Of a stretch of DNA of 64,000 nucleotides, positions 1-64,000 are shown in pieces. Under the pieces are notes generated by a model that saw only the letters and a program-made list of their open reading frames with translations, searched no databases and was not told where the DNA came from. The translations under genes and the position numbers were made by a program. How positions within the stretch are numbered: the stretch's first letter is position 1; every line of letters begins with the position of its first letter. Source of the DNA: Campylobacter canadensis (GTDB lineage: Bacteria; Campylobacterota; Campylobacteria; Campylobacterales; Campylobacteraceae); NCBI RefSeq assembly GCF_013177655.1, contig NZ_CP035946.1:1364001-1428000 (forward strand), written 5' to 3'.

Positions 1-1
1 T

Positions 2-376
2 GGAAATTTTACGCTTTATGATGGAGAAGATGAAGCGTTTGCGGGTTATCATACAATTATCGTAAGAGTGGATAAAAATATTTTTTATCCAAAATTTTTA
101 GCATATGAATTTGATAGTAAAACTTATAGAAATAAAATTCAAAGTTTGGTATCAGGTGTAAAAGTTTTTAGTATTACACAAGCTATTTTAAGAGAAACAG
201 AAGTGTGGATACCACCACTAGAAGAGCAAAAGAAAATCGCAAAATATTTAGATGATAAGTGCGAGAAGATAGACAAAGCGATAAACAATATAACAAAACA
301 AATAAGCCTTATTCAAGAATACAAAACAAGCCTAATAGACACCACCACCAAAGGCATGCTAAAGGAGTTAAAATGA
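2..376 (+). CDS. hsdS: Type I restriction-modification specificity subunit HsdS, C-terminal part (5' end outside window)
   Basis: The reading frame is open from base 2, so the gene begins upstream of the window. The visible 124 residues are the end of a second target-recognition domain (FAGYHTIIVRV, then a KFLAYEF segment) followed by 'WIPPLEEQKKIAKYLDDKCEKID', the conserved-region helix typical of HsdS. It finishes with a Lys/Leu-rich helix. HsdS chooses the DNA site for the HsdM2-HsdS-HsdR2 complex. hsdM is not seen and is presumably upstream. The stop overlaps the start of the next gene (ATGA at 373-376), so the two are probably translationally coupled. Confidence 0.85.
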   Translation, partial: GNFTLYDGEDEAFAGYHTIIVRVDKNIFYPKFLAYEFDSKTYRNKIQSLVSGVKVFSITQAILRETEVWIPPLEEQKKIAKYLDDKCEKIDKAINNITKQISLIQEYKTSLIDTTTKGMLKELK

Positions 377-3102
377 GTGATAATAAACTCAAGCTTATAC
401 AAGATATAGAACTAGATAATTTAAACGATGAAAATGATTTTTTAGAAACTAAAAAGTATTCAAAGACTTTACAAGAAATCATAAAAACCACTCATACGTC
501 TTGCACGATAGGACTTTTTGGAGAATGGGGCAGTGGTAAATCATCTATCATAAGAGATGTTATAAATAAGCTTGATTACAATAAAAGCAAACAGCATTAC
601 AAAGATACAAACGAAAAAATAAGATTTGTTGTCTATGACGCTTGGAAATATTCAAAAGATTCTTTTAGAAGAACCTTTTTGCTAGAAATGGCAAAAGAAT
701 TGAAATTTCAAGAGCAAGATTATTTTGATATGTTTTATGCAAATCAAAGTGATGAGAAAATAAAGCGTTCGTTGGAGGTTGCAAATGCTTTTGTTGAGCT
801 TGTAAAAGCTATTGGTGGTGGCATTCCTAATCCTATAAATGTGATTGAAAAAACAAAGATAACTACACAAAAGCCGTTTATATTTGCTCCAGAACAATTT
901 GAAAATTTATTTGATGAAATGCTTGAAAAATCTTTGGGTGTAAAAAGCATTTTTGCAAGAGCTGTTGATTATTTTAAAAAAGATGGTTATGAAGCTGAAA
1001 TTAATAAACTTGTGATAGTTATAGATAATCTTGATAGATGTAATGCTGATACGGTTTGCGAAATGCTAAGTGATATAAAAGGCTTTTTAAATAAAGATAA
1101 AGTAGTTTTCATAGTGCCTTTAGATGATAAAATGCTTAAAAAACATTTAGAAAAAATCAACGGTTATGAAGATAGTGAAAGCAGTGAGTATCTAAGGAAG
1201 ATTTTTGATTGTGTATTATCACTTAAAAAAACTCAAGAATTTGATATGTATGAAGTTTTAGATAAATTACTTAAAAATCACAAAATAGAATATAACCCAA
1301 ATACAATGGGTGTTATTTCAGAAGAATACGCAAGTAATCCAAGAAGGATTATAAAGTTTATAAATAATTTTGAGATAGAAAAAGAGTTATTATATAAAAG
1401 GGGTGTGGATAAAGAGCTTATCAAAACTAATGAAACATTAATAGCATTTTTGCTTATTCTTAAAGAAGAACAATATAACCTTTATCAAAAAATATTAGAA
1501 AATATATCAAATATACATACGATAGGAGATAAAAATAATAAATTAGTCAAGAATGAAGCTAAAGAAGTAAAAGTTGAAAGCACCGAACCCAAAGAAGAAA
1601 TTGAAAGTGTTGAAAATATTTATATCAAAAAGTTTTTGGAACATACCAAAGTTATATGGAGTAAGGCTGATTTGAATGTGGTTGATAAAGTGGTTTGCAA
1701 TCTAAACACCGAAGATAAGCTCCCATATGAAATTCGTGAAAAATTAGAAAAGAATGAATTTGGCAAAATTAAACAAGAAGAATATGCAGAAGCATCAAAG
1801 CATTTGGTTTTTAGTTTTAATAAATGGTGTGAAAGAGGGGTATATGAAACTAAGGCTTTAAGCTTTTTTAAACAACTTATAAAAGCTAATGCTTATAAAA
1901 TGCTTAGTAAAAATAATTTTGATGATATTTACAACAAAAGTGAATATGCTTTAAAAGAATTGTTGGAATATCTAGAAGATGAAGAAGATATTAAAAATGC
2001 AATACAATTTATAAAATCTAGTATTGATAATGATTATATAGATTTAGATTTTTTTTACACCAAAGAGTTGATACATAATTACTCTGCAATTGATGTTGCT
2101 AAAAAAGAATATGCTCACGGTGAAGCAACGAGTATGCTAGCTAAATATGGGGAAATGAAAAATATATATAAGGTAGGTTTTGAGCATTATTTAAATCATC
2201 AAATATATAGCCAAGAAGATTTGGAAATTTACCAAGAATATTTCTATACACATTCATATTTTAATGATTATAAACCTTATTTAAATTTAAATAATGAAGT
2301 GTTTGTAGATATTTTTAATGAAGATATAATTGATTTTATACCTAGGCATAAAGTTGATTGTGGGGTTTTGATAGAGTTAATATTTAGAATGTATCGCTTG
2401 GAAGTTATTAGTATCGGAAAAGCTTGTGATTTGGTTTTAAGTATTCCTAGTGATAATTTAGCAAATATCAACAAGCTAGAATATTTTAAAGCCATATTAA
2501 ATAATGTTGATTTGGTTGATATGGCTAGTTTCAATAATGATAAATATCTTAAATTATTATATAGTTTAGATGTGGATATAGAGCTTGAGATTAAATTTAT
2601 ATTTGATAAATTTGCTAAAAATACACTTAATGATGTATTTTGTCATTTTATAGAGCAGTTTTTTAGACTTAAGATAAATCAAGAACAATTGCACTCAAAT
2701 ACTAAAAACTTAGAAGAACAAATTTTATTAATTCATTATTGTATAAACAATTATAGTGATTTTGATGAAATGATTTTATCATTTTTTATTGATAGTATTG
2801 GAAAGTATTTTTATATACAAGGAGTTGATGATATCTTATTATGCGTTTATGGTTATTTTAAAAGATTTGGAGCTAAGTTAGATAATAAAATTTTATCTAA
2901 CTTAACTAATATTACAAGCAACATGTTTGCAGGTTTAAATGGAGATATAGGCAAAAAATTACAAAGATTTTTAATCAAATTATCAGATAATGATGAGATG
3001 AAAATTGAAATAATAAATAGGCTTTCAAATTATGAGAGACATTTTTCAAAACTAACACCAGAATTTAAAGAAATATTTTTGAAAGGAGAACAAAATGCGT
3101 AA
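373..3102 (+). CDS. KAP family P-loop NTPase inside a type I restriction operon
   Basis: This is a 909-residue protein. The start at 373 is chosen because of the AAGGAGTT Shine-Dalgarno and the ATGA overlap with hsdS; an in-frame ATG at 259 would lie deep inside hsdS. A Walker A motif, GEWGSGKS, lies at about residues 50-57, and the KAP signature Walker B, VIVIDNLDRC, at about 214-223. KAP NTPases are STAND/AAA-like ATPases, several of which act in phage exclusion. The roughly 550-residue C-terminal part is helical and charged; I recognise no effector domain and see no membrane segment. It overlaps hsdR by 8 bp, so it is part of the operon. C. jejuni type I loci also carry 'R-linked' ORFs between hsdS and hsdR. 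Function beyond ATP use is inference. Confidence 0.8.
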   Translation: MSDNKLKLIQDIELDNLNDENDFLETKKYSKTLQEIIKTTHTSCTIGLFGEWGSGKSSIIRDVINKLDYNKSKQHYKDTNEKIRFVVYDAWKYSKDSFRRTFLLEMAKELKFQEQDYFDMFYANQSDEKIKRSLEVANAFVELVKAIGGGIPNPINVIEKTKITTQKPFIFAPEQFENLFDEMLEKSLGVKSIFARAVDYFKKDGYEAEINKLVIVIDNLDRCNADTVCEMLSDIKGFLNKDKVVFIVPLDDKMLKKHLEKINGYEDSESSEYLRKIFDCVLSLKKTQEFDMYEVLDKLLKNHKIEYNPNTMGVISEEYASNPRRIIKFINNFEIEKELLYKRGVDKELIKTNETLIAFLLILKEEQYNLYQKILENISNIHTIGDKNNKLVKNEAKEVKVESTEPKEEIESVENIYIKKFLEHTKVIWSKADLNVVDKVVCNLNTEDKLPYEIREKLEKNEFGKIKQEEYAEASKHLVFSFNKWCERGVYETKALSFFKQLIKANAYKMLSKNNFDDIYNKSEYALKELLEYLEDEEDIKNAIQFIKSSIDNDYIDLDFFYTKELIHNYSAIDVAKKEYAHGEATSMLAKYGEMKNIYKVGFEHYLNHQIYSQEDLEIYQEYFYTHSYFNDYKPYLNLNNEVFVDIFNEDIIDFIPRHKVDCGVLIELIFRMYRLEVISIGKACDLVLSIPSDNLANINKLEYFKAILNNVDLVDMASFNNDKYLKLLYSLDVDIELEIKFIFDKFAKNTLNDVFCHFIEQFFRLKINQEQLHSNTKNLEEQILLIHYCINNYSDFDEMILSFFIDSIGKYFYIQGVDDILLCVYGYFKRFGAKLDNKILSNLTNITSNMFAGLNGDIGKKLQRFLIKLSDNDEMKIEIINRLSNYERHFSKLTPEFKEIFLKGEQNA

Positions 3103-6013
3103 ATATACCGAAAAGGATTTGGAAACCTTTATAGAAAACCATTTATTAAGCAATGGATACATAAAAAGACAAAGCGATGATTATGATAAAAATTATGGTG
3201 TAGATACGCAAATATTGTTTGAGTTTTTGAAATCAACTCAGCTAAAAAGCCTAAATGATTTAGCATTAAGAGTGGGCGAGAATAATGTAAAAGAAAAATT
3301 ACTCAAAAGACTTTCAAGCGAATGTGATAAAAAAGGCACTCTAGAGGTATTAAAAAATGGCTTTAGCGAAAATGGTATAAAATTTAGTTTGCTTTATCCT
3401 AAGCCAAACAATTCATTAAATCAAACAGCTGATTATAATTATTCTTGTAATAAATTTTGTGTAATTCGTCAATTATATTTTAGTAACCAAACTAGCGAGT
3501 CAATAGACATTGTGATTTTTATAAATGGTCTAAGTGTTGCCACAATAGAGCTTAAAAACCCATTTACAAACCAAAACACACAAAATGCAAGATTTCAATA
3601 TACTAAAAGAAATCCAAACGAAACGATATTTAAGCGTAGCATAGTGCATTTTGCACTAGATAGTGAAAGTGCGTATATGAGCACAAAATTAGAGCGTGAA
3701 AATACTAAGTTTTTACCATTCAACAAGGGCTTAAATGATGGTTTAGCAGGTATTGGAGTGCAAACTGGAGCAGGAAATCCACCAAGCGATGGTATAAAGA
3801 CTGCTTATTTATGGGAGAGAATTTTAAGTAAAGAAGTATTACTTGATATTATTTTAAAATACATTCAAATAATCAAAAAAGATGATAAAAATGTGGTGAT
3901 TTTTCCTAGATATCATCAATTTGATGTAGTAGATAAGCTTTTAAAAGATTGTTATGATAAAGGAGTGGGACAAAGATACCTTATCCAACATAGTGCTGGT
4001 AGCGGCAAAAGTAATTCTATATCATGGCTAGCATTGAATTTAGTAGAACTTCATAAAGATGATAAACCTATATTTGATAGTGTTATAGTAATAACTGATA
4101 GAAAAGTATTGGATAGACAAATAAGAGATAATCTTAAAAGCTTCGAGCATAAAGGCGGGGTTATAGAAGCTATAACAGATGGTAGCAAACACCTAAAAGA
4201 AGCATTGATAAATGGCAAAAAAATTATCATCACAACAATTCAAAAATTCCCATACATAGCAGATAGCATAACAAGCCTTGATGGCAAAACATTTGCAGTG
4301 ATAATTGATGAGGCTCACTCATCGCAAGATGGACAAATGTCATCAAAGCTAAGCGAAAGTATCAAAGAAAAATCTATAAAAGCAGATAATTTTGATGAGG
4401 TTTTAGAAGAAATAGCAAACAATAAAAAATTACAATCAAATGCGACTTATTTTGCATTCACAGCTACACCAAAACCAAAAACATTAGAAAAATTTGGCTC
4501 TGCTTGTATGGTAGAAGAGGAGAAGAAATTTTTTCCATATCATTTGTATTCTATGAAACAAGCCATAGAAGAAGGCTATATTTTAGATGTTTTAAAAGGT
4601 TATGTTACTTATGAAAGTTTTTATAAACTTTTAGTTGCAACAAAAGGCGATAAAAAATATGATGAGAAAAAAGCCAAAGCAAAGCTTAAAAAATTTGTAG
4701 AAAGTAGCAAAATCACAATAGAGAAAAAAGCAGACATAATCTGCGAGCATTTTTATACCCAAATAGCTATGAAAATTGATGGTAAAGCAAAAGCTATGGT
4801 GGTTACAAATTCTAGACAAAGTGCTTTAAATTATTATTTTGCGATAAGTAAAATCCTAAAATCTTATCATCCTACATATAAAGCTTTAGTAGCTTTTAGC
4901 GGGGAATTAGAGGTTGATGGTGTTAAATACACAGAATCAAGCGTAAATAACATAAGCGAAGCTGAGCTAAAAAAAGAGTTTAAAAAAGACATTTATAGGT
5001 TTTTAATCGTAGCAGAAAAATACCAAACAGGATTTGATGAACCACTTTTACATACTATGTATGTAGATAAACCGCTAGATGGTATAAGTGCTGTACAGAC
5101 ACTCTCAAGACTAAATAGAGTTTGCAAAAACAAATACAGCACTTGTGTGGTGGATTTTGCTAATACTCATGAAGATATCGCAGAGGCTTTTTCTAAGTTT
5201 TATGAAAATAGTTATCTTGAAAACGAAAGCGACCCTAATAAAATCTTTGATTTAAAAGATAGCATTAAGAGTTTTATGTTTTTTAGTGATGATGAGGTTG
5301 ATGAGTTTGTAAGGTATGTGTTAGAAGAAAAAAGTGAAAATTATATACATTCTTATCTTGATATGATTACTTATAGGATAAATGAAAGCAATGAGGATAC
5401 AAAATTTGAGTTTTATCAAAAATGCAAAAATTATATAAAATCTTATGAATTTTTATCTCAAATTTTACCTTATGCGGATATAGAACTTGAAAAAATTTAT
5501 ATATTTTTACCAAAATTAATTAGCAAAATAAATCTTAGTAAAATACAGCTAGAAAAGGATTTGCTAGCAAATGTAGATTTTGATAGTTATAGAGTGCAAT
5601 TAAAAGCTAAAATGGATATAAAATTAAGTAGTGATGGTGGTTTTTATCCAAGTAATGCAGATGGAAGCAAACAAAAAAGTGAAATTGTGCTAGATGAACT
5701 TGCAAATATTGTTAGAAGTTTTAATGAAAAATATGGCAATTTTGAATTTGATAGTAATGATAAAATCAAAAGATATCTAACAAGCTTAAAAGATGATGTG
5801 TTAGAAGATAAAAGCTTTTTAAAATCTTTGCAAAATTACGATAGACAAAATACAAAAATCGCCTTTAATGAGATACTGCCAAAAGCAATACTAAATAAAT
5901 GTGATACTAATTTTGCTTTTTATACATCATATTGTAATGATAAAGATTTTCAAATTATTATGTCAGAAAAAATCTATGAATATATAGTGGAAGAATATAG
6001 AAAATCTCTTTAA
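3095..6013 (+). CDS. hsdR: Type I restriction enzyme, R (endonuclease/translocase) subunit HsdR
   Basis: This is a 972-residue protein preceded by AAAGGAGAA. The N-terminal nuclease domain shows the PD-(D/E)xK pattern (D138 in SIDIVIF, then IELK at about 151-154). The SF2 translocase follows: Walker A 'QHSAGSGKS' at about 298-306, DEAH at about 405-408, motif III 'FTATPK', and motif VI-like 'QTLSRLNR'. HsdR translocates and cuts unmodified DNA with HsdM/HsdS. Length and motif order look intact, so the system may be functional if hsdM and the rest of hsdS upstream are complete. It is the last gene of the operon; a hairpin lies just after its stop. Confidence 0.93.
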   Translation: MRKYTEKDLETFIENHLLSNGYIKRQSDDYDKNYGVDTQILFEFLKSTQLKSLNDLALRVGENNVKEKLLKRLSSECDKKGTLEVLKNGFSENGIKFSLLYPKPNNSLNQTADYNYSCNKFCVIRQLYFSNQTSESIDIVIFINGLSVATIELKNPFTNQNTQNARFQYTKRNPNETIFKRSIVHFALDSESAYMSTKLERENTKFLPFNKGLNDGLAGIGVQTGAGNPPSDGIKTAYLWERILSKEVLLDIILKYIQIIKKDDKNVVIFPRYHQFDVVDKLLKDCYDKGVGQRYLIQHSAGSGKSNSISWLALNLVELHKDDKPIFDSVIVITDRKVLDRQIRDNLKSFEHKGGVIEAITDGSKHLKEALINGKKIIITTIQKFPYIADSITSLDGKTFAVIIDEAHSSQDGQMSSKLSESIKEKSIKADNFDEVLEEIANNKKLQSNATYFAFTATPKPKTLEKFGSACMVEEEKKFFPYHLYSMKQAIEEGYILDVLKGYVTYESFYKLLVATKGDKKYDEKKAKAKLKKFVESSKITIEKKADIICEHFYTQIAMKIDGKAKAMVVTNSRQSALNYYFAISKILKSYHPTYKALVAFSGELEVDGVKYTESSVNNISEAELKKEFKKDIYRFLIVAEKYQTGFDEPLLHTMYVDKPLDGISAVQTLSRLNRVCKNKYSTCVVDFANTHEDIAEAFSKFYENSYLENESDPNKIFDLKDSIKSFMFFSDDEVDEFVRYVLEEKSENYIHSYLDMITYRINESNEDTKFEFYQKCKNYIKSYEFLSQILPYADIELEKIYIFLPKLISKINLSKIQLEKDLLANVDFDSYRVQLKAKMDIKLSSDGGFYPSNADGSKQKSEIVLDELANIVRSFNEKYGNFEFDSNDKIKRYLTSLKDDVLEDKSFLKSLQNYDRQNTKIAFNEILPKAILNKCDTNFAFYTSYCNDKDFQIIMSEKIYEYIVEEYRKSL

Positions 6014-6017
6014 AATA

Positions 6018-6066
6018 CACGGATTAATTTTAATCCCTGATAGAATTTAAATCCGTGATTTTATTA
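6018..6066 (+). terminator. Probable terminator after hsdR
   Basis: CACGGATT (6018-6025) pairs with AATCCGTG (6050-6057), a perfect 8-bp stem around a 24-nt A+T-rich loop, followed by ATTTTATT. It starts 5 bp after the hsdR stop. The large loop makes it a weak candidate. Confidence 0.4.
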
Positions 6067-6075
6067 AAACAATCC

Positions 6076-6081
6076 TATAAT
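6076..6081 (+). promoter_or_regulatory. Candidate -10 box of the decayed VOC gene
   Basis: TATAAT lies just downstream of the hsdR terminator and about 10 bp before an AAGGAG ribosome-binding site. Both would serve the ruined glyoxalase-type gene that follows. No convincing -35 is seen, which is usual in Campylobacter. Confidence 0.4.
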
Positions 6082-6100
6082 ACGCAAAATTATAAGGAGT

Positions 6101-6480
6101 AAAGAGAGAAAATTAAGTCCGAATTTATTTGTAACAAGCGTAAATAAGTCAATTTTATTTTATGAAAAGCTTGGGTTTTGCGTAGAGCAAAAGATAAAAA
6201 TGAAAACAGCTTAGTGTGGACTTTTATGAAAAGCTGTGGTGCTGAAATAATGCTACAAAATATAAATAGTGCTAAAGAAGAGTTTGCATTCCTTGCTAAT
6301 GGCGAATTAAAAGCAACCTTGAGCCTTTTTATGCAAACTGATGAATAAGATTATAAAGCTATGAAAGAAATAAACGCAAAAATCATAAAAGATATTAGCA
6401 GACTTTTACGGTACGAAAGAATTTGTGGTGCAAGATTTTGATGCTTATGTATGTGTAATCGCACAAAAGCTTGATAAATA
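6101..6480 (+). pseudogene. Decayed VOC (glyoxalase/bleomycin-resistance) family gene
   Basis: Translating in shifting frames gives a recognisable VOC protein: KLSPNLFVTSVNKSILFYEKLGF, then after a frameshift near 6210 SLVWTFMKSCGAEIMLQN, an in-frame TAA near 6347, and after another shift near 6400 FYGTKEFVVQDFDAY, ending in TAG at 6478-6480. The expected start codon is absent, although the ribosome-binding site remains. With at least three lesions it cannot make the original product. The substrate of the ancestral protein is unknown. Confidence 0.75.
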
Positions 6481-6489
6481 GGAGATTTT

Positions 6490-6809
6490 ATGGCTAGTAG
6501 TAAAAAGTATTTAAAGTATGTTTTAGAGCTTTTTAATGAGCCGAATATAACTTATAAATATATGTTTAGCAATATTCTTTGTATTTTAAAGATAAAATCA
6601 TAGGTGGTATTTTTGATAATCAATTACTTTTAAAACCCACAAAATCAGTACTAAACTACATAAAATAGCCAACGCTAGTTTTACCCTACGATGGGGCAAA
6701 AACTAAAATGATTTTGTTTGATAAGAAAGATTGTGAGCTTTTAAAAACAATTGTATTAGCAATGTATGAAGAACTTCCAAATCCTAAGAAAAAGCCTAAA
6801 AAAGCTTAA
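6490..6809 (+). pseudogene. Decayed TfoX N-terminal-domain family gene
   Basis: It begins ATG with MASSKKYLKYVLELFNEP, typical of the stand-alone TfoX-N (COG3070) family. A frameshift occurs near 6595, after which IIGGIFDNQLLLKPTKS continues in another frame. An in-frame TAG lies at about 6667-6669. The C-terminal end, AMYEELPNPKKKPKKA, is intact. TfoX-N proteins are small and poorly characterised; some relatives influence competence. The two lesions indicate loss of function. Confidence 0.75.
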
Positions 6810-6884
6810 TGCAAAAATAAATTCCATACTCCAAAGAAGCGAAAATTAATCACTATCTACTAAATTTTAGTAATTAACAAATAC

Positions 6885-7436
6885 CTACTTTTTAAAGTAT
6901 TTTGACATATCAAAACTACCGTTTTTGATTAATTCATCACCAAAAGCTTCCCTAAAAGCAGCCAAAAATGCGTAGCAAATGATTTCATCTTTGCTATCTT
7001 TTTGCGGTAATTTATTTAAAATGATTTTATTATTTTCTAATTTCACGCAAGATTTTGCTAAATGTGGCAAATTATTATCAAAAAATGACTTTAAATCTTT
7101 GTTTTTATGCTCTTCTTTTAGCTCTTCTAGTTTAGCATACATACTAACACCCATATATGGATACAGCATTTTAGAAAGGCTAAAAACCACCTTATCATTT
7201 TTACCCAAATCATACTTAGGACATACGCTATAATCTTCATAATCTTCTGCTGATTTACTAAAATCACCCGTTAAAATAGCATTTTTATCTTTTTGGTAAT
7301 ACGCATTATGCTCTACTACAAATCTCCCACAAACCGTATTTTTAAGCTTATAATAACTAAAAGCGTCTTTACAAATCTCGCTCATACCATCTAATTTTGT
7401 AAGGATTAGCTCATCGTTTTTTACTTCAATCTTCAT
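6885..7436 (-). CDS. Hypothetical protein, 183 aa
   Basis: I do not recognise this family. The protein is soluble and charged with no signal peptide, and its C-terminal part is predicted helical (CYAFLAAFREAFGDELIKNGSFDMSKYFKK). Its start lies 15 bp downstream of the stop of the gene transcribed before it (7452-7772), so the two probably form a small operon. A degraded copy of its 3' end lies at 8163-8290, showing that this gene was once duplicated nearby. The ribosome-binding site is weak. Confidence 0.6.
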   Translation of the reverse strand: MKIEVKNDELILTKLDGMSEICKDAFSYYKLKNTVCGRFVVEHNAYYQKDKNAILTGDFSKSAEDYEDYSVCPKYDLGKNDKVVFSLSKMLYPYMGVSMYAKLEELKEEHKNKDLKSFFDNNLPHLAKSCVKLENNKIILNKLPQKDSKDEIICYAFLAAFREAFGDELIKNGSFDMSKYFKK

Positions 7437-7451
7437 GCAAGGCTTTTTATC

Positions 7452-7772
7452 TTAAGTGATAAGCTCATTTTGTTCACTAAAGATGATATTTTTATCAAAA
7501 GGTTTAAAATCGCTTAGCTTAAAAGCTTTTGGCTGATAAAGATTATCCACATACCATTTTGTTAAATCATCGCTAAAAAAATAAGCAAAACTAAGTGCTG
7601 TAAATTCTACATTGTGGATATGCTCTAAGCTTTTATGCTTTATTTGTTTAAACCATTCTTCTTTTTCTTCTTCTGTAAAAGCATTAATCAATCCTGCATT
7701 TGCTACGCCAAAAAATACTAAAATAAAAAATAACTTTTTTACCAAAAATCCTGCAAAACTTCTAAATCTCAT
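7452..7772 (-). CDS. Hypothetical exported small protein, 106 aa
   Basis: The start at 7772 is chosen because it places a classic signal peptide (MRFRSFAGFLVKKLFFILVF, then small residues ending ANA) at the very N-terminus; the frame stays open back to 7883. The mature part of about 80 residues is rich in aromatic and charged residues (FTALSFAYFFSDDLTKWYVDNLYQPKAF). I recognise no family. It is followed after 15 bp by the 183-residue hypothetical gene on the same strand. Confidence 0.5.
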   Translation of the reverse strand: MRFRSFAGFLVKKLFFILVFFGVANAGLINAFTEEEKEEWFKQIKHKSLEHIHNVEFTALSFAYFFSDDLTKWYVDNLYQPKAFKLSDFKPFDKNIIFSEQNELIT

Positions 7773-7906
7773 TACTTGACCTTTCATATTCAATAGATTA
7801 CTAGTGCTGTTTTTAGAAAATTTAACAAAACATTTCAACACTTTAATATCCATAAAATACTTATAATTATACTTTATAGGCATTTATTGTTTTTAAAACT
7901 AAAACC

Positions 7907-8060
7907 TTAAGCCATTTTCATATACAACAAAGGATAAGGATTTCCTTGTTCATCTAAATCACTTCTTTTATAAATTACAAAACCCATACGCTCATAAAAA
8001 ATTCTTGCTAAAGGCTTTTGCTCATTTACACATAATTCATTTAACAAAATTGTTGCGGGT
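7907..8060 (-). pseudogene. GNAT acetyltransferase remnant (3' end only)
   Basis: Read on the minus strand, about 50 codons give LLNELCVNEQKPLARIFYER then MGFVIYKRSDLDEQGNPYP, ending LLYMKMA and a stop. This is the characteristic C-terminal half of GNAT N-acetyltransferases (NExN..AxxFYExxGF). No coherent N-terminal half with the acetyl-CoA loop is found upstream, so this is a truncated remnant. Confidence 0.65.
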
Positions 8061-8162
8061 TTAATAATTATCATTTTTATACATTAGCTTTAAAATTACA
8101 ACACATCTTATAATACTAGCTTTGCTTTTTACTTAAACTTTTTAACATTTAAATTAGTGTTT

Positions 8163-8290
8163 AATTTTAAAATATTTTAACATATCAAGACTACCATTTT
8201 TGATTAATTCATCACCAAAAGCTTTTTTTAAGCAGCATTTTTCATCAAAATTAGCATATATGCTCAAATTTATATATGGATATTGTAAAA
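8163..8290 (-). pseudogene. Degraded partial copy of the 6885-7436 gene
   Basis: A stretch of about 50 bp at 8171-8223 matches the 3' end of the neighbouring hypothetical gene (around 6893-6945) with only about four mismatches. A second short piece (8252-8285, encoding a 'YPYI' region) matches its middle. The sequence between is deleted, and frame and start are lost. Confidence 0.6.
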
Positions 8291-8308
8291 TTAATTTTTC
8301 TTAAATAA

Positions 8309-8329
8309 TTTTGCCACTTTTTTGCCACT
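8309..8329 (+). promoter_or_regulatory. Tandem 10-bp direct repeat, candidate response-regulator operator
   Basis: TTTTGCCACT occurs at 8309-8318 and again at 8320-8329, an 11-bp period, which is one helical turn. The pair ends 7 bp before the candidate -10 (8337-8342). OmpR/PhoB-type regulators typically bind such head-to-tail repeats next to -10 boxes that lack a -35. An OmpR-type regulator is encoded in the same operon at 10709, so autoregulation is a natural inference. Confidence 0.5.
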
Positions 8330-8336
8330 GCTTTTT

Positions 8337-8342
8337 TATAAA
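8337..8342 (+). promoter_or_regulatory. Candidate -10 box of the flavoprotein/cytochrome operon
   Basis: TATAAA lies in a T-rich run 26 bp before the ATG at 8368. A strong AAAGGAGG ribosome-binding site intervenes. No -35 hexamer is recognisable; the direct repeats occupy its place. Confidence 0.45.
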
Positions 8343-8367
8343 ATTTAAGCATTAAAAGGAGGATAAA

Positions 8368-9855
8368 ATGATAAATAGAAGAAATTTTCTTAAAACACTT
8401 ACAGGAACAACTATTGCACTCCCTAGTATTTTAAACGCCAACGAAAACCTTAAAAAAGATATTAAATTTGATGAGATAGCAGATGTAATCATCGTTGGAA
8501 GTGGCGTAAGTGCTCATATATGTGCTGCATATTTGGTAAAAAACAAGCTAGATGTTTTAATGATTGAGAAAATGGATAGAATTGGAGGTAATTCAGTTCT
8601 TTCTCAGCAAGATTTTGCTGTACTTAATTCGGATTTACAAATTAAAGCAGGTATAAAAGATAGCGAAGAATTATTTTTAAACGATTTAAACAAAGCTGGA
8701 GCTGGATACAATCATTTAGAACATTCTTTAAGAATTATAAGAAATTCAAACGAAGCTTATGAATTTGCAAAAAGCTGTGGGGTTAAATATGCCAATAAGC
8801 TTAAGTTTTTAGGCGGACATAGTGTTGCTAGAAGTGTTGAGACTATCGGAGGTGGCGGTGCTTGCATAAAGGCATTACACGAGTTTTTCTTAGCAAACAA
8901 AGGAAGATTTAAAAACGAAACTAAAAGCGATGAAATCATTCAAGATGAAAACGCTAAAGTAATAGGCATAAGCGTAAGAGAAAATTATAGATTTGATAGA
9001 AATCTAGCAAATGATGATAGGCAAAATTTAAGTGGGGTTAAGAAAAATTATAAAGCAAGACTTGCTGTAGTTTTTGCAACTGGTGGATTTAGCCGTGATG
9101 TTGAGTTTAGAAGCATAGTAAATCCTAGATTAAGACTAGCAAAAAGCCCATCAAGCTTAGGTCAAACTGCAGGTGCATTAAAGCAAATGCTAAAAATCGG
9201 AGCAATTGCAACCCAACTAGCACTTAGTAGATTTTCTTTTGGAATTCCAACGGAGGATTTAATTTATGGAATTATGCTTGATAAGAATGCTAAAAGATTT
9301 TTAAACGAAGATGGCGATAGACAAGGCTTATCAAATAAAATCCTAGCACATATGCAAAATCTAAACACCACAAGTTATCCAACCATTATTTTAGATAGCA
9401 CAGGTTTTGCTAATTCGCATGACCCAAATAGAATGCAAAGCTTTATAATAGCAGGAAAGATGAAGAAATTTGATACTTTAGACGAACTTGCAAATCATTT
9501 TAAACTAAATAAAGATGAATTATTAAAGAGTATGCAAATTTATGAAGATGGCATTAAAAAAAATAAAGATGAGTTCAAAAAAGATTTAAGCAAGATTAAA
9601 AACTCTAGTATGAGTAAAGCACCTTTTTATGCAATGACAGCTGCACCTGGGCTTAGCTATACACCAGGTGGTGTTTGGGCTGATACAAATATGAGAGTTT
9701 TACACATTAGCAATTATGAACCTATAAAAGGACTTTATGCAATAGGCGAAGCAACAGGTGGCGTTCATGGACAAGCAAGACTTACAAGCTGCTCTATTCC
9801 TGATTGTATGACTTCAGGTATTGCTTGTGCGAAAGATATTTTAAAAGGAATATAA
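8368..9855 (+). CDS. Tat-exported FAD-dependent reductase of the flavocytochrome c / fumarate-reductase-like family (flavoprotein subunit)
   Basis: This is a 495-residue protein. The N-terminus NRRNFLKTLTG is a twin-arginine signal, so the folded flavoprotein should be exported to the periplasm. GSGVSA at about residues 44-49 and E67 form the FAD dinucleotide-binding fold. The C-terminal FAD contacts GLYAIGEATGGVHG and QARL are present. It has no haem domain of its own; the haems are in the next two genes, as in split fcc-type systems such as Wolinella fccABC. By eye, the acid/base pair region NEDGDR aligns with fumarate reductases. The His and the catalytic Arg (about His365, Arg402 and His504 in Shewanella FccA numbering) appear replaced, so fumarate is unlikely to be the substrate. 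True substrate unknown. First gene of a six-gene operon. Confidence 0.85.
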   Translation: MINRRNFLKTLTGTTIALPSILNANENLKKDIKFDEIADVIIVGSGVSAHICAAYLVKNKLDVLMIEKMDRIGGNSVLSQQDFAVLNSDLQIKAGIKDSEELFLNDLNKAGAGYNHLEHSLRIIRNSNEAYEFAKSCGVKYANKLKFLGGHSVARSVETIGGGGACIKALHEFFLANKGRFKNETKSDEIIQDENAKVIGISVRENYRFDRNLANDDRQNLSGVKKNYKARLAVVFATGGFSRDVEFRSIVNPRLRLAKSPSSLGQTAGALKQMLKIGAIATQLALSRFSFGIPTEDLIYGIMLDKNAKRFLNEDGDRQGLSNKILAHMQNLNTTSYPTIILDSTGFANSHDPNRMQSFIIAGKMKKFDTLDELANHFKLNKDELLKSMQIYEDGIKKNKDEFKKDLSKIKNSSMSKAPFYAMTAAPGLSYTPGGVWADTNMRVLHISNYEPIKGLYAIGEATGGVHGQARLTSCSIPDCMTSGIACAKDILKGI

Positions 9856-10200
9856 ATGCGAAAATTATTAATGATTTTAATGTTTAGTATTTTTGCACTA
9901 GCTAACGAATTTTTAATCAAGCCACACCATGTAGATGTAAAGCTAAAATGCAGCGATTGTCATAAACAAGCAAATGAAAAAGATTATAAAGCACTTGATT
10001 CTAACGCTTGTTTAAGCTGTCATGGGAGTAAAGAAAAATTAGCAAAAAGACTTGATTTTTTAAAGGGCAAAAACCCACATAATAGCATTCATGATAATGC
10101 TAATTTAAATTGTTATACCTGTCATAACGAGCATAAACCTTCGTTTAATATGTGCAATACTTGCCACAATACTAAAACTTGGATGAAGGAGATAAAATGA
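9856..10200 (+). CDS. Periplasmic small tetrahaem cytochrome c
   Basis: This 114-residue protein has a short signal peptide (MRKLLMILMFSIFALANE). It contains four CxxCH haem-attachment motifs, CSDCH, CLSCH, CYTCH and CNTCH, plus extra His residues for axial ligation. The spacing resembles the cytochrome domain of Shewanella-type flavocytochrome c, here as a separate polypeptide. It starts on the base after the flavoprotein stop, so they are co-translated. The likely role is carrying electrons between the membrane quinol-oxidising cytochrome and the exported flavoprotein. Confidence 0.9.
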   Translation: MRKLLMILMFSIFALANEFLIKPHHVDVKLKCSDCHKQANEKDYKALDSNACLSCHGSKEKLAKRLDFLKGKNPHNSIHDNANLNCYTCHNEHKPSFNMCNTCHNTKTWMKEIK

Positions 10201-10712
10201 AAAAAACTATTATTTTTATTTCATCTATTGTAGTTTTAACTTTAATTTTTGTGTTTTTTTCACATAAGGCTATTAAGATGACAGGTGGTGATAAATTTTG
10301 TGCGAGTTGCCATGTAATGCAGCCTATGAAAAAATCTTATATTAAAGATGTTCATGGTGGTAATAATAATTTAGGTATTAAAGCAAATTGCGTAGATTGC
10401 CATTTGCCACATGATAATATGTTTAATTATTTAGGCACTAAGGCTTATAATGGCATTAAAGAATTCAGTATCACTGCTTTAGGTAAAGATAAAGATATTA
10501 ATTGGCAAGATAAATTAGAACACAAAAAAGATTATGTTTATGATAGTGGCTGTATGAGTTGCCATCAAGACATAACCAAAGTAAATTCTAAAAACGAAAT
10601 GCAAAATATTATGCATAAAAGATATTTAGATTACGCAAATGAATTAAAATGTGTAAGTTGCCATACTCATGTAGGTCATGATGGTTTAAGGGGTGAATTA
10701 AATAAATTATGA
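10197..10712 (+). CDS. NapC/NrfH-type membrane-anchored tetrahaem cytochrome (quinol dehydrogenase)
   Basis: This is 171 residues from the ATG at 10197, which overlaps the previous stop (ATGA) and follows AAGGAGAT. One N-terminal membrane helix (TIIFISSIVVLTLIFVFF) anchors a periplasmic domain with four haem motifs: CASCH, CVDCH, CMSCH and CVSCH. The first is followed by Met (CASCHVM), the NrfH-type signature. Family members take electrons from menaquinol and pass them to periplasmic reductases. The inferred chain is menaquinol, this protein, the small tetrahaem cytochrome, then the flavoprotein. Confidence 0.9.
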   Translation: MKKTIIFISSIVVLTLIFVFFSHKAIKMTGGDKFCASCHVMQPMKKSYIKDVHGGNNNLGIKANCVDCHLPHDNMFNYLGTKAYNGIKEFSITALGKDKDINWQDKLEHKKDYVYDSGCMSCHQDITKVNSKNEMQNIMHKRYLDYANELKCVSCHTHVGHDGLRGELNKL

Positions 10713-11368
10713 AAAATTATACTATTTTGTATGCTGAAGATGATTTAAAACTAGCAAATCAAGTTATTGATTTGCTAGAACTACTTGATTTTAAAGTATT
10801 TTATGCAAAAGATGGCTTAAGTGCTTTAGAAATTATTAAAGAAGAAAAAATTGATATATTATTACTTGATATTTCTATGCCAAGACTTGATGGTTTAAAA
10901 TTATTAGAGCAAATTAGACAAAATGATAATAAAACTCCTGCTATTATGATTACAGCCTTAAGCGATTCGCCAACTTTATTAAATGCTGTTGAATTAAATA
11001 TTTGTAAGTATTTAATAAAGCCCTTTGATAGATTAAAACTTGAACTTGCTTTAGATAAAGCAATTAAGCAAAGCAATAACTTAATTAAAGTAAGCAACAA
11101 TGTATATTTAAATATGCTTACAAATGAATTATTAGTAAATAATGAACTTAAAAAACTTAGCAAAAAAGAGTTTTTATTGCTTGAAATACTATTAAAAAGT
11201 AGTCCTAATATAGTTGATTTTTATACAATTTGTGAATATGTTTATAATGATTATAATGTAAGCTCTGATGCTATTAAATCACTTGTTAAAAACCTTAGAA
11301 AAAAGATAAATTATAAAGGAATAATCCATAATGCAAATGCTCGTGGATACTACATCAAAACTACTTAA
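10709..11368 (+). CDS. OmpR/PhoB-family response regulator
   Basis: This is a 219-residue protein. The receiver domain has the acidic pocket (E10-D11-D12), phosphoacceptor D54 (LLLDISMP), T83 region (ITAL) and K104 (LIKPF). The C-terminal half is a winged-helix DNA-binding domain (KKLSKKEFLLLEILL, then SSDAIKSLVKNLRKKI and a GYYI wing). It overlaps the previous gene by 4 bp and the kinase by 38 bp. It probably controls this operon; the direct repeats at 8309-8329 are the obvious candidate site. Confidence 0.92.
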   Translation: MKNYTILYAEDDLKLANQVIDLLELLDFKVFYAKDGLSALEIIKEEKIDILLLDISMPRLDGLKLLEQIRQNDNKTPAIMITALSDSPTLLNAVELNICKYLIKPFDRLKLELALDKAIKQSNNLIKVSNNVYLNMLTNELLVNNELKKLSKKEFLLLEILLKSSPNIVDFYTICEYVYNDYNVSSDAIKSLVKNLRKKINYKGIIHNANARGYYIKTT

Positions 11369-12956
11369 TATAAGCATTCGCAAAAAAGCCTTTATATTTG
11401 TTTTAGCACTTATTGTTTTTGTTTGTATTGTGCTTAATTTTTTATATATAAGCCAACAAAAAAACTATTTATTTCAAAGTAAAAATAATTTTAATGATAG
11501 ATTTGAGTATTTTTATAATGATTTTTTAAATAATTTGAAAAATAATGCTTTTAGTATTAGTTATGAATTTAGTTCTAATTTAGATGGTTTAAAAAATTAC
11601 GAAAAGCTATTTAAATTAAAGCAATTATTTTTAAACTTAAGTTCAAATGAAGCGTATTTAAAAGATATAAAACTTTATTTATTAGATGAAAAAATATGCC
11701 TTACAAAGGACAAAATTATTTTAGAATGTAATTACGATAAGAATTTAAATATTTTACTTAATTTTCAAAATGAACCTTATTATTTAATTAGCTTTAAAAT
11801 TAATTCAAAATACGCAATAAATTACACAATCAGTGCTAAAAAATTATTAGATAATATAAAACTTCAAGATGAATTCTTAGCTGCTTTAAGATATAAAAAT
11901 CAGTATTTTTACAATGAATCAGATTGGCACAATAAACTAAAACTGCTTATGAAAAAAGATGGAGTGATTAATTTTGATAATAAATATTATATAAATAACG
12001 AAATTTATCTTGATAATAACTTTTCTATTTTAATTTTAAAGGATATTACAAAAGATTATTTACACCATTTAAAAACATCTAAAAAAGCTTTTATAATAAG
12101 TATGATATTAGTATTTTTTGCGTTTATTTGTGTGTATTTTGTCTTGGGGTTTTTAATAAATAAACTCTTAAAAACAGAAGAAAAATTAAAAAAATTAAAC
12201 GCTAATTTACAAAATGAAATTGATTTAGCCGTAAATACCATAAAAGATAAGTTAGAAGAAAATAGACAAAAAGAACAAATGCTAAACCATCAATCAAAAC
12301 TAGCTGCGTTAGGGCAAATGTTAGCTTGTATAGCTCACGAATACAAGCAGCCCTTAGCAACTTTGGGTGCAATTTCAAGCTATCTTGAAATAAGTATTGA
12401 AAAAAATAAAATTGATGATAAATTTAAAAATAAATTAAAAGAAATAAATCCTATTTTAAGCTATATGTCAAAAACAATTGATGATTTTTATAACTTTTTT
12501 AAAACAAAAGAAGAAAAAAGTAAATTTTTTATTTATGAAGCAATAAATAATTCTTTAACAATTAGTAATGCCAGCCTTAATAAAAATGCAGTTTGTGTTA
12601 TTTTAAGACTTAATAAAAATATCCAAATCAATACTTATAAAAATAGCCTTACACATATACTAATCAACTTACTTACTAATGCAAAAGACGCTTTAAAGAC
12701 TAGCAAAAATCCTTTTATAATCATTAATTTATATTCTTATAAAAACAGTTTTTACATTAGCATTAAAGATAATGGCGAAGGAATTAAAGATGAATTAAAA
12801 GAAGAAATTTTTAAACCTTATTTTAGTACAAAAGACAGCTCAGGACTTGGTCTTTTTATGATAAAAAATATTTTAAAAAAGGACTTAAACGCTACAATTT
12901 TTGTAAAAAATAGAAAAATCGGAGCGCATTTTATAATTAGGATAGATAATGAATGA
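11331..12956 (+). CDS. Membrane sensor histidine kinase
   Basis: This is a 541-residue protein. Transmembrane helices lie at about residues 20-40 and 253-277, and between them is a roughly 210-residue periplasmic sensing domain of unrecognised family. A coiled coil (about 282-315) leads to the H-box with H336 (ACIAHEYKQPLATLG). An N-box (ILINLLTNAKDAL), G1 box (IKDNGEGI), F-box (FKPYFSTK) and G2 box (GLGLFMIKNIL) complete the ATPase domain. The start overlaps the regulator gene by 38 bp with AAAGGA upstream. It likely senses the substrate of the exported reductase or a related metabolite, an inference from operon position. Confidence 0.92.
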   Translation: MQMLVDTTSKLLNISIRKKAFIFVLALIVFVCIVLNFLYISQQKNYLFQSKNNFNDRFEYFYNDFLNNLKNNAFSISYEFSSNLDGLKNYEKLFKLKQLFLNLSSNEAYLKDIKLYLLDEKICLTKDKIILECNYDKNLNILLNFQNEPYYLISFKINSKYAINYTISAKKLLDNIKLQDEFLAALRYKNQYFYNESDWHNKLKLLMKKDGVINFDNKYYINNEIYLDNNFSILILKDITKDYLHHLKTSKKAFIISMILVFFAFICVYFVLGFLINKLLKTEEKLKKLNANLQNEIDLAVNTIKDKLEENRQKEQMLNHQSKLAALGQMLACIAHEYKQPLATLGAISSYLEISIEKNKIDDKFKNKLKEINPILSYMSKTIDDFYNFFKTKEEKSKFFIYEAINNSLTISNASLNKNAVCVILRLNKNIQINTYKNSLTHILINLLTNAKDALKTSKNPFIIINLYSYKNSFYISIKDNGEGIKDELKEEIFKPYFSTKDSSGLGLFMIKNILKKDLNATIFVKNRKIGAHFIIRIDNE

Positions 12957-14178
12957 ATTGTTTTGCTTAATTGTTGGCGGTGGGCTTAGTGGTCTAGTTT
13001 TAGCAAATTTATTAGCAGATAAAAACATTTTATTAATTGAACAAGACGAGCAATTAGGCGGAGTAGCTAGCTATATGAATTTTGCCGCATCAAATACCAG
13101 CTTTCAGGCATTCGCAAATATAAAAGATGATAAATTTTATGAGGATTTAATATCTTATTCACCTAATTATTCGGACTTTTCTATGCTTAAGGTTTTAAGC
13201 GATAATTCATCACATGCAATAGAACTTTTGCAAAGTTTTGGTGTGGAATTTGAATTAGGGATTAAAAGTAGTTTTAATCATCAAATTCCAAGAGAATTAA
13301 GCCCTTTAAAAGATGCCAAGCAAAGCGTAATAAATCCACTCATAAATAGATTAATTAGCAAAAATGTAAATATTTTAACAAAGGCAAAATTACTTGATTT
13401 TAAAGATAACACAGCAAGTATTTTATATAAAGATAAAATCTTAAAAATAAAGCTTAAAAATATAGCCTTTTGCACGGGTGGCTTTGCAAATGATAAAGAT
13501 TTTATAAAAATTCATTACCCATTAGCATTTTACGCTAAAACTCTAAGCAAAAATAATGCAAATTCACTCAAAATTATGCTTAAAAATAATGCAATCCCAA
13601 CCCAGCTTAGCTTGATGAGATTTGCTTTTATTTTGCCTATGGAGATTTTTAAATATGGAATTTTAATTAATTCTGATTTTGTAAGATTTGTTAGCGAAGA
13701 TAAACAAAGGCAAGAATTAGCAATAGCTATTTTAAACGAGTTTAAGCAGGGCAAAAAAGTAAAATTGCTTTTAGATAATCACGGAATAAATTATATAAAT
13801 AACATAAGCAATTTTAAGAAATATTATTCTTTAAAAGACATTGATAAAAGGCTTATTGATACGGTAAATGATTATAATTTAGGTATTACAAATAAAATTG
13901 ATAACTTTGGTAAAAACTTAAATAATATCGCTATAAAAAAGATAAAAGAAAGCTTGTTTTATTTATGCGATGTTGATGTTTATTTAAACTATACTTTAGG
14001 CGGGGTTAAGTCTAATACAAATGCACAAATTATTGATATTAATACAAATAAAGCAATAGATAATATCTTTGTAATAGGAGAAGCTAGTGCGATGTTTGGC
14101 GAAGCAAGGCTTAGTGGGGCTGCAAGTACTGCTTGTGTTGTTTTTGCTATGAATGCAGCTAGATATATGCTAAAATAA
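12949..14178 (+). CDS. Cytoplasmic FAD flavoprotein, shortened paralogue of the exported reductase
   Basis: This is a 409-residue protein without a signal peptide. VGGGLSG near residues 9-15 and E34 give the FAD fold, and the C-terminus NIFVIGEASAMFG, EARLSGAAST matches the FAD site of the first gene. The middle aligns clearly with the exported protein (IPTQLSLMRFAFILP against IATQLALSRFSFGIP; YGILINSDFVRFVSED against YGIMLDKNAKRFLNED), so the two are paralogues. It overlaps the kinase by 8 bp. With no cytochrome partner in the cytoplasm, it could run the reverse reaction, process the product, or assist sensing. The role is unknown. Confidence 0.75.
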   Translation: MNELFCLIVGGGLSGLVLANLLADKNILLIEQDEQLGGVASYMNFAASNTSFQAFANIKDDKFYEDLISYSPNYSDFSMLKVLSDNSSHAIELLQSFGVEFELGIKSSFNHQIPRELSPLKDAKQSVINPLINRLISKNVNILTKAKLLDFKDNTASILYKDKILKIKLKNIAFCTGGFANDKDFIKIHYPLAFYAKTLSKNNANSLKIMLKNNAIPTQLSLMRFAFILPMEIFKYGILINSDFVRFVSEDKQRQELAIAILNEFKQGKKVKLLLDNHGINYINNISNFKKYYSLKDIDKRLIDTVNDYNLGITNKIDNFGKNLNNIAIKKIKESLFYLCDVDVYLNYTLGGVKSNTNAQIIDINTNKAIDNIFVIGEASAMFGEARLSGAASTACVVFAMNAARYMLK

Positions 14179-14182
14179 AACA

Positions 14183-14791
14183 TTAATCAAGTTTTAAAAG
14201 TTTAGAATTAAACGCTTTAACATCAGCTAAATCGTGTGTTACCATTATACAAGCTATGTTAAGTTTGTTTAAATAATCAAGTACAAAGGTTCTAATTGAT
14301 GAGCGAAGATTTGCATCTAAAGCACAAAAAGGCTCATCTAAAAGCAATAATTTTGGCTTTTGTGCAATACATCTTGCAAGAGCTAATCTTTGTTGCTGAC
14401 CACCACTTAAAGTTTTTGGATAAGCATTTGCAAGATTGCTAATTTCAAGAGAAGTTAAAATATCCATTGCTATTTGTTTTTTGTTAGCTTCTTTGATAGC
14501 AAAAGTTACATTTTCTATCGCCTTTAAATGTGGAAAAAGTGCGTAATCTTGAAATAAAAATCCTATATTTCTTTTATGTGCAGGTATTTTAGTAATATTT
14601 ATACCATCTAAAAATATTTCTCCTTCTTGTATTTCTTCAAAACCTGCAATTAGTTTTAAAATAGTACTTTTGCCGCTTCCACTTTGTCCTAAAATACACA
14701 ATTTTTCTGATTTTTCAAGGCTAAAACTAAGATTATTAAAAAGTGCTTTTTCATAAGCAAAGCTTAGATTTTTAAATTCAAAATAACTCAT
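14183..14791 (-). CDS. fbpC: Ferric-iron ABC transporter ATP-binding protein
   Basis: This is a 202-residue ABC ATPase: Walker A GQSGSGKST, Q-loop FLFQDYALFPH, signature LSGGQQQRLALAR, Walker B LLLLDEPF, H-loop MVTHD. It is much shorter than the roughly 350 residues of neisserial FbpC because it ends soon after the H-loop; the C-terminal regulatory domain is missing. Its start overlaps the permease stop by 4 bp. It lies third in fbpA-fbpB-fbpC, the same order as C. jejuni cfbpABC. Its end is convergent with the flavoprotein operon, with only 4 bp between stops. Confidence 0.88.
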   Translation of the reverse strand: MSYFEFKNLSFAYEKALFNNLSFSLEKSEKLCILGQSGSGKSTILKLIAGFEEIQEGEIFLDGINITKIPAHKRNIGFLFQDYALFPHLKAIENVTFAIKEANKKQIAMDILTSLEISNLANAYPKTLSGGQQQRLALARCIAQKPKLLLLDEPFCALDANLRSSIRTFVLDYLNKLNIACIMVTHDLADVKAFNSKLLKLD

Positions 14792-16383
14792 TTTCTTTCC
14801 TTAATTAAATTAAAAATTACTAGCAATATAAAGCAAGTTAGCACAAGCACAAGTGCAGGAGCGCTAAGCATTGCAAGTTGCTCATCGCTTGCGTATCTAT
14901 CCATTTCAAAAGATAAAGTTTTAAAATTACTTGTTGCTAGCAAACTTGCAAGTGGTAATTCTTTTAAAATTTCAATAAAAATTAATATAAAAGAACTTAT
15001 TAAACTAGGAAGAACTAAAATAAATTCTATTTTAAAAAAACTGCTAAATGGGTTTTTTCCTAGACTTAACCTTGCGTATGTAATTGAGCTTGGCAGTTTA
15101 TTAAAAGCAGCATCAAGCCCATTAAAGCCAAGAGCTAAAAATCTAACAACATAAGCAAATATTAAAAGCACTGGGCTAAGCGTTAAAAATAAAGCATTAT
15201 TAATACCAAAAAAATTATAAATTGGCTCATTAATTCTATCAATACAAATAAATAAAGCAAGCATACAAATAGCAATAACAGAACCAGGAATGCTATAACC
15301 CATATTTGATAAAGAGCTAATAATTATCTTAGCCCTACCCTTCTTAAAGCGTTGATTAAAAGCTAAAAATGTAGCAATAATTAAAATTATTAAGCTTGAG
15401 CTTAAGCTTAAAAAGAAGGTGTTTTTGCTTAAAATAAATAAAGCAGAGTAATTAACATCTAAAAAACTTCTCTTAAACCAAATTAAAATATGAATAACAG
15501 GTAATAAAAAACTAAAAAAAAATATGAACGAAAATAACACAATAATTATAAAACTAGCTATTTTACTAAGTTTTTTTCTTTTTATCGGATAAGTTTTTGA
15601 GCTTATTTCATAAGGTCTTCTAAATATTTTTTCAACAAGTAAAATAAAAAACACAACAAAAAGTAAAATAACAGCAAGTTTAATAGCCGCATTTAAATCA
15701 TTATAAGCAATCCAAGCCTTATAAATCCCTGTGCTAAAGACATGTAAGCCATAGTAGTTTGGCGCTCCATAAGCATTAAGTGTTTCCATAGCGCAAAGAC
15801 TTGCTCCTGCAACAATGGCTGGGCGACTTAGCGGTAAAATAATTTGAAAAAATATTGCTGTATCGCTTTTACCAAGGCTCTTTGCACTGTTTATAATATT
15901 TGCTGAAAATTTAGCTAAAAAACCCCTAAGTAAAATATAAACATAAGGAAAAAAAGCAAGGCTAAATACAAAAATAGCACCATAAATATTCATAATATCA
16001 AAATGAATTCTTAAATTAAATTGCTCTCTTAAAAATATATTAAACCAAGAAAAATAAGAGAAAAAATCAGCATAAATATAAGCAAATAAATAGCTAGGAA
16101 TAGCAAAAGGTAGCACTAAAACAAAGCGAAAAAAATTTCTAAATCTATACTCATAAAAACTTTCAAAATACGCTAAAAATATAGCAATAATAGTAGAAAA
16201 CAACAAGGTAAAAAATAATATTATTCCTGTATTTTTAAAATACTCTACTAAATAACTATCAAATAACACAGCCGTGTTATCTTTTATTGGCTGTGTTATG
16301 AAAAACATTACATAAAAAATAGGAATGAGTATTAAAAATAATAAAAAATAAGCAAGAATATCGCTTAATTTTCTCACTTCCAC
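14788..16383 (-). CDS. fbpB: Ferric-iron ABC transporter permease
   Basis: This 531-residue polytopic protein consists of two fused binding-protein-dependent permease domains, each with an EAA-type loop (SAKSLGKSDTAIFFQIILPL and ARLSLGKNPFSSFFKIEFIL). This is the standard architecture of FbpB/SfuB iron permeases. It overlaps the binding-protein gene by 10 bp and the ATPase gene by 4 bp. It moves Fe3+ delivered by FbpA across the inner membrane. Confidence 0.9.
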   Translation of the reverse strand: MEVRKLSDILAYFLLFLILIPIFYVMFFITQPIKDNTAVLFDSYLVEYFKNTGIILFFTLLFSTIIAIFLAYFESFYEYRFRNFFRFVLVLPFAIPSYLFAYIYADFFSYFSWFNIFLREQFNLRIHFDIMNIYGAIFVFSLAFFPYVYILLRGFLAKFSANIINSAKSLGKSDTAIFFQIILPLSRPAIVAGASLCAMETLNAYGAPNYYGLHVFSTGIYKAWIAYNDLNAAIKLAVILLFVVFFILLVEKIFRRPYEISSKTYPIKRKKLSKIASFIIIVLFSFIFFFSFLLPVIHILIWFKRSFLDVNYSALFILSKNTFFLSLSSSLIILIIATFLAFNQRFKKGRAKIIISSLSNMGYSIPGSVIAICMLALFICIDRINEPIYNFFGINNALFLTLSPVLLIFAYVVRFLALGFNGLDAAFNKLPSSITYARLSLGKNPFSSFFKIEFILVLPSLISSFILIFIEILKELPLASLLATSNFKTLSFEMDRYASDEQLAMLSAPALVLVLTCFILLVIFNLIKERK

Positions 16384-17375
16384 AACGCCTTATCTGCTAT
16401 TACCTGAGCTTGTTCAAGGTTTTTTGCAATATCATTAAAATCAATTTCACTTGCTTTAAACTCGCCCCAAGATTTTACAACCTCAGCAGGACTTGCTTTA
16501 GAATTTACAGGAAATTCATAATTTGTTTGAGCTAGAATATTTTGTGCTTCTTTACTTAGCAAAAATTCCATCAAAGCAGTTGCTTCTTTTATGTTTTTAG
16601 CATATTTTGTAATACCTGCACCACTGATATTTATATGAGTTCCGCCATCGTTTTGATTTGGAAAAAATATCTTTAATTTTTTAAATACTTCTTGCTCAAT
16701 TGGGTCTTTTGAAACCGACATTCTACCTAAATAATAACTATTCATAATAGCAATAGCACCATTTCCAGCCACAATCGCCTTTGCTTGGTCTCTATCATTA
16801 CCCTTTGGGTCTCTTGCAAAATTTGCTACAAGTTTATTTGCCCAATTTTGAGTTTTTTCTACTCCATCTTTTGTAATCATAAAGGCTATTAGATGGCGAT
16901 TATATGATGATGTTGATGAGCGTGTTAAAACCTTGCCTTTAAACTTAGCATTAGCTAAATCTTCATAAGTACTAAGCTCTTTTGCATCAATTTGTTTTGG
17001 GTCATATACAAAAACCCTAGCTCTATAAGTGATTGCAGCCCAAGTTTTGTCTTTGTCTTTGAATTTTTGTGGGACAATTTCATCTACAACTTTTGATGAA
17101 TAAGCTTGTAAAAGCCCTTTTGTCTTAGCCTTGTATAAATCCCCTGCTCCAACTGTCATAAAAAGGTCTGCACTTGTATCTTTTCCTTCTTGTTCTAATT
17201 TGTTTAAAAGTGGGTCAATTTTATCTTGAACTAAATTTACTTTTATCCCTGTTTTAGCTGTAAATGCATCAAATACAATCTTATCTGAATCATAATGTCT
17301 TGAAGTATAAACATTTACAACACCTTGCGCTAAAAGCATTGAACTTGCCATTAAAGTTAAAACAAGCTTTTTCAA
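16374..17375 (-). CDS. fbpA: Periplasmic ferric-iron-binding protein
   Basis: This 333-residue protein has a signal peptide (MKKLVLTLMASSMLLAQG). VNVYTSRHYDSD at the mature N-terminus and the adjacent tyrosines Y214-Y215 (NSYYLGRM) match the iron-coordinating residues of FbpA-type transferrin-fold proteins. It is the C. jejuni CfbpA type. It is the first gene of the operon, with AAGGAG upstream and a possible Fur site in the 170-bp gap to the divergent ept-like gene. Confidence 0.93.
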   Translation of the reverse strand: MKKLVLTLMASSMLLAQGVVNVYTSRHYDSDKIVFDAFTAKTGIKVNLVQDKIDPLLNKLEQEGKDTSADLFMTVGAGDLYKAKTKGLLQAYSSKVVDEIVPQKFKDKDKTWAAITYRARVFVYDPKQIDAKELSTYEDLANAKFKGKVLTRSSTSSYNRHLIAFMITKDGVEKTQNWANKLVANFARDPKGNDRDQAKAIVAGNGAIAIMNSYYLGRMSVSKDPIEQEVFKKLKIFFPNQNDGGTHINISGAGITKYAKNIKEATALMEFLLSKEAQNILAQTNYEFPVNSKASPAEVVKSWGEFKASEIDFNDIAKNLEQAQVIADKALWK

Positions 17376-17421
17376 TATATCTCCTTAAATTAAAAATAAA
17401 AAAATCTATTTTATTATAAAA

Positions 17422-17444
17422 TAGTAATTATTATCATCATCATA
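17422..17444 (-). promoter_or_regulatory. Possible Fur box upstream of fbpA
   Basis: TAGTAATTATTATCATCATC resembles the repeated hexamers (NATWAT) bound by Fur. It lies about 50 bp upstream of the fbpA start, next to a TATAAT-like sequence on the minus strand (17412-17420). Iron repression would be expected for this operon. In sequence this A+T-rich, the match is only suggestive. Confidence 0.4.
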
Positions 17445-17545
17445 AAAATTATTTTTATTTAATAAATATTAATTAATTTAATATTAAATAGCTCTTTAAA
17501 TAAAGCAACATATATTTATTTTTCTAAAAATCTAAAAGGAATTTA

Positions 17546-19261
17546 ATGAAGCAAGGTAATTTTTCTACATTTTTTGTTAATAATTTAGGCTTTTTTCTAA
17601 TTTTATTTTTAAGTAATGTATTTTTAAATAGTTATGAATTATTTTTAGAACACCATAATATTAGTGCTAGAGCTTTATTTATTTCTGACTTACTAAAATA
17701 TTTTAAAAATTTTTTCGTTGCTGCTTTGTTATCTTTTATCTTTGTATATTTGGCATATTTAAGTAAAAACCATTATAAAAAAGTAATTTTTATACTTTTT
17801 ATACTTAATTATTGTTGTTTTATTATTGATTATTTTTTAATATCACATTTTAATTCTTTTCTTAATCAATTTATTTTAGACTCGCTATTTAGAACAAATT
17901 CAAGTGAAAGTTTAGAATTTATAAAAAATTATTTTTCTTTATCTTTTGTGCTTTGTGCTGCCTTATTTTTAATAATACAACTAGTACTATTAAAGATAAA
18001 AATAAAACTACAAGTAGCTAAAAAAATCAATAAAATACTTTGCTCAATTTTAATTTTACTAAGCCTTGTAACCGTGCTTGATATGATTAAAAAGTATCAC
18101 AAAACCCAACTTCTTTCTTATAGTTTTGTAAGGCTTGAAAGCTTTAATATTACAAGAATACTATGTGCGTTTTTATACTATAAAGAAAGCGCCTTTGTAG
18201 ATTACAAAGCCTTAGTAAATGAATATAAAAATATGTATTTAAGCAAAGAAAAAATAAGCGCAAAAAATAACATAAAAAATATTATTTTAATCTTAGGAGA
18301 ATCCTTAAATAAAAATAAAATGAGCCTTTATGGGGGGGGGTATTTAACAAATCCATATCTTTCTAAATTACAAAAAAATGGCAATTTAATAGCATTTTTG
18401 GATGTTATTGCGCCTTATTCTTCTACAAATCCTGTTATGCAAACGATTTTAAATTTCTCAAATTATGAAAATACAGATGAAAAACACCCTTGGCATAGCT
18501 ATTTTGATGTTATAGGACTTTTTAAATTAGCTTCATATGAAACATTTTTTATTAGCAATCAAGAAGGTTTTGGTATGTGGGGAAATGCTGCTGCTAGCAT
18601 TGGTAGCAATGCTTTGAATGTATATTTTAGCAATCAGGGTAAAAATAGTATAAGATATATGAATTTTAGACCTGATTCTGTTCTTTTTGAATATATAAAT
18701 AATATAAAATTAAAAGAAAAGAATTTTATAATAATCCATCTTATGGGCTCACATTTTATATATGATTATAGGTATGAAAATAATTTTAAAAAATATAAAG
18801 CAGCCGATATTAAAAGTAATTTAGATGAAAAAAAGCGTAAAAAGATTGCTTCTTATTACAATAGCATTTTATATAATGACTACATAATAAATAGTATTTA
18901 TGAAAGATTTGCTAAAGATGATAGCCTTATTTTATATCTTAGCGACCACGCAGAAAGTTTATATGATGATAAAACTAAAAGTGTTTTAGGGCATTCTATA
19001 ATTGATAAAACAAATGCAGAAATTCCTTTTATTTTTATATTTAGCGACACTTTTAAACAAAAACATAACAACTTATTAGTAAAAATTCAAAATGCAGTAA
19101 ATAAAGCTTATATGAGTGATGATTTAATACATACTTTATGTGATTTAGCAGGATTAAATTATTATGAATGTGATGAAAAAAGAAGCATAATAAATGAAAA
19201 TTACAACGACAAAAGAAAAAGATTGTTTCATAATGTAGATTATGATAAGTTTTTAAAATAG
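17546..19261 (+). CDS. Phosphoethanolamine transferase-like membrane sulfatase-fold enzyme (EptA/EptC family), phase-variable
   Basis: This is a 571-residue protein. Five N-terminal membrane helices (to about residue 190) precede a periplasmic alkaline-phosphatase-fold domain. Metal-site signatures are LILGES (E252), a probable nucleophile T294 (APYSSTNPV) and LYLSDHAESL near residue 470. Such enzymes transfer phosphoethanolamine from phosphatidylethanolamine to lipid A, core sugars or flagellar protein. The substrate here is not readable. Codons 263-265 (GGG GGG GGG) form a G9 tract between E252 and T294. The tract is in frame in this sequence, so the gene is on. The ribosome-binding site AAAGGA precedes the ATG, and the gene is divergent from fbpA. 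Psd, which makes the donor lipid, is encoded at 55104. Confidence 0.82.
   Translation: MKQGNFSTFFVNNLGFFLILFLSNVFLNSYELFLEHHNISARALFISDLLKYFKNFFVAALLSFIFVYLAYLSKNHYKKVIFILFILNYCCFIIDYFLISHFNSFLNQFILDSLFRTNSSESLEFIKNYFSLSFVLCAALFLIIQLVLLKIKIKLQVAKKINKILCSILILLSLVTVLDMIKKYHKTQLLSYSFVRLESFNITRILCAFLYYKESAFVDYKALVNEYKNMYLSKEKISAKNNIKNIILILGESLNKNKMSLYGGGYLTNPYLSKLQKNGNLIAFLDVIAPYSSTNPVMQTILNFSNYENTDEKHPWHSYFDVIGLFKLASYETFFISNQEGFGMWGNAAASIGSNALNVYFSNQGKNSIRYMNFRPDSVLFEYINNIKLKEKNFIIIHLMGSHFIYDYRYENNFKKYKAADIKSNLDEKKRKKIASYYNSILYNDYIINSIYERFAKDDSLILYLSDHAESLYDDKTKSVLGHSIIDKTNAEIPFIFIFSDTFKQKHNNLLVKIQNAVNKAYMSDDLIHTLCDLAGLNYYECDEKRSIINENYNDKRKRLFHNVDYDKFLK
18332..18340 (+). repeat. Homopolymeric G9 tract inside a coding region (contingency locus)
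   Basis: Nine consecutive G residues in an otherwise A+T-rich gene. Tracts of 8-11 G are the classic slipped-strand phase-variation sites in Campylobacter surface-structure genes. G8 or G10 would shift frame and remove the catalytic domain after residue 265. It is the only such tract I see in the window. Confidence 0.9.
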
Positions 19262-19278
19262 CTTAAAAATACTTTAAG

Positions 19279-19926
19279 CTATTTTAACAATCTTAGCCTT
19301 TCTTTGTTTTCTTTAGAAATTCTTAAACTATCACGACACTTTTGCATACAAAGCTTTAAGCATTTTTCTTCAAGTTTATTTTCTTTTAAAAAAGCAAAAG
19401 TTTTTTCATAATCTTTTGCAAACATTACTTGAAAATACCAAGCTTTTGCCATATTTACATAATATTCATCACTTGTTACACTAAAAACTAGTTTTAAACC
19501 ATCATCAATATTTATAAATCTCATAAAACATAAAATTGCAAATCTTATACGGTAAGTTTTGTTACTTTTAAGCTCTTTGCTAGCCCAAGATAAAATATCA
19601 TTTTTCTTAAAGCTTTGTGGTGCTAAGCTATCACAATTTGCCCAATTATCAACATAATCAAGATAATAATCACAATATTTTAAAGCTTTGTTAAAATCTT
19701 TTTCTAAATTAATACCATAAGCGATAATTTGCAAATATTCATAGAATTTATCATTTTTTAAGAAATTATTAAAAAATTCATCAAATTTATTATCTTTTTG
19801 TAACTTTTTTGCATAATCTTTTAAATGCTGCGAGCGTACTCCTAAAAACTCATATTTAGTAAAAACAAGTTTTTTATGAAAATCTTTATATTTTAAATCA
19901 ATAAATTTACTTAATTCTTTTTTCAT
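19279..19926 (-). CDS. DNA alkylation repair protein (AlkD-like HEAT-repeat glycosylase)
   Basis: This is 215 residues from the ATG at 19926, preferred over a start 18 bp upstream because AAGGA lies just before it. The family pattern is visible: GVRSQHLKDYAKKL, then YVDNWANCDSLAPQSF (the W and D of the DNA-binding cleft), and repeated short helices of HEAT type. AlkD enzymes excise positively charged alkylpurines from DNA. It begins just upstream of the arsR stop region on the same strand, so it may be co-transcribed with arsR; a link to arsenic is not implied. Confidence 0.82.
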   Translation of the reverse strand: MKKELSKFIDLKYKDFHKKLVFTKYEFLGVRSQHLKDYAKKLQKDNKFDEFFNNFLKNDKFYEYLQIIAYGINLEKDFNKALKYCDYYLDYVDNWANCDSLAPQSFKKNDILSWASKELKSNKTYRIRFAILCFMRFINIDDGLKLVFSVTSDEYYVNMAKAWYFQVMFAKDYEKTFAFLKENKLEEKCLKLCMQKCRDSLRISKENKERLRLLK

Positions 19927-19927
19927 A

Positions 19928-20236
19928 TTAATCCTTACACTCAATTTTTTTTAGCTTTGGTAATTTTAAATCAAAATCATTTATTAAACTTAAAAATACA
20001 TTTATGTGTTTATTTTCGTAATTAATTTCATAATAAATATAAGCCTTATTTCTCGTAGAAATAAGTAAATTTGCATTTTTTAGTATTTTTAAATGTCTTG
20101 AAATTCTTGATTGAATCATATTAAAACTTTCGCAAAGCTCACAAACACAAAGTTTTTTATGCAAGTGCAAAAATGCTAATAACTGTAATCTTACTTCATC
20201 ATTAATCGCTGCTGTGTAATTTAATAATTCTTTCAT
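19928..20236 (-). CDS. arsR: ArsR-family metal(loid)-responsive repressor
   Basis: This is 102 residues from the ATG at 20236, which has AAGGAA in front of it; the frame is open further upstream but gives a non-homologous leader. The winged helix contains the metal-site motif LCVCELCESF (ELCVCDL-type cysteines) and recognition helix IQSRISRHLKIL. ArsR repressors leave DNA when As(III)/Sb(III) binds the cysteines. The likely targets are its own promoter (repeats at 20259-20297) and arsP (box at 22196-22215). It is the only intact gene left besides arsP from an ars cluster. Confidence 0.85.
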   Translation of the reverse strand: MKELLNYTAAINDEVRLQLLAFLHLHKKLCVCELCESFNMIQSRISRHLKILKNANLLISTRNKAYIYYEINYENKHINVFLSLINDFDLKLPKLKKIECKD

Positions 20237-20258
20237 AACATTCCTTAAAATGATTTTT

Positions 20259-20297
20259 ATTAATATTAACAATTTTGCCAAAATTAATATTAACAAT
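20259..20297 (-). repeat. Two identical 15-bp direct repeats upstream of arsR
   Basis: ATTAATATTAACAAT occurs at 20259-20273 and 20283-20297, a 24-bp period. The copies lie 22-60 bp upstream of the arsR start, where promoter or operator elements are expected. They do not match the ATCAA-N6-TTGAT ArsR box. Confidence 0.5.
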
Positions 20298-20299
20298 AC

Positions 20300-20760
20300 A
20301 AACTAAGCTAGCAAAAGAGCCAAGCCAAAACAAAGTAATGCTAACTCCAAAGTAAATTTAAAGAAATTTAAAAGAGATATTAAAATGCTTGTTAAAGCTG
20401 CATTAAAATGTAGTTTTTATTTTAGCGATAAATAAAATCCTACTAAAAATAATAAAGGTTTAAATAATTAAAACTATTAAAATATAATTATTTATGATAT
20501 TTTTTCCTTAAAAATAGTTATCATAATTAGTAAAAATACAAGCATTGTAAATCTATCAAAACTAATAAAAATGCTTATAAAAAGCAATAAAAATACGCAT
20601 AAAATTGTTAGCATTAGCACAGCTTAGCTTAACCATAGCAACGCAAAGTGTAAGCTCAAGCAACACTACTGCAGCTAAAAATTCATAATAATTTTTAAAA
20701 TTATAAATATACTTAAAAACAAAATTGCTACTAAGTGTATCAAAAATGCCTTAAAAAGCT
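20300..20760 (-). pseudogene. Decayed arsenite efflux pump gene (Acr3-like)
   Basis: Minus-strand translation in several frames yields membrane-protein fragments in the order expected of Acr3. First LELTLCVAMVKLSCANAN (compare the APCTAMVFVWS region), then TILCVFLLLFISIFISF, and finally PLLFLVGFYLSLK and KLHFNAAL with FTLELALLCFGLALLLA (compare the FELAIAVAIALFG end). Stops and frameshifts break it repeatedly. With arsR, arsP and an arsC relic on either side, an acr3 relic is the best reading. Confidence 0.55.
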
Positions 20761-21039
20761 AATTCGCAAAGCAAGTTAATATAAATTTTTGGATTTTAAA
20801 ACTATGTATAAGATTTATAAAATCAATTTTAAAAAATAACCATTATCAAAAGTAAAATTAATATTACACAAGTTATTTTTGCCTATGAAAATAATTTTAA
20901 ATAATTATCAAAATTAGGCAAATATAGCCAATAAAACGCCAATTATCATACATATAATCAATCAAAGTTTAAGTTTTTTTTAAAAATTAATATTATTTTT
21001 TCATCTATATTTTTAAAATTTATTAATTTTTATTTATAA

Positions 21040-21240
21040 ATTGTTTTAATAAATTCTTTTTCAATATAAGCACTTGGCTTAGGATTTAAAACATATCTTA
21101 CAATATTATGCTTTAAATTAAAATATTTTATACTACACCCAATAGTTATCAAATAATCAATATCAGCAAGATTATCAATTAGCTTTGATTTTTCTTTATA
21201 TATTTAAATTTACTTTTTAAATATTTAATAGCCTTTAAAA
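21040..21240 (-). pseudogene. Decayed arsenate reductase remnant (ArsC, low-MW phosphatase type)
   Basis: The minus strand encodes DNLADIDYLITIGCSIKYFN, then a diverged stretch and EKEFIKTI before a stop. The pattern 'DYLITxGC ... EFIKTI' matches the C-terminal half of thioredoxin-type ArsC/LMW phosphatases. No N-terminal CxxxxxR loop is found upstream, so this is a truncated relic. Confidence 0.5.
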
Positions 21241-21271
21241 AGTTCTATATGTAAATAAAAAGTAAAATTAC

Positions 21272-22156
21272 TTAATAAAAAAAATAAAGTAAAATTCCAA
21301 AAATATTTGCCATAGCAAGAACGCTAAGTATAAATATAATCATCATACGAGTTTTAAACATTGATTTTAAAAGTATAAGTTCTGGTAAAGAACATCCACC
21401 ACCAGCAATCAAAAAGCTAAAAACCACTCCTAAAGGAAAACCTGCGTTCATAAGACTAATTCCAAGCGGAATAACAAAATCCGTTCTAACATAAAGCAAA
21501 ATTCCAAACAAACTTGCAAGGAATATTCCATAAATTCCAAGATTTGCTAAATTATTTGATAATAAATCTTGTGGAATAAAATTATGAAAAAATGCCCCAA
21601 TAAGCATTCCAAAAAATATATATTTAAATATCTTTTTATAAGATAACAAGGCTTTATAAAAACACTCTTTAAATTTTAATTTTGCTTTGCACTTGCATTT
21701 ACTTTCTTGTTTTATTAATAAAAAATCATCTTTAATTAATAAATCTGCAGCTAAAAAAGATAATACAAATGAAACAATAAAAACAAAAATAACAATAAAT
21801 GTAACATAAAATATAGTTATTTTTAAGCCAAAAGCAGCTAAAAGCATTGTAAATATCATAGGATTTATAAGTGGTGATGTAAGCAAATATGCAAAGCTTA
21901 TCCCATGATTTATACCATTTTTTAAAAGTGAATTAAAAAGAGGTATAGTTGAGCAAGAACAAAAAGGAGTTAAGGCTCCTATGAATATTGCTTTAAAATA
22001 TGAAGTAAGATTATTGCTTAAATATTTATTTATATTAAAACTATTATTTACATAAGTCATCACGCTATTAATAAGTAAAAATAGTACTGTTATTTCACAC
22101 ATTAAAAATATAAATTCATAAAATGTAGCTAATAAATTAAAAGATATTTCATTCAT
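21272..22156 (-). CDS. arsP: ArsP-type organoarsenical efflux permease
   Basis: This is a 294-residue polytopic protein of the COG0701/DUF318 permease family with about eight helices. The hallmark TPFCSCSTIPLF (CSCS) is at about residues 62-73, a second conserved GGGCSLPE lies near residue 252, and a cytoplasmic Cys-rich loop (KCKCKAK) near 155. ArsP of C. jejuni exports trivalent organoarsenicals. The gene looks complete. A palindromic ArsR box overlaps its promoter. Downstream on the same strand are only relics until arsR. Confidence 0.82.
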   Translation of the reverse strand: MNEISFNLLATFYEFIFLMCEITVLFLLINSVMTYVNNSFNINKYLSNNLTSYFKAIFIGALTPFCSCSTIPLFNSLLKNGINHGISFAYLLTSPLINPMIFTMLLAAFGLKITIFYVTFIVIFVFIVSFVLSFLAADLLIKDDFLLIKQESKCKCKAKLKFKECFYKALLSYKKIFKYIFFGMLIGAFFHNFIPQDLLSNNLANLGIYGIFLASLFGILLYVRTDFVIPLGISLMNAGFPLGVVFSFLIAGGGCSLPELILLKSMFKTRMMIIFILSVLAMANIFGILLYFFY

Positions 22157-22177
22157 AATATTTCCTTTTTTCGTAAT

Positions 22178-22183
22178 AGTATA
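22178..22183 (-). promoter_or_regulatory. Candidate -10 box of arsP
   Basis: TATACT on the minus strand, 22 bp upstream of the arsP ATG. A second palindrome, GATATTT-TGT-AAATATC (22184-22200), directly abuts it and runs into the ArsR box. The -35 position falls inside the ArsR box. Confidence 0.4.
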
Positions 22184-22195
22184 GATATTTTGTAA

Positions 22196-22215
22196 ATATC
22201 AAGTTATCTTGATAT
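22196..22215 (-). promoter_or_regulatory. ArsR box (operator) upstream of arsP
   Basis: An 8-bp perfect inverted repeat (ATATCAAG / CTTGATAT) around TTAT contains the textbook ArsR box ATCAA-N6-TTGAT. It covers the expected -35 of the arsP promoter, which fits repression by the ArsR encoded at 19928-20236. Confidence 0.75.
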
Positions 22216-22335
22216 GTAAAAAAGTATTAATTTTTTTATAAATACTATTTCTAAACTAAATTATCAAAAATACTAATGAGTTAAAATACATAAAAATAGA
22301 ATTTATCTGCGTAAGCAAATAAATTCTAAAAAGTT

Positions 22336-22527
22336 TTATAAGCTTCTATATCCAAAAGAATGTATAGCAGAAGTTACTGCAACACCAACTAAGAAAATAA
22401 AAATTAATTTTAAAATCACAGCAACTACTATAACTACCCCTATTGCTATTAAAATATTTACAATTTTTCTAGCTCTTAACTTAGATACAGGCATTAATTC
22501 ATATTTTGTAAAAAATTCTTTTAGCAA
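22336..22527 (-). CDS. Small membrane protein, possibly the 3' half of a broken gene
   Basis: The 63 residues have one or two hydrophobic helices (IVNILIAIGVVIVVAVILKLIFIFLVGVAV). The only start near the beginning of the frame is TTG with no ribosome-binding site. The frame remains open upstream to about 22593 and encodes another membrane-like segment (YAISYFIISIIAAATYRFYL) without any ATG. This suggests the piece was once joined to the gene at 22610-22867. An internal ATG (residue 12) could still start a shorter product. Family unknown. Confidence 0.4.
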   Translation of the reverse strand: MLKEFFTKYELMPVSKLRARKIVNILIAIGVVIVVAVILKLIFIFLVGVAVTSAIHSFGYRSL

Positions 22528-22609
22528 ATAAAATCTATAAGTAGCCGCAGCAATTATTGATATAATAAAATAACTTATAGCATAATCAAATTAAATATTG
22601 CAAAAAATA

Positions 22610-22867
22610 TTACGGCTTTAAAGCACATTGACCTAAGTGTATAAAACAACTAAATAATAATGCAGGAAAACAAAAATCACTAAATCTAAACGAATATCTT
22701 GCAATGTTTGATTTAGCATCATTTGTATAATATTTTGCAGCCTCGCATAATTCATTAATAATTACTGCATTCTCTAGCTCACCAAAACAATCAGCTAATT
22801 TTTCTCTTAATTTATCTTCATTTTTTATTAATTCTTTAGCATTATCGCTAATCATGAACTCAATCAT
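22610..22867 (-). CDS. Hypothetical protein, 85 aa, possibly the 5' half of a broken membrane-protein gene
   Basis: It starts at an ATG with AAGGAGT in front, 10 bp after the TM2-domain gene on the same strand. The N-terminal 65 residues are helical and charged (NAKELIKNEDKLREKLADCF), and the last 20 are hydrophobic (FCFPALLFSCFIHLGQCALK), ending abruptly at TAA. Membrane-type coding sequence continues after the stop in another frame (see 22336-22527). I recognise no family. Confidence 0.45.
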   Translation of the reverse strand: MIEFMISDNAKELIKNEDKLREKLADCFGELENAVIINELCEAAKYYTNDAKSNIARYSFRFSDFCFPALLFSCFIHLGQCALKP

Positions 22868-22877
22868 TTTTTACTCC

Positions 22878-23195
22878 TTATTCTAAAACTAATAATATTT
22901 TATGATAGTTATCTCTTTGCACTGCTTTATATACAAAAAATAAATCTATTAATACATAAATACCAAGTCCCCATAAAATAAAAACACCTATAAAAATAAA
23001 AGCCGTAACAAATCCAATAATTAAAAGAGCTAATTTTAAAAAGCCAAGAAAATAGCTACCTTGATAAAATCTATCCACACCAAAACCACCAAAGAAAAAG
23101 CCTAAAATAACAGCTACTATCGGGTTTTTAAATGGATTAAAACTTCTTAAAAAGTTAACAATAACTCTATAAAAATTGCTTTTTTTGACCCGCAA
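22878..23195 (-). CDS. TM2-domain membrane protein, 5' end probably truncated
   Basis: The protein has the TM2 signature: [35 protein letters not shown] and two membrane helices with [12 protein letters not shown] between. The family is widespread and of uncertain function. There is no ATG; the frame begins at a TTG (23195) without a ribosome-binding site, inside the point where a truncated methyltransferase gene begins on the other strand (23187). The upstream part was therefore probably lost in a rearrangement. The true start, if expressed, is uncertain. Confidence 0.6.
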
Positions 23196-23748
23196 TATAG
23201 AGGTATTTTAGATAAAATGAATTATGGTAACGAAGGTAAAAATCGTGGCAAAATGCGTTCGTTATTACCACAAATGGATGAAAAAACCATAAGTAATTTT
23301 ATCAAGGAACAAAAAGAGTGTTGGTTAATAGCGGATATTTATTTTTATGGGTAGATAAATTTCAACTAGCTGAAGGTTTAAACACTTGGTTTAGCGATAA
23401 AATGTATATAATAGATTTTATTACTTGGAATAAACAAAAAATAGGTATGGGGATAAAACAAGGCACAAAAGTGAATATTTAATAATAATTCAAAAATATC
23501 CTAAAAAAGCTAAAAGTACTTGGGCTTTACATAATATTCCTGATGTTTGGGATGAAAAACTAGCAAAAAAAATACATACACATGAAAAACCATTAGAATT
23601 ACAAAAACAACTAATTTTAGCTACAACTAATGAAAACGATATAGTTTTAGACCCAGCAGCAGGGAGCTTTTCGGTAATGAAAGCGTGTTTTGAGTGTAAT
23701 AGAAATTTTTTAGGATGTGATTTAATTTATAAAGAAGTGGATGAGTAA
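23187..23748 (+). pseudogene. Decayed type II DNA methyltransferase (beta-class N6/N4)
   Basis: The fragment opens at motif IV ([18 protein letters not shown]) with no upstream coding sequence. After frameshifts near 23320 and 23465 it continues [36 protein letters not shown], then motif I as DIVLDPAAGSFSVMKAC and FLGCDL. Motif IV before motif I is the beta-class order. It ends TAA at 23746-23748, overlapping the following endonuclease gene by 8 bp. With no N-terminus and two frameshifts it is inactive. The recognition site is unknown. Confidence 0.8.
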
Positions 23749-24406
23749 AATTATTAATGCTAAAGGTAGAATTAATAGTAACTCAGGATATACAAGAGTT
23801 ATAGGTAATGAAGAATTAGGAAGGCTATTATCAAGGGTGCAAAGCACTATTATTTCCAATGAAAGCAAGCTTGAAAGAATGCTTATAGCTAGAAGCAAGT
23901 GCATTAAAGATATAGATGAATTTATACAAAACGCTACAGAAAATAAAATTAATAATGGAACATATTTGTGTTTAAAAAAAACTTTTAAAAAATCTAAAAA
24001 ATATAGCAAAAAAATAGAACCTGATATGATGATTTTTATAGTACAAGAAAATAGGGTTTGCAAAATTATAGAATTAAAAGATGGTGATGCTTTTGATACT
24101 AAAAAATCAGCTAAAGAAAAATCTTGAAAAATTTTCTATGCTTTTTGGGGTTAAAATTCCTTTTGTAACCAAATATTATATTTGCAGTTTTAATCCAAAC
24201 GACAAAGAAAAATCAAATTAGGATTTAAAGGTGTTTTTGATTTAGAAAATATAATGACAGGTAAAGAACTATGTGAAATTTTAAGTATAAACTATGATGA
24301 AATATTAAACATTCGCAAAAAAGATGCTAAAGAAAATTTAGAATATTTTATAGACGAACTAATAAAAATTAAAGAAATTAAGAAAATAATAAAAAGTAAA
24401 ATCTGA
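23741..24406 (+). pseudogene. Decayed type II restriction endonuclease
   Basis: An intact first part (MSKIINAKGRINSNSGYTRV) runs 128 codons and contains a PD-(D/E)xK-like core, EPDMMIFIVQEN to IIELKDG. A frameshift near 24120 leads to KNLEKFSMLFGVKIPFVTKY in the next frame, another near 24215 to LGFKGVFDLENIMTGKELCE, and a stop at 24404-24406. Its position directly after the methyltransferase identifies it as the partner nuclease. I cannot assign a specificity. Loss of both genes together avoids self-restriction. Confidence 0.7.
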
Positions 24407-24415
24407 AAAAACAAA

Positions 24416-24444
24416 AAACCTATGCTAAAAAATAACATAGGTTT
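24416..24444 (-). terminator. Rho-independent terminator of the autotransporter gene
   Basis: On the minus strand AAACCTATG pairs with CATAGGTTT around an 11-nt loop, followed by TTTGTTTTTTC. It begins 6 bp after the stop of the autotransporter gene (24450). Confidence 0.75.
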
Positions 24445-24449
24445 ATAAA

Positions 24450-26477
24450 TTAAAATGTGTAGCGTAATGTAGCGTTTAGTTCGTAATCTTGTTTAAATGA
24501 TGTGCCAAAGCTTCTTTCAAGACCTAGGTTTAATCTTAAGTTTTCATTAAAGCTATAAGCTGTTTGAATACTTGCAAAGCCGTGATTGTTTTTTGAAAGT
24601 TTTATGCTTGAATTAGCACTAATTCCTGCAATTAAATCTCCAATATGTAAATTAGCCTTGTTATTATGCAAATTAACAACCGCTCCAAGCCCTGCTCTAA
24701 AAATAAAGCTATCTAAATTAAGTCCATAATAAACTTGTGGTTTTACAACAAATGGTACATATTTATTAACACTTATTATTGTGCCTTTATACTTATCTTC
24801 ATATTTGCCAACATAGCCTGTAATAAATTCTAAACTAGGCTCAATGTAAGAGCTTGTAAAAATATCAAATCTATATCCAGCTTCCATAGAAAGCAAGAAA
24901 GAATTTTGCTTTTTAAAACTATGTTCTTTTTGTGAATAAGATGTGTTTAAGTATTTTAATACCGTATCAGCAAAATATCCATCATTGTTAATATAGCTAA
25001 AATAAGCTCCTATGCTATAAGCCTTTGTATCAGTAAGTGAATTAATCTTATCAAAGCCAATTAATGCTCCGCTTAAAAGTTCTGCGTTTGATAAATCGTT
25101 TTTTTTATCTATACCAATTTGGGTTGAGTAATAATTAAAATGATTGTTATTTCCGCTGTATCTACCTCCATAAGTTCTTAGCCATACACCAGTTTGAGCG
25201 CCCATTGCTCTAACTTCACCTAAACGCTTATTCATATTATTAAGTTGCACATTAATTGAGCTTGTAGCGTTTTTACTAATATCATCTATTTTTGCTTGTA
25301 AGCTTTCTGTTGCTATTTTGTTAGCTAGGTTTTTTGCCTGAGCTTTATCTTCTTCGCTAAGATTGCTTGAGCTTGCTACTAATGTAATTAGCTCTGTTGC
25401 AGCTTTTGAATTGTCGTTATAAAATTCTCCTAAAGAGTTCTTAATTTCTTCTTTTTTAGCTAAGCCTTCTTTGGTTTCGTTTTTTATTTTATCTAAGATA
25501 GTTGCGATTTCATCTTTTCTTTTTTCAATTTCTTTGTTTAGTGCGTCTATGTTTTGGCTTTTGTTATCTAATTCTGATTTTGCTTGTTCTATCTTGCTTT
25601 GAGCGTCTTTTAATTCTAGTTCTTTTGCTTGTAGTTCTTTTTTAAGCTTTTCGTTATTTGCGTCGGTTGATGTTAGTTGCTCTTGTAAAATTTTTTTCCA
25701 AAATTCTGCATCATCAATATTTTTTTTATTAGCACTAATGTCATTTTCAAAGCTCTTATTTTCATCCATTAATTTATTTATAGCACTAATTCCATTTTGA
25801 TAAAATTGCAAAGCTTCATCTTGTATCTTTTCTTTAGTTTTAATATCTTCACGCTTTAATTGATATTGAATATTAAGCTCTTTTATTTGCTTTTGCAATT
25901 CATCTTTTTGCTTAGTTAATTCAGTTTTTTTAACATCTTCTAAATTTTTATCAAGTTCATTTAAAATATTGTTATATTTATCTATACAATCATTTTTTTG
26001 CTTATAATAAGGTTCAAGCTCTCTTACTGCTGTTTCATATTCTTTTTTGGCATTTTCATATGCCTTTAAATTTTCATCTTTTGCTTTTGTAAATGCTGAT
26101 ATTGAAGATTCGTTAGCTTTTATTGTATTTTGTAAGTCTTGATTTTTTTTAGTTAAAGCCTTAATTGTCATATCAAAATTTTGATTTTTACTATTAAGTT
26201 CTTTTAATTTATATTCTAAAGAAGAAATATTATGTTGTAACTTTTCATACTCATTATTTATATTTTGTTTATTTTTAATAGCATTTTTATAAAATAAATT
26301 TGCTTTTTCATAATTTTCTACGATATTTAATTTTTTACTTGATAAATCACTAATTTGCTTTTGTAATTCTTGTTTTTGTGTAAGAAAATCTTTTAAATTC
26401 TGTATGTTTTCACTAGCAAAAACATTTGCATTACAAAGTGCAATAGCACACAATGATGAAAGAAAATATTTTTTCAA
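24450..26477 (-). CDS. Autotransporter-type outer-membrane protein with a long coiled-coil passenger
   Basis: This 675-residue protein has a signal peptide (MKKYFLSSLCAIALCNANVFA). Residues of about 25-400 are nearly all heptad-like charged helix rich in K, E, L, N and Q (e.g. LQNTIKANESSISAFTKAKD), in several coiled-coil blocks. From about residue 420 (GAQTGVWLRTYGGRYSG) to the end is a type V beta-barrel of alternating amphipathic strands finishing in the aromatic ...LRYTF signature recognised by BAM. Most autotransporter passengers are beta-helices, so an all-helical one is unusual. It is monocistronic with its own terminator. Adhesion or surface-stalk roles are inference. Confidence 0.75.
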   Translation of the reverse strand: MKKYFLSSLCAIALCNANVFASENIQNLKDFLTQKQELQKQISDLSSKKLNIVENYEKANLFYKNAIKNKQNINNEYEKLQHNISSLEYKLKELNSKNQNFDMTIKALTKKNQDLQNTIKANESSISAFTKAKDENLKAYENAKKEYETAVRELEPYYKQKNDCIDKYNNILNELDKNLEDVKKTELTKQKDELQKQIKELNIQYQLKREDIKTKEKIQDEALQFYQNGISAINKLMDENKSFENDISANKKNIDDAEFWKKILQEQLTSTDANNEKLKKELQAKELELKDAQSKIEQAKSELDNKSQNIDALNKEIEKRKDEIATILDKIKNETKEGLAKKEEIKNSLGEFYNDNSKAATELITLVASSSNLSEEDKAQAKNLANKIATESLQAKIDDISKNATSSINVQLNNMNKRLGEVRAMGAQTGVWLRTYGGRYSGNNNHFNYYSTQIGIDKKNDLSNAELLSGALIGFDKINSLTDTKAYSIGAYFSYINNDGYFADTVLKYLNTSYSQKEHSFKKQNSFLLSMEAGYRFDIFTSSYIEPSLEFITGYVGKYEDKYKGTIISVNKYVPFVVKPQVYYGLNLDSFIFRAGLGAVVNLHNNKANLHIGDLIAGISANSSIKLSKNNHGFASIQTAYSFNENLRLNLGLERSFGTSFKQDYELNATLRYTF

Positions 26478-26560
26478 ATTAAACTCCTTTTAAAATTTCA
26501 AAGTATATTTTAACTTGTTATAAATAAAAAAAAGTTACTTAATTTATTATAAAAATAACA

Positions 26561-27322
26561 TTAAGTTAATATTAATTCTTTTAGTTTTTTAGCAAATATC
26601 TGTGCATAAAATTCATCAAAATACATAGCAGGTTCAATGCATTCAATCTCATTTACATAATAAAGTTTTGATAAAAATATATCTACCCTAGCATAAAAAC
26701 ACTGCGTGCTAAACTCACTTAGCGCCTTTTTTGCAATATTAATAAGCTCACTATCTGGTTTATAATCTTTTATAACAACGCCATAATTTGCATTGGCTCT
26801 GAAATCGTTATTTTTAACTCTTTGTTTAGCATAAAAAAACTCATTTTGAATAAAAAATAAACACAACTCGCTATCATGCTTGATAAAAGGTTGGATTAAA
26901 GCTTTATTTTTATAATCATTAATATTAATTTTTTCTTTATCTTTATGTACCGCAAAACCACTCTGCCCTACTAATGGTTTTATAATTTGCCCCTTGCTTA
27001 TTTCATAAGTGTCTGTTATCTTGCTAGGTACTGCATTGCTAATATTTAATAAATAATCTTTTTTTGAATTTTTTCTAACGATGTTTGAATCATTAATTAA
27101 TGTTATCTTTTTTTCATCACATTCATTTAAAAATTCTAAGAAATAATCATATTTTAAAGAATAATCCCAAACCCCTAACATTAAAGCATATTTACTCTTT
27201 ATTTCTTGCTTATCCCAAACTACATAAGTGCTTTTAATATTTAATTTTTCTAAATGTTTTTTTAATAAATTAAGCGATATTGAACCATCTTTATATTCAT
27301 TGCTAACTAAAATACTAATCAT
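26561..27322 (-). CDS. ATP-grasp ligase family protein, last gene of a metal ABC-transporter operon
   Basis: This is a 253-residue protein. ATP-grasp features are IIKPLVGQSGFAVHKD (Lys and small loop), LIQPFI (hinge and ligand segment), and the metal-binding end ARVDIFLSKLYYVNEIECIE with the EPAMYF tail. The last pattern (R.D ... NEIE.IEP..YF) is typical of RimK/glutathione-synthetase-like amino-acid ligases. It overlaps the ABC ATPase gene by 8 bp, so it is co-translated. It probably forms an amide bond on an amino acid or peptide. Whether that product is a metallophore or a storage or trafficking compound cannot be read here. Confidence 0.7.
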   Translation of the reverse strand: MISILVSNEYKDGSISLNLLKKHLEKLNIKSTYVVWDKQEIKSKYALMLGVWDYSLKYDYFLEFLNECDEKKITLINDSNIVRKNSKKDYLLNISNAVPSKITDTYEISKGQIIKPLVGQSGFAVHKDKEKININDYKNKALIQPFIKHDSELCLFFIQNEFFYAKQRVKNNDFRANANYGVVIKDYKPDSELINIAKKALSEFSTQCFYARVDIFLSKLYYVNEIECIEPAMYFDEFYAQIFAKKLKELILT

Positions 27323-28076
27323 TACAAGGCCTTAAAACTTGAATAAAAGCTGTATCATCTTCATCATAAATTATTCTTGCATCAATTTTATAAATCTTTT
27401 TTAATAATTCTTTATTTAATATGTCTTTTGCATTGCCTTGAGCTATTATACTTTTATCGTGTAAAACTATTAATTCATCGCAAAATAACGTTGCTAAATT
27501 TAAATCATGTAAAATTACAATGCTAATTAAATTCTTTGATTTTACTTGTTTTTTTAGCTCACTAAGCAACAAAGACTGAAAATGCAAATCAAGCGCACTA
27601 ACAGGCTCATCAAGCATTAATAACTCTGGTTCTTTTGCTAAAACTTGAGCAAAGGCTATCATTTGTTTTTGCCCACCACTTAGCATATTTATTTGCATAT
27701 TTGCTAAATGTTCTATGTTTAAATCTCTCATAATTTTTAAAGCAAACTCCAAATCGCTATCCTTTAAAACTATACCTAAATCTTTTAATTTAGCTAAAAG
27801 CACAACTTCAATAGCACTAAAGCTAACATCGTTTAAACTTTGTTGTACCATAAAAGCAATTTTATCCTTATAATTTTTATCAGTATGCAAAGTATTATTT
27901 AATGTAATTTTTGCACTTGAATTTATATTTTGATAAATTGCTTCTAAAATTGTACTTTTACCTGCACCGTTTGCGCCAATTAAGGCATAAATCTTACCTT
28001 TTTCTAAACTTAAACTAACATTATTTATAATTTGTTTACTACCTCTTTTTACAGATAAATTTTCAATTAAAAGCAT
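27315..28076 (-). CDS. FecE/BtuD-type ABC transporter ATP-binding protein
   Basis: This is 253 residues from the ATG at 28076 (AGGAAAAAA in front); the frame is open 42 bp further up inside the permease gene. Walker A GANGAGKST, signature LSGGQKQMIAFAQ, Walker B LLMLDEPVSALD and H-loop VILHDLN are all present. It energises import of an iron-siderophore, haem or related ligand with the two upstream genes. It overlaps the permease gene by 14 bp. Confidence 0.88.
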   Translation of the reverse strand: MLLIENLSVKRGSKQIINNVSLSLEKGKIYALIGANGAGKSTILEAIYQNINSSAKITLNNTLHTDKNYKDKIAFMVQQSLNDVSFSAIEVVLLAKLKDLGIVLKDSDLEFALKIMRDLNIEHLANMQINMLSGGQKQMIAFAQVLAKEPELLMLDEPVSALDLHFQSLLLSELKKQVKSKNLISIVILHDLNLATLFCDELIVLHDKSIIAQGNAKDILNKELLKKIYKIDARIIYDEDDTAFIQVLRPCND

Positions 28077-29115
28077 TTTTTTTCCTATAAACAATAAAAA
28101 AGAAAAAAGGAACTCCAATAAAAGAAGTAACTATTCCGATTGGAAATAAAGCACCTGGAATTAAAATTTTTGATATTACTGAAGAAAGCGATAAAAATAA
28201 AGCCCCTGTTAATAAAGAAGCTAACATAAAAAATCTTTGGTCTTCTCCAACAATCATTCTTGCGATATGCGGCGCAACCAAGCCAATAAAACCAATAACA
28301 CCAACAAAAGAAATAGCCGTTGCGCTCATAATAGAAATTATTAAAAGCACCCTAAATCTTAATGCACTTAAATTTACCCCTAAGGCTTGTGCTCTTTGTT
28401 CTCCTAACCTAAAGGCACTTAATCTCCAACTATCCTTTAATAAAAATATAAAGCAAATAAAAGTTATAACAAATACTATAATTACATTATACCATTTACT
28501 CTTATTTAAAGAACCAAATAACCAAAATAAAATTTGTTGAGATACTTCAGGAGAGCTTAAATATTGCACTAAGGATAACAGTGATTGAAATAAAAACAAT
28601 AAAGAAATTCCTACTAAAACTAGCATTGAACTATCAAAACGCCTTGATTTTGCAAATAAAAATAAAACAGATGAGCAAAGCATTGTCATAACAAAAGCAC
28701 CTATTGGAACTGCAAAATAAATAGAAATTCCAGCTACTCCAAAAGCAATAACAAGTGATGCGCCAAAACCAGCTGCAGCAGCTAATCCTAATGTGTATGG
28801 ACTTGCCATTGGATTGTTTAAAATAGTTTGTATTAAAGCTCCACCCAAACCCAAACTAGCACCAACAACCAAAGCCATAATAGCCTGTGGCAATCTTAAT
28901 GAATGAGTGATGATATAATCAAGTTCATCAACTTCTATTGATGAAAAAATAGGCTGAAACAAAGCCTTTGCTACGCTAATTGGACTTATCATTGATGGTC
29001 CTGTAGCTATATCACACAAAAATGAAATAAAACATAGAATACAAAAAAACAACAATAGCAGTGCTTTTTTCTTTTGCACTGCTTTATAATCTAATAAATA
29101 CTTATTCATTTTCAA
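28063..29115 (-). CDS. FecCD-family ABC transporter permease
   Basis: This 350-residue polytopic protein has the FecCD/BtuC landmarks: RLPQAIMALVVGASLGLGGA near the N-terminus, NPMASPYTLG, and FVGVIGFIGLVAPHIARMIV (the coupling-helix region) near the C-terminus. One permease gene implies a homodimer. It overlaps the binding-protein gene by 4 bp. The substrate class is ferric siderophores, haem or cobalamin. Confidence 0.9.
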   Translation of the reverse strand: MKMNKYLLDYKAVQKKKALLLLFFCILCFISFLCDIATGPSMISPISVAKALFQPIFSSIEVDELDYIITHSLRLPQAIMALVVGASLGLGGALIQTILNNPMASPYTLGLAAAAGFGASLVIAFGVAGISIYFAVPIGAFVMTMLCSSVLFLFAKSRRFDSSMLVLVGISLLFLFQSLLSLVQYLSSPEVSQQILFWLFGSLNKSKWYNVIIVFVITFICFIFLLKDSWRLSAFRLGEQRAQALGVNLSALRFRVLLIISIMSATAISFVGVIGFIGLVAPHIARMIVGEDQRFFMLASLLTGALFLSLSSVISKILIPGALFPIGIVTSFIGVPFFFFIVYRKKNAFN

Positions 29116-30203
29116 TATACTTGAAAGGCAAATGTTCCAGTAGGAACTACAGGTAGATATTTTTTGTGAAAGTCAATATAGGTTTTAACAGGGTCAATAT
29201 CTCTAAATAAATCAGGATATAACGCCTTAGCTATAAATTCTACCATAGCAGCATCAGCTAAAGTTCTGCTTGCACCTTGATAAATACCATAAACTCTATT
29301 ATTTTTCACAGCATTTATAAACTTATATCCATCTCTATTTAAATATGCTTTTAATCTTTTATTTGCCTCGTCTTTGTCAATTCCAATACCCATAACCATT
29401 GCATCTTTGTTTTTCTTTAGTTCAGTTTCTCTACCTGCAATTATGATAACATCAGGATTACTAGTGATAACTTGTTCATTAGAAATAGGTAACCATTTTT
29501 CAACATAAGGTAAAGCAATATTATCTCCTTGCGCTAAATCAATTAAAGAACCCCACATATCTTTACCGAAGGTGTTTCCTTGCTCTTGTGGTCCAACATT
29601 ACCAAATTCTATATAAATTTTAGGTTTTTTAACATTTGCAGCCTTAATGCGTTTTTCTACATTCTCAACCGTACTTACATAAAAATTAATTAATTCTTTT
29701 GCTCTTTTTTCTTCGCCTGTAATAAGACCTAAAAGTTCAGTACTTTTTACATGTCTTTGCACGCTTTCTCTATTATAATCTAATACAACTATAGGAATTT
29801 TAGCCTTTGTTATTACATCTAATTCATCTTTTATTATTTCATACTGCCAAGCTGCTAAAATAAGCAAATCAGGCTTTAATGATAAAACCTTTTCAACAGA
29901 AAATGTACTAAGTTCGACCTCTCCAACATCAGCTAATTTATCAAGTTGTGGCAAAGCTTTTAAATATAAATCCCAGCTTGTTGGTGTCCAATCTGTCCAT
30001 ACTTCTTTAGAAAAACCTACAACATTATCAAGGCTTTTTACCCCACCAACTGCTAAATAATCAGTATAATAAAAACCTAAAACAATTCTTTTAGCAGGTA
30101 AATTTAATGTTACCTTTCTATCTAAAACATCTGTTACTTCAATACTTTTAGCAAATAAATTTATACTAAAAATACAACATAAAGCTATAATAAAATTACG
30201 CAT
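29112..30203 (-). CDS. Periplasmic substrate-binding protein of a siderophore/metal-type ABC importer
   Basis: This 363-residue protein has a signal peptide (MRNFIIALCCIFSINLFAKS) and a class III (FecB/BtuF-like) fold: DVLDRKVTLNLPAKRIV at the start, LSLKPDLLILA, NPDVIIIAGRE, and NRVYGIYQGAS. It lacks a lipobox, so it is soluble in the periplasm. It is the first gene of the operon and is followed by permease, ATPase and ATP-grasp genes. Fur-like palindromes lie upstream at 30257 and 30339. The ligand is not identifiable from sequence; iron complexes are the most likely. Confidence 0.85.
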   Translation of the reverse strand: MRNFIIALCCIFSINLFAKSIEVTDVLDRKVTLNLPAKRIVLGFYYTDYLAVGGVKSLDNVVGFSKEVWTDWTPTSWDLYLKALPQLDKLADVGEVELSTFSVEKVLSLKPDLLILAAWQYEIIKDELDVITKAKIPIVVLDYNRESVQRHVKSTELLGLITGEEKRAKELINFYVSTVENVEKRIKAANVKKPKIYIEFGNVGPQEQGNTFGKDMWGSLIDLAQGDNIALPYVEKWLPISNEQVITSNPDVIIIAGRETELKKNKDAMVMGIGIDKDEANKRLKAYLNRDGYKFINAVKNNRVYGIYQGASRTLADAAMVEFIAKALYPDLFRDIDPVKTYIDFHKKYLPVVPTGTFAFQVY

Positions 30204-30256
30204 TTTTTCCCCTTATTTGAATTTTAAAGTAATAACAATTATAATTATTTTTAGTA

Positions 30257-30278
30257 AATAATTATAAGAATAATTATT
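30257..30278 (-). promoter_or_regulatory. Candidate Fur-type palindrome upstream of the ABC importer
   Basis: AATAATTAT and ATAATTATT form a perfect 9-bp inverted repeat around AAGA, about 55-75 bp upstream of the binding-protein start. It resembles Fur boxes, but the surrounding A+T content makes chance palindromes common. Confidence 0.4.
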
Positions 30279-30338
30279 AGTTTTATAATTTTTTATTTTT
30301 GTTAGTTTTATATTATTTTTTATAGATATTTTTAAATA

Positions 30339-30355
30339 AAAATAATGATTATTTT
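30339..30355. promoter_or_regulatory. Second Fur-like palindrome
   Basis: AAAATAAT-G-ATTATTTT is a perfect 8-bp inverted repeat around one base, reading AATGATTATT in the centre as Fur sites do. It lies about 140 bp upstream of the ABC importer operon. Confidence 0.35.
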
Positions 30356-31535
30356 GCTTTATTTTAAATTTTTTATGTATAAATATTTAATATATTATAA
30401 AAATTAATTTTTCTTGCTTTTTAGATTTTATAATTTAATTGCTTAAAGTTATTTTTATTTTTACTTCTTTTAATTACAAAAACTTTTATTAATATAGATT
30501 TAGCAATATAATTAATGATTGTAAAAATAACATATATATGTTTTTATTTTTAATTTTACATAAAATTAAAATTTTATCTAATTAAAGAGCTTTTTTATAA
30601 AGTTATAATATTTTAAGTAAAAATATAAAATAAATAAAAAACTTATATAAACATAATATAACTTTAGTTTTTATAAAAATCAGCACCTTTTGTATTTACT
30701 CTAAATTATTTTTTAAATCTAATTATAAAATTATTAGAATATTTTTTAAAAATATGCTTTATAAATCATAAACAATAGTTATTAAATAAATATTTAGATG
30801 AAAGAATATATAAAACGCTCTTAAAATTTAAAAATAAACTATAATTAAAAATAATTACTTTTTACTTTATTTTCTTTAAAACATTGCTGTTTAATAATAA
30901 CTTGCATTTATTTGTTTTATAAAATGCCATTAAATAATCACTGCAAAGTAAGTATAAACTTGACTTCAAAAAATTTTATAGCTCATATAATTCTTATAAT
31001 TAGCATATTTTAAATTTACTTATTCTTTAATAGTGGTTTTTGCGCTAATATACGATGAGTTAAAGCTAAAATTTACTACATTGCTTAAAAACACCTATAA
31101 TATTTATTTAAATACTTAGCTTTTAAATCTTTTGAACGCTTATTAAAATTTCGTATGTTAATATAGCTAATTTAGCGTATGCACAATTTAAAAATAAAGT
31201 GCAAAATTATAAATAAATATTACTAAAACTAACAATACATAAACTTTAATAATCAATAATCTAGCTTTTATTTAATAATAATTATTTTTATACATAAAAA
31301 TAAGAAAATAAAATTTCTAAATACAATATTTTCTAGCAAAATTATACTTTAATAATTTTTATAAAATATGCTTAAAATTACTTAAATATAAACTATCCAC
31401 ACCCAGCTAAAACTAATAAAAAATGCTTTTAATTTATAAACTAATTTCTAAATTAAATTAAAAATAAATTATTGTATTGTTAAAAAATTGTTATAAAAAT
31501 ACTTATTTTTTTAAGTATTAATATTTAAAAGTTAT

Positions 31536-31559
31536 TTTAGTGGCTAAAAAGCCACTAAA
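31536..31559 (-). terminator. Strong hairpin, probable terminator of the metK-mdh-DUF4230 operon
   Basis: TTTAGTGGCT and AGCCACTAAA form a perfect 10-bp stem with a 4-nt AAAA loop. It lies about 80 bp past the end of the DUF4230 gene. Minus-strand sequence beyond it is T/A-rich (AACTTTTAAAT) rather than a clean T-run. Confidence 0.55.
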
Positions 31560-31636
31560 CAATTTATTCAAAAAGCTTTCTTGCTTAAGCTTTGATAAAA
31601 ATAAACATATGCTTATTTAGAATTATTAAATGCAAA

Positions 31637-32290
31637 TTAATTAACATTTAAATTAGTATTATTATCTTTAAATTCAAATTCTATACTTTTTGCTCCAAAA
31701 CCCTTAGCAATAGCCATTAATGTATCTTCTGCACTTTTGTGAATTTTACTTTCTAGGTTTTTAATTAGTGTTAAGGATAGCTCTTTTACCTCTTCTTTTG
31801 CTTCTTTAATTAATTTATTTTTTTGTTCTTCACTAAAAGAAAAGCCTGTATTATTAATTAAATCAGGAAGCAAAAAAGGTAATAATTTTGCATTTTTTTC
31901 ATCATAAAATTGCATATCTATTATGCTATGTTTATATTTACACTCTGGCATAATTATCTTATAATGCCCATCATCTAGCTCAATTATTTTAAAATTCTTA
32001 TCTCTTAAATCATATAAAAAACTAATTTCAAATTCAAAAATTAAAGCAATTTGCCTTTTGCTAAGCGACCAGCCTAAAATACTTTCCCAAACTCCGTTAA
32101 AAGTACTATCTTTTTTAGTAACAATTTCCTTACTAAAAACTTGAAAAACACTTAATTCACCAATGGATTTCATTTGATAAATATCGTTTACTATTTTTGT
32201 TTTTTCTTCTGTTTTTGTCTTTGCAAAAAATAATTTTATACTTATAATTACTAAAATAACTAAGATTAAAATAAGTAAAATACTTTCCAA
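31637..32290 (-). CDS. DUF4230-type membrane-anchored protein
   Basis: This 217-residue protein has one N-terminal membrane helix (ILLILILVILVIISIKLFF). The following domain (IGELSVFQVFSKEIVTKKDS, FEFEISFLYDL, FYDEKNAKLLPFLLP) and a helical C-terminus (KLIKEAKEEVKELSLTLIKN) fit the DUF4230 family, whose function is not established. It lies 9 bp after the dehydrogenase gene on the same strand and ends the operon. Confidence 0.65.
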   Translation of the reverse strand: MESILLILILVILVIISIKLFFAKTKTEEKTKIVNDIYQMKSIGELSVFQVFSKEIVTKKDSTFNGVWESILGWSLSKRQIALIFEFEISFLYDLRDKNFKIIELDDGHYKIIMPECKYKHSIIDMQFYDEKNAKLLPFLLPDLINNTGFSFSEEQKNKLIKEAKEEVKELSLTLIKNLESKIHKSAEDTLMAIAKGFGAKSIEFEFKDNNTNLNVN

Positions 32291-32299
32291 ACCAACTCC

Positions 32300-33184
32300 T
32301 TAATTAATGCTATTGATAACCTTTAAAATATATGATTTTGATTTAGCTAATTTTATTAAATCATCTTCATTTAAATTTAAGCTAATTTTTCTATCTATAC
32401 CATCTTTGCCTAGCAAATAAGTGTATGAATAGGCTAGATTTTCTTCTACAACACTTAATGGAAAAATCTTTTTTTCATCATTTTTTATACAAGATATTAT
32501 ACGTAATATCGTACTAGATATACCGTATTCTGTTTTATTTTTTACTTTAAAAATATCAGCACCACGAGTAATTACTTCTTTTTCAATAGCTAAATAATCA
32601 TATTCTAAATTATTATCTATAAAAAAATCTTTTATATTCTTATTTAAAATAGTGCTTATACTTTGTGCAAAAAACATTGTATCTCCGTGCTCTGCAAGCA
32701 TATAAGCATTGATATTATTAGCACTTATATTAAGTTTTAAAGAAAGAATTGCTCTTAGTCTTTGAGTATCAAGACTTGTTCCTGTTCCAAAAATCTTTTT
32801 AGGATTTAATTTGCTTAACTTTTGCGCATAAAAAACAATACTATCATTTGGATTAGTTGCTATTAAAATTATACCTTTAAAATTGCTTAATTTAGGGCAA
32901 ATTTCTTTGCAAATATCATAATTTGCTCTAAGCTCATCAACCCTATTTGCACAAATTAAAGCGCTAAATGCAAATAATATTAAATCGCATTCAAGCATAG
33001 CGCTAACATCATCTACTACATTTATTTTTACATCAAAAATAGCATCTTCAAGGTCAATTTTTTGAGCATTAGCTAAATCTTTATTTACATCATAAAAAAA
33101 CAAAGAATTTGCAATCTTCTTACTAGCTAACAAAAATGCACTAGCACTACCAACTGCACCAAGCCCTATTATGCCTATTTTCAT
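32300..33184 (-). CDS. Lactate/malate dehydrogenase family protein
   Basis: This is a 294-residue protein. The N-terminal Rossmann motif GLGAVGSASA binds NAD. TNPNDSIV, the catalytic-loop partner GTSLDTQRLR (Asp and Arg) and the catalytic His in AEHGDTMF are present. The substrate-specificity loop before NRVDELR is unusual: neither the Gln typical of lactate nor the Arg typical of malate enzymes is evident (ALICANRVDEL). It is somewhat shorter than the usual 310-320. It overlaps metK by 4 bp. The substrate could be malate, lactate or another 2-hydroxy acid. Confidence 0.75.
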   Translation of the reverse strand: MKIGIIGLGAVGSASAFLLASKKIANSLFFYDVNKDLANAQKIDLEDAIFDVKINVVDDVSAMLECDLILFAFSALICANRVDELRANYDICKEICPKLSNFKGIILIATNPNDSIVFYAQKLSKLNPKKIFGTGTSLDTQRLRAILSLKLNISANNINAYMLAEHGDTMFFAQSISTILNKNIKDFFIDNNLEYDYLAIEKEVITRGADIFKVKNKTEYGISSTILRIISCIKNDEKKIFPLSVVEENLAYSYTYLLGKDGIDRKISLNLNEDDLIKLAKSKSYILKVINSIN

Positions 33185-34380
33185 TTTAATAATTTCTCAA
33201 ACAATTCAACACTATCAAGTTGCTCCCAAGGATATGTTTTAACACCTACTTGACCAAGTGCAGCTACTTGTGCGTATGAAAAACCAGCTTTTTGTGGTTC
33301 ATCAAGGCTAAATTTTTGCTTAATCCACTTTGGTGTTAGAGCAAAATGTTTTTCAACAAAATCGCTTAATTCATCATCGCTAATTTTAGTATTAGTTCCC
33401 ATACAATCAACATTAATACTAGTTGGCTTTGCAATTCCTATAGCGTAGCTTAATTGCACTATACATTTTTTAGCTAATTTTGCTGCTACTATGTTCTTTG
33501 CAATATATCTTGCAGCATAAAGCCCACTTCTATCAACCTTAGTATAATCTTTACTTGATTGCGCTCCACCACCAATAGGAGAATACCCACCAAAACTATC
33601 AACAATTAATTTTCTACCAGTTAAACCACTATCATGCAAACTTGAGTGATTTACATATCTACCTGTTGGATTAATATAAATAATGCAGTCTTTTTCATTA
33701 AACAATTCTTTAGGCAAAGAACAGTCTTTAATTAAACTCATAATCTTAGCCCTAACCTCTTCTAAACTAAGGCTTTCAACACTAGGAGCTGAAACTACTA
33801 TGGTATGAATTTTTTGCGCTTTGCATTCTTCATAATTTTGTTTAGTGCCGTAATCAATTGTAACTTGAGTTTTAATATCAACACCAAATTCATTAGGATT
33901 ATTTAAAGCATATTCATAAACCTTATTACAAATTATTCTTGCATAAGTAATTGCAGCTGGCATATATTCACTAGCTTCACAACTAGCAAAACCAAACATA
34001 ATCCCTTGGTCTCCTGCTCCTATTTCTCCATCTTCTTTATCAACACCTTGATTAATATCATTACTTTGCTTATTTAATAAAACCTGAACTTTTATATCAT
34101 CAGGATGCAAACACTGTTCTTTGCTAAAACCATTTTTACCGTTATAACCAATCTTTGCTAAAGTTTTTTTCACTAATTCTTCGTATTCTTTAAAACTAAC
34201 ATCTAAATTAGATTTAATTTCTCCACCAATAATTACATTTTTTCCAGCAACAAAAACTTCTGATGCTACTCTTGCATTTTTATCGTAATTAATATGCAAA
34301 TCAACTATGCTATCAGCAATAATATCAGCACATTTATCAGGGTGTCCTGCACTTACAATTTCGCTTGTAAATAAATACAT
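33181..34380 (-). CDS. metK: S-adenosylmethionine synthetase
   Basis: This 399-residue protein has SAGHPDKCADIIADSI at residues 10-25, GAGDQGIMFGF at about 122-132, the flexible-loop region and the C-terminal GGGAQSSKDYTKVDRSGLY signature. It forms S-adenosylmethionine from methionine and ATP. It is first in a minus-strand operon and divergent from sstT across about 100 bp; metK beside sstT is also the C. jejuni arrangement. Confidence 0.97.
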   Translation of the reverse strand: MYLFTSEIVSAGHPDKCADIIADSIVDLHINYDKNARVASEVFVAGKNVIIGGEIKSNLDVSFKEYEELVKKTLAKIGYNGKNGFSKEQCLHPDDIKVQVLLNKQSNDINQGVDKEDGEIGAGDQGIMFGFASCEASEYMPAAITYARIICNKVYEYALNNPNEFGVDIKTQVTIDYGTKQNYEECKAQKIHTIVVSAPSVESLSLEEVRAKIMSLIKDCSLPKELFNEKDCIIYINPTGRYVNHSSLHDSGLTGRKLIVDSFGGYSPIGGGAQSSKDYTKVDRSGLYAARYIAKNIVAAKLAKKCIVQLSYAIGIAKPTSINVDCMGTNTKISDDELSDFVEKHFALTPKWIKQKFSLDEPQKAGFSYAQVAALGQVGVKTYPWEQLDSVELFEKLLK

Positions 34381-34476
34381 AATAAAAATCCTTTTTTTTA
34401 ATTTTTCAAATTGTATTTAAAAAAATTAATATTTTGTAAGGTAATTTTGTTATATTTTTGCTTTTTAGGAGTTAAA

Positions 34477-35715
34477 ATGTCATTATTAAGTAGTCTTATC
34501 AAACGCTATAAAAGCACAAATTTAATGCTGCAAATTTTTGTAGGAATAATCTTAGGTATCTTGGTTGGAATTTTTTTAAAAGACTTAGTTAATTATACTT
34601 CTTTGCTTGGAGTAATCTTTGTTGGTGCGCTAAAGGCTGTTGCACCGATTTTAGTCTTTGTTCTAGTTTTATGCGCTATTAGCACTAGGGTTTATGGAGA
34701 TGGCTCAAAAAGAATTAAAAATGTAATTATTTTATATTTAATAGGTACTTTTTTAGCTTCTGTTAGTGCTGTTGTAGCTTCATTTTTATTTCCAACAACC
34801 TTAAGTGGTATTAACGCTCAAGATTCAGTTAGCCTAGCAGCTCCATCTAGTATTGCTGCTGTATTTTCTGATTTATTATTTAAAATGATTGATAATCCTA
34901 TAAATGCACTAGCAACTGGTAATTATATTGGTATTTTAACTTGGTCAATTGCTTTAGGACTTGCTTTAAAAAATAGTTCAAATTCAATAAAAGAAGTGAT
35001 AAGCGAAGTAAATGATGGTACTATTCAAATAGTTAGATTTATAGTAAAATTAGCCCCATTTGGAATTTTTGGTCTTGTTAGCCAGAGTGTAAAAGAAGCA
35101 GGAATTAACGCTATGCAATCTTATTTACATTTACTTGCTGTTTTAGTTTTTACTATGCTTTTTGTAGCCTTTGTTTTAAATGCTTTAATTGTATTTTTAC
35201 TAACTAAAAAAAATCCATATCCACTAATATTTATTTGTATTAGGCATTCAGCTTTATATGCTTTTTTTACAAGAAGTTCAGCTGCAAATATTCCTGTAAA
35301 TATGGCTTTATGCGCAAAGTTAAATGTAAATAAAGACCTTTTTTCAATAGCAATTCCGCTCGGAGCAAATATAAATATGGCAGGAGCAGCAGTTACAATA
35401 GCTATTTTAGCGCTAAGCACTGCTCATACTTTAGGAATTAATATAAGTTTTACTCAAGCATTAATTTTAAGCTTCATAGCAGCACTTGGAGCTTGTGGGG
35501 CTAGCGGGGTTGCTGGTGGTTCGCTTTTACTTGTACCTTTGGCTTGTTCTTTATTTGGAATAAGCGATGCAATCTCATTAAAAGTAGTTGCAATTGGTTT
35601 TATAATTGGAGTTATTCAAGATAGCATAGAAACTGCGCTTAATAGCTCAACTGATGTACTTTTTACAGCAATTTGTTCTGATACAAAATTAAATTTAGAT
35701 TTTAAAAAGGATTAA
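34477..35715 (+). CDS. sstT: Sodium/serine(threonine) symporter SstT
   Basis: This is 412 residues from the ATG at 34477, chosen for the AGGAGTT ribosome-binding site; an upstream in-frame ATG at 34411 gives a non-homologous leader. It is a polytopic dicarboxylate/amino-acid:cation symporter-family protein, with TRSSAANIPVN, AIPLGANINMAGAA (HP2-like sodium and substrate site) and GACGASGVAGGSLLLVPLAC. It imports serine and threonine, important carbon sources for campylobacters. It ends 2 bp before pepF. Confidence 0.92.
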   Translation: MSLLSSLIKRYKSTNLMLQIFVGIILGILVGIFLKDLVNYTSLLGVIFVGALKAVAPILVFVLVLCAISTRVYGDGSKRIKNVIILYLIGTFLASVSAVVASFLFPTTLSGINAQDSVSLAAPSSIAAVFSDLLFKMIDNPINALATGNYIGILTWSIALGLALKNSSNSIKEVISEVNDGTIQIVRFIVKLAPFGIFGLVSQSVKEAGINAMQSYLHLLAVLVFTMLFVAFVLNALIVFLLTKKNPYPLIFICIRHSALYAFFTRSSAANIPVNMALCAKLNVNKDLFSIAIPLGANINMAGAAVTIAILALSTAHTLGINISFTQALILSFIAALGACGASGVAGGSLLLVPLACSLFGISDAISLKVVAIGFIIGVIQDSIETALNSSTDVLFTAICSDTKLNLDFKKD

Positions 35716-35717
35716 TA

Positions 35718-37415
35718 ATGAATTGGGATTTAACATTAATTTATAAAGATGATACACATTTAAACAACAGTCTAAACGAGCTTTCAAAACAAATAAATAA
35801 CTTTGTAGTAAAATATGAAAACAAATTAAAAAATGTAAATAATATTGATGAAGCTTTAGATGAATTAGACGATATTTATAATAAAATAAGCACTGCAAAT
35901 GCTTATGCTTATTTAAAATTTGCACAAAATAATCAAAACGGTGGATTTTTACAAAAAATAAGTGAAAAATGCACTGAACTTGCATCAAAAATAGTATTTT
36001 TTGAATTAGAATTTTGCAGTCTTGATAATGCAGAAAAATTAGCAAGTAAGAGTAAATATTCTTATATGCTTAGCAATTGGCTAATTAATAAAAAATATCT
36101 TTTAGAAAAACAAGCTCAAAGTGTATTTATGAAAATGCAAAATAATAGCGCTAATGCTTTTAGTCGTTTTTTTGATGAATTTTTGGCTGATATTGAGTTT
36201 AAATTTGATAATAAAACTATAAGCGAAGAAGAGCTTTTAAGTAAATTATACAACCCTGATAGAAAAATAAGAAAAAAGGCTGCTGATGCTTTTAGTAAAG
36301 GTTTAAAAAACAATATTAAACCACTTTTATTTACCTTTAATATGATTAAAAATATTCATAAAACTGAATGTGAAATTAAAGGCTACGAACACCCGCTTAA
36401 AGCAAGAAATATAAGCAATGAAATTAGTGACGAGAGTGTAAATTCTTTAATTAAAACTTGTGAAAATAATTTTAATTTAGTACATAAATTTTATAAGAAA
36501 AAAGCAAAACTTTTAAATATAAAACAATTAAAAGATTATGATAGATACGCTCCACTTAATCTTAATTCAAAAAATGATTGGGATTTTGAAAAATCTTGTA
36601 AATTAGTAAGAAAAAGTTTTAACGAATTTAACCCTAAATTTGCTTTAATAATGGATGAAGCTTTAAAAAATAAAGCAATAGATGTTTATCCTGCAAAGCA
36701 AAAAAGAGGTGGTGCTTTTTCTTATGGTATTAAACCTCAACCTTATGTTATGCTAAATCACACCTCAAATAGAAGAGATGCTTTTACTTTAGCGCACGAA
36801 CTTGGGCATTTAATACATCAAAAATTAGCAGGAGATAATCAAGCATTTTTTTACTCAGACACCCCACTTACAACGGCTGAAACTGCTAGTGTTTTTGCTG
36901 AAATGCTATTTTTTGACAGTATAAAAAAAGATTTAAATAAAGAAGATAAACAAGCCTTACTAGCTTCAAAAATTGAAGATATCTTTGCAACCTTATTTAG
37001 GCAAATTAATTTTACAACCTTTGAAATAGCACTACATAATCACGAAGGAGAATTAAGCCTAGAGCAAATTCAAACAATATGGATGCAAGAAAGTAAAAAA
37101 ATGTTTGCAAATAGCGTTATGTTAAGAGATGATTATAAGTATTGGTTTTCTTATATTCCGCATTTTATACATTCTCCGTTTTATTGCTATGCTTATTCTT
37201 ATGCACAGCTTTTAGTCTTAGCACTTTTTGGACTTTATAAAAGTAATAAGTGTGAAAATTTTGTGCAGATTTATGAAAAATTTTTAAGTCTTGGTTCAAG
37301 TAAAAGTCCTAGTGATTTGGTTGCAATGTTTGGACTTAATTTAGATGATGAAAGTTTTTGGCAACTTGGTATGAATGAAGTTAAAAAATTAGTTGATGAA
37401 TTTTGCGATGAGTGA
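35718..37415 (+). CDS. pepF: Oligoendopeptidase F
   Basis: This 565-residue M3-family zinc peptidase has the active site FTLAHELGHLIH (H360, E361, H364) with a third ligand in TTAETASVFAEML. It degrades oligopeptides in the cytoplasm. It follows sstT directly and overlaps the helicase gene by 8 bp, an order shared with C. jejuni. Confidence 0.93.
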   Translation: MNWDLTLIYKDDTHLNNSLNELSKQINNFVVKYENKLKNVNNIDEALDELDDIYNKISTANAYAYLKFAQNNQNGGFLQKISEKCTELASKIVFFELEFCSLDNAEKLASKSKYSYMLSNWLINKKYLLEKQAQSVFMKMQNNSANAFSRFFDEFLADIEFKFDNKTISEEELLSKLYNPDRKIRKKAADAFSKGLKNNIKPLLFTFNMIKNIHKTECEIKGYEHPLKARNISNEISDESVNSLIKTCENNFNLVHKFYKKKAKLLNIKQLKDYDRYAPLNLNSKNDWDFEKSCKLVRKSFNEFNPKFALIMDEALKNKAIDVYPAKQKRGGAFSYGIKPQPYVMLNHTSNRRDAFTLAHELGHLIHQKLAGDNQAFFYSDTPLTTAETASVFAEMLFFDSIKKDLNKEDKQALLASKIEDIFATLFRQINFTTFEIALHNHEGELSLEQIQTIWMQESKKMFANSVMLRDDYKYWFSYIPHFIHSPFYCYAYSYAQLLVLALFGLYKSNKCENFVQIYEKFLSLGSSKSPSDLVAMFGLNLDDESFWQLGMNEVKKLVDEFCDE

Positions 37416-39456
37416 TTTTTTAAATAGATTAAATAAAGAGCAAAAAAAGGCAGCTGAGCATATTGATGGTGCTTTACTTATTTTAGCTGGGGCTGGAACT
37501 GGCAAAACTCAAACTATGATTTCTAGAATTGTGTATTTAATTACACAAGTAGGAATTAGCGCTGAAAGTATTTTAAGTCTAACTTTTACAAATAAGGCTG
37601 CAGCTTCTATGCAAAATAGAGCTGTATCTATGCTAAAAGAAGAAAATTATGAAGGTATGATGCCAACTTTAAGCACCTTTCATAGTTTTGGAGTATGGTT
37701 TTTAAATGAATATAGTGAATATTTAAAAGATTACAGAGATGTAAATTATCAAATAATAGAACCAAACCAAAAAAAAGAAATCATAGAACATTTAGTAAAA
37801 TTAAATATGCAATCTTCTTTGCAAAATAAAAGTAAAGAAGATATAAAAGAAGAAAAGCAAAAAATAAATGACTTCTTAAAAAGCTGCATAGCCTATATTG
37901 AGCAATGTAAAAGTGCATTAATTTACGATGAAAATTCTTTAGAGCATAAATATTATTTACTTTATGAAAATGAACTAAAAATAAGAAATTATATTGATTT
38001 TGATGATTTAATCATCTTACCATACTTAATTTTAAAAAATAATCCAAAGTTAGCAAAAGAAGTATCATTAAGGTTTAATTATATTTGCGTTGATGAGTAT
38101 CAAGATACTAATTTAGCGCAATTAAAACTTTTAAAAATGCTTTGTGTTGCTCATCAAAATATAGTTGTAGTTGGAGATGATGACCAAAGCATTTACTCTT
38201 TTCGTTATGCAAGGGTAGAAAATATTTTAGAATTTCAAAAAGATTTTAAAAATGCAAAAATTATTAAATTAGAGCAAAATTATAGAAGCACACAAAATAT
38301 TTTAGATACAGCAAACAATCTAATTTCTCATAATAAAAATAGATATGGAAAAACTCTTTTTACTGATAATGACAGAGGTTTAGAAATTGAATTTTTGCAT
38401 ACTTACAATTCCGTATGTGATGAAATAAAAAGATTATTAAAAAACAATGTTGATTATGAAGAAATTTGCATTTTGTACCGTGCAAACTATGCATCAAATA
38501 ATATAGAACCAAGACTTATTGATAAAAAAATTGCTTATAAAGTTATAGGAACATTACCTTTTTTTCAAAAAGCTGAAATTAAAATAGTAATTAATTATTT
38601 AAGATTTTTAATAAATAACGATGATGATATTTTATTTAAAAAAATAATTAACACCCCTAAAAGAGGTTTTGGTGATAAAAAAATTGAATTATTAGAAAAA
38701 TATGCAAAAGAACATAATATATCACTTTTTGCAGCACTTAAAGAAAATCAAAATATAATAAAAAATTCAAATAGCATTAGCGAATTTATTGATATTTTTA
38801 ATATTAAAGAGCAAGACCAAAATATTATTTTTCAACAAAAAATTAAAAATCTTGCAATTGAAAATATGTATGATAATCCTGTAAATAGAGCTGAAAATAT
38901 TACTACATTTTTTAATATGCTATACAAAGAATGCTCAAGAAGTTATGACAAAATAAAACTAATTGAATTTTTAAATAATATTTCTTTACAAGAAAAAATT
39001 ATAGAAGAAAAGCAAAGTGCAATTAATCTTATGAGTATTCATGCGAGTAAGGGTTTAGAATTTGATTATGTATTTTTAATTGATTGTGAAAATACAAAAA
39101 TGCCACCTATTTATGCTGATAATTCTGAAGAAGAGCGTCGCTTAGCCTATGTTGCAATAACAAGAGCAAAAAAGAAATTTTATTGCCAATACGATGAAGG
39201 CAATCCAAGTATTTATATTCAACAAATGAGAATAAACACTAAAGCAAAAATTACTAAAAATAGTAGTTTTAATGTTGGAGATAGGGTTTTTCATAAAATT
39301 TTTCAAAATGGAATAGTGATTAAAAGCAGTGAAGATAAAAGCTTGGTAGATTTTGATGGTATGTTAAAAAATATCTCAAATTCTTTCTTGAAATTAGCAG
39401 AAAATGATGAAATTTACGAGTATGATGATATTAAAATAGATTATTCTGATATTTAA
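37408..39456 (+). CDS. UvrD/Rep-type SF1 DNA helicase
   Basis: This is 682 residues from the ATG at 37408 (MSDFLNRLNKEQKKAA); other in-frame starts at 37393 (TTG) and 37396 lie further inside pepF. Helicase motifs are visible: I LAGAGTGKTQTM, II VDEYQDTN, III GDDDQSIYSFR, IV EQNYRS, V INLMSIHASKGLEFD and VI RRLAYVAITRAKK. It is a 3'-5' helicase for repair or replication restart. The C-terminal RVFHKIFQNGIVIKSS segment is a Tudor-like tail typical of UvrD/PcrA. Confidence 0.93.
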   Translation: MSDFLNRLNKEQKKAAEHIDGALLILAGAGTGKTQTMISRIVYLITQVGISAESILSLTFTNKAAASMQNRAVSMLKEENYEGMMPTLSTFHSFGVWFLNEYSEYLKDYRDVNYQIIEPNQKKEIIEHLVKLNMQSSLQNKSKEDIKEEKQKINDFLKSCIAYIEQCKSALIYDENSLEHKYYLLYENELKIRNYIDFDDLIILPYLILKNNPKLAKEVSLRFNYICVDEYQDTNLAQLKLLKMLCVAHQNIVVVGDDDQSIYSFRYARVENILEFQKDFKNAKIIKLEQNYRSTQNILDTANNLISHNKNRYGKTLFTDNDRGLEIEFLHTYNSVCDEIKRLLKNNVDYEEICILYRANYASNNIEPRLIDKKIAYKVIGTLPFFQKAEIKIVINYLRFLINNDDDILFKKIINTPKRGFGDKKIELLEKYAKEHNISLFAALKENQNIIKNSNSISEFIDIFNIKEQDQNIIFQQKIKNLAIENMYDNPVNRAENITTFFNMLYKECSRSYDKIKLIEFLNNISLQEKIIEEKQSAINLMSIHASKGLEFDYVFLIDCENTKMPPIYADNSEEERRLAYVAITRAKKKFYCQYDEGNPSIYIQQMRINTKAKITKNSSFNVGDRVFHKIFQNGIVIKSSEDKSLVDFDGMLKNISNSFLKLAENDEIYEYDDIKIDYSDI

Positions 39457-39519
39457 AAAAGTTAAAAATTATCTTTTTTAGGCTAATATTTAAAAATTAT
39501 TTAATTAAAAGGAGAAAAA

Positions 39520-40014
39520 ATGAAAAATGTAGCTATTTTTTATGCTTCAAAAGGTGGAGTTACAAAGGATTTTGCAGAAAAAATCGCAAGTAAAATAAAT
39601 GCTGATGTTATTAATATAAAAGATGTTGAAGTAAAGGCTTTAGAAGATTATAAAAATGTAATTTTAATGAGTTCAAGTTATTTTTTTGGTGCTTTATGTG
39701 AAGACTGGGGTTCAAAGGTAAAATTACTACATACTGTTGATTTTACAAATAAAAATGTAGCTTTAGTTGCTGTTGGTTCTTGCGAACGCCACGCTGATAG
39801 TTTTTGCTCTGGAGTAGCTGATTTTTATGATAAATTAGCAAATAGCGGTGCAAGATTTATTGGCTTTGTAAATGCAAAAGATTACAATTACACTTTCTCA
39901 AGATTACAATTTGGAAATTATCTAAGAGCGCTTTGCCTAGATAAAGCAGATGCAGATAAAAATGATGAAAGAATTAATAAGTGGGTAGAAAATATTAAAC
40001 ATTTCTTAGCATAA
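39520..40014 (+). CDS. fldA: Flavodoxin
   Basis: This 164-residue protein has an N-terminal FMN-phosphate loop (FYASKGGVTKDFAEKIA) and later aromatic FMN contacts (SSSYFFGALCEDWG, GSCERHAD). In Campylobacter, flavodoxin is the electron acceptor of pyruvate and 2-oxoglutarate oxidoreductases. It has its own ribosome-binding site (AAAAGGAG) and a 63-bp upstream gap that could hold a promoter. Confidence 0.93.
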   Translation: MKNVAIFYASKGGVTKDFAEKIASKINADVINIKDVEVKALEDYKNVILMSSSYFFGALCEDWGSKVKLLHTVDFTNKNVALVAVGSCERHADSFCSGVADFYDKLANSGARFIGFVNAKDYNYTFSRLQFGNYLRALCLDKADADKNDERINKWVENIKHFLA

Positions 40015-40062
40015 TGGAATGCTTTTTGCTTATAACCTCTTTAAAGTTATTTGGAGGTTATA

Positions 40063-40863
40063 ATGCAAATTATTCAAACACTACAATCAATTAGCATAAA
40101 TACTCAAGATTTATCGTGTTTTAACGAGATTAAAACGATAATGAATAAAAATTTTTCTCAAAATATTGGCAAGAAAGCAAAACTTTTATCTTTTTATGTA
40201 GAAAACGAAATTCCACAAAGAAAATACTTTTTAAAATTCTTATCTATTTTAAATAAAAAATACAATAATGAAAAACTTGTAAATATTAGCACTTCATATT
40301 ATAAGACTTTTAAACTCACGCTAAATAGTATAAATCCGCTATCTATTATATTACACTGCAAATTAGATTTTAATAAAAAACAAATTATTTTAAATTTTGA
40401 TAACTTAGATAAAATTTTAATAACATACTTAAAAAATTATTTCAAAGAACATTCAGTTATTACAATTAACAATCAATTTATAATTACTTATAAAGATGAC
40501 AATACTCTAACGCTACTTGATAATTTATGCTCTTGCAATGAACATTTAAATTATTGTATAAATTTTTCTTTAAGCGAGCTAGCGTATTTGCAATTTAAAA
40601 AAGAAATAAAAAGTATTCTTAAAAAAGATAACAGATTTTTAAATATTTGCCAGCTTTTAGAAGAGCATTTTAAAACTTTAGGTGTTGAAGTTGGAGTATC
40701 ATTTGATGAAGTTAGAAACAAGTATTTAAAATTATCTAAAATGTATCATCCTGATTTTCATAGCGAAAAAAGCGAACAAGTAAAAGAAATTTTAAGACAA
40801 AAATTTCAAGCAATTAACTACGCTTACGAATGTTTAAAGCCTTTATACAAAAATGCTAGTTAA
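40063..40863 (+). CDS. DnaJ-like protein with C-terminal J domain
   Basis: This is 266 residues from the ATG at 40063 (GGAGG in front). The last about 60 residues form a J domain: VSFDEVRNKYLKLSKMYHPD followed by KEILRQKFQAINYAYECL, with the essential HPD at about residues 228-230. The 200-residue N-terminal part is unrecognised (no membrane helix, no Gly/Phe or zinc domain). It probably directs DnaK to a specific client, as in DjlA-type co-chaperones with the J domain at the C-terminus. Confidence 0.75.
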   Translation: MQIIQTLQSISINTQDLSCFNEIKTIMNKNFSQNIGKKAKLLSFYVENEIPQRKYFLKFLSILNKKYNNEKLVNISTSYYKTFKLTLNSINPLSIILHCKLDFNKKQIILNFDNLDKILITYLKNYFKEHSVITINNQFIITYKDDNTLTLLDNLCSCNEHLNYCINFSLSELAYLQFKKEIKSILKKDNRFLNICQLLEEHFKTLGVEVGVSFDEVRNKYLKLSKMYHPDFHSEKSEQVKEILRQKFQAINYAYECLKPLYKNAS

Positions 40864-40895
40864 TTTTTATTAAACACAAAATTATTATTTTTTGC

Positions 40896-40901
40896 TAGAA
40901 T
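40896..40901 (+). promoter_or_regulatory. Candidate -10 box of the accB operon
   Basis: TAGAAT preceded by TTTGC lies 25 bp before the accB ATG and its AAGGAG site. A T-rich stretch upstream is typical of Campylobacter promoters. Confidence 0.4.
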
Positions 40902-40926
40902 TAAATTTTTTAATCAAGGAGTAAAT

Positions 40927-41376
40927 ATGACAAAAGAAGAAATTAAAGAACTAATAGATATATTTTCAGCTGCAAGTATAGGCAAAATTCAAATCAAACA
41001 AGGAGAATTTGAAATAAGCCTAGAAAAGCAAGGAGCAATAGTAGAAAATCCTATTTTAGCTTGCCCTCCACCACCAGCACCAACTCCAATAAATATTAAT
41101 GTTGCTAATGATAGCAATAAGCCAAGTTCAAAACACGAAAATACATTAACATCTCCAATGGTAGGAACTTTTTATGAAGCTCCAAGTCCAGGTGCAGCAC
41201 CTTTTGCAAAAGTTGGACAAACACTTAAAAAAGGTGATACTATTTGCATAGTAGAAGCGATGAAAATTATGAATGAAATTGAAGCTGAATATGATTGCAA
41301 AATTATTTCTCGTTTAGTTGATAATGGGCAGCCTGTTGAATTTGGAACTGATTTATTTGTAGTAGAGAAATTATAA
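40927..41376 (+). CDS. accB: Biotin carboxyl carrier protein of acetyl-CoA carboxylase
   Basis: This is a 149-residue protein. An N-terminal helix (TKEEIKELIDIFSAASIG), a Pro/Ala linker (ACPPPPAPTPIN) and the C-terminal biotinyl domain with EAMKIMNEIE, whose Lys carries biotin, are present. It works with AccC in the first step of fatty-acid synthesis. Its stop and the accC start share bases (TAATG at 41374-41378). Confidence 0.96.
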   Translation: MTKEEIKELIDIFSAASIGKIQIKQGEFEISLEKQGAIVENPILACPPPPAPTPININVANDSNKPSSKHENTLTSPMVGTFYEAPSPGAAPFAKVGQTLKKGDTICIVEAMKIMNEIEAEYDCKIISRLVDNGQPVEFGTDLFVVEKL

Positions 41377-42710
41377 TGAAAGAAATAAAAAGAATTTTAA
41401 TTGCAAATCGTGGTGAAATAGCATTAAGAGCTATTAGAACCATCAAAGAAATGGGTAAAGAAGCAATATGTGTTTATTCAATCGCCGATAAAGAAGCATT
41501 ATATTTAAAATACTGTGATGCTAGTATTTGTATTGGTGGTGCTAAATCAAGTGAAAGTTATTTAAATATTCCTGCAATTATTAGCGCTGCTGAATTAAGC
41601 GGAGCTGATGCTATTTTTCCTGGATATGGTTTTTTAAGCGAAAATCAAAATTTTGTTGAAATTTGTGAAAAGCATAATATTAAATTCATAGGTCCAAGCG
41701 TTGAAGCTATGAATATTATGAGTAATAAAAGTAAAGCAAAACAAGTTATGCAAAGAGCAGGAGTACCTGTAATTCCTGGTAGCGATGGTGCTATAAAAGA
41801 CTTAGAAAGTGCAAAGAAATTAGCAGAAGAAATAGGTTTTCCTGTTATTTTAAAAGCTGCAGCAGGTGGCGGTGGTCGTGGAATGCGTGTTGTAGAAAAA
41901 TCTAGCGATTTAGAAAAGGCTTATTGGTCAGCTGAAAGCGAGGCTTTAAGTGCTTTTGGTGATGGTACTATGTATATGGAAAAATATATTAAAAACCCAC
42001 GCCATATTGAAGTGCAAATAATTGGTGATAGTTTTGGTAATGTAATTCATATTGGTGAAAGAGACTGCTCATTACAAAGACGCCATCAAAAATTAATTGA
42101 AGAAAGCCCTGCAATTATATTAGAGCAAAGCACAAGAGAAAAACTGCACAACACCGCAATAAAAGCTGCAAAAGCAATCGGCTATGAAGGTGCTGGAACT
42201 TTTGAATTTTTACTTGATGATAAACAAAATTTTTATTTTATTGAGATGAATACAAGATTACAAGTTGAACACTGCGTTAGCGAAATGTGCAGCGGAGAAG
42301 ATATTATTAAGCATATGATAAATGTAGCTCAAGGTTTAGCTCTTCCAAAACAAGAAGAAATTAATTTTAAAGGTCACTCAATTGAATGCCGTATCACAGC
42401 AGAAGACCCAAAAACATTTACTCCAAGCCCTGGTACAATTAGCAAATATGCAGCTCCAGCTGGTGCAAATACAAGAATGGAAAGCCATATGTATCAAGGT
42501 TATGCTGTTCCGCCTTTTTATGATTCAATGATAGGAAAATTAGTAGTTTGGGCGCCAAGTAGACAAGAAGCAATAATTAGAATGAAAAGAGCCTTGAATG
42601 AACTAATTATAGGTGGAATTAAAAGTACAAGAGATTTTCATCTTTCAATGATGGACAACCCTGATTTTATCAATAATAATTTTGATACAAATTATCTAAG
42701 CAGAAAGTAA
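41376..42710 (+). CDS. accC: Biotin carboxylase of acetyl-CoA carboxylase
   Basis: This is a 444-residue protein: N-terminal ILIANRGEIALRAIR, ATP-grasp loop AAAGGGGRGMRVV, catalytic ERDCSLQRRHQK and FYFIEMNTRLQVEH. It carboxylates the biotin on AccB using bicarbonate and ATP. The carboxyltransferase genes are not in the window. Confidence 0.97.
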   Translation: MKEIKRILIANRGEIALRAIRTIKEMGKEAICVYSIADKEALYLKYCDASICIGGAKSSESYLNIPAIISAAELSGADAIFPGYGFLSENQNFVEICEKHNIKFIGPSVEAMNIMSNKSKAKQVMQRAGVPVIPGSDGAIKDLESAKKLAEEIGFPVILKAAAGGGGRGMRVVEKSSDLEKAYWSAESEALSAFGDGTMYMEKYIKNPRHIEVQIIGDSFGNVIHIGERDCSLQRRHQKLIEESPAIILEQSTREKLHNTAIKAAKAIGYEGAGTFEFLLDDKQNFYFIEMNTRLQVEHCVSEMCSGEDIIKHMINVAQGLALPKQEEINFKGHSIECRITAEDPKTFTPSPGTISKYAAPAGANTRMESHMYQGYAVPPFYDSMIGKLVVWAPSRQEAIIRMKRALNELIIGGIKSTRDFHLSMMDNPDFINNNFDTNYLSRK

Positions 42711-42739
42711 TTCTTTCTGCTAGCAAAAAGGAGTTTTAT

Positions 42740-43765
42740 ATGAAGAAATTTTTATTATTATTCCTTTGTGCTTTTGCTTTTTCTTATGATTTTGAAAAAG
42801 AAAAGTTGTTTATTTTATCTAATGAAATTCGTGGTTCTTCACTTGAATGCGATGGAAATGAATATGCTTTTTACTACGAACAATACATCAATTCTTTAAA
42901 TCAAGATTACAATAATCCTAAATTAAAAGAAATTAAAAATTATGATAAATATTTAGAATATTTTAAATATTGGGCATTTCAAAGCTTTGATAATTATAAA
43001 CAATATGAAAGATTTAATTCTTATGCAAAAGAATTTTGTAAAATAAACAAAAAACACTTTGATGATTTAAAAGCAAATTGCGATATCTTTGTTCAAAGAT
43101 TTGGTAAAAGAGCCTTTGGTGATATTACAAAATTTATTAAATTAGATGATATTTATGAAGAATTTTTAAAACTTGATAGTGCTAATAGTATTGCTTATTT
43201 AAACTCCCTTTCTTTAAAAAATTATGAATTAGATTTTTTACTAAAAATATCTTTATTAAGCAAAAAAGATTTAAGTGTAATTAGCTTTTTGCTAAATAAA
43301 GGAGTTGATGTTAATTTAGGTTATGAAAGTGCTATTTTTTATGCACTTGATTATTATGAAGCACTAGAATTGTTATTAGAAAATAAAGCTTTAGTTGATT
43401 ATACAAACGCATTTGGAAAAAGTGCTATTTTTTATGCTGTTGAAGAAAACAACATACAAGCAATTAAAATTTTATTAAAACATAAGGCTAATGTTAATTT
43501 AAGTCTTTACGATAATGAAGATAAAATTAAAACAAATTTACCTTATTACATAGGTTTATGCTCATACACCCATCCATCAAAAACCCTTTTTATTCAAGCT
43601 GCATCTTTTGCTAATACAGATGTTTTAAAATTATTAATTGATGCTGGGGTTGATATAAATGCAACTGATAGCGATGGTTTTAACGCTCTTGATTATGCTA
43701 ATTTTTATAATCAAGTAGAAAATATTGAATTTTTAAAAAAATTAGGTTTAAAGGAGAATGAATGA
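42740..43765 (+). CDS. Exported ankyrin-repeat protein
   Basis: This 341-residue protein has a signal peptide (MKKFLLLFLCAFAFSYD). Residues of about 165-335 form ankyrin-type repeats: SFLLNKGVDVNLGYES, ALELLLENKALVDYTN, AIKILLKHKANVNLSL, VLKLLIDAGVDINATDSDGF. The N-terminal 160 residues are unrecognised. A periplasmic binding or protective role is likely but undefined. It has its own strong ribosome-binding site and overlaps the next gene by 4 bp. Confidence 0.75.
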   Translation: MKKFLLLFLCAFAFSYDFEKEKLFILSNEIRGSSLECDGNEYAFYYEQYINSLNQDYNNPKLKEIKNYDKYLEYFKYWAFQSFDNYKQYERFNSYAKEFCKINKKHFDDLKANCDIFVQRFGKRAFGDITKFIKLDDIYEEFLKLDSANSIAYLNSLSLKNYELDFLLKISLLSKKDLSVISFLLNKGVDVNLGYESAIFYALDYYEALELLLENKALVDYTNAFGKSAIFYAVEENNIQAIKILLKHKANVNLSLYDNEDKIKTNLPYYIGLCSYTHPSKTLFIQAASFANTDVLKLLIDAGVDINATDSDGFNALDYANFYNQVENIEFLKKLGLKENE

Positions 43766-44508
43766 AAACAGCTTTTATAACAGGTGCTAGTAGTGGCTTT
43801 GGTAAAGCTATTGCTCAAAAATTATTAGAAAATAATTATAAATGCGTTTTACTTGCTAGAAGAAAAGAAAAACTAGAAGAATTTAAGAAAAATTTTAACA
43901 ATCAAGTTCATATAATCGCTTGTGATGTTAGAGATAAAAATACTTTATTTAAAGAAATTAACGCCCTACCATTAGAATTTAAAAAAATTGATGTTTTAGT
44001 AAATTCTGCTGGTTTAGCTCTTGGTGCAAATGAATTTCATAAAATGAGTATTGAAGATATGGAAACTATGGTAGATACAAATATAAAAGGACTTTTATAT
44101 GTGAGTAAAGCTGTGCTAGAAATTATGACTAACGATGCTTATATTTTCAATTTTGGTTCAGTTGCTGCTAATTATCCTTATTTTGGGGCTAATGTTTATG
44201 CAGGTACAAAGGCCTTTGTAGGACAATTTTCACTAGCATTAAGAAATGATTTAAGGCATACAAACATTAAAGTTTGCGATGTTGCACCAGGCTTATGCAA
44301 AACAGAATTTAGCATAGTGCGTTTTAAAGGGGATATAAATGCAGCAAATAAAGTTTATGAAAACACAAAATATTTAAGCGCAGAAGATATCGCTGAAGCT
44401 GTATTTTCAATACTTTCACTAAATTCGTATGTAAATATAAATCGTATTGAATTAATGCCACAAACTCAAACTTGGAGCGGTTTTCATATTGTAAAGGACG
44501 AAGAATGA
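43762..44508 (+). CDS. Short-chain dehydrogenase/reductase (YdfG-like)
   Basis: This 248-residue classical SDR has cofactor motif [12 protein letters not shown] with RRKEK (NADP preference), NSAGLALG, the catalytic Ser in FGSVAA and the YAGTK active-site pair. It is closest in pattern to NADP-dependent 3-hydroxy acid dehydrogenases such as YdfG. It overlaps both flanking genes by 4 bp. Confidence 0.85.
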
Positions 44509-45767
44509 AATATCTACAAATAACAGGAGAACAAGAACTAAAAGGCAGCGTTAAAATAAGTGGAGCAAAAAATGCTACTTTGCCTATTTTAGCTGCTTGC
44601 TTACTAATAAAAGGAAAGGTTACTTTAACTAATATCCCACTAGTTTCAGATATTTACACTATGATTGAATTACTTAGTAATCTAGGAGCAAAATGCTTGA
44701 TTGATGAACATAGCGTTTGTATTGATTCAAGCAATATAACAAGCACAAAAGCCTTATATGAAATTGTAAGTAAAATGAGAGCAAGTATCTTAGTGCTTGG
44801 TCCGTTATTAAGTAGATTTAACGAGTGTGAAGTTTCGTTGCCTGGCGGATGTGCAATTGGTCAAAGACCTATTGATTTACATTTAAAAGCACTTGCAAAA
44901 TTAGGAGCAAAAATAGAATTAAAAGAAGGTTATGTAAAAGCAAGTGGTAAATTAAAAGCAGCAAATATTACTTTTGACAAAATCACAGTAGGTGGCACAG
45001 AAAATGCAATTTTAGCAGCTGTTTATGCAGAAGGTGTTACAATTATTAATAATGCAGCAATGGAGCCTGAAATAATAAATTTATGTGAGTTTTTAGAACT
45101 CGCAGGAGTAAAAATAGAAGGCATAGGAAGTAAATGTTTAAAAATACATGGAGTAAAAGAACTAAAAAGTGATTTTACATGCAAAATCATTCCTGATAGA
45201 ATCGAAGCAGGTACATATTTATGCGCTGGTGCTATTACGAATTCTGAAATCACAATCACAAATGTTAATCCAAACCACCTATTAGCTGTAATTGATAAAT
45301 TAAATGAACTTGGCGTTATGCTTGATGTGCAAGAAGATAAAATAAGCACAAAAAAATACAAAAAATTAAACTCGTGCAATATTCAAACAAGTGAATATCC
45401 AGGTTTTCCAACCGATATGCAAGCACAATTTATGGCTTTGTGTTTATGTGCAAGTAGCGATTGTATTATTGATGAAAGATTATTTGAAAATAGATTTATG
45501 CATGTTGCAGAATTGCAAAGAATGGGAGCAAATATTAGCTTAAACAACCATCTTGCAATTGTGAAACCATCAAAATTAAGTGCAGCTCAAGTTATGGCTA
45601 CTGATTTAAGGGCATCTTCGGCCTTAGTTTTAGCAGCCCTAGCAGCAAAAGGCACTAGTAAAATTAGTAGAATTTATCATTTACAAAGAGGCTATGAAGA
45701 CTTATGTTTAAAGCTGCAATCTTTAGGTGCAAAAATAAGTTTAAAGGATGAAAATGACGATAAATGA
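44505..45767 (+). CDS. murA: UDP-N-acetylglucosamine 1-carboxyvinyltransferase
   Basis: This is 420 residues from the ATG at 44505 (ATGA overlap with the SDR gene); an ATG 33 bp earlier would place an odd basic leader in front. Landmarks are [12 protein letters not shown], the catalytic Cys116 in [14 protein letters not shown], and [16 protein letters not shown]. It performs the first committed step of peptidoglycan synthesis. Cys at position 116 predicts fosfomycin sensitivity at target level. Confidence 0.96.
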
Positions 45768-46908
45768 TAGCTTTAAAGCGATTAATGATATTACTTTTAC
45801 AAGTCAAATTGAAGAAGTTTTTATAAAAGATGCACAAAATAGAGTTTGTGCTTTTGATATAAAAGCGCAAAGAAATTCTCCGCTTTTTACAAACAGTGCG
45901 ATGGACGGCTATGCTTTAAATATAAATGATGATATTAAAAATTTAAAAATTGCATATAGTATTTTTGCTGGTGATTTTAAAGAATATGAGCTTAAAAAAG
46001 GAGAATGTGCAAAAATTATGACAGGAGCAAAACTTCCTAAAAATGCGAACGCTGTTGTAATGAAAGAATATGCAAATATAAATGAAAATATTTTTAATAC
46101 AGATATTAATGTAAAGCAAAATGACAATATAAGATTTGTAGGCGAAGAATACAAAGAAAACGAACTTTTAATTTCAAAAAACACTCTTTTAAACAAGGCG
46201 CATATTATGTTACTTGCTTCAAATGGCTATCATAAAATTAAATGTTATAAAAAAATAAATGTAGCTATTTTTGCAAGCGGAGATGAATTAGCTGAAAGTT
46301 ATTTTAGTGGAGATTATATTTACAATAGCAATTCTTACGCTCTTTTTAACCCTTATTCAAATAGCCACTATTTAGGAATTTTAAAAGATGATTATGATTA
46401 TGTTTTTAACGCACTTAGTGGAGCTAGTAAAAATTATGATTTAATAATCACTTGTGCTGCTGCTAGTGTTGGAGATGCAGATTATGTAAAAAAAGCACTT
46501 AGCAAACTTGGCTATGAAGATATTTTTAGCAAGGTTTTAATAAAACCAGCAGGACCAATAGCTCTTTATAAAAATAAAGAAAATAATTTTGTTTTAACCT
46601 TACCAGGCAATCCTATGTCTTGTTATGTTGGAGCTATGCTTTATTTAAAAAAACTTCTTTTAAAAATGCAAAATTGCAGCTATCAAGCACAAAGCTATAA
46701 AGCAAAAATTTCTTGTGATATTGAGCTTAAGAATAATAAAGAAAATATAATTTTTGGTACTTATAAAGACAGTGTGTTTTATCCATTTAATAATGGTAAA
46801 TTCTCAAGTGCACAAATAACTCCACTAACAAATCATACACATTTTATTAGACTAAATGGTTCTATTAAAAAAGATGAATTGATTGAATGTTATGAAAATA
46901 ATTTATAG
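45754..46908 (+). CDS. moeA: Molybdopterin molybdenumtransferase
   Basis: This is 384 residues starting at 45754, where AAAGGA has good spacing; an ATG at 45748 is possible. [15 protein letters not shown] near the N-terminus, [22 protein letters not shown] and [14 protein letters not shown] are MoeA signatures. It inserts molybdate into molybdopterin. It overlaps murA by 14 bp and flgA by 17 bp; murA-moeA adjacency is shared with C. jejuni. Confidence 0.92.
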
Positions 46909-47503
46909 TATTTTAGCCTTATGCCTTAGCTTAAATGCAGCTAGTTTAAAAGAGCAATTAGCTAAAAGCTTTTTAGCTCAAAAAATAAATCTTAATATTG
47001 TATCAATTCAAATAAAGCCAGAAAATGATGATAATTGCATTTTAAGCTCGGCAGTTAAGCTAAATACTCAAGGTATTTTTAGAGCAATTTGCAATAATCA
47101 AAACAAACAATTTTCATACACTTTAAATGCAACTAGCAAGGTGCTTATTTTAAAAAGAAATATTGCAAAAGATGAAGCAATTAGCCTTAGTGATGTTTTA
47201 CAAAAAAACATAGCCTTTAAACAAGCACCAAACGATGCTTTAAGTATGCTAGATGAAAATTCTTATGCAAAATCCTTTCTTAAAGCAAATACTATATTAA
47301 CTCAAAATAAATTAAAACCTAATTATGTAATAAACAAAGAAGATAGCGTTGTAGGCATTATTGATGATGGAAATTTAAGTGTTTTTATTGATTTAACAGC
47401 ACTGCAAAACGGTGTAAAAGGACAAAGAATTCGTCTTAAAAATAGCGATGGAAAAGTAATTTATGGAGAGATTTTAAATAACAAACAGGTGTTGATTAGA
47501 TGA
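46892..47503 (+). CDS. flgA: Flagellar P-ring assembly chaperone FlgA
   Basis: This is 203 residues from the ATG at 46892, which gives a proper signal peptide ([18 protein letters not shown]). The SAF/FlgA domain is recognised by LILKRNIAKDEAISLSDV and VVGIIDDGNLSVFIDLTALQ with GQRIRLKNSDGKVIYGEIL. It assists P-ring assembly in the periplasm. It heads the flgA-ubiX-coaD-tmk-hisS-speA order known from C. jejuni. Confidence 0.88.
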   Translation: MKIIYSILALCLSLNAASLKEQLAKSFLAQKINLNIVSIQIKPENDDNCILSSAVKLNTQGIFRAICNNQNKQFSYTLNATSKVLILKRNIAKDEAISLSDVLQKNIAFKQAPNDALSMLDENSYAKSFLKANTILTQNKLKPNYVINKEDSVVGIIDDGNLSVFIDLTALQNGVKGQRIRLKNSDGKVIYGEILNNKQVLIR

Positions 47504-48042
47504 GAATTTTAATTTGTATTAGCGGTGCTAGTGGAGCAAAATTAGCTTTAAAATTAGCAAAATTTTTAAATAAAGAACATAAGGTTTATGTTGTGTTTTC
47601 TAAAGGTGCAAAGCTTGTTTTAAAACACGAAGAAGGTTTAAATATAAAAAAATATTTAAAAAAACATAAAATAACTTATTTTAAAGATAGTAATTTAGCA
47701 GCAAGTGTTTCAAGTGGTTCATTTTTAATTGATTGTGCTTTTTTTTATGCTAGTTGTGATTTTTTAGCTAATGTGCTTTACGGTAGAACAAATACATTAA
47801 TTACAAGAGCCTTTAATGTAAATCTTAAAGAAAATAGAAAAATAATAATCGCTCCAAGAGAAAGTCCATTCTCAAGCATAATGTTAAAAAATTTAAAAAA
47901 ATTAAACTCTTTAGGTTGTATAATAGCACCTGCTTTAATTAGCACTTACTCAAAAAGCAAACAAAGTGATTTTATAATTGGAAAGTGGTGCGATTTAATA
48001 GGTATAAAGCATAATTTATTTAAAAGATGGGAAGGCAAATGA
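47500..48042 (+). CDS. ubiX: Flavin prenyltransferase UbiX
   Basis: This 180-residue flavoprotein fold has ISGASGAKLALKL at the N-terminus, VSSGSFLIDCAFFYAS in the middle and KIIIAPRESPFSSIMLKNL for phosphate and prenyl binding. It makes prenylated FMN, the cofactor of UbiD-type decarboxylases. It overlaps flgA and coaD by 4 bp each. Confidence 0.9.
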   Translation: MRILICISGASGAKLALKLAKFLNKEHKVYVVFSKGAKLVLKHEEGLNIKKYLKKHKITYFKDSNLAASVSSGSFLIDCAFFYASCDFLANVLYGRTNTLITRAFNVNLKENRKIIIAPRESPFSSIMLKNLKKLNSLGCIIAPALISTYSKSKQSDFIIGKWCDLIGIKHNLFKRWEGK

Positions 48043-48500
48043 AAAAAGCAATTTATCCAGGCACATTTGACCCTATTACAAACGGGCATTTAGATGTAAT
48101 AAAAAGAGCTTTAGGTATTTTTGATGAACTAATAATAGCAGTTGCAAAAAGTGATAAAAAAAATCCTTATTATGATTTACAAACAAGACTTTCTTTGGTA
48201 AAAAAAGCCACAAAGGGTTTAAATGTAAAGGTACTTGATTTTTCTTGCTTATTAGTTGATTTTGCAAAAAAACAAGAAGTTTATACAATTATAAGGGGGC
48301 TTCGTGCGGTAAGTGATTTTGAATATGAACTACAAATGCACTACGCAAACGCATCTTTAAATAAAAAAATTGAAACCATTTATTTAATGCCTAGCTTAGA
48401 AAATGCTTTTATTTCAAGCTCCATTGTAAGAAGCATAAAAGCACATAACGGAGATATAAGCAATCTTATTCCAAAAGAAATTTTAAAGGATATTATGTGA
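48039..48500 (+). CDS. coaD: Phosphopantetheine adenylyltransferase
   Basis: This is 153 residues from the ATG at 48039 (ATGA overlap). AIYPGTFDPITNGHLDVIKRA carries the TxGH-type nucleotidyltransferase motif; IIRGLRAVSDFEYELQM and SSSIVRSI complete the active site. It performs the penultimate step of coenzyme A synthesis. It overlaps tmk by 4 bp. Confidence 0.95.
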   Translation: MKKAIYPGTFDPITNGHLDVIKRALGIFDELIIAVAKSDKKNPYYDLQTRLSLVKKATKGLNVKVLDFSCLLVDFAKKQEVYTIIRGLRAVSDFEYELQMHYANASLNKKIETIYLMPSLENAFISSSIVRSIKAHNGDISNLIPKEILKDIM

Positions 48501-49063
48501 GTTATATTGTTTTTGAAGGTGCTGATTTTGTTGGCAAGAGTACACAAATTGAACTTTTAAAAAAAGATTACAAAAACGCAATTTTCGTAAATGAGCCAGG
48601 TTTTACCGAGTTAGGAAAAAGTTTAAGAAAGTTAATTTTAAATGAAAATATGAGCGATGATTGTAGGAATTTTTTATTTTTAGCTGATAGAGCGCAACTT
48701 TTTTCTAGTCTTGATTTTAATAAAATTATTATTTCTGATAGGTCTTTTATATCGCACTTAGCTTATGCTAGTAAAAAAGATTATGATTTATTACTACAAT
48801 GCAATTTAAAAGTAATGAAAAATGTGTTGCCAAGTGCAGTTATTTATTTATACTTAGAAAAAGAAGAATTTCTTAAAAGAATGAAAAATCGCAATCTTGA
48901 TGAAATTGAAAAAAAGGGTGTAGAATATTTTTTAAAAGTACAAAAAAATTATGAGCGTGTTTTAGAAAAATTAAACCTAAATATGATAAAAATAAATGCA
49001 AGTGAAGATATTTTAAATATTAATAAAAAAATAAAGGATTTTATAAATGATAAATGCAATTAA
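48497..49063 (+). CDS. tmk: Thymidylate kinase
   Basis: This 188-residue protein starts at GTG, overlapping the coaD stop as GTGA. The P-loop FEGADFVGKSTQ has Phe where Gly is usual (GxDGxGKS). The dTMP-binding FVNEPGFTELG, the DR motif in DRSFISHLAYA and LYLYLEK-type core follow. It phosphorylates dTMP to dTDP. It overlaps hisS by 17 bp. Confidence 0.9.
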   Translation: MSYIVFEGADFVGKSTQIELLKKDYKNAIFVNEPGFTELGKSLRKLILNENMSDDCRNFLFLADRAQLFSSLDFNKIIISDRSFISHLAYASKKDYDLLLQCNLKVMKNVLPSAVIYLYLEKEEFLKRMKNRNLDEIEKKGVEYFLKVQKNYERVLEKLNLNMIKINASEDILNINKKIKDFINDKCN

Positions 49064-50276
49064 GGGAATGAATGATTTATTAGATGATGATGCAAGAATT
49101 TATGAATTAGTAATTAATACATCAAGCAAGGTAGCTAAAAATTATGGGTATTCATACATTCAAATTCCACATCTTGAACAAAGTGCTTTATTTAAAAGAA
49201 GTGTTGGAGAAAGCAGCGATATTGTTGGCAAAGAAATGTATGAATTTAATGATAAAAGTGGAGATAGTGTTTGTCTTAGACCTGAAGGAACTGCAGGGGT
49301 TGTAAGAGCCTTTATTGAAAAGAAAATGGATAAAGCAAACAGTGTAAAAAGATGGTTTTATCACGGTTCAATGTTTAGATATGAAAAACCTCAGCGTGGA
49401 AGATACAGAGAATTTCATCAATTTGGAATTGAGTGCTTTAACATAGCTAGCGTTTATGAAGATGCAAGTGTGATAATGATTTTAAAAGATATTTTTGATG
49501 AATTAGACATTAAATATACCTTAAAAATAAATTCTTTAGGAACACCAGAAACATTAAATAATTATAGAGCAAAATTAAGAGAATTTTGCGCTGATTTAAA
49601 TTTATGCGAAGACTGCAAAAGAAGATTTAATACAAATATAATAAGAGTGCTTGATTGCAAAAATGATTCTTGCCAAAACGCCTTAAAAAATGCTCCGAAT
49701 TTAAGCGAGTTTTTAGATGAAGAATGTAAAAAAGATTTTGCAAAATTGCAAGAGCTTTTAAAAGAAAATAATGTTAGCTTTGTTATTGATGAAAGATTGG
49801 TTCGTGGGCTTGATTATTATTCTAAGAGTGCATTTGAATTTATAAGTGATGAAATAGGTGCAAAAGCAGCCATTGCTGGTGGTGGCAGATATGATTATTT
49901 GGTTGAATATTTAGGCGGAGCAAAATCATACGGAGTTGGCTTTGCAATGGGCGTTGAAAGAGTTATGGATATATTAAAATCTAAGCAAAATATTTTAAAA
50001 AAAGAAAATAAAATTTATTTTTGCGTTTTAGATGAAAAATATTTAAATTATGCTTTTAAAATTGCTTCAATGCTAAGAAAAGAAAATAAAAATGTAATTT
50101 TAAACTATGAAGCTAAAAAAATGCAAAAACATCTAAATAATGCACTAAAGCAAGATTATAATTATTTTTTAGCATTAGGCGAAGATGAAATGAAAGAAAA
50201 TAAAATTTTATTTAAAGACTTAGCAAAACAAGAACAAAAAATTATTTTAATTGATGAATTAAAGGAACTTTTATGA
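49047..50276 (+). CDS. hisS: Histidyl-tRNA synthetase
   Basis: This is a 409-residue class II synthetase: IKGMNDLL at the start, motif 2 region RPEGTAGVVRAFIE with RYEKPQRGRYREFHQFGIE, the histidine-binding RGLDYYSKSAFEF, and motif 3 GGGRYDYLVEYLGG, GVGFAMGVERV. A C-terminal anticodon-binding domain follows. It overlaps tmk and speA. Confidence 0.96.
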   Translation: MINAIKGMNDLLDDDARIYELVINTSSKVAKNYGYSYIQIPHLEQSALFKRSVGESSDIVGKEMYEFNDKSGDSVCLRPEGTAGVVRAFIEKKMDKANSVKRWFYHGSMFRYEKPQRGRYREFHQFGIECFNIASVYEDASVIMILKDIFDELDIKYTLKINSLGTPETLNNYRAKLREFCADLNLCEDCKRRFNTNIIRVLDCKNDSCQNALKNAPNLSEFLDEECKKDFAKLQELLKENNVSFVIDERLVRGLDYYSKSAFEFISDEIGAKAAIAGGGRYDYLVEYLGGAKSYGVGFAMGVERVMDILKSKQNILKKENKIYFCVLDEKYLNYAFKIASMLRKENKNVILNYEAKKMQKHLNNALKQDYNYFLALGEDEMKENKILFKDLAKQEQKIILIDELKELL

Positions 50277-52093
50277 ACAATTATGGCATTGATATTTGGG
50301 GCGATGATAACTTCATAATCAAAGATGGAAAAGTATGTTTAAAATATGGTTGCGAACCTGCTATTATTGATATTGTAAATACCTTGCAAGATGATGGCTA
50401 CAAAGGTCCATTAATCTTAAGATTTAAGCATTTAATTAAAAAGCAAATAGAGCAAATTTATAAAAGTTTTAACAAAGCTATTAAAGAATTTGAATATGAA
50501 GGTAGCTTTAATGCCGTTTATCCTTTAAAGGTAAATCAATATCCAGGTTTTGTAAAAAACTTAGTTAAATTAGGTAAAAATCTAAATTACGGGCTTGAAG
50601 CTGGTTCTAAAGCTGAATTGCTTTTAGCTATGGCATACAATAATGAAAATAGTCCTATTACCGTAAATGGTTTTAAAGATAAAGAATTAATCACAATGGG
50701 TTTTATTGCTGCTGAAATGGGGCATAAGATTACCCTTACTATTGAAGGTATTAATGAACTTGAGATGATTATAAAAACCGCTAAAGAAAGATTTAAAGTA
50801 AAACCAAATATAGGTCTTAGAGTAAGATTACACTCTTTAGGCAGCGGAATTTGGGCTAAAAGCGGTGGCATAAATTCAAAATTTGGACTAAATTCAACCG
50901 AATTAATTGAAGCTGTAGGCTTATTAAAAGAAAATGATTTGCTTGATTGCTTTACTATGATTCACTTTCACATAGGTTCTCAAATTCATGAAATTCATCC
51001 TTTAAAAAAGGCTTTAAGCGAAGCTGGAAATATCTATGTAGAGCTTAGAAAAATGGGTGCAAATAGTTTAAAAAATATAAATTTAGGTGGTGGTTTGGCA
51101 ATTGAATATTCTCAATTTGAAAAATCACCACAAAGAAACTATACTTTAAGCGAATACGCAAATGATATTGTCTTTATTTTAAAGACAATTGCAGGTCAAA
51201 AAAATGAAAAAGAACCTAATATTTACATTGAAAGTGGTCGCTTTGTTAGTGCAAATCACGCTGTATTGATTGCTCCTGTTTTAGAATTATTTTCTCAAGA
51301 GTATTCAGAAAGCAAACTTAAATTAAAGGACAAAAATCCACAATTAATAGATGAATTATGCGACTTATATAAAAACATAAAACCAGCAAATGCAGTAGAA
51401 TATATGCACGATAGCTGCGACCATTTAGATAGCGTTTTAACTCTTTTTGATTTAGGTTATGTAGATTTACAAGACCGCTCAAATGCTGAAATTTTAGTAC
51501 ATTTAATAGGTAAAAAAGCAATTTCTATGCTAAGTGCAAAGCACTTATTAAGAACTCAAAAAGAAGTACAAGAAAGATATTTAGTAAATTTTTCTATGTT
51601 TCAATCATTGCCTGATTTTTGGGGTTTAGGGCAAGAATTTCCAATAATGCCACTTGATAGACTTGATAAAAATCCGACTCAAAGTGCTAGTATTTGGGAT
51701 ATTACTTGCGACAGTGATGGTGAAATTTCTTTTGATGCAAATAAAAGACCTTTATTTTTACACGATGTTGATGTAGAAAAAGAAGACTACTTTTTAGGAT
51801 TTTTCTTAGTAGGTGCTTATCAAGAAGTGCTTGGAATGAAACATAATTTATTTACACATCCAACGCAAATTTGCATTGATGTAAATGAAAAAGGTTATGA
51901 AATTGAAAGTATTATTGAAAGCCAATCAATAAGAGATATTTTAGAAGATTTAGACTATGATGTAAGAGAAATTGATGAAATTTTAAAAGAAAGAATTGAA
52001 AATTCAAAATTAATTGATGATAGAAGCAAAAAACAAATTCTAGGAGAATTGTTTATTTTTATCCACGATAATGGATATTTAAAAAATATTTAA
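50273..52093 (+). CDS. speA: Biosynthetic arginine decarboxylase
   Basis: This 606-residue PLP enzyme has the Schiff-base Lys in YPLKVNQY, GLEAGSKAEL, FHIGSQI and IYIESGR (arginine/ornithine decarboxylase fold type III). It makes agmatine, the start of polyamine synthesis in this lineage. It overlaps hisS by 4 bp; aspB follows after 10 bp. Confidence 0.94.
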   Translation: MNNYGIDIWGDDNFIIKDGKVCLKYGCEPAIIDIVNTLQDDGYKGPLILRFKHLIKKQIEQIYKSFNKAIKEFEYEGSFNAVYPLKVNQYPGFVKNLVKLGKNLNYGLEAGSKAELLLAMAYNNENSPITVNGFKDKELITMGFIAAEMGHKITLTIEGINELEMIIKTAKERFKVKPNIGLRVRLHSLGSGIWAKSGGINSKFGLNSTELIEAVGLLKENDLLDCFTMIHFHIGSQIHEIHPLKKALSEAGNIYVELRKMGANSLKNINLGGGLAIEYSQFEKSPQRNYTLSEYANDIVFILKTIAGQKNEKEPNIYIESGRFVSANHAVLIAPVLELFSQEYSESKLKLKDKNPQLIDELCDLYKNIKPANAVEYMHDSCDHLDSVLTLFDLGYVDLQDRSNAEILVHLIGKKAISMLSAKHLLRTQKEVQERYLVNFSMFQSLPDFWGLGQEFPIMPLDRLDKNPTQSASIWDITCDSDGEISFDANKRPLFLHDVDVEKEDYFLGFFLVGAYQEVLGMKHNLFTHPTQICIDVNEKGYEIESIIESQSIRDILEDLDYDVREIDEILKERIENSKLIDDRSKKQILGELFIFIHDNGYLKNI

Positions 52094-52103
52094 AGGAGTT
52101 AAG

Positions 52104-53264
52104 ATGTATTCAAAACAATTATTAAATATGGAAGAATCAATAACATTAGCAATCACTGCTAAAGCAAAAGAACTAAAAGCACAAGGAAAAGATGTACTTT
52201 CTTTTAGCGCTGGAGAACCTGATTTTGATACACCTAAAAAGGTAAAAGATGCAGCTATTAAAGCTATTAACGATGGTTGCTCAAAATACACTCCTGTTGC
52301 AGGTACAAATGAAGTTTTAAAAGCGGTTTGCTATAAACTAAAACAAGATAATAACCTAGATTATTCTATAAATGAAGTAATCACAGGCACAGGCGCTAAA
52401 CAAAATCTATTTAATACTATTAGTGCTTTAATAAATAAAGATGATGAAGTGTTAATCTTAGCGCCTTATTGGGTTTCTTATCCTGAAATTGCAAAATATA
52501 TTGGTGCAAAGGTAAAATATGTGTATCCAAGCAATGGTTTAAAGGTAAGTGCAAGTGATATTCAAAAAGAACTTAGCTCTAAAACAAAACTTTTAATTTT
52601 AAACAATCCAAACAATCCTAGCGGAGAAGTTTATACTAAAGATGAATTAACGCAAATTGCAAAAATACTTGAAGGTACAAATGTTTTTGTAATAAGCGAT
52701 GAAATGTATGAAAAGCTAATTTACGATGAAGAATTTTGTGCTTTTGCAAGTTTAAGCGAAGATGCTTTAAAAAGAACAATAACAATAAATGGTTTAAGTA
52801 AATGTGCTGCTATGCCTGGTTGGCGTTTTGGTTACAGTGCTAGTAAAGATGCAAAATTAAATAAACTTATGAAAAACTTGCAAGGTCAATGCACTAGCAA
52901 CATTTGCTCAATCACTCAAGCTGCTGCTATTCCTGCTTTAATGGGTGAGATTGATGAAGATATTTTTAAAATGAAGGAAGAATTTAAAAAACGCAGAGAT
53001 TATGCTTTTAAGGCAATTAATGAAATAAAAGGATTAGCAATTCATTCTCTACCAAAAGGTGCATTTTATTTATTTGTTGATTGTAGCAAAATAAGCAATG
53101 ATGATGTTTTGTTTTGTGAAAAATTATTAGAAGAAAAATTAGTAGCTTGTGTGCCTGGAAGCGGCTTTGGTATGAAAGGATATTTTAGAATGTCTTATGC
53201 TACAAATATGCAAAATATCCAAGAAGGCATAGCTAGAATAAAGGAATTTTGTGAAAGCAATTAG
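52104..53264 (+). CDS. aspB: Aspartate aminotransferase
   Basis: This 386-residue class I PLP aminotransferase has FSAGEPDFDTP, TGTGAKQNLF, LNNPNNPSGEV, SDEMYEKL and the PLP lysine in INGLSKCAAMPGWRFGY. It interconverts aspartate and 2-oxoglutarate with oxaloacetate and glutamate. Ribosome-binding site AAAGGAGT. It overlaps queC by 14 bp. Confidence 0.93.
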   Translation: MYSKQLLNMEESITLAITAKAKELKAQGKDVLSFSAGEPDFDTPKKVKDAAIKAINDGCSKYTPVAGTNEVLKAVCYKLKQDNNLDYSINEVITGTGAKQNLFNTISALINKDDEVLILAPYWVSYPEIAKYIGAKVKYVYPSNGLKVSASDIQKELSSKTKLLILNNPNNPSGEVYTKDELTQIAKILEGTNVFVISDEMYEKLIYDEEFCAFASLSEDALKRTITINGLSKCAAMPGWRFGYSASKDAKLNKLMKNLQGQCTSNICSITQAAAIPALMGEIDEDIFKMKEEFKKRRDYAFKAINEIKGLAIHSLPKGAFYLFVDCSKISNDDVLFCEKLLEEKLVACVPGSGFGMKGYFRMSYATNMQNIQEGIARIKEFCESN

Positions 53265-53913
53265 TATTTTAAGCGGTGGGTTAGACAGTTGCGTTAGCAC
53301 TGCAGTTGCAATTAATGAAGGCTATGAAGTTATAGCTCTTCATTTTAATTATTTTCAAAGAACGCAAACAAGGGAAGAAAAAGCATTTAATGATATTTGT
53401 GATTTTTATAAATTACAAAGATTTTGTCTTGATATGGATTTTTTTAAAACAATTGGCGGCTCTAGTCTTACAGATAGTACTATAGATATTCCAAAAGATG
53501 AGATTTCAACAAGCACACCAAGCACTTATGTACCTTTTAGAAACGGAGTATTTTATTCCATTGCCGCTTCTTTAGCGCAAAGATTTGATGCTGATGCTAT
53601 TTTTACTGGTTTAGTTTATGAAGATGCAAGTGCCTACCCTGATACAAGCCCTGATTTTGTAAATAAAACTCAAGATTTTATACAGAGTGCAAGTGCTAAA
53701 AAAATAGTTTTAAAAACACCGCTAATCCAACTAAGAAAAAAAGATATTGTATTATTAGCACAAAAATTAAATGCACCTATTCATCTTAGTTATTCTTGCT
53801 ATGAAAGCAATGAGCTTGCTTGTGGTAGATGTGAAAGCTGCCTATTAAGACTAAAGGGTTTTAAAGAAGCTGGTGTAAAAGATTTACTTTCTTATCAAAT
53901 CCCTACTAACTAA
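53251..53913 (+). CDS. queC: 7-cyano-7-deazaguanine synthase
   Basis: This is 220 residues from a GTG start (AAGGAA in front) inside the aspB end. The PP-loop LSGGLDSC, FNYFQRT and the zinc cysteines CYESNELACGRCESCLLR identify QueC, which makes preQ0 for queuosine tRNA modification. It is the last gene of the long plus-strand run that begins at accB. Confidence 0.95.
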   Translation: MKAISILSGGLDSCVSTAVAINEGYEVIALHFNYFQRTQTREEKAFNDICDFYKLQRFCLDMDFFKTIGGSSLTDSTIDIPKDEISTSTPSTYVPFRNGVFYSIAASLAQRFDADAIFTGLVYEDASAYPDTSPDFVNKTQDFIQSASAKKIVLKTPLIQLRKKDIVLLAQKLNAPIHLSYSCYESNELACGRCESCLLRLKGFKEAGVKDLLSYQIPTN

Positions 53914-53928
53914 AGCAAGTAGGGATTT
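53897..53928 (+). terminator. Hairpin at the queC stop, probable terminator
   Basis: AAATCCCTACT and AGTAGGGATTT form a perfect 11-bp stem with a 10-nt loop that contains the queC stop codon. The T-run after it is short (TTTACTT), so it may act partly by stabilising the 3' end. Confidence 0.6.
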
Positions 53929-54217
53929 ACTTAACCTATCACTCACTTAAAAAAACTTTACCTAGCTAATACAATTTTTCTTAATTGCATTGTAAAATTG
54001 TTTTAGTTATTTGTAGGTAAAATAAGGACTTTATAATTTTTTACTATGTAATAATTTTATTATATCTTTTAGCCTTCTATAATAAAACAAAAAACATCTT
54101 TATTTTTAAATAATACATTTAATTTAATAAAAAAACTAAATTACTTGGTGGAAGAAAATCAGAAGTAGCCATGAAACTTTATGGCTTTTAAGCTTGTTGG
54201 TGGAATATTTGCACCAA
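53914..54217. other. Intergenic region between convergent queC and the Sel1-like gene
   Basis: It has no credible reading frame. It holds a plus-strand hairpin AGCCAT-N8-ATGGCT followed by TTTT (54167-54189). At the stop of the minus-strand gene lies GTTGGTG-N9-CACCAAC (54196-54218). These are probably terminators for the two converging transcripts. Confidence 0.5.
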
Positions 54218-54724
54218 CTATTTAATTCTTTTGTATTTTTCACAACTGTATTCATATCCATTGTCGCAAGCTATTTTATAGTATTTTAAGGCTTGTTTTT
54301 TATCTTTTTTATCTTTAGTATCAATATATTTAATATTGTAATGATTGCCCACAAACAAACAAAAATCTTTGTCAATTTCACAAGCCTTTAATTTATATTC
54401 GTAAGATTTTTCTTTGTTATCTTGTATAAATTTATTTGGTGGATAGCCTTCATCATAGTAATTTGCTACCATATGACAAGAATATGCGTTTTTAAGCTCA
54501 TCACAACCTTTAAAAGCTACTTCTAAACTCTCTTTTAAACTTAAATAGCCATCTTTATCATAATTACGAGTATCTAAATAATTCTCACAAGATTTAGCAT
54601 TGTTTTCTTTGATACATTCATCATAAAGTTTTATTTGTTCTTCATTTAGCGTTGGCTCTACATCATAAATCCCCACTGCACTGCAAGTTAAAGCTAATAC
54701 ATATAATGTCAATAACTTTTTCAT
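54218..54724 (-). CDS. Secreted Sel1-repeat-like, cysteine-rich protein
   Basis: This 168-residue protein has a signal peptide (MKKLLTLYVLALTCSAVG). The body has cysteine-paired helical repeats of the Sel1/Hcp (SLR) type: GCDELKNAYSCHMVANYYDEG, then ACEIDKDFCLFVGNHY, and ALKYYKIACDNGYEYSC. Helicobacter cysteine-rich proteins are the closest known type. Periplasmic or secreted; function unknown. AGGAGA lies upstream. Confidence 0.75.
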   Translation of the reverse strand: MKKLLTLYVLALTCSAVGIYDVEPTLNEEQIKLYDECIKENNAKSCENYLDTRNYDKDGYLSLKESLEVAFKGCDELKNAYSCHMVANYYDEGYPPNKFIQDNKEKSYEYKLKACEIDKDFCLFVGNHYNIKYIDTKDKKDKKQALKYYKIACDNGYEYSCEKYKRIK

Positions 54725-55024
54725 AAACTCTCCTTTATTTAATTTTTAATAATAGCAAAAATTAACTGTTTTACCTTTAAGCAAAGCAAATTCTTAACAC
54801 ATATTCTTATTTTTTCATAATTATGTATTTATAAAAGTATTTTGTAAATAGCTTTATCATAGCAACAAACAAAAAGCAGTTTAAAGAAAAAAGAGCGTGT
54901 GCTTGATAATGTAAAAAATTAATTAGCAAAAGTGAAGCTTTAAGGCTTTAGAATATTTTTTAAAAAAAACAAATTTTTATATTTTTTTAAGCAAATATAT
55001 ATATAATTTGTTCTTTTATTTTGT
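54725..55024. other. Intergenic region before the tRNA gene
   Basis: There is no convincing gene in this 300-bp A+T-rich gap. Its right end carries the tRNA promoter. Its left end holds the ribosome-binding site and presumably the promoter of the Sel1-like gene on the minus strand. Confidence 0.5.
55002..55007 (+). promoter_or_regulatory. Candidate -10 box of the tRNA gene
   Basis: TATAAT within ATATATATAATTTG, 17 bp before the mature tRNA 5' end, with T-rich DNA upstream. Confidence 0.6.
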
Positions 55025-55101
55025 GCCTAGGTAGCTCAGCTGGTTAGAGCGCTGGTCTCATAAGCCGGAGGTCGGGAGTTCAAGTCTCCCCCGAGGCACC
55101 A
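55025..55101 (+). tRNA. tRNA-Met (anticodon CAT), elongator type
   Basis: A 77-nt cloverleaf folds by hand. The D-stem is GCTC/GAGC with AGCTGGTTA loop. The anticodon stem CTGGT/GCCGG has loop CTCATAA (anticodon CAT). The T-stem is GGGAG/CTCCC with loop TTCAAGT. The acceptor GCCTAGG/CCGAGGC carries an A5-G68 mismatch, and CCA is encoded. The G1-C72 pair rules out the initiator. CAT could also be a lysidine-modified tRNA-Ile; tRNA-Met is favoured by overall resemblance to epsilonproteobacterial tRNA-Met. Confidence 0.88.
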
Positions 55102-55103
55102 TT

Positions 55104-55874
55104 TTATTTTATTATTTTTATTTCATCTGCAAAAGAAATTTTTCCTTCATTTACATCAAAAGAAAAATCACTTGAAAGTATTAGTATTGTTGAGCCCATT
55201 AAAAATCTTCCTAACATTTGACCTTTTTGTAAATACACATTATCGTATTCTTTTAAAAAATCAGCTCCGTTTGGCATATTTGTTTTTATACTTGTATCAA
55301 AATCAAATTCCATCTTGCCAACATTAACCGCACCTACAAAAACCATATAAAATTTACTTTTACCATCACTTAAACATTCTAAAACAACTCTTTCATTGCG
55401 AGAATATAAATTTTCGTGCAAAGAAAGTGCTTTTAAATTTACACTAAAAAGCTCAGCGCAAAAATATCTAGCACTTAAAATTTGCATATTGCAAGGTGAA
55501 TGATAATTGTGATAATCTTTTGGACTAAGATAAATATTTAAAAAATTCATTTGCTTATTAGGTTTAAAGCCAAGTAATTCAATAATATCATACTCTTTAT
55601 TCTTTATACTAAAAGCCTTAAAATCACTGCTTACACCATAGCTTAAAATACAGCCATCACAAGGGCTAATAAACTCAGAACTAGGCAACTTCCTTTCTTT
55701 AACTAATCTTCTTGTAAAAAGTTCTAAAAGGCTTTTATATTCTTTATAATCTTTAAAATCACTTAAATCAATATTAAAATAATTTACATAACATTTATTT
55801 ATAAAATGTTGTAAAAAACTAGGATATTCTTTCTTAACTATATTTCCAAAAATTCTTGATATTTTCTTTCTCAT
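55104..55874 (-). CDS. psd: Phosphatidylserine decarboxylase
   Basis: This is a 256-residue protein. FISPCDGCILSYG, LSPKDYHNYHSPC and the self-cleavage site GRFLMGSTILIL (Ser of GST becomes the pyruvoyl group) define the family. It makes phosphatidylethanolamine, the main membrane lipid and the donor used by phosphoethanolamine transferases such as the one at 17546. It is the last gene of a three-gene minus-strand operon, overlapping the phosphoesterase by 4 bp. Confidence 0.93.
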   Translation of the reverse strand: MRKKISRIFGNIVKKEYPSFLQHFINKCYVNYFNIDLSDFKDYKEYKSLLELFTRRLVKERKLPSSEFISPCDGCILSYGVSSDFKAFSIKNKEYDIIELLGFKPNKQMNFLNIYLSPKDYHNYHSPCNMQILSARYFCAELFSVNLKALSLHENLYSRNERVVLECLSDGKSKFYMVFVGAVNVGKMEFDFDTSIKTNMPNGADFLKEYDNVYLQKGQMLGRFLMGSTILILSSDFSFDVNEGKISFADEIKIIK

Positions 55875-56962
55875 TCTTTTTCCAAATTAATAATTGCAAT
55901 TTCGCTAGGTGCTAAAAACCTAACGCTAGGACCCCAAAAGCCCGCCCCACTACTAACATATAATTTTGTTTTCTTACCTATTTCATAAAGTCCATATAAA
56001 AAACCTTGTTGTAAATAAACTAAAATACTAAAAGGAAAAATCTGCCCTGCGTGTGTATGACCACTTAAGATTAAGTCAAATTTTTCTAAATTAAATTCCT
56101 TTGCTATTCTTGGCTGATGTGCTAATAAAATATTATATTTATTTGAATCAAATTTTTGATAAATGTTTGTAAAGCTTGGTGCTTTATTATATTTTGCTCC
56201 TCTTAAATCATTCAAGCCACTAATTACAACATCTTTAAAATTCACACTGTCATTTTGCAATATTTGTAATTTTGTCTTGCTTAATTGCTCTATAATTTCA
56301 TCTGCATTATGATAATATTCGTGATTTCCTGTTACATAAAACACAGGTGCATTAAAAGAATTTAACTCATCTAAATAATCAATTTCTTTAATATTAGTAT
56401 CAATTAAATCGCCAACAATAGCAACACAATCAACATTTTGTTCATTAATTTCTTGAATAATTTTTACTAAAAAATTCTTGTGAACATTTTTACCTAAGTG
56501 TAAATCAGTAATTAAGGCTATTTTTAAATTTGTGTTAGCTTTAATTGTTATTTTATTAATTGGTGGAGTTCTTAAAGCATTAAAAACTCCTTTAAAAAAG
56601 CAAGATGCAGCAATTAATAAAAAACCTACATCAAAAATAAATTTAAGACTTTTTCTTCTACCTTCATTAAAACTATTACATTTTATAAAACCTGAAAAAA
56701 TAGAATAAAAAATACCTATTAAAAAGAAAAAAAACGAAAAAGCAAGAATTAAAGATAATATTAAATAAACATCATCATATAAAAAATCGCTTCTCATTAA
56801 AAACAAAAACAAAACATTTAAAATAAAACAAAGAAAGAAAAAAACCCTAAGAATTTTTTTATGTCTTGTAAAGATTGCTGATAAAAAAAACTTATAAATA
56901 TAAAAATTTGCAACAAAACTAGCCACGCAAAAAGCAATAGCAAAAATAAGATGGTTTGACAT
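55871..56962 (-). CDS. Membrane-anchored calcineurin-like metallophosphoesterase
   Basis: This is a 363-residue protein. Four N-terminal membrane helices span roughly residues 1-135, and the catalytic domain follows: ITDLHLGK, GDLIDTN, VTGNHEYY, LLAHQP and LSGHTHAGQIFPF. This is the YkuE/LpxH-like layout of integral phosphoesterases, probably acting on a lipid-linked phosphate or nucleotide at the membrane. It lies between the crp/fnr-type gene (2-bp gap) and psd, as in C. jejuni for the psd neighbour. Confidence 0.88.
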   Translation of the reverse strand: MSNHLIFAIAFCVASFVANFYIYKFFLSAIFTRHKKILRVFFFLCFILNVLFLFLMRSDFLYDDVYLILSLILAFSFFFFLIGIFYSIFSGFIKCNSFNEGRRKSLKFIFDVGFLLIAASCFFKGVFNALRTPPINKITIKANTNLKIALITDLHLGKNVHKNFLVKIIQEINEQNVDCVAIVGDLIDTNIKEIDYLDELNSFNAPVFYVTGNHEYYHNADEIIEQLSKTKLQILQNDSVNFKDVVISGLNDLRGAKYNKAPSFTNIYQKFDSNKYNILLAHQPRIAKEFNLEKFDLILSGHTHAGQIFPFSILVYLQQGFLYGLYEIGKKTKLYVSSGAGFWGPSVRFLAPSEIAIINLEKE

Positions 56963-56964
56963 TT

Positions 56965-57609
56965 TTAGCCTTCGTATAAAGATTTTAAATAATTCATATC
57001 TTTAATAATAACTTGCTTATTATTAATTTCAATAATATCATCGTTTTTTAATTTTGCTAACAACCTTGAAAAGGTTTCAGGAGCCATATTTATAAAAGAA
57101 GCAAGTTGATTATGCTTAATACTAGCAAACAATTCACTTTGCTCGCAAAGTAATTTAGCTAATTTTGCTTCAGCACTTAAAATCATTTCATTATGCACAA
57201 AATCAGACATATAAATTAATTTTTGAGATAAAGCACTAAGTAAAGTTAATACAAAAGAAGTCTTATTTAAAAATCTATCTTTTAAGCTTTGAAAATGTAT
57301 TTTAATCACAGATGAAGTGCTTAAAAATTTCGCACTTGCAGGAAAGGCGATATTAGCATAATTTGCAAGTTCAGCCACGAAATTCATAGCATTAAATCTA
57401 TGTAAAACAATCTCAACACCCTTTGAATTTACCTTGTAAATTTTTAAATTTCCCTTAATTAAAAGATGCAAATATTCACTATTTTCACCTTCATAAAATA
57501 AAATTTCATCTTTTTCATAAGTTCTTAAAATACAAATTTTTGATAATTCTTCTAATTCTTCTTCACTAAAATCTTTAAAAAAAGAAATTTTTTTTAATAC
57601 TTCCTTCAT
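56965..57609 (-). CDS. Crp/Fnr-family transcription regulator
   Basis: This is a 214-residue protein with an N-terminal cyclic-nucleotide-type beta-roll (ILFYEGENSEYLHLLIKGNL), a dimer helix, and a C-terminal helix-turn-helix (QLASFINMAPETFSRLLAKLK). The N-terminal cysteine cluster of FNR is absent, so oxygen sensing by a 4Fe-4S cluster is unlikely. It heads the operon with the phosphoesterase and psd, and is divergent from gltX across 60 bp. Ligand and regulon unknown. Confidence 0.88.
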   Translation of the reverse strand: MKEVLKKISFFKDFSEEELEELSKICILRTYEKDEILFYEGENSEYLHLLIKGNLKIYKVNSKGVEIVLHRFNAMNFVAELANYANIAFPASAKFLSTSSVIKIHFQSLKDRFLNKTSFVLTLLSALSQKLIYMSDFVHNEMILSAEAKLAKLLCEQSELFASIKHNQLASFINMAPETFSRLLAKLKNDDIIEINNKQVIIKDMNYLKSLYEG

Positions 57610-57669
57610 TTTTTACCTTATTAAAATACAATGATTACATAAAAATTTCATAATAGCAAGGATTTATAA

Positions 57670-59001
57670 ATGTTTAGATTCGCACCATCGCCAACAGGTG
57701 ATATGCATATTGGCAATTTAAGAGTAGCTCTTATTAATTTTGTAAGTGCAAAAAAAGAAAATAAGCAATTCATTCTAAGAATAGAAGACACAGATACAGC
57801 AAGAAATATTGAAGGTAAAGAAGAAGATATTAAAAAAATATTAACTTTATTTGGAATAAGTTGGGATGCTTATTATATTCAAAGCAATAATTTACACATT
57901 CACAGACAATTAGCAAACCAGCTTTTAAAAGAAAAAAAAGCCTTTAAATGCTATTGCACTGAAGAACAATTGCAAAAAAAGAAAGAAGAAGCAAAAAACA
58001 ATAATCAAGCTTATAGATACGATGGAACTTGTGAAAATAAGCAAGAAGAAAATAAACCTTATGTAATAAGACTTAAAAAGCCTAGTACAAGCATTAGTTT
58101 TACTGATGAAATAAAAGGGCAACTAAGCTTTCAAGCAAATGATATTGATAGTTTTGTAATTTTAAGACAGGATTTAACTCCAACATATAATTTTGCTTGT
58201 ACAATAGATGATATGAGTGAGGCTATTAGCTTTATAATAAGAGGAGAAGACCACACTAGCAATACTCCAAAACAACTTCATATAAGAAATAGTTTAAATT
58301 ATAATGAAGAAATAAAATTTGCCCATCTTCCAATAATTTTAAACGAAGAAGGCAAAAAAATTAGTAAAAGAGAAGCTCATTCTAGTGTTCAATGGCTTTT
58401 AGATAATGGTTATTTACCTAGCGCTATTGCTAATTACTTGCTTTCTTTAGGAAATAAATGCCCTAAAGAAATATTTACTTTACAAGAGGCAATTAGCTTT
58501 TTTGATGTAAAAAATATTTCTAAATCTCCAGCTAAATTTGATATTGATAGATTAAAATTTATAAATAGAGAACATATAAAAATGCTTGATGATGAACTTT
58601 TAGTAAAAATTCTTTTTAAAGATGAGTTTTTAGCTAATTTTACCAATTATAAAAATCTTGCAAAATTAGCAAAATTATACACTCAAGAAGCTGATACCTT
58701 AATAGAATTAAGTGCAAAATTAGCACCTATTTTTCTACCAAAAAATATAATTTTTAAAGAAAATGAAGATTTTTTAAACCCTGCATTAAAAATTGAAGAA
58801 GCAATGCTTAAGGCTGATACTTTACCACTTAATTATGATGAATTTAAAAAAGATTTTTCTTGCGGATTAAAAGGAAAAGAATTATTTATGTCTTTAAGAT
58901 TATTATTAAGCGCTAGTGCTCACGGACCTGAACTTAATTTGTTATATGAAGCAATTGCACCTATTTTTAAAGATATTGTAAGGTTAAGGCAAAATGTTTA
59001 G
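57670..59001 (+). CDS. gltX: Glutamyl-tRNA synthetase
   Basis: This 443-residue class I synthetase has HIGH-type motif RFAPSPTGDMHIGNLR, WDAYYIQS, and the KMSKS variant KKISKREAHSS. Campylobacters encode two GltX enzymes, one of which charges tRNA-Gln for later amidation. Synteny with yggT, slt, mobB and fbp points to the copy called gltX2 in C. jejuni. It overlaps the YggT gene by 8 bp. Confidence 0.94.
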   Translation: MFRFAPSPTGDMHIGNLRVALINFVSAKKENKQFILRIEDTDTARNIEGKEEDIKKILTLFGISWDAYYIQSNNLHIHRQLANQLLKEKKAFKCYCTEEQLQKKKEEAKNNNQAYRYDGTCENKQEENKPYVIRLKKPSTSISFTDEIKGQLSFQANDIDSFVILRQDLTPTYNFACTIDDMSEAISFIIRGEDHTSNTPKQLHIRNSLNYNEEIKFAHLPIILNEEGKKISKREAHSSVQWLLDNGYLPSAIANYLLSLGNKCPKEIFTLQEAISFFDVKNISKSPAKFDIDRLKFINREHIKMLDDELLVKILFKDEFLANFTNYKNLAKLAKLYTQEADTLIELSAKLAPIFLPKNIIFKENEDFLNPALKIEEAMLKADTLPLNYDEFKKDFSCGLKGKELFMSLRLLLSASAHGPELNLLYEAIAPIFKDIVRLRQNV

Positions 59002-59296
59002 CATTGTAATTTTTATTTTTAATATATTAATTTATGCTTTAAACATATATCAATATATGATTATTGCTTATTGTTTGCTTAGTTTTATTCCAATTAGAAC
59101 AAGTAATGAATTTGTTTATAAAATAATTTATATTTTACACAAAACAGTTCGCCCTGCTTTTGAGCTTGTTCAAATGATAATTCCTAGAAGATTTTTAGTA
59201 ATAGGAATGGTTGATTTAAGCCCTATTTTGATTTTTCTTGGAATTTATTTTATAAAAATTGGACTTTATTATTTAGTTAAAATAATTTTAATTTAG
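58994..59296 (+). CDS. YggT-family small membrane protein
   Basis: This 100-residue protein has two or three membrane helices with the family pattern YQYMIIAYCLLSFIP, HKTVRPAFELVQMIIP and MVDLSPILIFLGIYFI. Relatives occur near division or osmotic-stress genes; the function is not settled. It overlaps gltX, and slt follows after 8 bp. Confidence 0.85.
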   Translation: MFSIVIFIFNILIYALNIYQYMIIAYCLLSFIPIRTSNEFVYKIIYILHKTVRPAFELVQMIIPRRFLVIGMVDLSPILIFLGIYFIKIGLYYLVKIILI

Positions 59297-59304
59297 GATG
59301 GATG

Positions 59305-60924
59305 ATGAAAAAAATATTAATGCTTTTATTTTGTAGTTTTTGCTTTGCTTATACTTTTAATGAGCTTAAAAAAGAGCCAAATTCTTTAGCCAAAGATTAT
59401 TTTTTATATAAATTATTGCTTAATGATGAGTTAAAAGATGTAGATTTAGCTAGTTTAAAATCTCAAATTTTTAGATTTTCTGGTGTTTTACAAAAAGAAA
59501 TAAACCAAAGATATAAGACAAAGGAAGAAATTAATGATACTTGTCTTACTTATACTCAAGCTAATATAAATCAAGCCGATATAAAATGCCAAATAAAAAG
59601 ATTATCAAATATAAATTTTTCTAAAAAAATTGATAATATTAATCTAAAAAAATACGCAGATGTTTTAAAAAATGAAAAATTATCAAAATTATTAATTGTT
59701 TTAGCTCAAAAAGACCCAATTAAATATTGTATAGAAAATGGCTATGGAGATATTTTATTAAAATTAGTTTATGAAGGAAATTATAAATTAAATGATGTAA
59801 AAATAGGACCAAAAACAAAAAGCTCTATGCTAAATAGCCCTTATGCTTATAAATTTTTAAATTCTGCAATGGTAAATGATGAATATAAATTAATAAGAGA
59901 AAAACTAGCTTCCGTAAAAAAAGATGATGCTAAAGAAGATTTAGCCTTTGCTTTAGGCTTAAATTCTTTAATGCATAATTATAAAACTCAAGCAAGAGTA
60001 TTTTTTCTTCAAGCAGCAAATACTTATAAATATAAAAGACCAAGAGATAATGCTTTATTTTTTGCATACTTAGCAAGTAAAAATAAAAAAGATAAAAATA
60101 AAATTTTAAAGCAATTAGCAAATAGTGATGATTTAAATATTTATAGTCTTTTAGCAAAGCAAATGACTAATACAAAATTGCCTGAAATAATCACACCTAA
60201 GCCAAATAAAAAATTAGATTACAATATAAGCGATGCTTTATTGCAGGTAAAATTTATAAATTCACTGCAAAATGCAAGCAAAGAAGAATTGATAAAAATG
60301 CAAGAAAAATTTAATACTATAAATACCCAAGGACAGTATCTTGCAATTAGCAATAAATTAAGTAATTATAAAGACAATATCTATCCACTTGCGTTTTATG
60401 ATTTATTAAAAGATTATCCTATAAAAAGACAGGCTTTAATCTTATCAATAGCAATGCAAGAAAGTAGATTTTTGCCTGCTAGCGTTAGCGTTTCTTATGC
60501 TTTGGGTATGATGCAATTTATGCCCTTTGTAGCAAAACATACTGCTAAGGTTGATTTTAATGATAATAATTTTGATGAACTAAATATGTTTAAGCCTGAA
60601 ATCGCTTATAAATTTGCTAATGCTCACTTAAATTTACTTGAAAAAAGTCTAAGTCATCCTGTATTTATCGCATACGCATACAACGGCGGCTTAGGCTTTA
60701 CAAAAAGAATGTTAAATAAAGAATATATGTTTAGTAAAAAATCAAAATTCAAAGAATACGAACCATTTTTATCAATGGAATTAGTACCTTATTTAGAAAG
60801 TAGATTATATGCTAAAAAAGTACTAGCAAATTACTTTATTTATCTAACTATTTTAGGTGATAATCCAAAGATTTCGGACTTTTTTGAAAATTTATATAAA
60901 GAGGATTGTCTAATTCAAAAATAG
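59305..60924 (+). CDS. slt: Soluble lytic murein transglycosylase
   Basis: This is 539 residues from the ATG at 59305, favoured over the ATG at 59302 by spacing from AGGA. The signal peptide is MKKILMLLFCSFCFAYT. A long alpha-helical superhelix precedes the C-terminal catalytic SLT domain: AMQESRFLPASVS with the catalytic Glu, YALGMMQFMP, and AYNGGLGF. It cleaves peptidoglycan glycan strands in the periplasm. Its 3' end overlaps the convergent lipoprotein gene by 77 bp. Confidence 0.93.
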   Translation: MKKILMLLFCSFCFAYTFNELKKEPNSLAKDYFLYKLLLNDELKDVDLASLKSQIFRFSGVLQKEINQRYKTKEEINDTCLTYTQANINQADIKCQIKRLSNINFSKKIDNINLKKYADVLKNEKLSKLLIVLAQKDPIKYCIENGYGDILLKLVYEGNYKLNDVKIGPKTKSSMLNSPYAYKFLNSAMVNDEYKLIREKLASVKKDDAKEDLAFALGLNSLMHNYKTQARVFFLQAANTYKYKRPRDNALFFAYLASKNKKDKNKILKQLANSDDLNIYSLLAKQMTNTKLPEIITPKPNKKLDYNISDALLQVKFINSLQNASKEELIKMQEKFNTINTQGQYLAISNKLSNYKDNIYPLAFYDLLKDYPIKRQALILSIAMQESRFLPASVSVSYALGMMQFMPFVAKHTAKVDFNDNNFDELNMFKPEIAYKFANAHLNLLEKSLSHPVFIAYAYNGGLGFTKRMLNKEYMFSKKSKFKEYEPFLSMELVPYLESRLYAKKVLANYFIYLTILGDNPKISDFFENLYKEDCLIQK

Positions 60925-61249
60925 TAATTTTTACCCTACTTTTATCGCTTTTAATGCTTTTAATCAAATAACTTTCTTGATAGTCATTAAAATATGGTAA
61001 AAGTAAGGCATACTTGCTTTTGCTTTCAATTTTATTTGCAAAATAAAGTTTATCATCAATATAAAGCTTTTTTAAATTACTAATGCCACTAATTGCATAT
61101 AAATCCATATTATCTTCTTCTCCGATATAACTTAGCAGCACTCCTGCACTAATTAATTTAGTCTTAATAACTATTTCATTTTTATCAAGATTACTAGACG
61201 AACAAGAAACAAAAATTAAACAAAATAATAAAATAAATACCTTTTTCAT
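60848..61249 (-). CDS. Small lipoprotein
   Basis: This 133-residue protein has a lipoprotein signal (MKKVFILLFCLIFVSCSSSN; lipidation Cys at residue 16). The mature part is a small beta-rich domain (IVIKTKLISAGVLLSYIGEE, LYIDDKLYFANKI) with no family I can name. It stands alone on the minus strand between slt and mobB, the same place as the C. jejuni putative lipoprotein gene. Its last 77 bp overlap the end of slt antiparallel. Confidence 0.78.
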   Translation of the reverse strand: MKKVFILLFCLIFVSCSSSNLDKNEIVIKTKLISAGVLLSYIGEEDNMDLYAISGISNLKKLYIDDKLYFANKIESKSKYALLLPYFNDYQESYLIKSIKSDKSRVKITIFELDNPLYINFQKSPKSLDYHLK

Positions 61250-61301
61250 AAACTCTCTTTTGTTAATATATTAAAAGTAATTTTAAATAAAAAGGTTAAT
61301 A

Positions 61302-61772
61302 ATGAAAAAAGCATACGCATTTACAGGTCCGTCAAATTCAGGTAAAACAACCTTAATTTGTAAGATATCTGAATATTTACAAAGCTTAAATCTAAAAGTA
61401 GCAATAATAAAACACGACCCAAAAGATAAAGCAATATTTGATATAAACACAAAAGATAGTTATAAATTTTATAGCACTGGCGCAAGTGTTGCAGTAATTA
61501 GCCCAAAAAGAACTACTTTTTTTCATAATGAAAGCTTAGAATTTGATGAGATTTTAAAAAGATTTGATGCTGATATTATATTAGTTGAGGGTTTAAAAAC
61601 TCTACCATTGCCAAGACTTTGTGTGTTTTGCAAAGAAGTTGATGAAAGCTATTTAGAATTTTCAGATGCGATTGCAACTTATTCAAAAAAAGATTATAAA
61701 ATCACTCATTTTAATCTTGATGATATAAAAGCAATCAGCGAATTTATAATAACTAATGCTAAGGAGATTTAA
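61302..61772 (+). CDS. mobB: Molybdopterin-guanine dinucleotide biosynthesis protein B
   Basis: This 156-residue P-loop GTPase-like protein has GPSNSGKTTLICKI at the N-terminus, KHDPKDKAIFDINTKDSYKF, and ILVEGLKTLPLPRL. It assists MobA in forming the Mo-bis-MGD cofactor. It shares bases with the fbp start (TAATG). Confidence 0.93.
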   Translation: MKKAYAFTGPSNSGKTTLICKISEYLQSLNLKVAIIKHDPKDKAIFDINTKDSYKFYSTGASVAVISPKRTTFFHNESLEFDEILKRFDADIILVEGLKTLPLPRLCVFCKEVDESYLEFSDAIATYSKKDYKITHFNLDDIKAISEFIITNAKEI

Positions 61773-62635
61773 TGCAAGAAATCATAAAAGCTATACAAAG
61801 TAGCGTTATTAAAATTAAACAAAGCTTTGAAAATGCAGATACTGATTATACAGAGCTAAGTAACGCAAGTGGAGATTTACAATTAAAACAAGATGTTTTA
61901 AGCGATATGATAATTACAAATGAACTAAGCAAAGTTGGTTCAATTAAAGCAATAATTAGCGAAGAAAAGCAAGATCCATATTTTTTATACGATGATGCAA
62001 AGTACATAGTTGCTTACGACCCACTTGATGGAAGTTCGTTATTTGATGTTAATTTTGCTATTGGTTCAATATTTGCAATTTATGAAGAAACAGCAGAGCC
62101 AAAAAATTTAAAAGCAGCACTTTATGCTATTTATGGTCCAAACACCCAGCTAGTTATTTGTCTTCAAGACCCAAAATTATATATTTTACAAAACAACGAG
62201 TTTAATTTTGTAAAAGATTTAAAACTAGATTCAAATGCAAAAATCAATGCAACAGGCGGCACCCAAAAAGATTATTACAAAGAACATAAAAATATGATTG
62301 AAGCAATTTTTAACGATGGCTATCGTTTAAGATACAGTGGTGCAATGGTTAGCGATTTGCATCAAATTTTATTAAAAGGTGGTGGAATTTTTTCTTATCC
62401 TAGCAAAGAAAAACTTAGTTTAAATGATGGTAAAAGCGCTAAATTAAGAGCTTTATTTGAAGTTTTTCCTTTTGCTTATATTTTTGAAAAAGCAGGTGGA
62501 TTTTCTAGTGATGGGATTAAAGGCTCAAAAGGTTATGAAAGTTTGCTTAACCTAAAATTTAGCACAATTCATGCTAGCACACCTTGCTATCTTGGCTCAA
62601 TGAAGGAAAAAAGGTTCTTAGATGAACACTTATAA
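61772..62635 (+). CDS. fbp: Class I fructose-1,6-bisphosphatase
   Basis: This 287-residue protein has ISEEKQDPYF, the metal site YDPLDGSSLFDVNFAIGSIF, and YSGAMVSDLHQILLKGGG. It performs the irreversible step of gluconeogenesis, needed because campylobacters generally grow on amino and organic acids. It overlaps the next small gene by 14 bp. Confidence 0.94.
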   Translation: MQEIIKAIQSSVIKIKQSFENADTDYTELSNASGDLQLKQDVLSDMIITNELSKVGSIKAIISEEKQDPYFLYDDAKYIVAYDPLDGSSLFDVNFAIGSIFAIYEETAEPKNLKAALYAIYGPNTQLVICLQDPKLYILQNNEFNFVKDLKLDSNAKINATGGTQKDYYKEHKNMIEAIFNDGYRLRYSGAMVSDLHQILLKGGGIFSYPSKEKLSLNDGKSAKLRALFEVFPFAYIFEKAGGFSSDGIKGSKGYESLLNLKFSTIHASTPCYLGSMKEKRFLDEHL

Positions 62636-62807
62636 ACAAAGATTACTTGAAGCAAAGCAAAGGCTTCAAGCTTGTCAAAAAGAAACACAAAATACCCTTA
62701 GCTGTATTAATTGTGAAAAAATTTTTGATTGCAAAATTAGAGATGACTTTGTAAATGCAACTTATGAGAGTATGTCAGAAGGTAAATCTCAAGACTTTAA
62801 TTTTTAA
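62622..62807 (+). CDS. Conserved small cysteine-containing protein, 61 aa
   Basis: The 61 residues have a helical start (YKQRLLEAKQRLQACQKET) and a CINCEKIFDC motif that could bind metal (four Cys in total). A gene of this kind sits at the same place between fbp and metG in C. jejuni. Function unknown. It overlaps fbp by 14 bp and ends 8 bp before metG. Confidence 0.75.
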   Translation: MNTYKQRLLEAKQRLQACQKETQNTLSCINCEKIFDCKIRDDFVNATYESMSEGKSQDFNF

Positions 62808-62815
62808 GGAATATT

Positions 62816-64000
62816 ATGAAAACTTATATTACAACTCCAATTTACTATGTAAATGATAAAGCTCATATAGGGCATGCTTATACAACAATAATAGCAGATA
62901 CTTACGCTAGATTTAAAAGATTACAAAATGATGAAGTTTTTTTTCTAACAGGCACAGACGAGCATGGGCAAAAAATTCAAGAAAGTGCGAAAAAAAATAA
63001 CACAAGTCCAAAAGAATACGCAGATAAAATAAGCAATGAATTTAAACAATTATGGAAAAACTTAGAAATTAGCAATGATTATTTTATTAGAACTACAGAT
63101 GAAAAACACAAAGAATGTGTTAAAAAAATATTTTTAAAAATGTATGAAAAAGGGGATATTTATAAAAGCGAATATGAAGGGCATTACTGTGTTTCTTGTG
63201 AAAGTTTTTACACAAAAACTCAACTATTAGAAAACAATAAATGCCCAGATTGCAAAAAAGACACAAGAATTTTAAAAGAAGAAAGCTATTTTTTTAGATT
63301 AAGCAAATATGAAAAAGATTTATTAAATTGGTATAAGCAAAACCCAAATTCAATCTTTCCTACTAGTAAAAAAAATGAAGTAATAGCCTTTGTAGAACAA
63401 GGTTTAAAAGATTTATCAATTAGTAGAACTAGTTTTGATTGGGGTATAAAAGTACCTTTAAATGATGATAAAGAACATGTAATTTATGTTTGGCTTGATG
63501 CTTTAAGCAATTATTTAAGCGCTTTAGGTTATTTAGAAAATGAAGAAAAAATGCCTTTTTGGCAAAATGCAATTCATTTTGTAGGAAAAGATATTTTAAA
63601 ATTCCACGCTATTTACTGGCCTGCATTTTTAATGAGCCTTGATTTGCCTTTACCAAAATGTGTTGCAGCACACGGGTGGTGGCTGATTAATGGAGAAAAA
63701 ATGAGCAAAAGTATTGGCAATGTGATTAATCCGCTTGATATTGTAAATGAATTTAGCAATGATGCTTTAAGATATTATTTATTATCTTATATGCCTTTTG
63801 GAAATGATGGGGATTATTCAAAACACTTAATGGTTGAAAAAATTAATTCTGAATTGGTAAATGAATTTGGAAATTTAGTAAGTAGAACAATCTCAATGGC
63901 AAAAAAATATTTTAATCTAAAACTTAGCTTTAAAGACAAAATTTATGAAGAAGAAAAAGAAGCAAAAGAATTTTTTAATTTAAGCATTAAAGCAATTGAA
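62816..64000 (+). CDS. metG: Methionyl-tRNA synthetase (3' end outside window)
   Basis: The first 395 codons are present and open to the window end. Class I motifs are YYVNDKAHIGHAYT (HIGH), LTGTDEHGQKIQ, the zinc knuckle CVSCESF ... CPDCKKDT, and GEKMSKSIGNVI (KMSKS). AAGGAAT lies in front of the ATG. Confidence 0.96.
   Translation, partial: MKTYITTPIYYVNDKAHIGHAYTTIIADTYARFKRLQNDEVFFLTGTDEHGQKIQESAKKNNTSPKEYADKISNEFKQLWKNLEISNDYFIRTTDEKHKECVKKIFLKMYEKGDIYKSEYEGHYCVSCESFYTKTQLLENNKCPDCKKDTRILKEESYFFRLSKYEKDLLNWYKQNPNSIFPTSKKNEVIAFVEQGLKDLSISRTSFDWGIKVPLNDDKEHVIYVWLDALSNYLSALGYLENEEKMPFWQNAIHFVGKDILKFHAIYWPAFLMSLDLPLPKCVAAHGWWLINGEKMSKSIGNVINPLDIVNEFSNDALRYYLLSYMPFGNDGDYSKHLMVEKINSELVNEFGNLVSRTISMAKKYFNLKLSFKDKIYEEEKEAKEFFNLSIKAIE

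Follow-up and report, generated by a model that had tools for sequence, protein, structure and literature searches.

A six-gene operon joining an exported flavin reductase, two tetrahaem cytochromes, a two-component system and a cytoplasmic flavoprotein paralogue in Campylobacter canadensis

What is the role of an exported flavin reductase that is encoded together with its own cytochromes, its own sensor and a second flavoprotein that stays inside the cell? Such a gene group lies in the 64,000-nucleotide stretch of Campylobacter canadensis DNA analysed here (the window). An initial annotation had read it as a self-regulated respiratory module for one organic acceptor. The evidence reviewed below leads to a similar answer: we put at about two in three the probability that the operon is a self-contained, self-regulated respiratory module for one acceptor other than fumarate, probably an anionic unsaturated organic compound. 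The features of the locus are listed in Table 1.

Table 1. Genes and promoter-proximal elements of the operon (positions in the window)
Feature	Position	Strand	Evidence or remark
11-bp direct repeat (TTTTGCCACTT / TTTTGCCACTG)	8309..8330	+	candidate site for the operon's OmpR-type regulator
TATAAAAT, -10-like box, 6 bp past the repeat	8337..8344	+	read from the sequence, no independent prediction
flav1, Tat-exported FAD reductase, 495 aa	8368..9855	+	FAD_binding_2 E 5e-42; RRNFLK Tat leader
c3, soluble periplasmic tetrahaem cytochrome, 114 aa	9856..10200	+	Cytochrom_c3_2 E 3e-17; 4 CXXCH; Sec-like leader
NrfH/NapC-type membrane-anchored tetrahaem quinol dehydrogenase	10197..10712	+	Cytochrom_NNT (NapC/NirT) E 5e-27; 4 CXXCH; membrane anchor
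OmpR-type response regulator	10709..11368	+	Response_reg E 3e-25, Trans_reg_C E 5e-10
Membrane sensor histidine kinase	11331..12956	+	HATPase_c E 7e-14; periplasmic double-Cache-like domain ~11457-12083
flav2, cytoplasmic FAD paralogue, 409 aa, without leader or haem	12949..14178	+	FAD_binding_2 E 1e-14

The six genes form an abutting or overlapping unit on the + strand (8368-14178), with successive gaps of 0, -4, -4, -38 and -8 bp. All of the open reading frames proposed initially are present with that zero or negative spacing, and the proposed gene identities agree with the Pfam families, the CXXCH counts and the RRNFLK Tat leader; the earlier start coordinate, 8309, is the first base of the direct repeat and no gene start. 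The NrfH-type gene starts at the ATG at 10197, with an alternative TTG at 10179 also open, and its product matches the NrfH model at E 3e-23, under the equivalog cut-off. The regulator carries a receiver plus the Trans_reg_C winged helix that defines the OmpR type. A search of the + strand gave no terminator-like site within the operon. Values of dN/dS between 0.06 and 0.23 across all six genes indicate purifying selection, and the six reading frames are thus real, selected proteins.

The full six-gene order recurs in four other genomes (G007, G018, G025 and G065). The gaps in G007 and G025 are identical to those in the window, as are those in G018 except for -1 at the NrfH/regulator junction (counted from the downstream one of two neighbouring ATG codons), while G065 has gaps of 1, -4, +13, -17 and -8; the 8-bp overlap of the kinase gene and flav2 is common to all five. 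The initial annotation had proposed a search for co-occurrence and had considered that the genes might usually lie apart in relatives. Instead, they are together and in conserved order in every carrier of flav2 (5 of 153 genomes of the family), in five different neighbourhoods, and a single operon with conserved order is supported. No further flav2 was found in a 397-genome sample of the phylum. In the carriers, flav2 scores 648-798 bits and the kinase 781-1002 bits, against next-best scores of 214 and 275 in all genomes searched, so both are confined to the five operon genomes among those searched. A single-protein scan over the genome contigs gave no match, and an alignment-based scan gave three loci. 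The flanking genes differ in every genome and yielded no clue to the substrate.

In composition and order, with the exported FAD reductase first, flav1, c3 and the NrfH/NapC-type gene make up an FccABC-type triad, and the electrons of flav1 are expected to come from separate cytochromes. The proposed menaquinol-type electron delivery is supported by the predicted tetrahaem quinol dehydrogenase and the c3 encoded in the operon. Two relatives (G092 and G107) have the triad only and seven have flav1 alone, with no cytochrome genes adjacent; regulators and flav2 are therefore dispensable for the retention of flav1. That seven relatives keep the reductase in this way also suits a different view of the locus, in which electrons are disposed of, or a harmful or abundant unsaturated compound is detoxified, with no conservation of energy, and induction is a defence. 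What we call respiration might amount to no more than that, and the two views are not mutually exclusive. Nevertheless, the NrfH-type cytochrome and c3 have been retained in operon and triads alike under strong selection, which fits the expected input of electrons from the quinol pool, and we consider the detoxification view unlikely.

What, then, is the second flavoprotein for? The two flavoproteins share one clade (100/100) that is separate from FccA, Fcc3 and UrdA, and flav2 groups with the flav1 subfamily, its placement relative to flav1 being on long branches (92/81). Both have a short R(F/Y)xF loop, (S/N)Y replacing HH, and both catalytic arginines: the equivalents of Fcc3 R402 and R544 are invariant as R318 and R471 in flav1 and as R254 and R387 in flav2. 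The equivalents of Fcc3 His365 and His504, which bind the fumarate carboxylates, are replaced in both proteins (residue roles are taken from the UrdA structure paper, PMC7921117). Thus the pocket signature of flav2, as read from the alignments, is mostly that of flav1, in keeping with the original suggestion that the second flavoprotein handles the same or a related molecule. Perhaps flav2 is instead a cytoplasmic ligand or redox sensor that works with the kinase or the regulator and is no pathway enzyme at all: its gene and the kinase gene share 8 bp in each of the five genomes, its distribution is the same as that of the kinase, and no electron partner for it is visible. Against this, neither the catalytic arginines nor the hinge tyrosine vary (R224, R254, Y348 and R387 in the five orthologues, with dN/dS of 0.14-0.19), and comparable kinase-bearing fcc operons have no flav2. 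A sensory role for flav2 is accordingly improbable in our judgement.

The initial annotation had also considered that the reductase might prove to be an ordinary fumarate reductase regulated elsewhere; a related explanation is an ordinary fumarate reductase, like FccA or Fcc3, with a local regulator. The reductase belongs to the same superfamily, matching the UrdA and Fcc3 structures at E 1e-38 to 1e-35 and falling, at 283.5 bits, just under the curated cut-off of 285.45 for TIGR01813 flavocytochrome c (flav2, at 133.2 bits, is also under it). Residues E296 and R318 match the proton path E378-R402 of Fcc3, as T295-E296 match T377-E378 in a pairwise alignment, and R288, E296, R318, Y431 and R471 are invariant in flav1. 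However, every member of the subfamily has S-Y, N-Y or T-Y where Fcc3, UrdA and Wolinella FccA carry the HH pair; the hinge of flav1 is SYTPGG, that of Wolinella FccA HHTMGG. In addition, R381 is without a counterpart, and the region that would hold the equivalents of UrdA Tyr373 and Asp388, both absent, is shortened and replaced by RFSFGIPTED, a loop of the RFxFxIPTED type with an extra Arg. The separate clade, the hinge and the short loop rule out an FccA orthologue; by these sequence features flav1 is a distinct subfamily, neither FccA nor fumarate reductase. Moreover, MfrA and FrdA are encoded in the same genome, both above curated cut-offs, and fumarate is already served by them. The fumarate reductase explanation is therefore very improbable. 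Among other substrates, a sulfur oxyanion was considered from the TtrA-like operon that adjoins the nearest paralogue of the kinase and from TtrS-like plasmid sensors, but such sensors are generic and the lead is only a weak one.

The sensing of the acceptor in the periplasm, as first proposed, accords with a predicted double-Cache ligand-sensing domain in the kinase. This assignment rests on a 12-sequence model of the sensor domain (residues 17-290, pLDDT 82.7), which replaced an initial 5-sequence kinase model (pLDDT 46), and on relatives, 6 of 12 of which match dCache_3 (PF14827). A Foldseek search with the model matched the double-Cache domains of vpHK1S-Z8, PscC, KinD and DctB at E of about 1e-4 to 1e-3, with low TM-scores (0.3-0.45) for a model that includes the transmembrane helices. 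For the window kinase itself, Pfam gave no Cache or dCache_3 match, and a search of solved structures by sensor-domain profile yielded nothing meaningful.

The putative regulatory site in front of the operon is consistent with the self-regulation suggested earlier. In the direct repeat, 9 of 9 core positions are duplicated, which none of 2000 shuffles equalled. G018, G025 and G065 each have a counterpart at the corresponding position; G007 has a weaker half-repeat that is not significant by itself. No comparable repeat was found at six fcc loci lacking this kinase, and TGCCACTTTTTTGCC occurs exactly once in the genome, at this promoter. An A/T box resembling the -10-like box is found in the other four operon genomes; a promoter scan did no better than shuffles. 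By conservation and position, the repeat looks like the own site of the operon's regulator. Campylobacterota have many two-component pairs of this type, so that the regulator and kinase might adjoin the reductase fortuitously and have other targets, but the 38-bp gene overlap, a position unchanged across five different neighbourhoods and a repeat whose exact form occurs at this promoter only make that hardly credible.

The respiratory module would thus operate as follows. From what is known of these families, the NrfH-type cytochrome would pass electrons from menaquinol to c3, which in turn would reduce the FAD of the periplasmic flav1; that enzyme would then reduce its substrate by hydride transfer, R318 (the equivalent of Fcc3 R402 and UrdA R411) donating the proton and R471 anchoring a carboxylate. 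If the structural prediction is right, the double-Cache domain may bind either the acceptor or a molecule related to it, and the kinase would then phosphorylate the regulator. Bound to the repeat, over the -35 position, the regulator may increase expression of all six genes, its own included. Given the common pocket signature, the most likely target of flav2 is that same molecule, or a close relative of it, once inside the cell.

Several known systems resemble parts of this operon. The locus L135, which we take to be Wolinella fccABC (its FccA a 515-aa protein with RRDLIK), has a Tat-flavoprotein, a tetrahaem c3 and an NrfH/NapC-type cytochrome in the same order. Directly after them come a PAS-type kinase and then a regulator, different in type and order from those of the operon; the FccA falls in the other clade, with HHTMGG and a long loop, and the locus lacks flav2. 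The Wolinella succinogenes fccABC genes (FccA NP_906388.1) were described by Simon et al. 1998, as cited in PMC4427408. Salmonella plasmids and Photobacterium pDA100 likewise combine a reductase of the IPTED subfamily, c3 and NapC with a dedicated two-component system, but there it is divergent and TtrSR-like, with a PhnD-type sensor and a FixJ/TtrR-like regulator, and flav2 is again missing. Together with Wolinella, these cases make the reductase triad with a two-component system a recurring kind. Shewanella UrdA (urocanate reductase) and Fcc3 share with flav1 the FAD and clamp domains, the proton-donor Arg and the carboxylate-binding Arg, but have a fused haem or FMN domain, the His pair and a longer specificity loop. 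In Geobacter sulfurreducens AM-1, the separate flavoprotein and tetrahaem cytochrome of Mrd/Mcc reduce a periplasmic unsaturated acid, methacrylate; the likeness is one of description, and the available part of the source describes no flav2-like partner (PMC4427408). Finally, the MfrABE methylmenaquinol:fumarate reductase of the same genome also has a periplasmic flavoprotein reductase, but of the SdhA/FrdA-like branch and with Fe-S and CCG subunits.

The novelty first claimed for the six-gene composition holds in part. A literature search on fccABC loci or the six-gene composition found no description of it, and we likewise found no account of a cytoplasmic twin that has mostly the same pocket; fccABC with a two-component system, on the other hand, already exists in Wolinella, Salmonella and Photobacterium. 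The operon brings known parts together in a new way; its new element is the matched cytoplasmic paralogue, flav2. A bolder proposal, which we regard as doubtful though possible, is that the two flavoproteins are a matched pair with one and the same pocket, under the control of a ligand in a single operon, the same molecule being reduced outside as an acceptor and handled inside (reduced, re-oxidised or measured), and that RFxFxIPTED marks an undescribed type of respiratory reductase for a natural acceptor, joined to unrelated periplasmic sensors on two independent occasions.

Many exported flavin reductases of bacteria that live in animal hosts have unknown substrates. The subfamily signature marks a distinct group, with members on Salmonella plasmids too, to which current models give just the label of generic flavocytochrome c. 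Since the reductase is here encoded alongside a predicted sensor and promoter site of its own, its substrate may be found through the inducer of the operon or the ligand of the sensor domain.

A self-regulated module for reduction in the periplasm accounts well for the six-gene operon. The six head-to-tail open reading frames are separated by 0, -4, -4, -38 and -8 bp, and match in order the Pfam families FAD_binding_2, Cytochrom_c3_2, Cytochrom_NNT, Response_reg plus Trans_reg_C, HATPase_c and FAD_binding_2; this confirms what the initial annotation observed. The first reductase, flav1, has the Tat leader RRNFLK. All six genes, including that for the cytoplasmic paralogue flav2, are under purifying selection (dN/dS 0.06-0.23), and gap sizes are equal across four congeners, bar one start-codon choice in G018.

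Positions of the operon, its neighbours and related loci (window = 1,364,001-1,428,000 of the 1.92-Mb single-contig genome)
Feature	Source	Position
Direct repeat	Window	8309-8330
Six-gene operon	Window	8368-14178
Iron-type ABC transporter genes close to operon, convergent with flav2	Window	14183-17375
Second iron-type ABC transporter gene set close to operon	Window	27315-30203
Second near copy of 15-mer, ~150 bp upstream of first	G018:C1	1654003-1654017
Paralogous kinase/regulator pair, divergent from operon for TtrA-like molybdoprotein, NrfD and Fe-S protein	G000:C1 (window genome); L057	1677124-1684245; 9125-16246
fccABC, then kinase and regulator	G252, L135	5455-9933
Three tandem flavoprotein genes, fourth nearby, single c3/NrfH pair	G035, L132	3733-15433
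Plasmid Tat flavoprotein/c3/NapC with TtrSR-like system	L141, NZ_CP024166.1	48497-61840
Plasmid Tat flavoprotein/c3/NapC with TtrSR-like system	L143, NZ_CP119424.1	

Orthologues of flav2 (648-798 bits; next come flav1 proteins at 214 bits or less) occur in 5 of 153 sampled genomes of the family, which is Campylobacter in the broad sense, and nowhere else in a 397-genome phylum sample. Kinase orthologues are confined to the same five genomes (781-1002 bits, next 275). The co-occurrence check proposed by the initial annotation found all six genes, in one identical order, in all five flav2 carriers. The flanking genes are different in every genome: an iron-type ABC transporter in the window, glutaminase and an autotransporter in G018, a purine-type permease in G007, diacylglycerol kinase in G025, and ankyrin and FAD-oxidase genes in G065. 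The unit has thus been preserved amid changing surroundings, and the six-gene set is real and conserved. The four congeners with the operon are every sampled genome of that genus; the operon is patchy in the genus of G065, since that genome is the sole carrier among 14.

The flav1 subfamily is set off by a score gap (at least 870 versus at most 464 bits) and has members in 13 of the 397 phylum genomes. Five of these carry all six genes, two (G092, G107) the triad only, and in the remaining six flav1 stands by itself; a family search added a seventh solitary case (G142). In a Campylobacter concisus strain (L056/L091) an internal stop splits the solitary flav1, which may therefore be dispensable there. 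A maximum-likelihood tree unites flav1, flav2, a Ferrimonas protein and Salmonella/Photobacterium plasmid proteins in one clade (100/100), opposed to Wolinella FccA and the Shewanella reductases Fcc3 and UrdA. A short loop, R(F/Y)(S/A)F, is common to the clade, and in all except flav2 it reads R(F/Y)xFxIPTED. Also shared are a final Arg-Leu and a hinge of the type (S/N/T)Y(T/S).GG in place of HHTMGG. In the alignment, R318 of flav1 falls on R411 of UrdA, which is the proton donor there, and R471 on R560, the carboxylate ligand (PMC7921117). UrdA and fumarate reductases hold a carboxylate with a histidine (UrdA H520) where flav1 has Y431. Fumarate is an unlikely target of flav1, because the same genome encodes MfrA and FrdA, both above curated cut-offs. 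Together with the separate clade and the tyrosine, this argues against an ordinary fumarate reductase, the case that the initial annotation had set against its own reading.

The flav2 protein starts straight at the FAD motif, with neither leader nor haem motif in its sequence. Across the five orthologues R224, R254, Y348 and R387 are retained, which correspond to R288, R318, Y431 and R471 of flav1, and an acidic residue occupies the position of E296. Because these pocket residues are kept and the leader and haem motif are absent, flav2 most probably binds the same molecule as flav1, or a related one, in the cytoplasm. The branches leading to flav2 are long, and it may be sister to the Campylobacter flav1 proteins (92/81) or older.

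Upstream of flav1, within an otherwise unalignable region, lies a direct repeat, TTTTGCCACTT-TTTTGCCACTG, the genome's only exact match. The 15-mer TGCCACTTTTTTGCC recurs unchanged in G018 and G007 and with a single mismatch in G025, and G065 carries two copies of TTTCACATTTT. Shuffled sequences matched the repeat score in 0% (G000), 1.5% (G018), 0.9% (G025), 0.05% (G065) and 55% (G007) of cases. OmpR-type activators typically have an 11-bp direct repeat at the -35 position. No similar repeat was found upstream of six fcc loci without this kinase. The kinase periplasmic domain, modelled from 12 sequences (pLDDT 82.7), resembles solved double-Cache sensors, including pyruvate-bound KinD and succinate-bound DctB; 6 of 12 kinase relatives match dCache_3. 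The closest relatives adjoin molybdo-reductase operons, a TtrA-like one in the window genome; the latter arrangement recurs in G115, G117, G062, G111 and G121 (L121-L125).

The triad is arranged as in Wolinella FccABC (PMC4427408). In G252, presumably Wolinella succinogenes, which has a 515-aa RRDLIK flavoprotein, fccABC is followed directly on the same strand by a PAS-type kinase and regulator. The Wolinella FccABC system has been associated with the reduction of methacrylate. The G034 triad precedes a dCache_1 kinase and regulator. On Salmonella and Photobacterium plasmids a reductase of flav1's subfamily is encoded together with c3 and NapC, and a TtrSR-like pair is divergently oriented; no description of these plasmid clusters was found. 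A Citrobacter plasmid also bears a similar flavoprotein. Counting these loci and the window operon, at least four different kinds of kinase are thus found in two-component systems dedicated to such a triad. Our literature search found no paper on the six-gene set or on a cytoplasmic twin; a triad with a two-component system has precedents. Two further fcc-type triads (L136, L138) have downstream genes for a 420-440-aa exported protein and a large membrane receptor; the L136 receptor is a methyl-accepting chemoreceptor, which suggests taxis toward the acceptor. Within the operon, the separate subfamily to which flav1 belongs and its cytoplasmic twin are the parts worth following.
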